Origin: Bacteroidales bacterium
GTDB lineage: Bacteria > Bacteroidota > Bacteroidia > Bacteroidales > UBA12481
Length of the DNA: 33,059 nt
Assembly (NCBI GenBank): GCA_023145515.1
Contig: JAGLDP010000028.1
Span: 1 to 33,059, forward strand
Direction of reading: 5' to 3'
Numbering within the stretch: position 1 is the first letter of the stretch; the number at the start of each line of letters is the position of its first letter. This document shows positions 1 to 33,059 of this stretch, piece by piece. The position numbers and the translations under genes are program-made. The notes beneath the pieces were generated by a model. It had not been told where the DNA came from. It saw only the letters and a list, made by a program, of their open reading frames with translations, and did no database searches.

Positions 1-1795
1 CATGATAAGTAAATGGATGTCCTTTCTCTTTATTTTTATCAAAATGAATCATAGGTGTAGCATAATGCCCATTCTCGCTGAGGTTTACCCGATCAAGAAA
101 AGCTGTTTCAATTATACTCTCCCATCTGATATCTGTTGGTTTTCCATCAGCATAAACCATTTCATTTTTAAAAGTGATATCATCAACAGGACTCACAATC
201 ATTTTTAGAGCAGTACCCTTTAGTCGTTTCAATAACGACAAGCAAGCATTTTGCAAAGCCTTTCCATTCAGGTCGGCACCAGAACTGGCTGCTGTTGGCG
301 AAGTATTTGCTACTCGTGTAGTATTCGTGGTTTCAAGCTTAATCCTGTCTACCTCAACTGAAAAAACATCAGCAGCAACCTGCTTCATTTTGGTATTCAC
401 CCCCTGTCCCATCTCCACTGCACCTGTGCTAATCCCAATGCTACCATCCTGATAAATATGAACTAAGGCACGTGCCTGATTCATAGGTGTTTTGGTAAAT
501 GAAACACCAAAACAAACAGGCATCATTGCTATCCCTTTTTTAATCAGAGCATTTCCCTTATTGAAGGCCTCAATCTCAGCTATCCTTTTTTCAACATCAT
601 AGACTTTTACAGCTTCTTTCCATGAAGAAACAGCATTAGCATTTTGTGCAATCTGACCATAGGGGAATTCCTGACCATCCCTGATAAGATTCTTCTCCTG
701 AATCCTTCTTGTAGGAATATTTAGTTCACCAGCAGACTTTGCAATTGCTGATTCCATAACAAACATAGCCTGAGGAGCACCAAACCCCCTAAAAGCAGTA
801 TTGGGCGGTAGGTTTGTCTTACAACTATATGCTGTGGCCTTAACATTTGGAACAAAATAGCTATTGGTAGCATGAAATAATGATCTCTCAAGAATGGCTG
901 GAGATAGATCGGTAGCAGCACCACCATTTTGAAAAAAGCTCAGCTCCAAAGCCAATATTTTCAAGTCTTTTGTAAGGCCCATTTTAAAATCGCTGGAATA
1001 GGGATGCCTTTTGCCGGTCATGTACAGATCATCTTCACGACTCAAAACAAGTTTTACCGGTTTTTGCAAAATCTGCGCAGTCATCGCAGCCATCGCAGCC
1101 CATGGAGTTGCCTGGTCTTCTTTTCCTCCGAATGCTCCTCCCAATCGTCGAACATCCACCTCAATCTTATGCATTGATATTCCCAAAACCCTGGCAATCA
1201 TTTTTTGTACAATAGTAGGACCCTGAGTGGATGAGTTAACAATAAGACTACCCTTTTCAGTTGGATAAGCATACGATCCCTGCGTTTCAAGATAAAGATG
1301 CTCCTGCCCTCCACTCTCAGCTTTTCCTTCAATAATATGATCACACTTTTCCCATGCACTACCGATATTGCCAATCTGAAAAACACGCGGAGGAAATAGC
1401 AAATCTCCATTTTTAAATGCCTCCCTCGGATCAGTCTGAACAAGCAATTCTTCATACTCAACATGAATCAGGTTCCTGGCCTTACGTGCCGCCATCTCCG
1501 TCTCTGCCACAATAATTGCAATCGGCTGTCCTGTAAAATGAACTTCACCCTCTGCCAGTAAGGGCTCATCCGGAATGATACCCCCTATTTGATTTTCACC
1601 CGGAATATCCTGATAAGTGAAAATCCTAATGAGTCTGGGAACCTTTAGCGCAGCTGAAACATCGAGCTTCACTATTTTTCCATGTGCACATGATGACGCA
1701 AAAACAACGGCATGCAGGCTTCCCATGATAAGCGGAATATCATCCAGGAAGATCGACTTTCCTGTTACGTGCCCTTTTGAATCAATATTTTTCAT
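1..1795 (-). CDS. xdhB: Xanthine dehydrogenase, molybdopterin-binding subunit (partial, C-terminus cut by window edge)
   Basis: This is the large catalytic subunit of a molybdenum hydroxylase that oxidises hypoxanthine and xanthine to urate. I translated the minus strand and found an open frame of 598 codons that runs off the left edge. Visible Moco-family motifs are GGAFGGKE in the first half, FRGFGAPQA in the middle, MGQGVNTK, and TSPTAASSGAD further on, in the order expected for the XdhB/CoxL family. The last readable residues (GHPFTYH) match the family region shortly before the final catalytic-Glu segment, so perhaps the last fifth is missing. The ATG at 1795 lies inside the end of the upstream FeS/FAD subunit gene (14-nt overlap), which implies translational coupling. 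The symbol follows the Rhodobacter usage (xdhA = FeS/FAD, xdhB = Mo). Substrate specificity within the family is inferred; a related aldehyde or purine hydroxylase is possible. Confidence 0.9.
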   Translation of the reverse strand, partial: MKNIDSKGHVTGKSIFLDDIPLIMGSLHAVVFASSCAHGKIVKLDVSAALKVPRLIRIFTYQDIPGENQIGGIIPDEPLLAEGEVHFTGQPIAIIVAETEMAARKARNLIHVEYEELLVQTDPREAFKNGDLLFPPRVFQIGNIGSAWEKCDHIIEGKAESGGQEHLYLETQGSYAYPTEKGSLIVNSSTQGPTIVQKMIARVLGISMHKIEVDVRRLGGAFGGKEDQATPWAAMAAMTAQILQKPVKLVLSREDDLYMTGKRHPYSSDFKMGLTKDLKILALELSFFQNGGAATDLSPAILERSLFHATNSYFVPNVKATAYSCKTNLPPNTAFRGFGAPQAMFVMESAIAKSAGELNIPTRRIQEKNLIRDGQEFPYGQIAQNANAVSSWKEAVKVYDVEKRIAEIEAFNKGNALIKKGIAMMPVCFGVSFTKTPMNQARALVHIYQDGSIGISTGAVEMGQGVNTKMKQVAADVFSVEVDRIKLETTNTTRVANTSPTAASSGADLNGKALQNACLSLLKRLKGTALKMIVSPVDDITFKNEMVYADGKPTDIRWESIIETAFLDRVNLSENGHYATPMIHFDKNKEKGHPFTYH

Positions 1796-3182
1796 AACTA
1801 AATTCCTCTGGAAACAACTCAATAAAATGAGCAAAAAACAATTGTCGCATCAGCAATCTTTTATACTCTTCACTTCCCCTGATATCACTTATCGGAGAAA
1901 TCTCCTTCTGCAATATCTTGTTAGCCTGAATCAGAATTTCCATTTCAGGTTTCTTCCCATGCAAATACTCACATGTGTTCTTCAAATACATAGGAATTGG
2001 AGCAATACCTCCGGCGGATAACCGGATATTATTAATAAGGCTATTCTCAATATTTATCAAAACCGCAGTATTCACACTCGCAATATCAAGGTGTTCTCTC
2101 TTGCTGACTTTCTCAAAGTTAAAATGGTCACTTTGTTCAGGCAAACGAAAACTGACCTCCTCTAAATAATCTGTCTCCTGAAAATCCAAGAGCTTATATC
2201 CCAAATAAAAGTCTTTTAGCGCGAGCTCTCTTTGCTCTCTATCAATACTACTAATCAATAACTTAGCATCCAAGGCAAGAAAGTAGACAATGAGATCTCC
2301 AATAGGAGAAGCATTGATAATATTTCCGCCCAGAGTTCCCATATTTCTTATAGGAGTTGATGAAACAAGTTTTAAGTGTGTTTGAATTTTCGGAAAATAA
2401 TGCTTCAGCTCATCCGACTGCAAAATATCATTTGCTGTTGCCTGAGCACTAATCACACAAATGCCATTCTTTATCTGTATTCTATTTGCAACCCTCTTAA
2501 GCGATGGTAAGTGTAGATTTGCTTCTGCGAGGGCATCAGCCTTTTGCACCATTAAGTCTGTGCCCCCTCCTATAATAATTCTCTCTTCATGAATAGACTT
2601 ATTTGAAGCATAAATTACCCCCAGACGATCGACTATAGTGGAGAAGTAAACTGGTAAATATTCGTTGTCAACCATCCATTTAACAGCATCCTCATTCTTT
2701 CTGGTCTGATTCAATTCCCATATCTCCTTAGCAGCTTTTTCAATGGATTTATATCCAGTACAGCGACAAATATTTCCATCAATGGAAGCCAGGGTCTTTT
2801 TGAAATCAGCAACATCCTCTGATAGGCTATGAGAAAAAAGTGACATTACAAATCCAGGGGTACAAAACCCACATTGTGTTCCAGAGTGATTCACAATAGC
2901 CTGCTGAACAGGAGATAGCGTTTCACCCTGTAGTCCTTCAACACTTACAACATGCTTACCATGAACACTACCCAACGGTGTAAGACACGAAACAATTGAT
3001 TTATACTTTATACTGCCATCAACAAGCTCACCAAGCATTACGGTACAAGCTCCGCAATCTCCTTCTCTGCATCCAATTTTTGTGCCTGTCAAGCCCATCT
3101 CAACACGAATAAAATCAAGAAGCGACATTCCCTGAGGATTATCTGTTCTTATCAAAGTGTTGTTTAAAATAAACTCTATCAT
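1782..3182 (-). CDS. xdhA: Xanthine dehydrogenase, [2Fe-2S]/FAD subunit
   Basis: This 466-residue electron-transfer subunit passes electrons from the molybdenum site through two [2Fe-2S] clusters to FAD and NAD+. Cluster II ligands are C38, C43, C46 and C66. Cluster I ligands are C104, C107, C139 and C141 (QCGFC and CRC). The C-terminal half is a CO-dehydrogenase-type flavoprotein domain with IIGGGTDLMV and NMGTLGGNI, the FAD-binding signatures. This fusion of FeS and FAD domains is the usual bacterial XdhA architecture. I chose the ATG at 3182 (MIEFILNN). A longer frame exists from a TTG at 3209, but those extra residues come from the 8-bp tandem repeat just upstream. The gene overlaps the Mo subunit by 14 nt. 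The lipoprotein gene on the same strand ends only 39 bp upstream, so the three may share a transcript. Confidence 0.93.
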   Translation of the reverse strand: MIEFILNNTLIRTDNPQGMSLLDFIRVEMGLTGTKIGCREGDCGACTVMLGELVDGSIKYKSIVSCLTPLGSVHGKHVVSVEGLQGETLSPVQQAIVNHSGTQCGFCTPGFVMSLFSHSLSEDVADFKKTLASIDGNICRCTGYKSIEKAAKEIWELNQTRKNEDAVKWMVDNEYLPVYFSTIVDRLGVIYASNKSIHEERIIIGGGTDLMVQKADALAEANLHLPSLKRVANRIQIKNGICVISAQATANDILQSDELKHYFPKIQTHLKLVSSTPIRNMGTLGGNIINASPIGDLIVYFLALDAKLLISSIDREQRELALKDFYLGYKLLDFQETDYLEEVSFRLPEQSDHFNFEKVSKREHLDIASVNTAVLINIENSLINNIRLSAGGIAPIPMYLKNTCEYLHGKKPEMEILIQANKILQKEISPISDIRGSEEYKRLLMRQLFFAHFIELFPEEFSYEKY

Positions 3183-3190
3183 AATACATT

Positions 3191-3218
3191 CAATGTGCCA
3201 ATGTGCCAATGTGCCAAT
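3191..3218. repeat. Octanucleotide tandem repeat, unit CAATGTGC x3 plus partial
   Basis: Three perfect head-to-tail copies of CAATGTGC (3191-3198, 3199-3206, 3207-3214) are followed by a partial CAAT. They fill the gap between the TlpA-like lipoprotein gene and xdhA. A related octad repeat lies at 25902-25941. Confidence 0.85.
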
Positions 3219-3221
3219 TAA

Positions 3222-4832
3222 CTATTCCCCTAACAAACTAATAATCTTCTCCTCCAGCTCTGTTGGATCTCCTGAACCTACTTTATAATACCTTACTACA
3301 CTTTTTTTATCAATCAAAACTACATGAGGAATGCCCCCTACTCCATAAACCAGATTATTCAACGACTCTTCTGACAGTCCGATTGGATACACAAACTCCT
3401 GATTTTCTATAAAAGCCTCAATGTCAGCTTGATTCTGACGATTATCAATACGTGTAATTCCTAAAATTTGTAATCCCTTTGGTCCGTAGGTTTTCTGAAA
3501 TCTTTCCATATCAGGGAAGGTTTTAATACATGGTCCACACCAGGTTGCCCAGAAATCAAGAAGAATCACCTTGCCTTTACTATTGTATAAGCCTGCAAAA
3601 CTGCCGTTATACCATTTCAGCATGCTCAATTCAGGTGCAGGATTACCAATTATTGAATCCGGATTAATACGTTCGGTAATCATCTCTTCTCCCAGTTCGG
3701 TACTAAATTCAATATTTCCAAAATTATAGATCTGAACCTCAGGTCCGGTAAAAATCACCTCTGAATGGGAATTACCAACAACATCTCCGATCGTAAATTG
3801 CCCAACAGGAAACACAGAATCTGTGAAGACAGTCCATTCGTCCTCCACTTTTTGATAAATCCTAAATGAGCGATTTCCACGCGTTATTACCTCGTTTAGT
3901 CCATCCTCATTCACATCAGCAATTTCAATCTGAGAAGTCTCGTATTGGTATTTTACATCCTCGATTAACGAATATGAATAATCAGAATTCAAAATATCAA
4001 TCTCAGCCAAACGACCACGTGCAATTTTACCATAGTCTTGATGCCACCCATCACCCACATATATTTCATTTTCTCCATCGTTATCACCATCACCAATCCT
4101 TACAGCCTTAACTCCGCGTTTTGAAGGCAATAATTCATCAGACCCAAGGAAATAAGATTCTCCCACCATGCCAATTTCATCACCATAAACTCTACCAACC
4201 ACTATTTCCATCTTCGGATCTGTTGAATCGTCTGAGCTAAATAGGCCAAGGTCCATAGCCATAGCCATACGCTTACCAGCAATCACTTCATTCTTCCATT
4301 CACCATCTGAACGGAAAATACGAACAGTTTCAATTAAATATTTGGATTCAAAATAGGATACTAAAATTGAATTATGATCCTGTTCAGGATATTTAGCAAT
4401 GATTAATTCAGTTGGTTGCGGACGAAGCGAATGCTTCTCATATAATTCACTGATTATCCATTCCTCTTTCACAAAATCAAGCATGATAACACGTACTTCC
4501 GTTTCCACATATCTACGCCTCCCGGTAACCACAACCAGTTCATTCTCACCATCATTATCTACATCTCCAACTGCAATCTTCAGAACTTCGTTGGTCAGGC
4601 TCTGCTCGAAAATCAAATGCGCCGAATCATTTTTTAATGAATAAATCATTACTGTTGAATCTTTTCCAAATATCAGATCTGCTTTTTTTGACCCGGTCAG
4701 ATCTCCTGATGTCACAACTTTTACGCTGTCTGGTAGTCCATTAATCTCAAGTTTCTGATAAGTATAATCAATTGGAGAATTACAAGAAATCAGATGCAGA
4801 ATCAATGCTATAAGAAGTAGCTTGGTTTTCAT
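3222..4832 (-). CDS. Lipoprotein with FG-GAP-like repeats and C-terminal TlpA-type thioredoxin domain
   Basis: This is a 536-residue protein with a lipoprotein signal (LISC lipobox at about residue 17), so it should be anchored in an envelope membrane facing outward. Residues about 30-380 hold VCBS/FG-GAP-like repeats with DxDxDG calcium-type loops, for example GDVDNDGENEL near 90, GDGDNDGENEI near 250 and ADVNEDGLNEV near 305, consistent with a beta-propeller. Residues about 400-536 are a TlpA/ResA-like thioredoxin fold with the active site WCGPC at 431-435 (redox cysteines C432 and C435), followed by GIPHVVLID with the cis-Pro region. The domains suggest thiol-disulfide redox chemistry on a partner held by the propeller. 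The gene is divergent from the transglutaminase gene and upstream of xdhAB on the same strand. Joint function with xanthine dehydrogenase is not shown by the sequence. Confidence 0.85.
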   Translation of the reverse strand: MKTKLLLIALILHLISCNSPIDYTYQKLEINGLPDSVKVVTSGDLTGSKKADLIFGKDSTVMIYSLKNDSAHLIFEQSLTNEVLKIAVGDVDNDGENELVVVTGRRRYVETEVRVIMLDFVKEEWIISELYEKHSLRPQPTELIIAKYPEQDHNSILVSYFESKYLIETVRIFRSDGEWKNEVIAGKRMAMAMDLGLFSSDDSTDPKMEIVVGRVYGDEIGMVGESYFLGSDELLPSKRGVKAVRIGDGDNDGENEIYVGDGWHQDYGKIARGRLAEIDILNSDYSYSLIEDVKYQYETSQIEIADVNEDGLNEVITRGNRSFRIYQKVEDEWTVFTDSVFPVGQFTIGDVVGNSHSEVIFTGPEVQIYNFGNIEFSTELGEEMITERINPDSIIGNPAPELSMLKWYNGSFAGLYNSKGKVILLDFWATWCGPCIKTFPDMERFQKTYGPKGLQILGITRIDNRQNQADIEAFIENQEFVYPIGLSEESLNNLVYGVGGIPHVVLIDKKSVVRYYKVGSGDPTELEEKIISLLGE

Positions 4833-4833
4833 A

Positions 4834-4861
4834 TTGTGAAGATAATAATTACTTACCTTTG
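4834..4861 (+). promoter_or_regulatory. Possible Bacteroidota-type promoter before the transglutaminase gene
   Basis: TACCTTTG at 4854-4861 matches the TAnnTTTG -7 box. A TTG lies at 4834-4836 with a 17-bp spacer, a little short for the class. The box ends 3 nt before the ATG at 4865, so a transcript starting at the usual distance would be nearly leaderless. The divergent lipoprotein gene starts at 4832, so both promoters must fit into about 30 bp. Confidence 0.4.
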
Positions 4862-4864
4862 TTT

Positions 4865-6733
4865 ATGATCACATTGCGCAAACTATTATTTCTGTTATTA
4901 GCTCTGTCTATCACCTTTTCTTCTTTTGCACAAATTGGAAACGTAAGTAATACATTATCTGTTGGAGAAGACCATCAACCAACCGGAATTTGCTGGGATG
5001 GCTCGCATTTATGGATGATCGATTATAGCGAAGATATGATCTGTAAAATAGATCCATCAACAGCAGAAGTATTACTCTCATTTCCAGCGCCTGATACATA
5101 TTCAACTGGTCTGGCCTGGGATGGCACCAATTTGTGGTGTAGTGGAAACCGAACTAATAAGATTTACCAACTGGATGATTCCGGACAAACAATAAAAACT
5201 ATAAATGTTAGCGGCACACCAAGAGGAATCACTTTTATTCAAGGATCACTTTGGTATGCCGACAGTCAAAAAAAGCATATATACAAGCTCAACTCTGATA
5301 CCGGTGAATATATAGACACTATACCTGCACCTGGTGGCACATCACGCGGACTGGCTTATGACGGAAAGTATCTGTGGTGCGCCGACAATTCTTTGAAGGA
5401 GATCTATAAAATTGATCTCGATTATCAAAAAATTATCATGATTATTCCCTCTCCAAATGATTCTCCCTACGGAATATGCTGGGATGGAAGCGATTTATGG
5501 ATTGCAGGAAATAGCTCCAAAACTTTGAAAAAAATGCATACTACCGGTACTAATCCAGTAGTATATCTTGATTCCCTCAATGCTCATCTGCAGTATAAGC
5601 TGACAATAAGAAATGTTGGAAGCACCTTTATGAACCTCAGAACCTGGATCAGTCAGCCATATTCATCACTCAAACAAAACCTGGATTCTGATATTGTCTT
5701 TTCTCCTTATCCTCTAAGCTTTACAAACGATCAATGGGATCAAAGATTCGCATACTACAACAATACTATTAATCCGGGCGACAGCATCCTGTTTAACATG
5801 AATATGGATGCTACTACGTATGACATGCGTTACTATATCTTTCCTGATGAAGTTGGTACTATCAGAGACGTTTCAGCTTCTATCCAAAGCAGTTATTTGG
5901 CAGATGGCGATTATTATGATATTCACAATCAAATCGTTAAAGATGCTGTTACTGAAGCAATTGGAACAGAAACAAACATGTATTGGAAAGCGAGAAAAAT
6001 TCATGATTATATCATTAATGAAATCCACTACGTATTGGATGGAAGATGGGATAAGGCACCCCAAATTCTCACCCAGGGACATGGTTCCTGCTCTGAATAC
6101 TCTTATCTCTTCATTGCTATGTGCAGGGCTGCTCATATTCCGGCCCGATATGAAGCCGGAGCTTATAACGGAGGACAACTACCCTATATTGATGAGGTTT
6201 TTCACCGATGGTCGCAGATCTATCTACCACCGTATGGGTGGATTCATGTTGATGCAACCTGGGATGATCGTGAGTATCCTGCTAATCAATACCGATACTT
6301 TGGTGCTACTTCAAAAAGACTATTCGCCACCACTCTGGGTGGTGGAGGATCCAATAAAATCTCATGGACATACAACTCAGCCAACAGCCAAACAGGTGGC
6401 ATAAGAGAACGAAGCAGACAATATACCTGGAGTCAGATCGGCTCTTCAAGCATTGATCCTCAGCCAAATACTAATGTAGTTCTGCACCAGAACTATCCCA
6501 ATCCTTTTAATGATCAAACAACAATTTCATTCAATCTGGCAAAACACTCAAAAGTGATTGTAAATATTATTAACCTTCAGGGTATTGTAGTAAAAAAACT
6601 CCTGTCAGAACCTTTGAGTCCCGGAGAACATCTGCTTTTATGGAACCGCACAAATATTGCCCCCGGGGCATACCTGATTCAACTGCTTACTGAAGAAGAA
6701 ATTCATACCACATCTTGTATCATTTCTCGCTAA
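4865..6733 (+). CDS. T9SS-secreted transglutaminase-like protein with N-terminal beta-propeller-type repeats
   Basis: This 622-residue protein has a signal peptide (hydrophobic residues about 5-20, ending SSFAQ). Residues about 30-230 contain five imperfect repeats of about 40 residues built on G(I/L)xWDGxxLW...IYKID, resembling NHL/PQQ-type propeller blades. The centre carries a transglutaminase-like domain. Its triad is C409 in GHGSCSEYS, H447 in HRWSQIYLP and D463 in HVDATWDD, so it looks catalytically intact. The last 75 or so residues (NYPNPFNDQTTISF... through GAYLIQL) are a type A T9SS sorting domain, implying export across the outer membrane and surface attachment or release. Such domains can act as proteases, peptide N-glycanase-like enzymes or crosslinkers; which applies is unknown. 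I preferred the ATG at 4865 over a TTG at 4859. Confidence 0.85.
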   Translation: MITLRKLLFLLLALSITFSSFAQIGNVSNTLSVGEDHQPTGICWDGSHLWMIDYSEDMICKIDPSTAEVLLSFPAPDTYSTGLAWDGTNLWCSGNRTNKIYQLDDSGQTIKTINVSGTPRGITFIQGSLWYADSQKKHIYKLNSDTGEYIDTIPAPGGTSRGLAYDGKYLWCADNSLKEIYKIDLDYQKIIMIIPSPNDSPYGICWDGSDLWIAGNSSKTLKKMHTTGTNPVVYLDSLNAHLQYKLTIRNVGSTFMNLRTWISQPYSSLKQNLDSDIVFSPYPLSFTNDQWDQRFAYYNNTINPGDSILFNMNMDATTYDMRYYIFPDEVGTIRDVSASIQSSYLADGDYYDIHNQIVKDAVTEAIGTETNMYWKARKIHDYIINEIHYVLDGRWDKAPQILTQGHGSCSEYSYLFIAMCRAAHIPARYEAGAYNGGQLPYIDEVFHRWSQIYLPPYGWIHVDATWDDREYPANQYRYFGATSKRLFATTLGGGGSNKISWTYNSANSQTGGIRERSRQYTWSQIGSSSIDPQPNTNVVLHQNYPNPFNDQTTISFNLAKHSKVIVNIINLQGIVVKKLLSEPLSPGEHLLLWNRTNIAPGAYLIQLLTEEEIHTTSCIISR

Positions 6734-6754
6734 CCAATAGTTAAAAACCTCACC

Positions 6755-8761
6755 ATGAAAAATCTGCTTATCCTTTCAGCTATCAGCCTGACTCTTTTGA
6801 TCAGTTGTGATAATACTCCGATGGTAACAAGCATTGACTTACCAGACACAACTCAAACTAGTATTAATTACATAGGTAATATATCACCTCTGATATCCAC
6901 CCCATTCATCAAGCTCCCCGTTGGATCAATCAAGCCCGGAGGATGGGTAAAGAAACAGCTGGAGCTACAAGCGGATGGATATTTCGGACATCTGGGAGAA
7001 ATTAGCAAGTTCTTAATCAAGGAAAATAATTCATGGCTTAGCACAGATGGATCTGGTGACCATGGATGGGAGGAATTACCATACTGGTTAAAAGGGTACA
7101 GCAACCTTGCGTATTTACTAGAACGAGAAGATATGCTTGAAGAAACTCAGCTATGGATTGAGGCCGTACTAAATAGTCAGAAAGAAGATGGCTGGTTCGG
7201 TCCGGATGAAGATCGTACAGGTGCTGCCACAAACCTAAAGGGAAGAGTCGATCTATGGCCAAATATGGTAATGCTTTTTATTCTGCAGGACTATTACTCT
7301 TATTCCAAAGACGAGCGAGTTATTACATTGATGACAAAGTACTTAAATTACCTCCAAACTATTCCTGAAGACCAATTTCTTGTAGGATACTGGCCTGCTA
7401 ATCGTGGCGGCGACTTGCTTTATTCTGTGTATTGGCTTTATAACAGAACAGCAGATGAAACACTACTCGAACTGGCCAATAAAGTTCATGAGAAATCAGT
7501 TAACTGGACAGATGGCATCCCAAACTGGCATAATGTAAATATGTCACAAAGCTTTGGTGAGCCTACGACATACTACATGCAGACAAAAGATGATAAACAC
7601 CTTGTGGCATCTGATCGAAATTATGAAGAGATCAGGAAGCTGTACGGACAAGTACCAGGGGGGATGTTTGCCGGTGATGAGAATTGTCGCGAGGGCTATA
7701 CCGATCCACGTCAGGCCGTTGAAACCTGCGGAATGGTTGAGATGATGCTATCCACAGAAATTCTGTACACGATTACAGGCGACCCTATATGGGCTGATCG
7801 CTGTGAGGATGTAGCGTTTAATACTTATCCGGCTGCACTTACAGCCGACATGAAAGCGCTAAGATATCTGCAATCTCCAAACATGGTTCAATCAGATAAA
7901 GTACCTAAAAATCCCGGTATTCAGAATGGCGGACCAATGTTCCACATGGATCCGAACAGGCATCGCTGTTGCCAGCACAATCAAGGACACGGATGGCCCT
8001 ATTATGCTGAACATTTATGGTTGGCCACTGCAGATAATGGCTTGGTTGCAGCCTTATATTCTGAGAACACTGTAACTGCATTTGTAGGTAAAGGAATTGA
8101 AGTGATTATTGAAGAATCTACTCATTACCCATTTGACGAAGTAGTTGAGTTTGTTGTAAATCCTGATGATCCGGTAAAATTCCCTCTGTATCTGAGAATC
8201 CCAACATGGTGCAAAAACCCTTTGGTCAGCGTCAACGGAGAAGAATTCGATTATGCTGATTTATCCTCTTATATCCGTATTGAAAAAATATGGACAAATG
8301 GTGATGTCATCCGACTGGCTCTGCCGATGAATCTGAGTATACGTGAGTGGACTGAAAATAAGAATAGTGTTTCGGTAGATTATGGTCCTTTGTCCTTTTC
8401 ATTGAAGATCGAGGAAAACTATGTTCAGGAAGGTGGCACAGAAAAATGGCCAGCATGGGGAATCTATCCTGCTAGTCCTTGGAATTATGGCCTGGTACTA
8501 TCAGATAATGATCCGGTCAAGACATTTGAAGTCATCAAAAAAGGATATCCAGAATCAGACATGCCCTTCACGCATACAGGTAACCCCATAGAAATCAGAA
8601 CAAAAGGCAAACTGATCCCTGAATGGATTATGGATGAAAAAAATCTGGTAAACGAACTTCCAATGAGCCCTGTTGTAAGTAATGAACCAGCAGTGGAAAT
8701 CACATTAATACCAATGGGAGCAGCCAGACTAAGAATTTCAAGTTTTCCGCAAATAAAATAA
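6755..8761 (+). CDS. GH127/DUF1680-family lipoprotein (beta-L-arabinofuranosidase-like)
   Basis: This 668-residue lipoprotein (LLISC, lipid Cys at residue 18) has the DUF1680 fold: an alpha/alpha-barrel in the first two thirds and a beta-sandwich C-terminus (for example LYLRIPTWCKNP). In characterised GH127 enzymes a cysteine is the nucleophile and a Zn site is made by one Glu and three Cys. The equivalents here appear to be E323 and C325 (ETCGM) and C405-C406 (RHRCCQHN), so the catalytic set is conserved. The bases after CC (QHNQGHG) differ from the CCPPN of the classical enzymes and suggest a sub-branch whose substrate may not be arabinofuranoside. It starts 21 bp after the transglutaminase stop, on the same strand. 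The family call is strong; the substrate is inference. Confidence 0.85.
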   Translation: MKNLLILSAISLTLLISCDNTPMVTSIDLPDTTQTSINYIGNISPLISTPFIKLPVGSIKPGGWVKKQLELQADGYFGHLGEISKFLIKENNSWLSTDGSGDHGWEELPYWLKGYSNLAYLLEREDMLEETQLWIEAVLNSQKEDGWFGPDEDRTGAATNLKGRVDLWPNMVMLFILQDYYSYSKDERVITLMTKYLNYLQTIPEDQFLVGYWPANRGGDLLYSVYWLYNRTADETLLELANKVHEKSVNWTDGIPNWHNVNMSQSFGEPTTYYMQTKDDKHLVASDRNYEEIRKLYGQVPGGMFAGDENCREGYTDPRQAVETCGMVEMMLSTEILYTITGDPIWADRCEDVAFNTYPAALTADMKALRYLQSPNMVQSDKVPKNPGIQNGGPMFHMDPNRHRCCQHNQGHGWPYYAEHLWLATADNGLVAALYSENTVTAFVGKGIEVIIEESTHYPFDEVVEFVVNPDDPVKFPLYLRIPTWCKNPLVSVNGEEFDYADLSSYIRIEKIWTNGDVIRLALPMNLSIREWTENKNSVSVDYGPLSFSLKIEENYVQEGGTEKWPAWGIYPASPWNYGLVLSDNDPVKTFEVIKKGYPESDMPFTHTGNPIEIRTKGKLIPEWIMDEKNLVNELPMSPVVSNEPAVEITLIPMGAARLRISSFPQIK

Positions 8762-8785
8762 CAGAATCACCGAATCACCGATCCT
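8762..8785. repeat. Short octanucleotide repeat between convergent genes
   Basis: The 27-bp gap between two convergent genes contains about two and a half copies of an 8-bp unit (GAATCACC GAATCACC GAT). No hairpin with a T-run is visible here, so transcript ends are not explained. Confidence 0.6.
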
Positions 8786-8788
8786 CCC

Positions 8789-10348
8789 CTAGAACCTCAT
8801 TCTACGGGCATTTGGATCTGGCTTTACGTAAGGCTTTCGTGGCAATTTCTCATCTCGCATAGCCGCCTCATATACTAATGCAGCAGTAATTATGGCATTA
8901 TGCTTTAAATCGCTCATTATCAATCGCTCATAAGTATCCATTACCGTATGATATCCTCGTCCGTATTCGATATCATCCTGAATAAACTGGAATGCAGGTA
9001 ATCCAAGTGGATCAAACGACTGGTGATCAGTACCGCTTGTATTGCGAATGGAAACTGTTGAAGCGCCCATGCTAGCGAATGGTGCCAACCAGGTTTCGAA
9101 AACCGGACGAATCATTTCGTTTCCTTGTAGATAAATCCCTCTGTATTTTCCGGTTCCATTATCCATATTGAAATAGACATTAAAATTGTCAAATCCAGGT
9201 TTGAGTTCCATGGTTTTTGAATCTCTGATATATTTTTCAACGTATCCTCTTGATCCATTTAATCCTTGTTCTTCACCTCCCCAAAGAGCTATTCTGATAG
9301 TACGTCGTGGCTGAACATCCAATTCTTTTAATATCCTCATAACCTCCATCATCACGATACATCCTGAAGCATTATCAGCAGCTCCGGTTCCTCCGTGCCA
9401 GGAGTCAAAGTGTCCGCCAATTAAAACGATCTCATCCTTAAGATCAGGATCAGTACCAGGAATCTCGGCCATCAAATTTGTTACCTGCTCGCTTTTAATA
9501 AACTTATTCTTGATATCAACCTCCATGTGAACAGGAACATCATGCTTTATCAATCGTACAATACGTCCATGAGCCTCAATCGGTAGATTAACCTCAGCAA
9601 TTGGCTCTTTTTCACCTGATTTATAGCTCACTCCTGTAGATCTAGGAACGTTAAATTGTCCAGATCCATGAATTATCACAGCAACTCCCTCAGATTTCAT
9701 AAAATCAGCTGCTGCACGTCTTAGCTTTTGGGCTTTCATGTAAGCTGCATAATCAAAATTCCCATATCTACCCCTACCACCAAGACTCTCTTGAGTAAGT
9801 GCATCCAGTTCTTCATCAGTGTAACGTGTGGCCAAAGGCTCAAAGCTTGGCTCATAAGTAGCAGATGAAGGCATAATAGCAATTTTACCCTTCAGCTTGC
9901 CCTTGAAATTCTCAAGATCCTCCTCACTTTTAATATCTACCAATACAACCTCACCTTTAACCAGACCCTTTGTACTGCCTGACCAGGCTTTCGGGTTTGC
10001 AGCAAAAGAGCTGTAATATGGTGCAGTCATAGCAACATAAGTCTTCTTGTTATCCCATCCTCCGCGACTAAAAGACCGAACCTCATCGATAACAGCATTC
10101 TCTAATCCGTACTCCTCAAATTTTTCCTTAACCCATTCATTAGCCCTAAGTTTTGCAGCAGAAGCCGTAAGGCGAGGACCAAGATAATCTGTCATCCAGA
10201 ATGATAGCTCCTCAATCTGAGACTTTGACTTTTCATACTGCTTGATCTTATAGACCATTTCAAGATCTACGCTTTCATGTTGTGCACCTGCCAAAAAAGG
10301 AATCAGTACAAATAAAAGAATGATAGATAGAGATTTAATACTTTTCAT
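8789..10348 (-). CDS. Secreted M28-family zinc aminopeptidase/carboxypeptidase
   Basis: This is a 519-residue protein with a Sec signal peptide (hydrophobic residues 7-20, FLAGAQ). A PA-type insert domain sits at about residues 110-290, followed by the M28 dinuclear zinc catalytic domain. Candidate metal ligands are H313 with D315 (GGHFDSW), the bridging D325 (AADNASG), the catalytic pair E359-E360 (WGGEEQG), D396 (NMDNGTG) and H467 (GYHTVMD), the full M28 set. It probably trims peptides in the periplasm or outside the cell. It lies 43 bp after the dprA-like gene on the same strand, but a secreted peptidase fits poorly with DNA processing. A weak TACATTTA box upstream suggests it may have its own promoter. 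The C-terminus is short and basic, with no T9SS domain. Confidence 0.9.
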   Translation of the reverse strand: MKSIKSLSIILLFVLIPFLAGAQHESVDLEMVYKIKQYEKSKSQIEELSFWMTDYLGPRLTASAAKLRANEWVKEKFEEYGLENAVIDEVRSFSRGGWDNKKTYVAMTAPYYSSFAANPKAWSGSTKGLVKGEVVLVDIKSEEDLENFKGKLKGKIAIMPSSATYEPSFEPLATRYTDEELDALTQESLGGRGRYGNFDYAAYMKAQKLRRAAADFMKSEGVAVIIHGSGQFNVPRSTGVSYKSGEKEPIAEVNLPIEAHGRIVRLIKHDVPVHMEVDIKNKFIKSEQVTNLMAEIPGTDPDLKDEIVLIGGHFDSWHGGTGAADNASGCIVMMEVMRILKELDVQPRRTIRIALWGGEEQGLNGSRGYVEKYIRDSKTMELKPGFDNFNVYFNMDNGTGKYRGIYLQGNEMIRPVFETWLAPFASMGASTVSIRNTSGTDHQSFDPLGLPAFQFIQDDIEYGRGYHTVMDTYERLIMSDLKHNAIITAALVYEAAMRDEKLPRKPYVKPDPNARRMRF

Positions 10349-10391
10349 TTTATTGTGATTTTAGTTTAGTTAAATGTATTACATGATCAGG

Positions 10392-11525
10392 TTAAAAAAG
10401 CCGGGGAACTGCAGGCTGACTATCATTTAACTTGAATAAAAGTTTTCCTCTTGATTTCTCCAGAACAAATTTCTCTGATCTTTTTAAAATGGCTACTATT
10501 CCCTGTGACTTTACATCTATTTTAAGTGCAATAAGAATATCGGATGAACTCATTCCTTTCCCTGAGTTTTCCTTTATGACTTTCTCTACTTCCTCAACAA
10601 TTTTTTCATCTGATAAAATCCTCCTATAGTCTGAGTTGGAGTCATTCAGAACTGTCACTTCAACACCTGAAAGATCAACCGGTACAGCCCCATTGTGTAT
10701 TAATTGCTGATTACCACTCTCCTCACCATCCTCAGGGATCCTGATATAAATTTTGCGTCCCCGCTTTAAGCCATCCCTCACCCCCTCCCAGGTCCCACCT
10801 TTTGTATCAGACTCTGCTACAAATATCTCACTAGCCAGACCATAAATAGTTTTATTCCTATCCATTGCCAAGCCAACCGACCAGGGGGTTTTGGGATGAT
10901 AAGAACTAAGAACAAGCACATCTCCTTTTACTATGTGTGGATAATACTTTTTGCTTGAATAGGTCATAATTCCCTGGGGCAAAATGATAATACTCTGACC
11001 ATGATGATCGAGAGCCGAGTTCAAGGCCTGTTGATCAACTCCCTTTGCAAAGCCACTAATAATGATCTTCCTCTGATCAGTCATTTGCTTTGCAATAGAA
11101 TTAGTGAATTGAATAGCTTGCGAACTACATGATCGAGATCCAACTATTGCAACACCAGGCTTATTCAATAGTTCCGTATTCCCCTTAACATAAAGCAAAA
11201 TGGGGGCCAATTTCCCCAGGTTATTCTTTAATTCAACCGGATACTCAGAATCAAAAATAGATATCGGGTGAATATTCTGATTAATAACTTCTTCAGCAAG
11301 GAAACTAAAATTTGGGAGATTCTCTATTGATTCACTCAAGCCTCTGATTTCTTTTGGTTCAAATTCAAAGCTAACAAGGCTTTTATCCTTAACATCCTCA
11401 AGAGCTCTTTCCAAAGAAATCCCGGCATTAAAAACCGCTTGAATAAGATACTCCATCTTCCTCCGATTAGAAAACCCGGTAGCATGTGCCAGCGCCATCC
11501 AGAATGAGAGTTCTTCTTGTTTCAT
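10392..11525 (-). CDS. Divergent DprA-like (Smf/LOG-fold) DNA-processing protein
   Basis: This 377-residue protein has the DprA layout: an N-terminal helical region (1-80), a Rossmann-type domain and a C-terminal winged-helix-like region (about 310-368). DprA motifs seen are VGSR at 128-131, SGFAKGVD at 157-164, RNKTIYGLA from 223, and GGTW at 243-246. Canonical DprA binds single-stranded DNA and loads RecA during transformation. This protein differs: the His of the usual GIDxxAH motif is replaced (GVDQQAL) and the SGS(M/L)ITA loop reads GGTWEGV, so it is probably a paralogue rather than the housekeeping DprA. The ATG at 11525 begins 1 nt after the stop of the RecQ-ComF gene and has GGAGGAAG just upstream, indicating translational coupling. 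A TTG 27 nt earlier also opens the frame and is less likely. Confidence 0.82.
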   Translation of the reverse strand: MKQEELSFWMALAHATGFSNRRKMEYLIQAVFNAGISLERALEDVKDKSLVSFEFEPKEIRGLSESIENLPNFSFLAEEVINQNIHPISIFDSEYPVELKNNLGKLAPILLYVKGNTELLNKPGVAIVGSRSCSSQAIQFTNSIAKQMTDQRKIIISGFAKGVDQQALNSALDHHGQSIIILPQGIMTYSSKKYYPHIVKGDVLVLSSYHPKTPWSVGLAMDRNKTIYGLASEIFVAESDTKGGTWEGVRDGLKRGRKIYIRIPEDGEESGNQQLIHNGAVPVDLSGVEVTVLNDSNSDYRRILSDEKIVEEVEKVIKENSGKGMSSSDILIALKIDVKSQGIVAILKRSEKFVLEKSRGKLLFKLNDSQPAVPRLF

Positions 11526-11526
11526 T

Positions 11527-13533
11527 TCATCTTCCTCCAACAGTTTTTGCAATTACCAAAGGAGCAATCTCAACAGCTCCATGTTTTTGCAATACTTTTG
11601 CAATTTCTTTTATCGTATGCCCACTGTCAAAGATATCATCAATTATTAAAATCCTTTTACCATTAATTGAATTTCCTTCAAAAATAAAAGCCCCGCATAC
11701 ATTACTTTTCTTTCCAATAGCAGACTCAAATTCTTTTTGCGGCTTTGTTTCCTTACGTTTCTTCAAATCGTAACTGATTTGGATTCTCAAAACTTTCGAT
11801 ATTTTCTCTGCGAAATTTCTAACCAAATCACCTGACTCTGTTGGAGGCACAAATATGATCAAATCAAATTTCTTTTGTCCATAATATCCCCGAAATGCCT
11901 TTAATGTCAGACGCAAAAGAAAGTCGGGAAAATCTCCACCATTTTCATATTTAGATCGATGGAGTGCATTCCCAACCTCTGTTACGCCATAATATGACGA
12001 TGCTACACCATTTGATAACACAGATTTTTTTGTCTCCAGCTTTAATTTCGGAAAATATGATTCTCTGAATTCCTTAATTTTCTCCAACCATTCTGATGAA
12101 GCCCTGATAGCATATTTTTCACCCCGATCTGAATCGCAACTCCCACAATCATTCTCCTGATCATCCCCTAAATAATTACACAAAAATTTCATACGGCATA
12201 GACTGGAGGTGAGATACTTTTTCAGTTCCTCAAATTCCTTAAGCTTGAACTCTCTCAATTGTTCAAAAGAAGAAGTATCAAGTTCAGGAGCACCAAATCG
12301 CAATTCATATAGCTTGCCCTTGCTTTGCTGAATAGCTGAAACAATCTTCTGATCCACTAAATCGTTCAAAATAACATTAACGGCTGTTTGCTTCATATTT
12401 ACTAGACGAATTATTCCATGCAATTTGAGCGATTCTTCCTTTAGTACATCAATAGTCTTCTGGTATTGCCTTACAGAAGGTCGATTTCCCTCAATAAATG
12501 AGAGTGGCAATTGGTCATCAGCACTATTGTAAAACAGAATTATTTTAGTAGGTTTTCCATCTCGTCCTGCACGTCCAATTTCCTGATAATAATGCAATGG
12601 TGAAGGTGGAATCTGCACGTGGATGATAAATCGGATGTCTGGCTTATCAATTCCCATTCCCAGTGCATTGGTTGCCACAACACATTTATAGGAATTTTTC
12701 ATCAATCCGGTCTCAACTGACCTACGGGTTGCATCATCAAGACCACCATGATAGTTTACAGCATTTATCCCAACAAATTGCAACCATCTGGAGTAGATTT
12801 CGGTTTCAATCTGTGTTCCACAGTAAATAATTCCTGAACCTTCAGTTTTTCTCAGAAAACTCACCACACCAGACATTTTGGCCTCTTGTGAATCAGCCCA
12901 AACAACATTAAGACTAAAATTCTCTCTTAAAAGATTTCCCCGAAGAATAGTCAATTCCCCTCCCAGTTGATTCTCAATATCATTTTGCACACTCATTGTG
13001 GCTGTAGCAGTACAAGCCAAAATAGGAAATTTCCCTGGCAGTAGTTTGATCAGACTCACAATTCTTCTGTATGAAGGTCGGAAATCATGTCCCCATGTAG
13101 AAATACAATGTGCTTCATCAATCACCACCATGCTTATTTTGAATTCTTTGACAGCATCAAGCCAGGATACATCCTCCTGTCGCTCCGGCGCAATATAAAG
13201 GAGTTTATAATATCCGTCTTTAGCCTTTTTAAGCACCTCTGCTTTTTCTTCAAAGCTCTGGGTACTATTTAATACAGTAGCTCGTATACCCAAATCAATC
13301 AATCGATTAACCTGCTCTCTCATTAGGGCAATTAAGGGTGAAAAAACAATGGTAGTACCGTCTAATTGACAAGCAGGAAATTGAAAAACAAGCGATTTAC
13401 CAAACCCAGTTTTCTGTATCATTAAAACTCGTTGTCTGTTCAGCAAGGCTTGAATTCCTTCCCACTGCTCATCATAAAAATGATCAAACCCGAAAGTCGC
13501 CTTGAGGCGTTTCTCTGCTTCAGTTCTATTCAT
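11527..13533 (-). CDS. RecQ-family DNA helicase fused to a C-terminal ComF-like phosphoribosyltransferase
   Basis: Residues 1-340 of this 668-residue protein are a RecQ superfamily-2 helicase: Walker A TGFGKS at 42-47, DEAH at 139-142 with the RecQ loop CISTWGHDFRPSY, TATAT near 175, and motif VI QEIGRAGRDG at 317-326. A RecQ-type zinc segment follows with C446, C452, C463 and C466. The fourth cysteine of the E. coli pattern is absent (CGSCDSD) and C452 may replace it. Residues about 550-668 are a ComF-type PRTase: KxTxxQ-like KETKPQ near 594-599, NVCGAF at 611-616, and the PRPP-binding motif ILIIDDIFDSGHT at 628-640. I found no HRDC domain. It is coupled to the downstream dprA-like gene. ComF and DprA both serve natural transformation, so a role in handling imported or foreign single-stranded DNA is a reasonable inference. 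Confidence 0.88.
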   Translation of the reverse strand: MNRTEAEKRLKATFGFDHFYDEQWEGIQALLNRQRVLMIQKTGFGKSLVFQFPACQLDGTTIVFSPLIALMREQVNRLIDLGIRATVLNSTQSFEEKAEVLKKAKDGYYKLLYIAPERQEDVSWLDAVKEFKISMVVIDEAHCISTWGHDFRPSYRRIVSLIKLLPGKFPILACTATATMSVQNDIENQLGGELTILRGNLLRENFSLNVVWADSQEAKMSGVVSFLRKTEGSGIIYCGTQIETEIYSRWLQFVGINAVNYHGGLDDATRRSVETGLMKNSYKCVVATNALGMGIDKPDIRFIIHVQIPPSPLHYYQEIGRAGRDGKPTKIILFYNSADDQLPLSFIEGNRPSVRQYQKTIDVLKEESLKLHGIIRLVNMKQTAVNVILNDLVDQKIVSAIQQSKGKLYELRFGAPELDTSSFEQLREFKLKEFEELKKYLTSSLCRMKFLCNYLGDDQENDCGSCDSDRGEKYAIRASSEWLEKIKEFRESYFPKLKLETKKSVLSNGVASSYYGVTEVGNALHRSKYENGGDFPDFLLRLTLKAFRGYYGQKKFDLIIFVPPTESGDLVRNFAEKISKVLRIQISYDLKKRKETKPQKEFESAIGKKSNVCGAFIFEGNSINGKRILIIDDIFDSGHTIKEIAKVLQKHGAVEIAPLVIAKTVGGR

Positions 13534-13595
13534 TGGAGATATTAGTATTTAAGAAAAAAGGTGATGCCGAATCGGAACGCAATGTCATAACGCCA

Positions 13596-13672
13596 CCTGA
13601 GCCTTGAGCCTTGAGCCCTGAGCCCTGAGCCTTGAGCCTTGAGCCCTGAGCCCTGCGCTCTGAATCTTCCGC
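13596..13672. repeat. Heptanucleotide tandem repeat, unit C(C/T)TGAGC, eight copies plus decayed copies
   Basis: Eight consecutive 7-bp units alternate between CCTGAGC and CTTGAGC (13596-13651). They are followed by three decayed units in register (CCTGCGC, TCTGAAT, CTTCCGC) to 13672. It is the longest near-perfect array in the window and lies 63 bp upstream of the RecQ-ComF start codon. Confidence 0.95.
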
Positions 13673-13820
13673 TCTCTTTACTACGAAAATGGAATAATAA
13701 AGTTGCTTTATAGATTACTTTTATTTATAATATTAGCGACGCATCACCACTGTCAGGTTAATCCACCCTAAGCTAAACACTAAGGAGAAGGAATGCAATA
13801 CCCTGTATATGTGCAAATTA

Positions 13821-13857
13821 AACCCCCTCCCTAAAATTAGGGAGGCCGGGGTGGGTT
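13821..13857. repeat. GC-rich imperfect hairpin element
   Basis: CCTCCCTAA at 13826-13834 pairs with TTAGGGAGG at 13837-13845 (9 bp, 2-nt loop). An outer CCC/GGG stem (13823-13825 with 13848-13850) closes after a CC bulge, and AACC/GGTT flanks extend it further. It is in an intergenic region with no T-run, so it looks more like a dispersed palindromic (REP/MITE-like) element than a terminator. A GGCTGGGGGTAA stretch at 20641 may be a fragment of a related element. Confidence 0.6.
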
Positions 13858-13948
13858 AAAAAGGACTAATAGCATCTTCTTCGACACTACTTTTTCTTGC
13901 AAACTTCATATATTTACTACACTAAAACTCACCTAAGTATTTGATATT

Positions 13949-16534
13949 ATGAAATCATCAAAAGTCTTTCGTCTCTTGCTGGTCTTTTTGCTTATCACTG
14001 CATACGGTATTAAAGACAATACTTCACAGGCTCAAAACACTATCACTTCGCCAGAACAATTCTTCGGCTTTCAAATGGGAGAAGACAGAAAGCTTGCCCG
14101 TTGGGATAAAATTGTTGAATACTTTTATAAGATCGAAAAAGAAAGTAACAGACTGAAAGTGATCAACATGGGTCCTTCAGCAGAAGGCCACCCATTTCTA
14201 GTCTTGATTATTTCATCCCCTGAGAACCTGTCAAATCTTGATCGTCTGCAAATGATCAATAAAACAATTTCTGACCCGAGGGGTGTAGATGAAGAAACTA
14301 TTGACAGGTACATACAGGAAGGAAAAGCTGTAATCTTTCAGTCAATGAGCTTACATGCTTCTGAGGTAGGAGGAACTCAAATGACTCCTGAACTTACCTA
14401 TGATCTATTATCAAGAAATGATACAGAAACAAAACGTATACTGGATAATGTTCTGTACTTCATGATTCCATGTATTAATCCTGACGGACAAATAATGATA
14501 ACCGATTGGTATCGTGAAACTGTTGGAACTGAATATGAAGGACTAAGCATGCCTTACCTGTACCACAAGTATTGTGGCCATGATAATAACAGAGATGGAG
14601 ATTATTTGAATCTGGTAGAATCAAAATACACCGCTAAAATGATGTTTGTTGACTGGCCTCCTCAGGCTTATATCGATCACCACCACATGGGTTCATATGG
14701 AGCACGCTTTTATGTTCCTCCATATTGCGATCCTATTCGTCCCTATGCAGATCCTCTGGTATGGAGAGAAATTAGCTGGTATGGTTCTCATATAGCCTAT
14801 AAACTAGAGGAACAAGGATTCCAGGGAGTACTAAATGCTGCGCAATTCGCAGGATGGGGACATTTTGGCTGGCATTGGGTAACACCATTTCATAATATCG
14901 CAGGCATGTTAACTGAATCGGCAGGCGTTCGTTTGGCAAGTCCGGTATACATTCATCCTGAACAACTTAGAGCAAATAGCAGAATGTTCCCTGAATATGA
15001 GGCTCAATCAACTTTTCCAAACCCTTGGCCAGGAGGATGGTGGAGGTTACGAGATATTGTTGAGCAAAAGAAATCATCTGCCTGGTCACTAATAGATTTG
15101 GCAGCAAGAAATAAAGAAACAGTTTTAAAAACAGCCTACCTGAAAGGAAAAAATCAAACACAACGAGGTGCTGAAAGTGATGTGAAGACAGTTATTATTC
15201 CTGCTAATCAGCATGATTACCTTACGTCTGTTAAAATGATTAATACCCTCCTGAGATCCGGTATAGAAATCCAAAAAGCCAATGAAGAGTTTTCTGTTGA
15301 TGGAATGCACTATCAGAAAGACTCATACATCATATCGCTTGCCCAACCCAAAATGGGATTAATACGAAATCTATTGGTTGAAACTCATTATGCCGATAAT
15401 GCCTGGACACGCAAAGAAGATGGTACTCCTATTTATCCTTATGATCTGGCAACTCATAATATGAATGAATTCATGGGGGTTAGGGCTGATGCTTTGGCTA
15501 TTGATGTTAAAGGTGATTTTACTATTCTGAAAAGTCAGGATATAAGAGTTGGTCGATTTGAAGCAGGAGATGAGGGATTTATTATCGATGGACGATTAAA
15601 TAATAGCTTTAAGGCTGTTAACTTACTTGCAGATCAGGGTATTAAAATCAAAAGACTTGATAAGGCTTTTGCATCCTATCATCCGGGAGATTTCATAATT
15701 CCAAAAGCATCAAATGACAAAATTCTGAAAATTGCCAAAGAAACAGGCGTTGACTTTAATGCACTTAATAATCTTCCTGCTGAGGATATTCATAGTGTTA
15801 AGCGCAAACGACTGGCTCTATTTCAACGGTATGATGGGGGTAATATGGATGAAGGATGGACAAGGTTGTGCTTTGAAAATTTCTCTTTCCCCTACCATTC
15901 TTTGATGAGTCAGGAGGTTATTGATGGAGATCTTAATAAGAATTGGGATGTTATTGTTATTCCGGATGATTCTCCTGAAAGGATAAAAGGGATATATTCA
16001 GCAAGTAGCAGAAGAAAACCAGAAAAGTATCCTGAGAAATACAAAAGTGGAATAGGTAAAGAAGGAGTTAAAGAGCTTATAAAATTTGTAAAAAATGGTG
16101 GAACTCTTGTTACACTTGGCTCATCATACAAATTTGTAGCTGAAGAGTTTGGAGTGAAAATTAGAAACATTACAGAAGGCTATAGCTCAACTGAATTGTT
16201 TTGTCCGGGCTCTACTCTTAAAGCTACTTTCGATAATACCAACCCTCTGGCATACGGGATGCCAGATGAAGGATTGATATTACATCGTTCTAGTCCGGCT
16301 TTTGAAATTACTCCAAGCAGAACAAATGCAGATTATAAAACAATAGTCAGATATAAGAATAAAGACATACTGAAAAGTGGATGGCTAATTGGAGAAAAGA
16401 AGATTGCAAAAAAGTCGGCAATGATAACAACAAGTTACGGAAAAGGCCGAATAGTAATAATAGGTTTCAGAACTCAACATCGTAACCAAACTGATGGCAC
16501 ATTTAAGCTGCTTTTTAATACTATTATTGAGTAA
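13949..16534 (+). CDS. Secreted M14-family zinc carboxypeptidase with C-terminal GATase-like domain
   Basis: This is an 861-residue protein with an N-terminal signal peptide (about residues 8-29). The M14 domain covers about 40-400. Zn ligands are H136 and E139 (LHASEVGG, HxxE) and a His in the IDHHHMGS cluster (H244-H246). The likely catalytic Glu is E323 in MLTESAG, and NNRDGDY supplies the usual substrate-binding Arg. The enzyme should release C-terminal residues from peptides, or act on cell-wall peptides, outside the cytoplasm. Residues about 630-860 form a class I glutamine-amidotransferase-like Rossmann domain (LALFQRYDGG, WDVIVIPDD, FVKNGGTLVTLG) without an obvious GATase Cys nucleophile. 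It is probably structural or binding. It converges with the MBL-fold gene, with 4 bp between stops. Confidence 0.88.
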   Translation: MKSSKVFRLLLVFLLITAYGIKDNTSQAQNTITSPEQFFGFQMGEDRKLARWDKIVEYFYKIEKESNRLKVINMGPSAEGHPFLVLIISSPENLSNLDRLQMINKTISDPRGVDEETIDRYIQEGKAVIFQSMSLHASEVGGTQMTPELTYDLLSRNDTETKRILDNVLYFMIPCINPDGQIMITDWYRETVGTEYEGLSMPYLYHKYCGHDNNRDGDYLNLVESKYTAKMMFVDWPPQAYIDHHHMGSYGARFYVPPYCDPIRPYADPLVWREISWYGSHIAYKLEEQGFQGVLNAAQFAGWGHFGWHWVTPFHNIAGMLTESAGVRLASPVYIHPEQLRANSRMFPEYEAQSTFPNPWPGGWWRLRDIVEQKKSSAWSLIDLAARNKETVLKTAYLKGKNQTQRGAESDVKTVIIPANQHDYLTSVKMINTLLRSGIEIQKANEEFSVDGMHYQKDSYIISLAQPKMGLIRNLLVETHYADNAWTRKEDGTPIYPYDLATHNMNEFMGVRADALAIDVKGDFTILKSQDIRVGRFEAGDEGFIIDGRLNNSFKAVNLLADQGIKIKRLDKAFASYHPGDFIIPKASNDKILKIAKETGVDFNALNNLPAEDIHSVKRKRLALFQRYDGGNMDEGWTRLCFENFSFPYHSLMSQEVIDGDLNKNWDVIVIPDDSPERIKGIYSASSRRKPEKYPEKYKSGIGKEGVKELIKFVKNGGTLVTLGSSYKFVAEEFGVKIRNITEGYSSTELFCPGSTLKATFDNTNPLAYGMPDEGLILHRSSPAFEITPSRTNADYKTIVRYKNKDILKSGWLIGEKKIAKKSAMITTSYGKGRIVIIGFRTQHRNQTDGTFKLLFNTIIE

Positions 16535-16538
16535 TTTA

Positions 16539-17288
16539 CTAAAGCTCTATTCTGTCTCCTGTTGATAATTTTTGGACTCCGAATATTTGATGAAATTTGG
16601 ACATTGTTGGAAAATCAACACAGTGCATTGGGTAAAGATATTTCGGTTTTTCTGCTTTGAAATAGTCAATAGTACCATTAACTGCTTTTGGGTCATTTTC
16701 AAACAAATGAAAACCACCAATTACAGCATACAGTTCTTGGCCTGTAACTTCTTTTGCATAATCACATATATTGCAAATACCTGAGTGAGAACAGCCGGTA
16801 ATCACTATTACTCCGTTCTTTGACTTTACAGCTATTGCAGAATCATCAAGGATCTTATCGTCTTTGTACATTCCTTTCTCAAAACTGTTCTTTCGCGGAA
16901 TTTCACCCAGAAAAAAGATATCGTCAGCAAATTCTAAAGGAATCTCTGAGGCAACTATTTCAAAATCAGATTTTAACTTTTGAGATTCATTTGCAGGTAA
17001 TTTCTCAAGTATGGAGGGATGAAGAATCAGCTTCTTACTATTGATAAAATTGTGATGCTGCAATCCTCCGGCATGATCCCAATGTGAATGAGATAATACA
17101 ACAAAATCTGTATCATGTAAATCAATATTAAGTTGTTCTGCGTTATGTTTGTAAATACCTGTATGTCCGGTGTCGAAAAGAATTTTCACTCCGTCAGTTT
17201 CAACAAAAAAAGACAGACCCCATTCGGCTAAACACACTTTAGCCCCTGCATAACTAGCCTGATTTTCACACAAAATTGTAATTTTCAT
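16539..17288 (-). CDS. Metallo-beta-lactamase-fold hydrolase (COG1237-like)
   Basis: This 249-residue protein, apparently cytoplasmic and without a signal peptide, has the binuclear-metal motif HSHWDH at residues 67-72, a further His in TGCSHSGICN and another in GGFHLF near the C-terminus. This arrangement fits the COG1237 group, whose annotated members are linked to a methanopterin-like precursor synthase in archaea; that reaction should not be assumed here. Its ATG overlaps the stop of the upstream radical SAM gene by 4 nt (ATGA, 17285-17288), so the two are translated together and probably act on the same pathway or metabolite. The exact substrate is unknown. Confidence 0.85.
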   Translation of the reverse strand: MKITILCENQASYAGAKVCLAEWGLSFFVETDGVKILFDTGHTGIYKHNAEQLNIDLHDTDFVVLSHSHWDHAGGLQHHNFINSKKLILHPSILEKLPANESQKLKSDFEIVASEIPLEFADDIFFLGEIPRKNSFEKGMYKDDKILDDSAIAVKSKNGVIVITGCSHSGICNICDYAKEVTGQELYAVIGGFHLFENDPKAVNGTIDYFKAEKPKYLYPMHCVDFPTMSKFHQIFGVQKLSTGDRIEL

Positions 17289-18667
17289 CCTAGCAACTTC
17301 TGCAAGTTATATATCACGATTTTTCGATAATAAGAGAAAGGAGCAATTAGTCTGTTAAAAACGAGCAGAATAATGAGCATCAGAAAGTGAATAGTAGTCA
17401 GTCCTTTTTGCCTCAAAACCATTACATCTCCAAACTCAAACATCAGATAATTGCTAAAAGGAGCTTTGTACCTGGCCCATGAAAAATTATCACGAATAAG
17501 TCCCATTTTCCTCGCATCTGTCTCAATTCTGGTCCCCGGATAGATCCTCATACCGATAGAGGCAGCTATATAATCTATTTTTTTCCTATTCTTCTTAATG
17601 TAATCAAGATCCTTCATACAACTGCTAAAACTCTGTCCCGGATGTCCAAAAATAAAAAAGACCTTAGCCTTAATTACAAGCTCTCTACACCACAGAAGAA
17701 CTTGTTCAAGTTGCTCAACATCAACATTCTTGTGCAAGTTTGTCAATAATACAGGATCTACGGTTTCCATTCCCACATCTATATAACAACATCCAGCATC
17801 CCGCATGATGGTTAACAGCTCTTTATCAACTGTATCAGCACGAACCTCACACTCCCACTTCAGATCAAATTCGCTTATCATCTGACAAAAATCCAGAACA
17901 TGCTCACGATTAGCTGTAAAAGTGCTATCAAAGATTTTCAAAGCCTTGATATCCTTATTCTCTAAAAGGTTCACAATTTCAGGCCTAATTAGCTCAGCAC
18001 TTCTTAGTCTTACACCTCCTGGAAACATTTTGGAGGCTGAGCAGAAAGTACATGCAGCAGGACACCCCCTACTGGTCATAATAAAGTCAGCATCTAAATC
18101 ATAGAAATCAAGCTTTAGTCCATACTTCTCGTCAAAAAGATGTCGTGCTGGCTGAGGGAGCTTATTTAGATCATTTATGCGTGCCGGTTTATTGTGAAAG
18201 ATCTGGCCATCTCTTCTATATGAGAGTCCTGAAATTGAAAAAATATCCTCTGAGCCTCTATTAATAATGTGTTGGCATAGTTCAAGAAATGAATACTCGC
18301 CCTCTCCCTTAATGATGTAATCAATCTCAGGAATATTCTCAAGCGTATCCTCAGCAGCAAAAGTGGCATGTACACCTCCATATACAACTGTTGTTTCTGG
18401 CAAAGCTTTTTTTGAGAGTCTTGCTGCTTTAAAACTACCCTTTCTAGTGACAGTAGTTCCACTAATCCCAATCACCGATGGCTGCCAGGCTTGAAGGTCT
18501 TTGATCAGATTTCCACGATACAGAGTAAGATCAACAATCTTAACAGAAAACCCATTTCCCTCAAGAACAGCAGCAATAGTTGCAAGTCCTAAAGGAATTA
18601 TGTTCTCAAAAATGCTCAGACTTTCCTTAGGGTAAATCAGAACAGTATCAAAGTGACTTTCAGACAT
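17285..18667 (-). CDS. B12-binding-domain radical SAM protein with C-terminal hydrophobic segment
   Basis: The first 140 or so residues of this 460-residue protein are a cobalamin-binding-type Rossmann domain (VIGISGTTVTRKG, VVYGGVHATF, IDYIIKGEGE), without a clear DxHxxG motif for a cobalamin-binding His. The radical SAM core follows with the cluster motif CPAACTFC (C202, C206, C209) preceded by MTSRG, as in the BchE/P-methylase group. A hydrophobic stretch near residues 420-445 (FLMLIILLVFNRLIAPF) may anchor the protein to the membrane. The group includes methylases, cyclases and lipid-modifying enzymes; the substrate cannot be read from sequence. I chose the ATG at 18667 (MSESHFD). A TTG at 18691 extends the frame by 8 residues but would overlap the promoter-like box. 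It overlaps the MBL-fold gene by ATGA. Confidence 0.85.
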   Translation of the reverse strand: MSESHFDTVLIYPKESLSIFENIIPLGLATIAAVLEGNGFSVKIVDLTLYRGNLIKDLQAWQPSVIGISGTTVTRKGSFKAARLSKKALPETTVVYGGVHATFAAEDTLENIPEIDYIIKGEGEYSFLELCQHIINRGSEDIFSISGLSYRRDGQIFHNKPARINDLNKLPQPARHLFDEKYGLKLDFYDLDADFIMTSRGCPAACTFCSASKMFPGGVRLRSAELIRPEIVNLLENKDIKALKIFDSTFTANREHVLDFCQMISEFDLKWECEVRADTVDKELLTIMRDAGCCYIDVGMETVDPVLLTNLHKNVDVEQLEQVLLWCRELVIKAKVFFIFGHPGQSFSSCMKDLDYIKKNRKKIDYIAASIGMRIYPGTRIETDARKMGLIRDNFSWARYKAPFSNYLMFEFGDVMVLRQKGLTTIHFLMLIILLVFNRLIAPFSYYRKIVIYNLQKLLG

Positions 18668-18672
18668 GACAA

Positions 18673-18680
18673 CGAAGATA
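18673..18680 (-). promoter_or_regulatory. Possible -7 box (TATCTTCG) before the radical SAM gene
   Basis: On the minus strand TATCTTCG matches TAnnTTTG with one mismatch and lies 5 nt before the ATG at 18667. A similar one-mismatch box, TATCTTGG at 18707-18714 on the plus strand, serves the divergent esterase-like gene. No convincing -33 TTG was found for the plus-strand box. Confidence 0.3.
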
Positions 18681-18740
18681 GGTAAAGACAAGCCAACAAT
18701 AAAAACTATCTTGGCACAAATATTATCATAGCAGGCTTAA

Positions 18741-19685
18741 ATGAAACCTTTGTTCAACAGTATCTCAATAGCGATCATTATACTAAGCAACTTGGTTCTT
18801 GGATCATGCATTACTGAAAAAAATCCTGATCTGGAAATGCAGTCCAACAAACGTTATCTTGAATCGGTTTTCTCTACAATCGACATCAGCAAAGATGTGA
18901 TATATGGCAATCAAGCTGAAGAGCACTGGATGAATGTGTATGAGCCCCATGGCGATCGCTTATCATCACGCCCCTTGGTTATTCTAGCCCCTGGCGGAGG
19001 CTTTGACCCCAGTCTTATTGCTCATAGTTATAATCTGATGATCCCACTGGCTAAAAAACTGGCACATGCAGGATACCTTGTTGCGCTCATCAACTATAGA
19101 ACCGGTGAAACCAACAGTAGCGAGAAGTATAAAAAAGCTTTTTATAGTGCACTTTATGATCTTAAGGCAGCAATCAGGTATTTCAGAAAGGACGCTGCTA
19201 CGGAGAATCGATATCGAGCAGATTCAGACAGAATTTTCGCAGGCGGATGGTCAGCAGGAGCACAAATAGGTCTTTTTAATGCCTTTGTCAATAGTTCAGA
19301 TGAGCTAAGCCCGTCTCAACTAACAGAACTAAATGAATATGAAGGACTTGAAGGAAGAAGCGGAAATCCGGGATATTCCAGTCAGGTTTCCGGAATAATA
19401 GCCATGGCGGGAAATATGTCTGATTTGTCGCGCATAAAGACTGGCGATCCGCCTATCATGTGCATCCACAGCGACACCGACTACACCGTACGCATTGATA
19501 CTCAGAGCAGTCCCTTTGGAACAGCTTATGGTTCAAGACCAATTATTGCCAAGGCATTGGAAGTAAATATCAAAACTCATTTCATCGAAATAAAAGATGG
19601 TACCCATACAGCACCCATCAAACCTGATTGTCCTACCTGTTTTGATGAGATTCTGCAGTTTATCTGGGAAAATCTAGAGAAGTAG
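18741..19685 (+). CDS. Alpha/beta-hydrolase fold lipoprotein (esterase/BD-FAE-like)
   Basis: This is a 314-residue lipoprotein (VLGSC, lipid Cys at residue 23). The alpha/beta-hydrolase features are the oxyanion-hole region LAPGGGFD, the nucleophile elbow GGWSAGAQ with S171, an acid candidate in HSDTDYTV and a His candidate in KDGTHTAPI. An N-terminal VYGNQ...MNVYEP segment is typical of the carboxylesterase/acetyl-esterase branch often found with glycan-degrading enzymes. It probably removes ester substituents (acetyl or feruloyl type) from carbohydrates in the envelope; the substrate is inference. The gene stands alone on this strand, divergent from the radical SAM gene. Confidence 0.85.
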   Translation: MKPLFNSISIAIIILSNLVLGSCITEKNPDLEMQSNKRYLESVFSTIDISKDVIYGNQAEEHWMNVYEPHGDRLSSRPLVILAPGGGFDPSLIAHSYNLMIPLAKKLAHAGYLVALINYRTGETNSSEKYKKAFYSALYDLKAAIRYFRKDAATENRYRADSDRIFAGGWSAGAQIGLFNAFVNSSDELSPSQLTELNEYEGLEGRSGNPGYSSQVSGIIAMAGNMSDLSRIKTGDPPIMCIHSDTDYTVRIDTQSSPFGTAYGSRPIIAKALEVNIKTHFIEIKDGTHTAPIKPDCPTCFDEILQFIWENLEK

Positions 19686-19706
19686 CTTCGTTCGTCATTC
19701 GTCGTT
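19686..19706. repeat. Heptad repeat (CTTCGTT CGTCATT CGTCGTT)
   Basis: Three degenerate 7-bp units directly follow the esterase stop codon. In reverse complement they read AACGACG AATGACG AACGAAG, the same unit family as the repeat at 24802-24829, in opposite orientation. Confidence 0.6.
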
Positions 19707-19725
19707 AATTCTGCGACAAAAGGCG

Positions 19726-19733
19726 TATATTTG
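19726..19733 (+). promoter_or_regulatory. -7 box TATATTTG before the Xre-RES toxin-antitoxin genes
   Basis: TATATTTG matches TAnnTTTG exactly, 17 nt before the antitoxin ATG at 19751. The -33 TTG is not clear. It gives a compact promoter that the Xre antitoxin would be expected to repress, as is known for this family. Confidence 0.5.
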
Positions 19734-19750
19734 TAGCATAGAATTTGATT

Positions 19751-20182
19751 ATGAGCAATACAAGCCAAGTATCAGAACCGATGATAAGCTATAGAACCCT
19801 GGATAATCAGAATGCCTTTCTTCTGATTGAAGCCATTAAAAATGGCATTGATTATAGCTTTTTTGAAAAACTGGCAAAGTCAATCCCCTTTAGTATGCGT
19901 GAATGGTCTTCTTTTTTACATTTATCTGAGCGATCGATGCAACGATATAAGAAGGAAAAACTGAGTTTCGGTCAAGTTAGTTCCGAACGTATTGTTGAAA
20001 TCACTATGCTGTACAAGTATGGAGTAGAAGTATTCGGTAATACAGAATTCTTCAACACCTGGTTACATGACAGAAATTTGGCATTTGGCAAAAAAATCCC
20101 AAAAAACCTACTTGACAGCACTTTTGGCATTAGCCTTGTAAAAGACGAACTAACACGTATTGAACACGGTATTCTGGCATGA
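19751..20182 (+). CDS. Xre/MbcA/ParS-type antitoxin of a RES toxin-antitoxin pair
   Basis: This is a 143-residue protein. Residues about 25-80 form an Xre-like helix-turn-helix region of the kind seen in TIGR02293 antitoxins (FSMREWSSFLHLSERSMQRY). The C-terminal part (VEVFGNTEFFNTWLHDRNLAFGKKIP) is the DUF2384 toxin-binding domain, with the usual G-K-x-P segment. The antitoxin neutralises the RES toxin by binding at its active site and represses its own operon; this is established for the family. Antitoxin first and toxin second, with a 4-nt ATGA overlap at 20179-20182, is the standard order. I used the ATG at 19751 rather than the TTG at 19745. Confidence 0.92.
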   Translation: MSNTSQVSEPMISYRTLDNQNAFLLIEAIKNGIDYSFFEKLAKSIPFSMREWSSFLHLSERSMQRYKKEKLSFGQVSSERIVEITMLYKYGVEVFGNTEFFNTWLHDRNLAFGKKIPKNLLDSTFGISLVKDELTRIEHGILA

Positions 20183-20640
20183 TTGTTTTCAGACTGGCAA
20201 ACAGAAAATTCAGCCATGATCTCTCCGGAAAGGGAGCAGAAATCACAGGAGGGAGGTGGAATAGTAAAGGTGTTGGAGTGGTTTACACCAGTGAATCAAG
20301 AGCCCTTTGTACTGCAGAAATTGCTGTACACACTCAACTTGGAATCATTCCGAAAGATTATGAATTGGTACACATCCTGATTCCTGATTCGATACAGTTT
20401 ATGGAGATAAGTCCGGATGAACTGCCTTTGCCCTGGAATTCAATCCCTTACAATAGCATTACCCAAAACATAGGCAATCATTTTATCGATACAAATGAAT
20501 ACCCTGTACTAAAAGTGCCATCAGCAGTGATTCCTGGCGATTTCAATTATCTGATCAATCCCGCCCATCCGGATTCCAGGGGAATTGAGATAACAAAAAC
20601 TGAGGCTTTCAGCTTTGATGAGAGATTGTTTAAGAGATAA
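20179..20640 (+). CDS. RES-domain toxin (NAD+-degrading type)
   Basis: This 153-residue protein spans the whole RES domain. The three residues that name the family appear to be R26 (GGRWNSKG), E47 (TAEIAVH) and S115 (VPSAVIPGDFNYLINPAHPD), with Y37 also in the expected place. Characterised RES toxins (MbcT and Res of Pseudomonas) break down NAD+ and halt growth. All key residues are present and the length is normal, so the toxin should be active. It overlaps the antitoxin gene by 4 nt. Confidence 0.93.
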   Translation: MIVFRLANRKFSHDLSGKGAEITGGRWNSKGVGVVYTSESRALCTAEIAVHTQLGIIPKDYELVHILIPDSIQFMEISPDELPLPWNSIPYNSITQNIGNHFIDTNEYPVLKVPSAVIPGDFNYLINPAHPDSRGIEITKTEAFSFDERLFKR

Positions 20641-20759
20641 GGCTGGGGGTAATTGGAATGAGTGCAGATGATTTAGCAAGAGATGGAGACCGGGGAGACG
20701 GAGTTGTATGTAGCCAAGCTAAAAGAAAAAGGAAACGAGCAAAAGAAAAAGGATCAAAG

Positions 20760-20790
20760 TTTGATTTTGTGATTGGTTAATGTAACTTTA
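20760..20790 (+). promoter_or_regulatory. Possible promoter of the orphan lipoprotein gene
   Basis: TTTG at 20760-20763, then a 19-bp spacer, then TAACTTTA at 20783-20790 (one mismatch to TAnnTTTG). The spacing suits the Bacteroidota -33/-7 architecture. The box overlaps the first possible ATG (20790), which favours the second ATG at 20808. Confidence 0.45.
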
Positions 20791-20807
20791 TGACAAACAA
20801 GGCAGTT

Positions 20808-21389
20808 ATGAAAAAATTCATCAAAACAATCTCTTTCATTTTACTTTGCTTCATGCCCGCTTTGATTCAATCCTGTGATTGGGAAAATGTTATGGCCTAT
20901 GTCAGTGAGTCAAGGGATGTTTGTACTAAAGTTGCTGACACTGAAGAAGAAATATGGAATGCTCCTATTAATTATATTGGGCATTTAAACACAGAAGGAG
21001 ACATAACTACTTGTTTCTTTATTGTTGTTGCAGATAAGATGTGCCTGGCAGAGGCTGCTACAATAGAGATCAGACTAATCGTTCAAGACAACTTTCCAAA
21101 CTGGTCTCTATTAAGCATGAAAGACTTGACAGTCAAAGCTTTTCAAGAGCAATGGGATTGGGAAGATAACGTTGTTTCTACCGACCTTGGAATATCAAGT
21201 ACGGGAGAGGGAATCTATACTGTCAATGAAAATGCTAGTCTTCATTACTTTGATGACGATAGCAATTTCGGTCGAATGGGCGTCCATCTTGAGCTCGCAG
21301 TACCTAAAATGGCCGAACCATATATGGGAGGCTATATTTTTGAGGCAATTATATCGAGTGTCAAGATCACAATAAATTATTCACATTAA
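20808..21389 (+). CDS. Small lipoprotein of unknown function
   Basis: This 193-residue protein begins with a clear lipoprotein signal (KKFIKTISFILLCFMPALIQSC, lipid Cys at about residue 23). The mature part has several cysteines (CTKVAD, TTCFF, KMCLAE), acidic and aromatic stretches and mostly beta-strand character. No family is recognised. I chose the ATG at 20808 because it puts the signal peptide at the N-terminus, has AAGGCA upstream, and avoids the promoter-like box that overlaps the ATG at 20790. It sits between two toxin-antitoxin pairs, on the plus strand, with its own promoter candidate, so it is probably not part of either pair. Confidence 0.75.
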   Translation: MKKFIKTISFILLCFMPALIQSCDWENVMAYVSESRDVCTKVADTEEEIWNAPINYIGHLNTEGDITTCFFIVVADKMCLAEAATIEIRLIVQDNFPNWSLLSMKDLTVKAFQEQWDWEDNVVSTDLGISSTGEGIYTVNENASLHYFDDDSNFGRMGVHLELAVPKMAEPYMGGYIFEAIISSVKITINYSH

Positions 21390-21540
21390 CATCGAGATCA
21401 AGCAAAATAAAATTAAACAGCGACAGTTATAATGTCCGGTTTTAAGTAGGATTTGGCGTCCTGAATCGTAAGAATACGCACCTAATAACCTACCCCAGTG
21501 GTTGAATAAAGGGGAGTACTATAGTAAATGATATCAACTA

Positions 21541-21561
21541 TTTCAATTTAGATTATTGAAA
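21541..21561. other. Short inverted repeat at the hicB 3' end
   Basis: TTTCAAT (21541-21547) and ATTGAAA (21555-21561) flank a 7-nt loop and overlap the hicB stop codon. No T-run follows on the minus strand, so it is a weak terminator candidate at best. Confidence 0.3.
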
Positions 21562-21900
21562 TTGATCAGCTGAAAGGAATTCCTTCATTGCTTTTTCAAC
21601 AAGTTGGTTGAGAGAAATACCCATTTCAATAGATTTGCGAGCGGCCTTACGGTGGGTATCAGGTTTAATTCTAATATTAAAACTACCCTTATAGGTTTTT
21701 TCCGTTGCTTTTCCGTTGAATTCACATAACTCTATATAATCTTCTACGGCTTCACCAAATGCATCCTTCAATTCCTGCACATCGCTCCCCTCAAAACTCA
21801 CCAAATCATCAATGCCTTCTAGCTTACCATAAAAGACCTCATCTTCAGCACTAAAGTGAACTGTAGCCAAATAATTCTTATATTTCATTACATTTTTCAT
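21553..21900 (-). CDS. hicB: HicB-family antitoxin
   Basis: This 115-residue protein has an N-terminal HicB degraded-RNase-H-like domain (YKNYLATVHFSAEDEVFYGKLEGI, then a SFEGSDVQELKDAFGEAVEDYI helix) and a C-terminal ribbon-helix-helix-like segment (FNIRIKPDTHRKAARKSIEMGISLNQLVEKA) that should bind operator DNA. It neutralises HicA and represses the operon; both roles are established for the family. Its ATG overlaps the hicA stop by 4 nt (21897-21900), which supports that start over the in-frame ATG 12 nt later. Gene order is toxin first, the common order for hicAB. Confidence 0.93.
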   Translation of the reverse strand: MKNVMKYKNYLATVHFSAEDEVFYGKLEGIDDLVSFEGSDVQELKDAFGEAVEDYIELCEFNGKATEKTYKGSFNIRIKPDTHRKAARKSIEMGISLNQLVEKAMKEFLSADQFQ

Positions 21901-22154
21901 AAAAGATCCTCCTTTTTAAGTTCTGCAATAATCTGATTAATCTGATAATACTTCAAGGTACTTCCAGGTTGTGGTCTGTGCAAACGGATAATGTGCTTTG
22001 TACCTGGATGAAAGAATGACATTCTTGATCCAGAAGTTTTGCCTGATTTAAGCTTAGTATATCCAAAACCTTTCAAAATAGTTCTCAATTCTGAGTATGT
22101 AAAAACTCTTGGTTGAGTCAATAACCTGGCTCGAAGTTTTTCCTTTTTCGTCAT
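21897..22154 (-). CDS. hicA: HicA-family mRNA interferase toxin
   Basis: This 85-residue toxin has a double-stranded-RNA-binding-like fold and cleaves mRNA independently of ribosomes in known members. The family core is visible: TYSELRTILKGFGYTKLKSGKTSGSRMSFF, then HIIRLHRPQPGSTLKYYQINQIIAELKK. In the best-studied HicA proteins the active His lies in a GSH motif. Here the equivalent is GSR, which is common in the HxPHPG sub-branch, where the His of LHRPQPG may substitute. Length is normal for this branch. Its start codon lies inside a 25-bp inverted repeat that is a good operator candidate. Confidence 0.9.
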   Translation of the reverse strand: MTKKEKLRARLLTQPRVFTYSELRTILKGFGYTKLKSGKTSGSRMSFFHPGTKHIIRLHRPQPGSTLKYYQINQIIAELKKEDLL

Positions 22155-22177
22155 TGCAACTAATAATCAGTTGCAAT
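22153..22177. promoter_or_regulatory. 25-bp inverted repeat, probable HicB operator
   Basis: ATTGCAACT (22153-22161) and AGTTGCAAT (22169-22177) form a perfect 9-bp inverted repeat with a 7-bp centre. It covers the hicA start codon and the DNA just upstream. A dimeric ribbon-helix-helix protein such as HicB would bind such a site, so autorepression is a natural reading. Hairpin formation in the mRNA over the start codon is an alternative. Confidence 0.6.
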
Positions 22178-22206
22178 CTAGAGCATTTTGTTGGAAATAA
22201 CAAATT

Positions 22207-22275
22207 TTGGAGCTACAGATCCTCAGGTCACTTGGCTCCCGAGGATTCGACTTGCCAAATTTGCTAGCAAATCTG
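22207..22275. other. Intergenic stretch with two imperfect palindromes between mnmE and hicA
   Basis: ATCCTC and GAGGAT bracket one stem-loop (about 22218-22245). CCAAATTTGC next to GCAAATCTGG forms another (about 22254-22275). The second pairs fully as minus-strand RNA if a G-U pair is allowed. It lies directly after mnmE on the minus strand, so it may be an RNA structure at the mnmE 3' end. No T-run is seen. Confidence 0.35.
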
Positions 22276-22284
22276 GAGTCTTAT

Positions 22285-23748
22285 TCACTTTCCAATACAG
22301 AAACTAGCAAAAATATTTCCGAGAATCTCATCCGTGGAAATCTCTCCGGTAATCTCACCAAGATAGTGCAATATTTCACGAATATCCTGCGAGAGGAAGT
22401 CACCTGAAATTCCTGTATCTAATCCACTCATGACACGCATTACAGCCTCCTGAACGCGAACCAGGGCATCATAATGACGAGCATTAGTAACAATAACATC
22501 GTGATCTTCTAAAGGCTGAAGATTTACATGATCAAGCAAAGCCCTCTCCAACTCCTCTAACCCACTTCTATACTTTGCAGATACTAACACAATTCTCAAC
22601 TTCTTACTTTCTGAGCTCTGAGTACTGATAACTGAGCTCTCAATAGTAGACAGTCTGGCAATAGAAAGATCCTCAACATCCCCCTTATTAACCACAATAA
22701 CAAACCCCTGATCCTCCCGAATCCTATTCTGAACAGCCTTAACCCACTTCAAACTCTGCTCCTCAGGCGCAGTAGGATCAGTAACAAGTATAACTATTCG
22801 AGCCTTCTCAATCTGTTGGTAAGACCGCTCAATACCCATGCTTTCAATAGTATCATCAGTATGGCGTAAGCCTGCCGTATCAATAAACCTAAACAGTATG
22901 CCACCCACATGAATAGTATCTTCAATTACATCACGCGTAGTACCAGCTATATCTGAAACAATAGCTTTATCTTCTTTTAAAATGGCATTCAAAAGCGTTG
23001 ACTTCCCCACATTGGTCTCACCAACAATGGCAACCGGAACACCATTCTTCAAAACATTTCCCAACTGAAACGACCCAACCAATGAATCAACCTTAAGCTG
23101 AATATCACCCACAATATCGCGGAGTCGCGACCGATCAGCAAACTCAACATCCTCCTCAGAAAAATCCAGCTCCAACTCAATCAAAGAAACTAACTCCAAT
23201 AAACGCATGCGAAGCTCTGAAATTTCAGATGAAAAACCACCACGTATCTGATCCATAGCTAATTGATGCGATGCCCTGCTAGATGATGCGATTAAATCAG
23301 ATACGGCTTCAGCCTGACTCAAATCTAACTTCCCATTCAAAAAAGCCCGCTGAGTAAACTCTCCCGGCGAAGCCATCCGTCCACCCTTCCGTATCAATAA
23401 TTGCAAAATCTCATGCTGAATATACTCCGATCCATGACAAGAAATCTCTACTAAATCTTCCCCTGTATATGATCGTGGCGACCTAAACAAACTAACAACA
23501 ACCTCATCAATCACCCGATCGTTGTCAATAATCTTTCCAAAGTGTAAAGTCCATGATTCTTGGCCCTTAAGACTAAAACTTCTAAGTCTTAAATCTTTGC
23601 TCTTAACTCCAATTTCGGTCTTTGGTCTTTGGTCTTTGGTCTTAGTAAAAACAGAATCAACAAGCCCAACAGCACCCTCACCCGAAACCCGAATAAGCGC
23701 AATAGCCCCAACGCCAGAAGCAGTAGCAATAGCAACAATTGTATTCAT
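22285..23748 (-). CDS. mnmE: tRNA uridine-5-carboxymethylaminomethyl GTPase MnmE, with repeat-derived insertions
   Basis: MnmE works with MnmG to modify the wobble uridine of certain tRNAs. This 487-residue protein has the N-terminal tetrahydrofolate-binding domain (TIVAIATASGVGAIALIRVSG, SYTGEDLVEISCHGS), a helical region, and an embedded Ras-like G domain: P-loop GETNVGKST from residue 243, DTAG switch and NKGD. It ends in CIGK with the catalytic Cys. Bacteroidota orthologues are nearer 460 residues. The excess lies mainly at residues about 34-61, encoded by degenerate 7-bp repeats (23566-23649); a second repeat patch covers residues about 368-381. I chose the ATG at 23748 (MNTIVAIA), with an exact -7 box upstream at 23767-23774. 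All catalytic motifs are intact. Confidence 0.95.
   Translation of the reverse strand: MNTIVAIATASGVGAIALIRVSGEGAVGLVDSVFTKTKDQRPKTEIGVKSKDLRLRSFSLKGQESWTLHFGKIIDNDRVIDEVVVSLFRSPRSYTGEDLVEISCHGSEYIQHEILQLLIRKGGRMASPGEFTQRAFLNGKLDLSQAEAVSDLIASSSRASHQLAMDQIRGGFSSEISELRMRLLELVSLIELELDFSEEDVEFADRSRLRDIVGDIQLKVDSLVGSFQLGNVLKNGVPVAIVGETNVGKSTLLNAILKEDKAIVSDIAGTTRDVIEDTIHVGGILFRFIDTAGLRHTDDTIESMGIERSYQQIEKARIVILVTDPTAPEEQSLKWVKAVQNRIREDQGFVIVVNKGDVEDLSIARLSTIESSVISTQSSESKKLRIVLVSAKYRSGLEELERALLDHVNLQPLEDHDVIVTNARHYDALVRVQEAVMRVMSGLDTGISGDFLSQDIREILHYLGEITGEISTDEILGNIFASFCIGK
22605..22646. repeat. Heptad repeat inside mnmE (G-domain region)
   Basis: Six 7-bp units in register: TACTTTC, TGAGCTC, TGAGTAC, TGATAAC, TGAGCTC, TCAATAG. 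They encode the Ser-rich stretch SVISTQSSESK between the NKGD motif and the SAK motif of the G domain. Confidence 0.65.
23566..23649. repeat. Twelve-unit degenerate heptad repeat inside mnmE
   Basis: The 7-bp units run in register from CTTAAGA through CTAAAAC, TTCTAAG, TCTTAAA, TCTTTGC and TCTTAAC to four near-identical units TCGGTCT, TTGGTCT, TTGGTCT, TTGGTCT. 84 bp is 12 x 7 and also 28 codons, so the reading frame is kept. It encodes the basic segment around KTKDQRPKTEIG. Confidence 0.85.
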
Positions 23749-23766
23749 AAAATACGTATAGAAATG

Positions 23767-23774
23767 CAAAGATA
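23767..23774 (-). promoter_or_regulatory. -7 box TATCTTTG before mnmE
   Basis: On the minus strand TATCTTTG matches TAnnTTTG exactly and is followed by CA, a common extension. It lies 18 nt upstream of the ATG at 23748, leaving room for a short leader. No TTG is seen at the -33 position. Confidence 0.5.
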
Positions 23775-23863
23775 ATAGTTAATTGCTTGATTGGTGATTG
23801 CTTACTTAGTAATATGTCACTGAATTAACCAGCGAACGAAGTGAGCGAGAATCCCCCAAATCC

Positions 23864-24694
23864 CTACTTCCTCGCCAAAGCAGTAACAAACCAAAACGAA
23901 ATCGAAGATGGCCCGGCAGCACCCATACCCTGCCCCTGCACACCTCCCATACTTCCTCCTCGTCCTCCGCCGCCTCCTCGTCCCCCACTGCCTCCTCTGC
24001 CTCCACCAGATCTGCCACCTGACATTTGCTGTCCTCCCTGGCGCTGACCTGACATTCCTGGTGTTCTCATTCTACCCTGCACCGAAAAGCCAACAGATAA
24101 TCTATCCAATCCTTCTAGTCCTTGCGGATGGAGAATCACCAAAGGAACCCCTACATGAAGGAATAAAGTATTTGTTGAATCCATTGAAGCTCCCGACATA
24201 AATGCACTAGAGCCTGACATCGGATCCTCGAGACTCCAAACTGTCCCGTCTTGCCAATAAACAGGACTCATATTCAAAACTTCAAGCATTTCAGGAGAAA
24301 TACTGCGTTCAGTGAGACTCCCTGCCTGTCGAGAACCACGCTGCAAGTTACTCCCCTGCTGTGAACGATTCCCCTGTGGACGACCAGCACGCGTAACTGG
24401 ATATCTAAAATAGACATACTCACGCTTTCTTGCAGTCGTATCCAAGTAAACAGTTAAGCCTCCCCTTAATATACTACGCTGTATATCAGCGTCACTACAC
24501 TCTATATCAAAGTAAAGGTAATCAGCATCATTGGAGCTTGTCCATCGCAACTTAGATTCAAAATCATAACCCGAAACTTTTAGATCCTCAGGTTTCAAAT
24601 CAGGCTTCCAATAAGTAACTAATTCTCTTTTACCAGCACAGGAGCTCATCAATAAAGCACCAGCAAGTAACACAAATACATATTTAATTTTCAT
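23864..24694 (-). CDS. Lipoprotein with Gly/Arg-rich low-complexity tail
   Basis: This 276-residue lipoprotein (LLMSSC signal) has an N-terminal beta-rich part (YWKPDLKPEDLKVSG, DADYLYFDIECSDADIQRSILRGGLTVYLDT) and a linker rich in Gly, Gln and Arg. A further folded section (LHVGVPLVILHPQGLEGLDRLSVGFSVQGRM) is followed by an extreme Gly/Arg/Ser-rich run at about 213-261 before the hydrophobic C-terminal strand ISFWFVTALARK. No function is recognised. The tail follows the reading frame used by the rest of the gene, so it is genuine protein sequence, although the locus is also GC-rich compared with its surroundings. I used the ATG at 24694; a TTG 9 nt earlier is unlikely. Confidence 0.8.
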   Translation of the reverse strand: MKIKYVFVLLAGALLMSSCAGKRELVTYWKPDLKPEDLKVSGYDFESKLRWTSSNDADYLYFDIECSDADIQRSILRGGLTVYLDTTARKREYVYFRYPVTRAGRPQGNRSQQGSNLQRGSRQAGSLTERSISPEMLEVLNMSPVYWQDGTVWSLEDPMSGSSAFMSGASMDSTNTLFLHVGVPLVILHPQGLEGLDRLSVGFSVQGRMRTPGMSGQRQGGQQMSGGRSGGGRGGSGGRGGGGGRGGSMGGVQGQGMGAAGPSSISFWFVTALARK

Positions 24695-24801
24695 AGATCT
24701 CAAAGTAAAACATTATGTAGAATTAGATACCTGTATTGAAAAAAGGTTTAATAATCATTATCTTAAGTCAGTAAACTCGCAAGCATTTAAACTTCTTAAA
24801 A

Positions 24802-24829
24802 ACGAATGACGAATAACGAATAACGATTT
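24802..24829. repeat. Heptad repeat, unit ACGAATA
   Basis: Four units in register (ACGAATG, ACGAATA, ACGAATA, ACGATTT) lie just downstream of rlmN. The unit matches the reverse complement of the repeat at 19686-19706. Confidence 0.8.
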
Positions 24830-24837
24830 TCACCCCC

Positions 24838-25863
24838 CTACTTCTCTCCCAATTCCTTGGTACTCAAAAGTCCGCAAGCAGCATAAATATCTTGTCCGCG
24901 TGAAGCCCGAATAGTAGTAAAAACGCCCTTTTCATTAAGTTCATCCCTGAAAGCCATGAGTCTTGCCTCGCCGGTACCTTCAAGCGGAGTATCCGGAATG
25001 GGATGAAAGCGGATTAGATTAAGGCGGGTACGCATGCCACCCAGAAGCTTAACCAGCTCTCTAACATGTGATGGAGTGTCATTAACTCCTTTAAACATGA
25101 TATACTCAAATGAGATTCTGCGCTGACGCCCCCAGTCAAATTCACGTATTACTCTCATAATACCAGGCAAAGAATGTACCTTTTCAATAGGCATCAGACT
25201 CATCCGCTCTGATTCGAAAGGTGAATGCAAACTAACTGCAAGATGTGCCTCAGATTTATCTAAAAAGGTTTTCATTGCAGGAATAATACCGATAGTTGAT
25301 ACTGTAATTCTACGCGGACTCCAGGCATATCCCCATTCGGATGTTAGGATTTCAATACTCTTTAATACTTCATCCAGATTATCAAAAGGCTCTCCCATTC
25401 CCATATATACTACGTTTGTGAGCGATTCTCGCTCTGGAAGACTATGTATCTGATTAACAATCTGTCCGGCCGTCAATTGTCCCTGAAATCCCTGCTTGCC
25501 TGTCATGCAAAACAAACATCCCATTTTGCAGCCAACCTGAGAAGACACACACAATGTTGATCTGTCCTTATCCGGAATTAAGGCAGCCTCGATGTATTTC
25601 ATCTCATCTGTAACAAAAAGATACTTCTTGGTTCCATCTACCGATTCCTGAACCTTGACTGGCTTACTCAAGCCCATCTCATAATTCTCGTTAAGTAACT
25701 CGCGGGCTTTCTTCGATAAGTTCAACATCTCGTCAATCGAAGAAATATCCTTCTTATATAGCCAGTCGGCAATTTGCGAGGCTGTAAATTTTGGTAAGCC
25801 CAGCTGGCTTATAATTTCCTTGAGCTCCGCCAGAGTTTTACCGAATAGGGAGTCTTTTGTCAT
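24838..25863 (-). CDS. rlmN: 23S rRNA (adenine-2503-C2)-methyltransferase RlmN
   Basis: This radical SAM enzyme methylates A2503 of 23S rRNA and A37 of some tRNAs. The 341-residue protein has the N-terminal RlmN domain (LFGKTLAELKEIISQLGLPKFTASQIADWLY), the cluster motif CKMGCLFC (C112, C116, C119), GMGEPFDN, and the methyl-transferring Cys near the end (C330 in AACGLLS), so both catalytic cysteine sites are present. I chose the ATG at 25863 (MTKDSLFG), which begins the conserved sequence. Upstream codons in a longer TTG frame are repeat-derived. The start codon itself sits in a heptad repeat (25851-25892), and the AAAGG just upstream that could serve as ribosome-binding site is part of a repeat unit. 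Confidence 0.95.
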   Translation of the reverse strand: MTKDSLFGKTLAELKEIISQLGLPKFTASQIADWLYKKDISSIDEMLNLSKKARELLNENYEMGLSKPVKVQESVDGTKKYLFVTDEMKYIEAALIPDKDRSTLCVSSQVGCKMGCLFCMTGKQGFQGQLTAGQIVNQIHSLPERESLTNVVYMGMGEPFDNLDEVLKSIEILTSEWGYAWSPRRITVSTIGIIPAMKTFLDKSEAHLAVSLHSPFESERMSLMPIEKVHSLPGIMRVIREFDWGRQRRISFEYIMFKGVNDTPSHVRELVKLLGGMRTRLNLIRFHPIPDTPLEGTGEARLMAFRDELNEKGVFTTIRASRGQDIYAACGLLSTKELGEK

Positions 25864-25892
25864 GCGCCTTTTGTATTTTGTCTTTTGGATTT
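25851..25892. repeat. Heptad repeat spanning the rlmN start codon
   Basis: Six 7-bp units in register: AGTCTTT, TGTCATG, CGCCTTT, TGTATTT, TGTCTTT, TGGATTT. The second unit contains the complement of the rlmN ATG. The array covers the first codons and the whole likely ribosome-binding region. Confidence 0.75.
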
Positions 25893-25901
25893 GTAAGCTA
25901 T

Positions 25902-25941
25902 CAATGTTCAAATGTACACCAATACACCAATACACCAATTG
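25902..25941. repeat. Octanucleotide repeat upstream of rlmN
   Basis: Five 8-bp units in register: CAATGTTC, AAATGTAC, ACCAATAC, ACCAATAC, ACCAATTG. The central 24 bp are perfect ACACCAAT repeats. It adjoins the rlmN heptad array, so two repeats of different period sit side by side between divergent genes. Confidence 0.8.
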
Positions 25942-26013
25942 ACTCATTTAAAAAAAATTTCCCTATCTTGTCTAAATCAAACCTATACAAATACTTACGA
26001 AAAATTCAGACCT

Positions 26014-26991
26014 ATGAAGACACCTGGATTTATAACATTCATACTCTTGGGAATGATGGTGTTATTGCTTGCAAATTGCGTAAAAAATGGCCCTGTTGAT
26101 AATCAAGTCGATGAAATTGAGCCTAATGAAGTTATACTAGATGTGATACCTGACAGTTTGCCTCTGGCAGACACTACATCTATTTCAAAAACACAAACAG
26201 AAACCTTCGTTGAACAAGAGATAGATTCAAACCCAATTGTTAAAACAGTTAGAATTATTGAGGAGTATGAAGAGACTATTCTGACAATCAGAGATGACCT
26301 GGAAATGCTACCATGTTCATCTATTCCAACTTATGGACTTAGTTATAGGTATGCATTTAAGCATGAACGTCGTTTGGCTGCCAATAAAATTCTGATCTGT
26401 CAGGTTGAACAAATCAGCAAAAACAAGATTAGAATAACAGTGCTGGGCTCCATTTCTCCATATTACCTTCCTGTGGAGAATAATTTCTCAAAACTTGATT
26501 ACCCATGGGGTGGCAGCATTGAATTTTCAAAACAAAATTGGCCAGTGAGCTTTGGAGTTGGTTATAATGCAATGAAAGCTCAATCAAATTCACAAGTTTA
26601 TCATCTGCAAACGAATAATATTTATTTGTTCGGCAAATACACTCCTCTGAAGCTGTTTAATGATCAACTTGAATTCTTTTTATCTGCAGGAGTTAATTCC
26701 TGGGCTTCACAGATTAGTAACGTCAAATATCCTGAACATGCAGGGTATTATCCAATAGAAACAAACAGAGGATATAGCTATTACGGCGGAGCAGGTACTC
26801 TTTTTGAATTTCACAAATTCCTAATCGGAATACAATACCAGCTTTATGGAACACCTCTTGTTGTTTTTGGTGCTGATTTCAATGAACCAGATACGCAAGA
26901 AGGACTTAAAGATTATACACCTTCAACACAGTACAAATTGTACGCGGGGTCAAATCAATTACAGATCATAGTCGGATTTAGAATTAACTAA
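26014..26991 (+). CDS. Lipoprotein of unknown function with barrel-like C-terminal half
   Basis: This 325-residue lipoprotein has a signal ending LLLANC (lipid Cys at about residue 22). An acidic, Thr/Glu-rich linker (about 25-95) follows. The C-terminal 180 residues alternate aromatic and hydrophobic residues (SIEFSKQNWPVSFGVGY, LEFFLSAGVNSW, FLIGIQYQLYG) and end with LQIIVGFRIN, the pattern of a small outer-membrane-type beta-barrel. That reading is inference; the family is not recognised. The ATG at 26014 places the signal correctly; 34 upstream codons in the longer frame come from repeat and promoter DNA. The next gene follows after 11 bp. A weak TATCTTGT box at 25964 may be its promoter. 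Confidence 0.75.
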   Translation: MKTPGFITFILLGMMVLLLANCVKNGPVDNQVDEIEPNEVILDVIPDSLPLADTTSISKTQTETFVEQEIDSNPIVKTVRIIEEYEETILTIRDDLEMLPCSSIPTYGLSYRYAFKHERRLAANKILICQVEQISKNKIRITVLGSISPYYLPVENNFSKLDYPWGGSIEFSKQNWPVSFGVGYNAMKAQSNSQVYHLQTNNIYLFGKYTPLKLFNDQLEFFLSAGVNSWASQISNVKYPEHAGYYPIETNRGYSYYGGAGTLFEFHKFLIGIQYQLYGTPLVVFGADFNEPDTQEGLKDYTPSTQYKLYAGSNQLQIIVGFRIN

Positions 26992-27002
26992 TACAAAGAA
27001 AA

Positions 27003-28838
27003 ATGACAATCTGGCGAATCATACAAAAACTTGCACTACTAAGCATATTAACGCTGATAATAAGCGGATGTCTTAAAGATGAGTTCAAAGAACCTCCTGA
27101 TCCTTTTGAGATCCAAAGGTTGGAAGAAGGTTTTGTTGGCTTTCAGTTTGGTAATGGTGCTGATAGTTTTAAAATCCTGACAAACCATGAGAATGTAACG
27201 ATTACTGATAAAGGAAATATCAGGATTCGTGGTACACTCTTTGCTGATAGAGACACACTTGCTCCTGTAAGACTTAGTCAGGGAGATTTTATTCTCCTGA
27301 AAAATATGGGATCAGGTCAGGAAACCGCAAATATAGATGGTATTGGTGATGTACCCATTAGCCGGGGATCGTTCAAAATGATGAACTCAAGCGGAAGCGG
27401 ATATGAAGAGTTTATTGGTTTTGGTGGCTATTCTGAGTTCACTCTCCCTCAGGTTGGGATTATGCAGGAACTATCAATTGACCAACCAGACGGAACCAAT
27501 ATTTACTTCGGACAAGGAAGTGATCTGCCTGATGATTTTCCGGTTAACCCTAACCGAACATACTTCTATTTCTATTACGAGGATCTGGTTGATTTTGCTT
27601 TGGGTAAGTCACCTTTCATGATAGACAGGATGGCTCTTGACCCCGATGACCCATACTTCTATGTGCATGCCAGCGCAATGTCTATTCCCGGACTGAGTAG
27701 TCTTGAAGATGGAGGTTTTGCAGCATCTGTTCAAGGTAATATTCCCTTTAGCCCCCAGGAAGCACTCTCATTTGGTGATGTTGAAAGCTTTGACTACGGA
27801 AACCTCCTGTTACAAGGAAGTGTAAACCTGGAAACAACATTCGGAGTACCACTGGTAGTTGCAGATGCCACTGCTGTTATCGGATTTGGCAACATGACAG
27901 ATGGAGTAAATTTCTTCAATGGCGATGAAGTCCCATTTATGATGGGATTACAAGGAGGGTTCGTATTGGCTCTTCATGACCTGGCTGAATTTACTCTTGG
28001 TGAGGCTGCCGTTTCTCTGGAAGTTTATGGTTACGATGATTTTGAGTTTCGTTGGGCCGGATGGTTCAGTAACGAAATGCGTGTTATGGAGCCTATTGAG
28101 CAACTTCTGGGGCTAGACACCGAAGGAACAGCCTGGGATTTTATTCAGCCACCAGGAGTGGTTAATGAACTAAAAACCTGGGGAACTATTGGCACTGACC
28201 CGGATAATTGGTCTTTTGGAATTCATACAACCTCAAAGCTTAAGATTTCCAACGTCATGACAATTGACCTGGGTGAAGTCAGGTTTGAATTGGCACAAGA
28301 TGAGCTTGACTTCTTTTGTAGAATGAGGGTTGGATTCTTTGGCCACATGAGTTATGGAGGATATATACACAATGATGGAGCATTTAAGATTAGTGCATCT
28401 GCAGATCAAAGCATCAAGTTTGACTTATCAATATTAGTCGTAAAAGTTGGCTATGATGTTGGATTTTACCTTCAGGGTTATTCAAATGGAGACTGGAAAT
28501 TTTGTGTTAACGGAAAAGCCTACTTGGATATTAGCTTTGACACATCGTTCTTCGAAGCTCATCCTGAAATCCTTGAAGATAATCCTGATCTCCGTGAACT
28601 ATACGAGCAGAATGGTTCTCTAAAGGGAGAAATTTCAGCCAGTTTAAGTGCCTGTCTGAATAGTAGTGGGAAATTCAAAGGAAAAATCAGCTTTTCGTTC
28701 TGGAAAGTCGGATATAGTTATAATTATTCATTCTCACTTAATAGCTCAGAGGCCTCTCCTCTATATAACTTCAAAGAAGTGCCTCTTGAAGAAGTGCCTC
28801 TTGAAAACAGATTTGGATCAAATGAAATTGTGAGATAG
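27003..28838 (+). CDS. Large lipoprotein of unknown function
   Basis: This 611-residue protein starts with a lipoprotein signal (LTLIISGC, lipid Cys at 23). It is Gly- and aromatic-rich throughout with repeated beta-strand-like segments and no recognised catalytic motif. A hydrophobic Gly-rich middle (GVPLVVADATAVIGFGNM; MMGLQGGFVLALHDL) precedes more soluble sequence. The C-terminal 150 residues contain repeated FKISA, IKFDLSI and YNYSFSLN strands, and a duplicated PLEEVPLE near the very end. It is the middle gene of a three-lipoprotein cluster: 11 bp after the previous gene and 1 nt before the next. Possible roles include a surface structural or binding protein; none is supported directly. 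Confidence 0.8.
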   Translation: MTIWRIIQKLALLSILTLIISGCLKDEFKEPPDPFEIQRLEEGFVGFQFGNGADSFKILTNHENVTITDKGNIRIRGTLFADRDTLAPVRLSQGDFILLKNMGSGQETANIDGIGDVPISRGSFKMMNSSGSGYEEFIGFGGYSEFTLPQVGIMQELSIDQPDGTNIYFGQGSDLPDDFPVNPNRTYFYFYYEDLVDFALGKSPFMIDRMALDPDDPYFYVHASAMSIPGLSSLEDGGFAASVQGNIPFSPQEALSFGDVESFDYGNLLLQGSVNLETTFGVPLVVADATAVIGFGNMTDGVNFFNGDEVPFMMGLQGGFVLALHDLAEFTLGEAAVSLEVYGYDDFEFRWAGWFSNEMRVMEPIEQLLGLDTEGTAWDFIQPPGVVNELKTWGTIGTDPDNWSFGIHTTSKLKISNVMTIDLGEVRFELAQDELDFFCRMRVGFFGHMSYGGYIHNDGAFKISASADQSIKFDLSILVVKVGYDVGFYLQGYSNGDWKFCVNGKAYLDISFDTSFFEAHPEILEDNPDLRELYEQNGSLKGEISASLSACLNSSGKFKGKISFSFWKVGYSYNYSFSLNSSEASPLYNFKEVPLEEVPLENRFGSNEIVR

Positions 28839-28839
28839 T

Positions 28840-30087
28840 ATGAAAATCAAAATAGTTTTTACCATCGTATTCATAGGGCTATTCTTAATCAGTAATTCCT
28901 GCAAAAAGGAAGAAATTGATTACACTTATGAAATTCTGGATCTTCAATGGGCCGATAATGGATTAGACTTTGATCAGGATGGCTACTTAACCAGCAGAAC
29001 AATCAAATTCTATGTTTCACTATTAGAAGATGTTCAAAGAGATATCGTTATAAGAGTCTATTATAAGCTTAGCGAAACCAAAGAATACATATTTTACAGC
29101 TCAACTGATAAACCGGGAATTGTTGGTGGCGAAGATATGCCCGTGTTCCTGGAGTTAGGCTTGAATCCTGAACTTAGTGAAGGGATGTATAGCTTTCTGA
29201 TAGAAGTCTATGAAAAGGATAGCGATCGTGCAGAAGCATCTGTAGAAATTGAAAGTGCACCATTTGAAAGATTAGTGGGCGACCAGAATTATGACTTAAT
29301 TGTCTGGTGGACTAATCATTACGACTATGACTATGATGGTTTTCCGAGATCGGCTGATCTGAATCTTGATATTAATATAACTAATAATGTAGACAAAGAA
29401 ATTCGTGTTGAAGTCTTGTATAAGAATGCTATTACCGATGACAAATACACCTCATATTTCAAAAGTGAGTATTATCAGATTACTGGTGAGCACAAAGATT
29501 CATTAACAATACCAACAGGGATATATCCGGATACACTAGGACACGGAGCTTACAATTTCAAGGTGATTGTTACCGAGAAACGCGGTTTTTCCCCAGTTCT
29601 TATTTTTGATTCTGAATTGTCAAACGATCTCAAACTTATACCGTTCGAAACAAACCTGGATGACGGATATGAGTATAAACTCAATACTGCTAACACAGAA
29701 TGGAAGTATATTATAGATAATGACGAGGATGGATACTCCCAGTCAAGAATTCTTCGTCTGGATATGGACATTGACAAGTTAGAAACCGTTGATGTTCTGG
29801 CCAAGATCTTTAGAAAAGGCGTTGATGATGAAGATTATCTTGTAATGGATTCTACTGACATCTTTTCTATTTATGGATCGGGTATTAATGATACTATTTG
29901 GGTCCCTTTCAGTAACTTAATAATTGAAGACACCTTAAAAATGGCTCATGGAGAGTGGAATTTTATGCTTGTCATTTTTGAAGTTTTACCTGATGGTTTA
30001 GAACCTGAAATGAGGTTTGCCACGGATAGTATTGACGGAAATTTCTTCATGAATCAAAAATTCGAACTAAGTAGCGAAGATATATAG
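28840..30087 (+). CDS. Lipoprotein with three DxDxDG-containing domains, function unknown
   Basis: This 415-residue lipoprotein (FLISNSC, lipid Cys at 21) is made of three diverged copies of a domain of about 120 residues. Each begins with a calcium-loop-like motif followed by an R-x-L/I-x-(F/L) strand: DFDQDGYLTSRTIKF at 44-58, DYDYDGFPRSADLNL at 162-176, and DNDEDGYSQSRILRL at 293-307. Later in each copy there is a (V/I)xYK strand and a Y/W-F segment (GMYSFLIEVYE, GAYNFKVIVTE, GEWNFMLVIFE). The internal triplication is direct sequence evidence; calcium binding is inferred. The ATG follows the previous stop by 1 nt, so the gene is co-translated with it. Confidence 0.82.
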   Translation: MKIKIVFTIVFIGLFLISNSCKKEEIDYTYEILDLQWADNGLDFDQDGYLTSRTIKFYVSLLEDVQRDIVIRVYYKLSETKEYIFYSSTDKPGIVGGEDMPVFLELGLNPELSEGMYSFLIEVYEKDSDRAEASVEIESAPFERLVGDQNYDLIVWWTNHYDYDYDGFPRSADLNLDINITNNVDKEIRVEVLYKNAITDDKYTSYFKSEYYQITGEHKDSLTIPTGIYPDTLGHGAYNFKVIVTEKRGFSPVLIFDSELSNDLKLIPFETNLDDGYEYKLNTANTEWKYIIDNDEDGYSQSRILRLDMDIDKLETVDVLAKIFRKGVDDEDYLVMDSTDIFSIYGSGINDTIWVPFSNLIIEDTLKMAHGEWNFMLVIFEVLPDGLEPEMRFATDSIDGNFFMNQKFELSSEDI

Positions 30088-30130
30088 TATCCCAGGTAAA
30101 TTATACACCAATTAATCAATAAACAACGTA

Positions 30131-32368
30131 ATGCGTATACTATTGCTATTACTGAGTATTCAGTTGTCATTGCTCAGTGCTCAGAAAGTAAAAGGTCAGT
30201 CTGTTAAAGAACCTTTTGATTATGTGAATCCTTTTATTGGCACAATTAACTACGGAGCAACAAACCCCGGAGCTGTTAGTCCGATGGGAATGCTATCAAT
30301 AGTCCCTTTTAATGTCACTAAAGCTGAGGGCAATGTTTATAATATGGATGAGGGATGGTGCTCTACCCCATACTGGCATAACAATAAGATAATTACCGGG
30401 TTTTCTCATGTTAACTTCAGCTCCGTTGGCTGTCCTGACTTGGGCAGCATTCTACTAATGCCAACAAGCGGAGAGCTAGAAGTGAATCACAAGCTTTACG
30501 GATCTGAATATTTTGAGGAAGCTGCCAGTCCGGGCTATTATCGTACTTTCCTGAAAAAACATGGGGTAATAGCTGAAATGACAGCAAGCACAAGAACAGG
30601 AATCTCACATTATCAGTTCCCGGCTGGTGAGTCTCATATCCTTGTAAATCTTGGTCTGGGACTAACAAATGAAACCGGAGCTTTTGTGAAGAGGGTATCC
30701 GAAACAGAAATTGAGGGCTTTAAAATGCTCGGAACCTTTTGTTATAATCCTCAGGAAGTATTCCCGGTTTACTTCGTGATAAGAGTCTCAAAGAAACCAG
30801 AGCAAATGAGATACTGGAAGTTCCACAAGAAGCTGATAGGTGATAAAACCTCTTGGTCTTCTACAGACGGAACCTATAAAATTTATGAGAAATACTGGAA
30901 AGAACTGGCGGGAGATGACATAGGAGTAGTATTCAGCTATAACACGCAGGCAAATGAATCTATACAGGTTCAAATAGGAATCTCCTACGTAAGCATTGAA
31001 AACGCAAGAGAGAATCTTAATGCTGAACAACAAGGATTTCAATTTGCGAAAATCAGAGAAGCAGCGCGTCAGGAATGGAGTAGCTACCTGAATACAATCA
31101 GAGTAGAAGGAGGAACAGAAGATGACAAGGAAATGTTCTACACAGCATTTTACCACACCCTCCTCCATCCAAACATCTTCAACGACGTAAACGGTGAATA
31201 CCCTGCCATGGGAGAAGGTAAAATAGCTCAGAGCTCAGAACTCAGATATACTATGTTTTCTTTGTGGGATACCTACCGCAACCTCCATCCTATGAAATCC
31301 CTCCTCTTTCCTGATCAACAACTTGGAATGGTTAGATCAATGCTGGATATGTTTGACGAAAGTGGAGCCTTACCCAAATGGGAGTTTGCCGGACAAAATT
31401 TCAACGTGATGGAAGGTGACCCGGCTCTGGTAGTTATCAGCGACACTTATCTTCGCGGACTAGATGATTTTGATATTGATCTGGCCTGGAAAGCTATGTA
31501 CCATCATGCTTTTGCTCCGGGAAAAGATAACCTTGTTCGTCGTGATAATGACTTCTATATGAAGCATCATTATATCCCAATCTTGCGTGATCATGACAAT
31601 TCTGTTTCTCAGGCAATTGAGTACTATGCTGCAGATTATGCCTTTTCTGAATTTGCCAAAGCCATTGGTAAAGATCTTGTGGCAAAAAATCTTTACGAAA
31701 GGTCTCTCGGATATAAGAAGTATTTTGATTCTGATTACGGCTTACTTCGTCCTTTACAACCCAATGGAGAATTCTTCGAACCCTTTGATCCGAAAATGGG
31801 TGAAAATTTTGCTCCCAGTCACGGATTTCATGAGGGCAGCTCTTGGAATTACAGCTTTGCCCTACCCCACGATATTCCAGGCATAATTGATCTGATCGGC
31901 AGCGAAAAAGCCTTTGTTAATAGTCTTGAAACATGCTTCAGCGACTCTCTTTTTGATATGACAAATGAACCTGATATGGGCTATCCATGGTATTTTAATT
32001 TTGTTAAAGGAGAAGAATGGCGCACTCAAAAGTATGTAGATTATTGCATCAACAACTGGTTCTCAACAAAACCCGACGGATTAGCTGGCAATGATGATGC
32101 CGGCACTTTATCTACCTGGCTGATGTGTGCCATGATGGGTATCTATCCGGTCACTCCCGGCAATCCAATTTATACCATCAGCACCCCCAGATTCAAAAAG
32201 ATCACCATCAGACTTGATGAGAAATACTATCCAAAAGGGGAGCTGATAATAGAAACCGACAAAGACCCAAGTCAATACAAATACCTGAAAGGCAACAAGT
32301 TCTTCATTAGCCATGAGGAGTTAGTAAATGCTGGCGTTTTGAAGTTGAAACTAAAGAAATCAGAGTAG
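30131..32368 (+). CDS. GH92-family alpha-mannosidase
   Basis: This is a 745-residue protein of usual GH92 length with an N-terminal signal peptide ending at about residue 18-22 (SLLSAQ), so it should act in the periplasm or at the surface. The family signatures are clear: NPFIGT near the start, GFSHVNFSSVGCPDLG, EMTASTRTGISHY, YTMFSLWDTYRNLHP, EGSSWNYSF with a likely acid Glu at E568, and GNDDAGTLSTW at 653-663 with the acidic base residues. GH92 enzymes remove alpha-linked mannose from N-glycans and mannans and need calcium. No lipobox is seen. It lies 43 bp after the lipoprotein cluster on the same strand, perhaps in the same transcript. The signal peptide is written in a heptad-repeat sequence (30151-30185). 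Confidence 0.95.
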   Translation: MRILLLLLSIQLSLLSAQKVKGQSVKEPFDYVNPFIGTINYGATNPGAVSPMGMLSIVPFNVTKAEGNVYNMDEGWCSTPYWHNNKIITGFSHVNFSSVGCPDLGSILLMPTSGELEVNHKLYGSEYFEEAASPGYYRTFLKKHGVIAEMTASTRTGISHYQFPAGESHILVNLGLGLTNETGAFVKRVSETEIEGFKMLGTFCYNPQEVFPVYFVIRVSKKPEQMRYWKFHKKLIGDKTSWSSTDGTYKIYEKYWKELAGDDIGVVFSYNTQANESIQVQIGISYVSIENARENLNAEQQGFQFAKIREAARQEWSSYLNTIRVEGGTEDDKEMFYTAFYHTLLHPNIFNDVNGEYPAMGEGKIAQSSELRYTMFSLWDTYRNLHPMKSLLFPDQQLGMVRSMLDMFDESGALPKWEFAGQNFNVMEGDPALVVISDTYLRGLDDFDIDLAWKAMYHHAFAPGKDNLVRRDNDFYMKHHYIPILRDHDNSVSQAIEYYAADYAFSEFAKAIGKDLVAKNLYERSLGYKKYFDSDYGLLRPLQPNGEFFEPFDPKMGENFAPSHGFHEGSSWNYSFALPHDIPGIIDLIGSEKAFVNSLETCFSDSLFDMTNEPDMGYPWYFNFVKGEEWRTQKYVDYCINNWFSTKPDGLAGNDDAGTLSTWLMCAMMGIYPVTPGNPIYTISTPRFKKITIRLDEKYYPKGELIIETDKDPSQYKYLKGNKFFISHEELVNAGVLKLKLKKSE
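30151..30185. repeat. Heptad repeat in the GH92 signal-peptide coding region
   Basis: Five 7-bp units in register: ACTGAGT, ATTCAGT, TGTCATT, GCTCAGT, GCTCAGA. They encode the hydrophobic core and end of the signal peptide. A second patch with the same unit (GCTCAGA GCTCAGA ACTCAGA) lies at 31226-31246 in the same gene. Confidence 0.5.
31226..31246. repeat. Three-unit heptad repeat in the GH92 catalytic domain
   Basis: GCTCAGA GCTCAGA ACTCAGA, one mismatch over three units, encodes AQSSELR just before the conserved YTMFSLWD motif. Three units alone could arise by chance, but the unit matches that at 30165-30185. Confidence 0.5.
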
Positions 32369-32432
32369 GATTTAAGAAATGTTAATTATTATTAAATCTA
32401 AGAATCTCAGTTCCATCTGTCGAATTACTAAC

Positions 32433-32440
32433 TAAATTTG
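32433..32440 (+). promoter_or_regulatory. -7 box TAAATTTG before the BNR-repeat gene
   Basis: TAAATTTG matches TAnnTTTG exactly and lies 62 nt upstream of the ATG at 32503. The leader contains a weak 7-bp-period stretch (32469-32496: AATGTCG, AAAAATG, AATATCG, AAAATCA). In AT-rich DNA such a box can occur by chance. Confidence 0.4.
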
Positions 32441-32502
32441 AATGGACTAAACGTATTCCCGAAAACGGAATGTCGAAAAATGAATATCGAAAATCAATCA
32501 GT

Positions 32503-33059
32503 ATGAAAAACCTACTAATCCTGGCTAGTTTAGCCATCTTCTCTCTGTCTGCCATAGCCCAAAAGGCACCGCTAACTGACGGCAAAGCTCGCCTCAAAGC
32601 GATGGAGAAACAGCACCAACTGTTTCAGAAATCAACGAACAAAGACCTGCATTGGCAATTCATCGGACCTACAAATATTAGTGGAAGAGCTATAGATGTG
32701 GAAGCTGTTAAACCAAAAGGACAAAACTATACTATATGGGTAGCAACAGCATCAGGTGGAGTATGGAAAACTGATAATGAAGGAGTTACATGGGTAAGCA
32801 CTTTCGATAATCAAGTAACAACCGATATTGGAGATCTGGCGATAGACCCTAAAAACTCCGATGTTGTGTGGGTAGGCACAGGTGAAGCCAATATCTTCCG
32901 TTCATCAATGGCTGGATGCGGAATATACAAAACAACAGATGGTGGTGATACATGGAAAAATATGGGATTAGAAAATACCAATACCATCGGCCGCGTGGTA
33001 ATTCATCCGGAAAATACCGACATCCTGTATGTTGCTGCATCCGGAAATGAATGGACTAC
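32503..33059 (+). CDS. Secreted BNR/sortilin-type beta-propeller protein (partial, C-terminus cut by window edge)
   Basis: I translated an open frame of 185 codons from the ATG at 32503 to the window end. It begins with a signal peptide (LILASLAIFSLSAIAQ). After a short helical linker it shows WQFIGPTNISGRAIDVE, then the first blades of a BNR/Asp-box propeller: IWVATASGGVWKTDNEGVTW, then VVWVGTGEANIFRSS, then GIYKTTDGGDTWKNMG, each with the SxDxGxTW-like turn. This opening is typical of large (about 900-1,000 residue) secreted Bacteroidota proteins annotated as glycosyl hydrolase or VPS10/sortilin-like. Many of them end in a T9SS domain that would lie outside the window. No catalytic residues can be judged from the fragment. 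Confidence 0.85.
   Translation, partial: MKNLLILASLAIFSLSAIAQKAPLTDGKARLKAMEKQHQLFQKSTNKDLHWQFIGPTNISGRAIDVEAVKPKGQNYTIWVATASGGVWKTDNEGVTWVSTFDNQVTTDIGDLAIDPKNSDVVWVGTGEANIFRSSMAGCGIYKTTDGGDTWKNMGLENTNTIGRVVIHPENTDILYVAASGNEWT

What the first reader, a model, noticed from the sequence alone, without database searches (positions are those of the whole stretch)
10392..13533. RecQ helicase-ComF phosphoribosyltransferase fusion coupled to a divergent DprA-like protein
Seen: RecQ helicase motifs (DEAH 139-142, QEIGRAGRDG 317-326), a four-Cys segment and a ComF-type PRTase (IDDIFDSGHT) in one 668-residue protein, and a DprA-like gene starting 1 nt after its stop. Known: in transformable bacteria ComFA (a zinc-bearing helicase), ComFC (a PRTase) and DprA handle incoming single-stranded DNA. 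Inference: this two-gene module rebuilds that set with a RecQ helicase in place of ComFA, and may serve DNA uptake, restart of damaged DNA or defence against foreign DNA. The DprA-like protein lacks the usual GIDxxAH His and SGS loop, so it is probably a specialised paralogue. This is the best candidate here for an undescribed system.
Basis: partly seen in the sequence, partly recalled or inferred. Interest (0 to 1): 0.72.

Follow-up and report, generated by a model that had tools for sequence, protein, structure and literature searches.

The report
PsyrTA/RqlHI toxin–antitoxin pair, Bacteroidales variant
The two genes are a Bacteroidales copy of an already described bacterial toxin–antitoxin/phage-defence pair (called PsyrTA or RqlHI): a DNA helicase fused to a nucleotide-making enzyme that is poisonous unless its DprA-like partner holds it in check.

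Summary
In detail: a 668-aa RecQ helicase–ComF-type PRTase fusion (11527-13533, minus) is followed after 1 nt by a 377-aa DprA-like gene (10392-11525, minus). It is not an undescribed system. PADLOC calls the fusion PsyrT (816 bits, whole length) and the partner PsyrA (248 bits). The same architecture and gene order were characterised as RqlH/RqlI in E. coli, where the PRTase domain is genotoxic and the DprA-like protein binds and restrains it (PMC4670107). Catalytic residues are intact here, so I predict an active pair. Competence is unlikely: the same genome has separate comF and dprA genes. In 77 of 80 database loci the fusion gene lies upstream of the dprA-like gene on the same strand. The family is patchy (11 of 118 relatives) and its tree mixes phyla. 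In Algoriphagus, Parafilimonas and a distant E. coli version, the pair sits inside type I restriction operons; in an Acinetobacter plasmid it sits inside BREX. This supports defence, but protection by this pair is untested, and one E. coli PsyrTA gave no detectable protection (PMC12409345). Verdict: new member of a known kind. Side finding: three relatives carry an extra PRTase gene between the two.

The parts
11527..13533 (-). psyrT/rqlH-like toxin gene: RecQ-type 3'-5' helicase (res. ~1-470) fused to ComF-type phosphoribosyltransferase (res. ~490-668), 668 aa
   Evidence: Pfam; PADLOC PsyrT 816 bits, 2-666 on 2-686/689; AlphaFold pLDDT 88, best PDB folds RecQ cores
10392..11525 (-). psyrA/rqlI-like antitoxin gene: DprA-like Rossmann protein with N-terminal helices and C-terminal winged-helix-like domain, 377 aa
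   Evidence: Pfam DNA_processg_A; PADLOC PsyrA 248 bits; AlphaFold pLDDT 89, best PDB folds DprA and ShosA 8zva
11523..11529 (-). TGA-A-ATG junction (stop of toxin gene, 1 nt, start of antitoxin gene), preceded by GGAGG within the end of the toxin gene; suggests translational coupling
   Evidence: sequence; in relatives the commonest arrangement is a 4-nt overlap
11614..11643 (-). PRPP-binding loop IDDIFDSGHT (res. 631-640) of the PRTase; D636 corresponds by motif to RqlH D663, needed for toxicity
   Evidence: D632/D633/D636 conserved in 70-71 of 72 sequences; RqlH D663A loses toxicity (PMC4670107)
13108..13119 (-). DEAH box (res. 139-142) of the helicase
   Evidence: invariant in 72/72
13393..13398 (-). 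Walker A Lys-Ser (K46-S47) of the helicase
   Evidence: invariant in 72/72
11022..11042 (-). GVDQQAL (res. 162-168) of the DprA-like protein, where canonical DprA has GIDxxAH
   Evidence: Leu in 72/72 of this subfamily; Leu or Met, never His, in the wider 24-member alignment

Best explanation
A PsyrTA/RqlHI-type toxin-antitoxin module, most likely serving anti-phage / anti-plasmid defence by abortive infection. The toxin is a RecQ-type helicase that carries a ComF-like PRTase; the antitoxin is a DprA-like protein. At rest the two proteins form a complex and the PRTase is held inactive (shown for E. coli RqlHI, inferred here). The most likely trigger is abnormal or foreign DNA structure, or a phage protein, engaging the helicase and/or the DNA-binding DprA fold (inferred). 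Released PRTase then disturbs PRPP/nucleotide chemistry, giving DNA damage, SOS-type arrest and death before the phage matures (inferred from RqlH genotoxicity and from the related ShosTA).
For: Full-length PADLOC matches, PsyrT 6e-246 and PsyrA 4e-74; an E. coli pair that scores 1019/577 bits on the same models aligns with the window proteins (31.7% over 719 columns, E 5e-107; 32.6% over 190, E 8e-30). Toxin-then-antitoxin on one strand in 77/80 loci, two of three exceptions at contig ends, the order reported for all rqlHI pairs. Residues whose mutation alters RqlH toxicity are conserved. T and A distances track each other, Mantel r 0.83, best of 1000 permutations 0.17. Canonical dprA and a separate comF exist. 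Patchy distribution and cross-phylum mixing on the tree. Embedded in type I R-M operons (L114, L120, L123, L164; E. coli plasmid and chromosome) and in BREX (Acinetobacter). Related ShosTA protects against T7 and lambda; ShosT described as PRTase/pyrophosphatase that disturbs purine pools (review).
Against: No function was measured here. One E. coli PsyrTA gave no detectable phage protection and slowed growth (PMC12409345). The window's nearest neighbours are peptidase and glycoside hydrolase genes, not a defence island. Overall PADLOC enrichment of neighbours in relatives is only modest against random regions. Some genomes carry the fusion without the partner (G018; Gram-positives per PMC4670107), so toxicity is probably not universal. 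Identity to the proteobacterial type is only about 31%.
Confidence: 0.82

Rival explanations
1. A chromosomal DNA-maintenance module: the helicase and the DprA-like recombination mediator jointly process stalled forks or ssDNA, and the apparent toxicity of the lone helicase-PRTase is a by-product of an unbalanced repair complex.
For: Russell & Mulvey themselves propose a beneficial DNA function; RecQ and DprA folds are both repair/recombination folds; in one distant group (L087-L092) the locus mostly sits in a similar neighbourhood beside ATP synthase genes, as for a vertically kept gene.
Against: Very patchy presence (11/118 relatives, 36/395 phylum sample), phylum-crossing tree, position inside R-M and BREX operons and on plasmids fit an accessory conflict module better; deletion of rqlHI in E. 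coli gave no fitness loss in the assays reported.
Confidence: 0.12
2. A competence (DNA-uptake) module that substitutes for ComFA/ComFC/DprA.
For: Domain content resembles ComFA + ComFC + DprA; TIGR00201 comF matches the PRTase (40.6 bits).
Against: The genome has its own ComF (C12, 236 aa with N-terminal Cys pairs) and its own DprA with the GIDxxAH motif (C7); 9 of 11 fusion-bearing relatives have a separate canonical DprA and 9 of 11 a clearly separate ComF; E. coli, which carries the pair, is not ordinarily competent and no transformation was seen; all 24 aligned A proteins lack the canonical DprA His.
Confidence: 0.03
3. A degenerate or silent remnant of a toxin-antitoxin pair.
For: Some relatives have split toxins (L113, L132, L161), orphan toxin (L043) or orphan antitoxin (L117).
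Against: In the window both frames are intact, full length and keep all catalytic residues.
Confidence: 0.03

Closest known systems
PsyrTA (Pseudomonas syringae toxin-antitoxin; Sberro et al. 2013, cited in PMC9122126; PADLOC PsyrT/PsyrA)
   Same: Same domain order in the toxin over its whole length, DprA-like antitoxin, same gene order
   Different: Window proteins belong to a subfamily about 31% identical to the proteobacterial type (816 against ~1019 bits on the PsyrT model)
RqlH/RqlI of extraintestinal E. coli (PMC4670107)
   Same: RecQ-like helicase with C-terminal PRTase upstream of a DprA-homology protein with C-terminal HTH; key residues K49, D148, D663 have counterparts K46, D139, D636
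   Different: RqlI is 400 aa, PsyrA here 377 aa; toxicity not tested for the window pair
ShosTA / DprA-PRTase of P2-like phages (PMC9122126; ShosA structures 8zva, 9vzo)
   Same: PRTase toxin with DprA-like antitoxin; the DprA models match (ShosA 130 bits) and folds match
   Different: PADLOC's ShosT model (237 positions) has no helicase part; it covers only residues 550-664 of the fusion
Dpd system DpdF helicases
   Same: RecQ-like helicase core matches DpdF models (398 bits)
   Different: Match confined mostly to the helicase; no Dpd genes nearby; PsyrT model scores twice as high
Canonical RecQ, ComFC and DprA
   Same: Each domain is homologous
   Different: Below the NCBIfam cut-offs for recQ (384.5 against 640.2), dprA (119 against 191) and comF (40.6 against 233.6)

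Membership tests
PsyrTA / RqlHI | Toxin is a RecQ-type helicase with C-terminal PRTase, matching the family model over its length | tested here: met
   PADLOC PsyrT 816 bits, 2-666 on 2-686 of 689; Pfam domains
PsyrTA / RqlHI | Adjacent DprA-like partner matching PsyrA | tested here: met
   PADLOC PsyrA 248 bits; 1 nt gap
PsyrTA / RqlHI | Order helicase-PRTase then DprA-like, same strand | tested here: met
   77/80 loci
PsyrTA / RqlHI | Intact PRPP loop and helicase motifs | tested here: met
   D632, D633, D636, K46, DEAH present and conserved
PsyrTA / RqlHI | Toxin alone is toxic, partner relieves toxicity, proteins bind | not testable with these tools
   shown for E. coli RqlHI only (PMC4670107)
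ShosTA | Stand-alone PRTase toxin without helicase | tested here: not met
   helicase fused; ShosT model matches residues 550-664 only
Competence genes comFA/comFC/dprA | Be the genome's only ComF and DprA | tested here: not met
   separate ComF (C12) and DprA with GIDxxAH (C7) in the same genome
Competence genes comFA/comFC/dprA | Score above the curated cut-offs for DprA and ComF | tested here: not met
   119 against 191 bits; 40.6 against 233.6 bits; note that the separate ComF also misses the comF cut-off
Canonical RecQ | Pass TIGR01389 recQ equivalog cut-off | tested here: not met
   384.5 against 640.2 bits
Anti-phage defence system | Genomic association with defence genes | tested here: inconclusive
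   clear in several relatives (inside type I R-M, BREX), weak overall, absent in the window apart from two other TA pairs
Anti-phage defence system | Protects against phage | not testable with these tools
   no protection seen for one E. coli PsyrTA (PMC12409345)

The most novel reading that the evidence does not exclude
The Bacteroidota-centred subfamily (about 31% identical to the proteobacterial PsyrTA/RqlHI type) is a functionally distinct immune module: a helicase that surveys DNA and, coupled to a DprA-like ssDNA sensor, fires its PRTase when a partner restriction or BREX system has been breached. The embedding between hsdS and hsdR (seen in two distant subfamilies) and the three-gene form with a second PRTase protein would be parts of that design.
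Probability: 0.12. Interest if true: 0.55.

Novelty: new member of a known kind. Interest (0 to 1): 0.22.

Why it matters
It closes the lead as an already described module, while giving a well-populated Bacteroidota-centred subfamily with intact catalytic residues. PsyrTA/RqlHI has a known toxicity phenotype but, as far as I could find, no settled trigger or chemistry; the insertion of the pair inside type I R-M operons and BREX points to where to look, namely back-up immunity when restriction fails.

Tried and rejected
Competence reading: rejected because separate comF and dprA exist. ShosTA membership: rejected, helicase present. DpdF/Dpd: rejected, lower score and no Dpd neighbours. Missing SGS loop as a marker of the paralogue: rejected, this genome's canonical DprA lacks it too; the missing His is the consistent mark. 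Phage collection search with the DprA-like protein gave only distant DprA-like hits of 24-33% identity. A plasmid search with the window toxin at 1e-90 found nothing; a search with a more RqlH-like relative found the E. coli, Nostoc, Acinetobacter and Sinorhizobium loci. The Sberro 2013 and M. smegmatis RqlH papers are not held, so their content is used only through papers that cite them; the ShosTA mechanism paper (Pu et al. 2025) likewise, through a review. Neighbour enrichment test: 119 neighbours against 127 random genes gave modestly more clear defence families near the pair; the tool lists families rather than genes and cuts the list at 25, so I make no claim of significance. No direct alignment to the F11 RqlH/RqlI sequences was possible; an E. 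coli pair found on a plasmid and in 53 of 5,426 E. coli genomes was used instead. A literature search for PsyrTA embedded in R-M or BREX operons found no paper that says so in the held library, which does not show it is unknown.

Full report
Observation. The fusion runs 13533-11527 on the minus strand (668 aa) and holds DEAD, Helicase_C, RecQ zinc-binding and phosphoribosyltransferase domains. The DprA-like ORF starts at the ATG at 11525, 1 nt after the TGA stop (TGA-A-ATG), with GGAGG just upstream, and ends at 10392. The named motifs are all present. The histidine of GIDxxAH is Leu168 here. The missing SGS loop does not discriminate, because the genome's own canonical DprA also lacks it.

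Identity. Against PADLOC the fusion is PsyrT (816 bits, essentially full length) and the partner is PsyrA (248 bits). Neither protein reaches the curated cut-offs for RecQ, ComF or DprA proper. The published equivalent with experiments is RqlH/RqlI (Russell & Mulvey 2015, PMC4670107): RqlH has a RecQ-like helicase and a C-terminal PRTase, RqlI has a DprA-homology region and an HTH, the two proteins bind, RqlH alone causes SOS induction and filamentation, and the PRTase pocket mutation D663A removes toxicity. The positions K49, D148 and D663 of RqlH correspond by motif to K46, D139 and D636 here. An E. coli pair found on an IncF plasmid, which scores 1019 and 577 bits on the same PADLOC models, aligns to the window proteins at 31.7% over 719 columns and 32.6% over 190 columns. 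AlphaFold models (pLDDT 88 and 89) match RecQ cores and DprA/ShosA structures in the PDB.

Genome context. The window lies on contig C135 of a 2.58-Mb, 63% complete assembly. That assembly has another DprA with the GIDxxAH motif (C7) and another ComF of 236 aa (C12), so the pair is not the ordinary competence set. Order relatives that match named database contigs are Bacteroidales MAGs (G062 contig C307 and JAIOTT010000407.1 have the same length, 20,242 bases), so the host is most likely a member of Bacteroidales (inference). The window's flanking genes are an M28 peptidase, an M14 carboxypeptidase-like protein and a GH127 enzyme, not defence genes.

Distribution. Among 118 other genomes searched as relatives, 11 have a full-length fusion at 54-62% identity; the rest match only through RecQ or not at all. 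Ten of the 11 have the DprA-like gene next door. A phylum sample gives 36 of 395 genomes, counting split or helicase-only matches. Toxin and antitoxin distances correlate (Mantel r 0.83, 72 pairs, best of 1000 permutations 0.17). The toxin tree (quick method) needs 18 changes of phylum label and puts, for example, a Thiomargarita toxin inside a Bacteroidota clade and Desulfobulbus beside Bacteroidales; MAG binning errors could add to this.

Conservation. K46, DEAH and the D632/D633 pair are invariant or nearly so in 72 toxins; D636 in 70. In the antitoxins GSR, SG.A.G.D, RN and GGTW are conserved, and position 168 is Leu in all 72; in the wider alignment it is Leu or Met, never His. The four Cys of the zinc site are kept in the window but the first and third have been lost together in 42 of 72 sequences.

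Defence context elsewhere. In E. coli the pair lies exactly between hsdS and hsdR of a type I restriction operon, on a conjugative plasmid and on the chromosome of strain D6; that DNA is present in 53 of 5,426 complete genomes. In the window-type subfamily, hsdM-hsdS lie upstream and hsdR directly downstream in L114, L120 (Algoriphagus alkaliphilus) and L123 (Parafilimonas terrae), with one to a few small genes between hsdS and the toxin gene, and a type I system surrounds the pair in L164 (Fibrobacter). These Bacteroidota cases group in one clade, so they may be one event there. In an Acinetobacter plasmid the distant type sits between pglX and a DUF262 gene/pglZ of BREX. Other relatives have SoFic, a type I R gene, RhuM/PtuA-like or ZorD/DpdE-like helicase genes near by. 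A bulk test of neighbours against random genes shows only a modest excess.

Mechanism. Shown in E. coli RqlHI: binding, toxicity of the PRTase, restraint by the DprA-like protein. Reported for the helicase-less cousin ShosTA: protection against T7 and lambda (PMC9122126), and ShosT acting as PRTase and pyrophosphatase with ShosA binding DNA (Pu et al. 2025 as summarised in PMC12593503). Inferred for the window: DNA-dependent release of the PRTase from the helicase-antitoxin complex during infection or DNA damage, leading to nucleotide imbalance, DNA damage and arrest. Contrary evidence: an E. coli PsyrTA gave no protection against the phages tested and slowed growth (PMC12409345).

Verdict. 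Ordinary in the sense of already described: a new member of the PsyrTA/RqlHI kind, in a subfamily centred on Bacteroidota with no experimental member that I know of. Interest 0.22. What stays open is the trigger and chemistry of the whole family, and the three-gene variants seen in relatives.

Noticed in passing
L108:4374-6035(+), L116:6397-7995(+), L159:1173-2333(+): In three relatives a third gene (386-553 aa) is inserted between toxin and antitoxin with 1-4 nt overlaps at both ends. The three proteins are homologous (phmmer 3e-43 and 2e-37) and end in a second PRTase domain related to that of PsyrT (PADLOC PsyrT positions 530-687, E 5e-16); the N-terminal part has no family. Only 3 of 395 phylum genomes have a related stretch.
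   Followed up: partly
L087, L089, L090, L091, L092: A distant toxin group is followed by two tandem DprA-like genes (weak PF02481 matches where tested, L092), mostly in a similar neighbourhood with ATP synthase genes, so it looks vertically inherited.
   Followed up: partly
L196:1694-11773(+), L198:1694-11773(+), L114:720-12378(+), L120:1289-12354(+), L123:2-10611(+): The pair is embedded inside type I restriction operons, between hsdS and hsdR, in two toxin subfamilies only about 31% identical, suggesting insertion at the same operon position more than once.
   Followed up: partly
L043:8149-10170(+) (genome G018) and L117:6222-7166(+): Orphan toxin without antitoxin (G018 has only a canonical DprA; a SNF2 helicase gene follows the toxin) and orphan antitoxin without toxin.
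   Followed up: partly
window 12136-12198 (Cys 446/452/463/466): The first and third Cys of the RecQ zinc site are lost together in 42 of 72 sequences, replaced mostly by Ser/Pro and Phe/Tyr; the window keeps all four.
   Followed up: no
window 19745-20640(+): A second toxin-antitoxin pair: Xre/MbcA/ParS antitoxin and RES-domain toxin, overlapping by 4 nt.
   Followed up: no
window 21553-22154(-): A third toxin-antitoxin pair, HicA/HicB-like, so three TA-type loci lie within about 12 kb.
   Followed up: no
window 13596-13663: Tandem repeat of CCTGAGC/TTGAGCC units (28-bp period, 2.1 perfect copies) in the intergenic region just upstream of the toxin gene.
   Followed up: no

Follow-up and report, generated by a model that had tools for sequence, protein, structure and literature searches.

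A trio of closely spaced genes

A 33,059-nucleotide contig from a Bacteroidales bacterium (JAGLDP010000028.1 of assembly GCA_023145515.1; hereafter, the window) carries three consecutive forward-strand genes followed by a glycosidase gene (Table 1). Gaps of 11 nt (genes 1 and 2) and 1 nt (genes 2 and 3) separate the reading frames, and each of the three begins with a hydrophobic stretch leading to a lipobox-like Cys; the three closely packed genes with lipoprotein signals described in an earlier, sequence-only reading of this DNA are thus found among the window's open reading frames. The arrangement is not a product of chance, since all three frames keep their order in other genomes at ~26–65% identity. 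Scans of the region for promoters and for terminators returned chance-level counts (24 versus 20.8 and 6 versus 5.4, respectively). The absence of a SusC/SusD pair, also claimed from the letters alone, held up in a Pfam scan, in which none of the 24 window open reading frames scanned matched either family.

Table 1. Genes and features at the locus (window coordinates)
Feature	Positions	Strand	Description
Gene 1	26014–26991	+	325 aa from an internal ATG; lipobox, linker of ~105 residues, C-terminal barrel (predicted 8-stranded, OmpA-like)
Gene 1, putative lipidated Cys22	26077–26079	+	Lipobox LAN-C22; this window alone
Gene 1, barrel domain	26395–26988	+	Sole part kept in all 10 homologues
Gene 2	27003–28838	+	611-aa beta-rich lipoprotein
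Gene 2, putative lipidated Cys23	27069–27071	+	Lipobox ISG-C23; next residues LKDEF
Gene 3	28840–30087	+	415-aa lipoprotein; three Sden1266 (NF038116) domains
Gene 3, putative lipidated Cys21	28900–28902	+	Lipobox SNS-C21; next residues KKEEI
Sden1266 domain 1	28906–29286	+	DFDQDG loop at 28966–28983
Sden1266 domain 2	29284–29667	+	DYDYDG loop at 29323–29340
Sden1266 domain 3	29668–30084	+	DNDEDG loop at 29716–29733
GH92 glycosidase	30131–32368	+	Neighbor outside the conserved module; linked in this genus only

Domains and surface signals of the three proteins

The protein encoded by gene 3 belongs to a known domain family. Over three stretches it scores 120.5 bits with the NCBIfam model NF038116 ("choice-of-anchor H"), for which the cut-off is 53, so that the initial view that none of the three proteins is recognizable fails here, while the triplicated domain with loops that had been perceived corresponds to three Sden1266 repeats, each carrying a DxDxDG motif (residues 43, 162, and 293). 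Distant homologues share this architecture: all five that were scanned match the same model at 170–208 bits, with three copies each. The loops may bind calcium, a property not known to be diagnostic of the family. A search of the PDB with the Sden1266 profile gave weak matches only, for example to an S-layer protein (E 0.076).

For gene 1, the evidence centers on the C-terminal ~190 residues, which are 65% identical to the corresponding part of homologue L003 and 49% to that of L004. The model of the L003 barrel is 8-stranded and superimposes on OmpA with a Z-score of 17.6 (159 residues aligned, 3.0 Å); the strand number of the window barrel is read from this 65%-identical relative. According to this model, the C terminus of gene 1 is an OmpA-like 8-stranded barrel, in agreement with the small barrel originally suspected. 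None of nine members of the barrel family matched a Pfam family at E ≤ 0.1.

The N-terminal part of gene 1 is far more variable. A lipobox is present in only one of ten homologues, the window copy, whereas in eight of the ten a signal peptide and a pair of SH3b-like repeats take the place of the lipid signal. The description of three lipoproteins therefore stands for the window and fails for the family. At the position of the linker, homologues have either two SH3b-like repeats or another domain, and across lineages the barrel is fronted by SH3b-like repeats, by a Sden1266 domain, by a domain unrelated to these, or by a lipid. Pfam SH3_3 matched 6 of 16 SH3b-like repeats (best E 8.4e-5), with the full-length homologues scoring below the Pfam gathering score, and comparison of the repeats with PDB profiles gave weak matches to 2kyb, 2kt8, and 2kq8 (E 0.002–0.007).

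The gene 2 product falls into no Pfam family, as none of ten members scanned gave a match. Searches of PDB sequences returned nothing up to E 1, whether the query was one of the window's genes 1–3, the profile of the gene 1 barrel, or that of gene 2; viral contigs contained no relatives of gene 2. The structure model is poor (mean pLDDT 44.3), and no fold was therefore assigned. Its C-terminal half is nevertheless modelled as a series of strands of 9–16 residues, and C-terminal windows show hydrophobic/polar alternation of 0.34–0.37, compared with 0.10–0.15 for the gene 1 barrel and 0.18–0.20 for gene 3. The loose structural matches of the model are outer-membrane barrels. On a reading built on these features, the C-terminal half would be a beta-sheet that handles lipids or inserts into the membrane, and the trio would be no scaffold but a machine for moving or assembling lipids or proteins there. 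We regard this as quite unlikely. The matches fall short of significance (nothing below 1e-3 with Foldseek, best E 0.015; rmsd of 6–15 Å with VIA-align) and derive from a poor model, while the C terminus, judged by eye, does not resemble the ending of a barrel strand. Moreover, four C-terminal Cys residues occur at similar positions in all seven gene 2 homologues from outside the class, which suggests a soluble, disulfide-bonded domain.

The N termini of genes 2 and 3 bear on the location of their products. A published signal for surface export of Bacteroidota lipoproteins is C-X-K-(D/E)2-X after the lipidated Cys (PMC5080379). The window sequences CLKDEF (gene 2) and CKKEEI (gene 3) fit this signal, and both products are thus probably exposed at the cell surface. 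The signal is partial in most homologues of the two genes; for gene 2, it is complete in the window copy only (1 of 10), and the N terminus of the family is conserved as C-x-K-[DE]-x-F-x-[EP]-P-x-D-P-F.

Co-inheritance and genomic neighbors

Ten genomes proved to carry gene 2; three belong to the organism's own family and seven lie outside the class, so that the set spans two remote branches of a single phylum. In all ten, gene 1 lies directly upstream at a distance of 7–40 nt, including in G1118, whose gene 1 likewise has the barrel; gene 3 follows gene 2 on the same contig in nine, whereas in the tenth the contigs end within the locus. Profiles for gene 2 and for the gene 1 barrel matched the identical 3 of 80 relatives and, among 159 genomes sampled from a different class, the identical 4, counts from which two chance matches are left out: one in G029 (E 5e-4), where the stretch holds three stops, and one in G062 (E 0.0016), which lies inside another reading frame and in that reading frame's own frame. 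The latter presumably encodes a MORN-repeat-like, caspase-like protein. Barring these, genes 1 and 2 were never seen to occur independently in the 80 and 159 genomes; independent occurrence was what the sequence-only reading had named as refuting it. A weak candidate for a paralogue in the organism's own genome (G000:C162, E 0.0027) was rejected because it lies inside an unrelated reading frame, which we take to resemble an S46-type peptidase. The module is rare and patchy, with two true matches out of 393 in the order, and a literature search found no publication evidently devoted to it, a statement about what was found rather than about what is in print.

Tight operons do not require their products to form complexes, and the three genes might simply be co-transcribed and co-inherited as separate envelope proteins of one regulon, with no stable complex between them. 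This explanation appears rather unlikely, given that the order of the trio is kept between classes at ~26–43% identity, although different genes flank it. Across nine genomes, the three proteins have pairwise identities that correlate at 0.83–0.95. That the trio constitutes a functional unit is well supported.

The genes adjoining the trio change from genome to genome. The nearby same-strand GH92 mannosidase noted at the outset does lie 43 nt downstream of gene 3 (TIGR01180, 672.7 bits), and a GH92 gene likewise adjoins gene 3 in G536, of the same genus; the trio could on this basis be a surface unit that handles glycans together with the enzyme. In the other eight of the ten genomes, however, GH92 is not adjacent: the neighbor is a convergent M14 peptidase in G538, a fourth gene in six genomes, and other genes in G1118. 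The linkage is thus confined to a single genus and, as the window also lacks SusC/SusD, a glycan-handling unit is very unlikely; the hint of glycan handling is rejected as a feature of the module.

The fourth gene carries an OmpA domain (PF00691) at its tail in all three copies scanned. No such gene adjoins the trio in the window, and a profile of its N-terminal part matched 0 of 80 relatives, a set that contained no positive control and is therefore uninformative on this point.

A putative envelope assembly and its relation to known systems

Taken together, genes 1–3 make up the central part of an envelope module that is inherited as a unit and most likely encodes a complex of a beta-barrel with surface lipoproteins, an explanation to which we give about even confidence. 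The surface complex first proposed from the spacing of the genes is thus upheld as far as co-occurrence establishes a co-inherited unit and the N termini of genes 2 and 3 in the window carry surface signals; the association of the proteins is what we infer. In such a complex, the gene 1 barrel would anchor the assembly in the outer membrane, gene 2 would provide the large central surface subunit, and gene 3 might act as a calcium-stiffened surface rod. Tethering to peptidoglycan would, in most homologues, fall to the SH3b-like repeats of gene 1 together with the fourth protein and its OmpA domain. For the window organism such tethering is not supported, since its gene 1 has no SH3b-like repeats, no fourth gene is adjacent, and the fourth-gene profile found no match among the relatives. 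Because so small a barrel offers no evident passage for a substrate, a putative role as a scaffold or in adhesion is a better fit than one in the uptake of nutrients. A bolder reading, which we put forward tentatively and with considerable doubt, is that the module represents a new kind of surface machine, in which a non-porin OmpA-like barrel with exchangeable fronts and two surface lipoproteins, one of undescribed fold, are inherited across classes as a unit.

Bacteroidota depend on assemblies of barrels and surface lipoproteins, the best known of which serve nutrient import or outer-membrane assembly. Sus-like systems resemble the present locus in that surface lipoproteins are clustered with a glycosidase nearby, but the trio has neither a TonB-dependent SusC nor a SusD. 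Another parallel in general plan is the extended BAM of Bacteroidota, in which an outer-membrane barrel is the platform for surface lipoproteins: BamG, a 14-stranded FadL homologue, operates with BamH-K in an essential machine (PMC12578637). The barrel of the trio, by contrast, is modelled as 8-stranded and OmpA-like, and its module has a rare and patchy distribution, the two systems being compared here by description. With the OmpA family, the trio shares the barrel fold of gene 1 and, in other genomes, the OmpA C-terminal domain of the fourth gene; here, however, barrel and OmpA domain are placed on separate genes, and gene 1 lacks a Pfam match. The likeness to Sden1266/choice-of-anchor H proteins lies in gene 3, whose three domain copies score far above the cut-off. 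Its anchor differs, being an N-terminal lipid on a protein that belongs to a fixed gene trio, whereas another protein from the order (L027) combines the domain with a T9SS tail. The uncharacterized Sden1266 domain thereby gains a fixed genetic partner. As a conserved module with no TonB transporter, an unclassified core protein of 550–610 residues, and a barrel whose front is swapped between lineages, the trio offers a well-delimited target for studies of the anchoring of such assemblies.

A conserved three-gene unit and its neighbours

The three-gene cluster described in the sequence-only reading is real. Its plus-strand open reading frames, separated by gaps of 11 and 1 nt, lie in a genome (G000, window contig C135) that is 63% complete, and all three products have lipoprotein-like N termini.

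Coordinates and surroundings of the trio in the window
Feature	Position	Strand	Description
Gene 1	26014-26991	+	ORF
Gene 2	27003-28838	+	ORF, 11 nt after gene 1
Gene 3	28840-30087	+	ORF, 1 nt after gene 2
rlmN	upstream of trio	divergent	domains RlmN_N and Radical_SAM
GH92 gene	43 nt downstream of trio		
Contig-end-truncated protein	after GH92		weak sortilin/BNR similarity

Elsewhere in the window, an Xre-type antitoxin and RES-domain toxin pair with start/stop overlap was observed (19745-20640), as was a transglutaminase-like protein with a T9SS tail (4859-8758) that adjoins a GH127 glycosidase.

Across overlapping genome samples, a gene 2 profile was matched in 3 of 80 relatives and 2 of 393 genomes of the order (after G029 was removed from four and three reported matches, respectively) and in 7 of 395 genomes of the phylum, window included; an enlarged profile was matched in 4/159 genomes of the class of carrier G867. 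A single-sequence search recovered the window alone among 149 and among 395 genomes. Gene 2 carriers number ten: G000, G536 and G538, plus G867, G806, G997, G842, G1086, G1050 and G1118, these seven being labelled "same phylum", i.e., outside the window's class.

Gene 1 lies directly 5' of gene 2 in all ten (gaps of 7-40 nt), and gene 3 lies 3' of gene 2 on one contig in nine (gaps of -11 to 101 nt). In G536, genes 2 and 3 are found at the ends of separate contigs; in G538, gene 2 is broken across two contig ends, with both pieces retaining their neighbour. A profile of the gene 1 barrel was matched in the same 3/80 relatives (four reported; G062 dropped) and the same 4/159 genomes as gene 2. 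The unit proposed originally holds, and more strongly than was claimed. Identity-matrix correlations over nine genomes (0.84 for genes 1-2, 0.83 for genes 1-3 and 0.95 for genes 2-3) support joint inheritance just loosely, because few deep lineages are represented. Trees of the three genes agree on most groups, with the positions of G867 and G1118 differing.

The GH92 glycosidase, previously taken as a hint of glycan handling, is next to gene 3 only here and in G536, a genome of the same genus; it is thus a genus-level neighbour outside the module, and the suggested link is not upheld. In G538, its position is held by an M14-type peptidase convergent with gene 3, assigned because it is homologous to the M14 protein that Pfam recognises in the window (13949-16531; 31% identity over 882 columns). 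The reported absence of a SusC/SusD pair was borne out, none being present among 24 window ORFs scanned.

Domain composition of the three proteins

The earlier statement that none of the proteins is recognised was wrong for gene 3. NCBIfam model NF038116 (Sden1266_dom, choice-of-anchor H) matches three separate parts of it and scores 120.5 bits, where the cut-off is 53; no Pfam family reached cut-off. Every gene 3 repeat carries DxDxDG C-terminal to a conserved Trp. In a protein model from locus L003, the domain is beta-sandwich-like, with Ig/FnIII-like nearest solved folds (Z ~7, not decisive), and the best match of its profile among PDB sequences is a weak one to an S-layer protein (E 0.076). 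A 743-aa protein in G042 (L027:6211-8442) combines about five Sden1266 repeats by count, four passing, with a T9SS sorting tail, i.e., the gene 3 domain with a different anchor.

Gene 1 is a barrel with an exchangeable N-terminal part. Its homologues in two relatives, L003 (SI037_bin1; 648 aa) and L004 (AUK297; 589 aa), have C-terminal barrels 65% and 49% identical to that of window gene 1. In front of the barrel, both carry a pair of SH3b-like repeats and a single degenerate Sden1266 domain (scores of 16.7 and 31.7 bits, under cut-off); one domain thus occurs within gene 1 of some relatives and, in three copies, in gene 3. The modelled L003 barrel (residues 460-648) aligns with OmpA (Z 17.6; 159 residues, 3.0 A). 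Two SH3b-like repeats and a barrel recur in six distant homologues, G1118 has an N-terminal region of another kind, and window gene 1 lacks both the SH3b-like and Sden1266 parts. By eye, the N-terminal ~350 residues of the G1118 homologue (L059:6550-8205) are without SH3b-like repeats, and NCBIfam matches there are weak. Pfam SH3_3 matches 6 of 16 repeats (best 8.4e-5) and profile matches to PDB are weak and limited to a few chains; with moderate confidence, the repeats are predicted to be SH3b. A lipobox is present in gene 1 of the window alone (1/10 genomes).

No Pfam family was found for any of ten aligned gene 2 members, the gene 2 profile had no match among PDB sequences, and a poor structure model (mean pLDDT 44.3) yielded no fold. 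The conserved N terminus reads C-x-K-[DE]-x-F-x-[EP]-P-x-D-P-F; position +3 is Lys, and position +4 is acidic, in 9/10 members each. Window gene 2 agrees here with the published C. canimorsus export signal C-X-K-(D/E)2-X (PMC5080379); so does window gene 3 (CKKEEI). The seven homologues outside the class share four similarly placed C-terminal Cys, which window gene 2 has not kept.

A putative barrel-surface lipoprotein complex

A fourth gene lies 3' of the trio in six genomes, and none adjoins it in G1118, G538, G536 or the window. OmpA PF00691 was found in all three fourth genes scanned, two of which also show sub-threshold DUF4398 similarity. A fourth-gene N-terminal profile matched 0/80 relatives, a set with no positive control, so this says little. 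By eye, the G997 copy (L050:10270-12261) has a barrel-like insert between its helical N-terminal part and OmpA domain.

The results are the linkage of the genes, the fold of the barrel, the assignment of the domains and the fit to the export signal. The trio is best read as a barrel-surface lipoprotein complex, in which association of the proteins, their surface placement and their biological role are inferred. Gene 1 would sit in the membrane, gene 2 may be the principal surface subunit, and gene 3 would form a rod of putatively calcium-binding loop domains. In other lineages, SH3b repeats or the fourth protein may tether the complex to peptidoglycan; such tethering is without support in the window organism, because its gene 1 lacks SH3b-like repeats and its trio has no fourth gene beside it. 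Among known barrel-lipoprotein assemblies of the phylum is extended BAM, whose barrel is of another, FadL type (PMC12578637).
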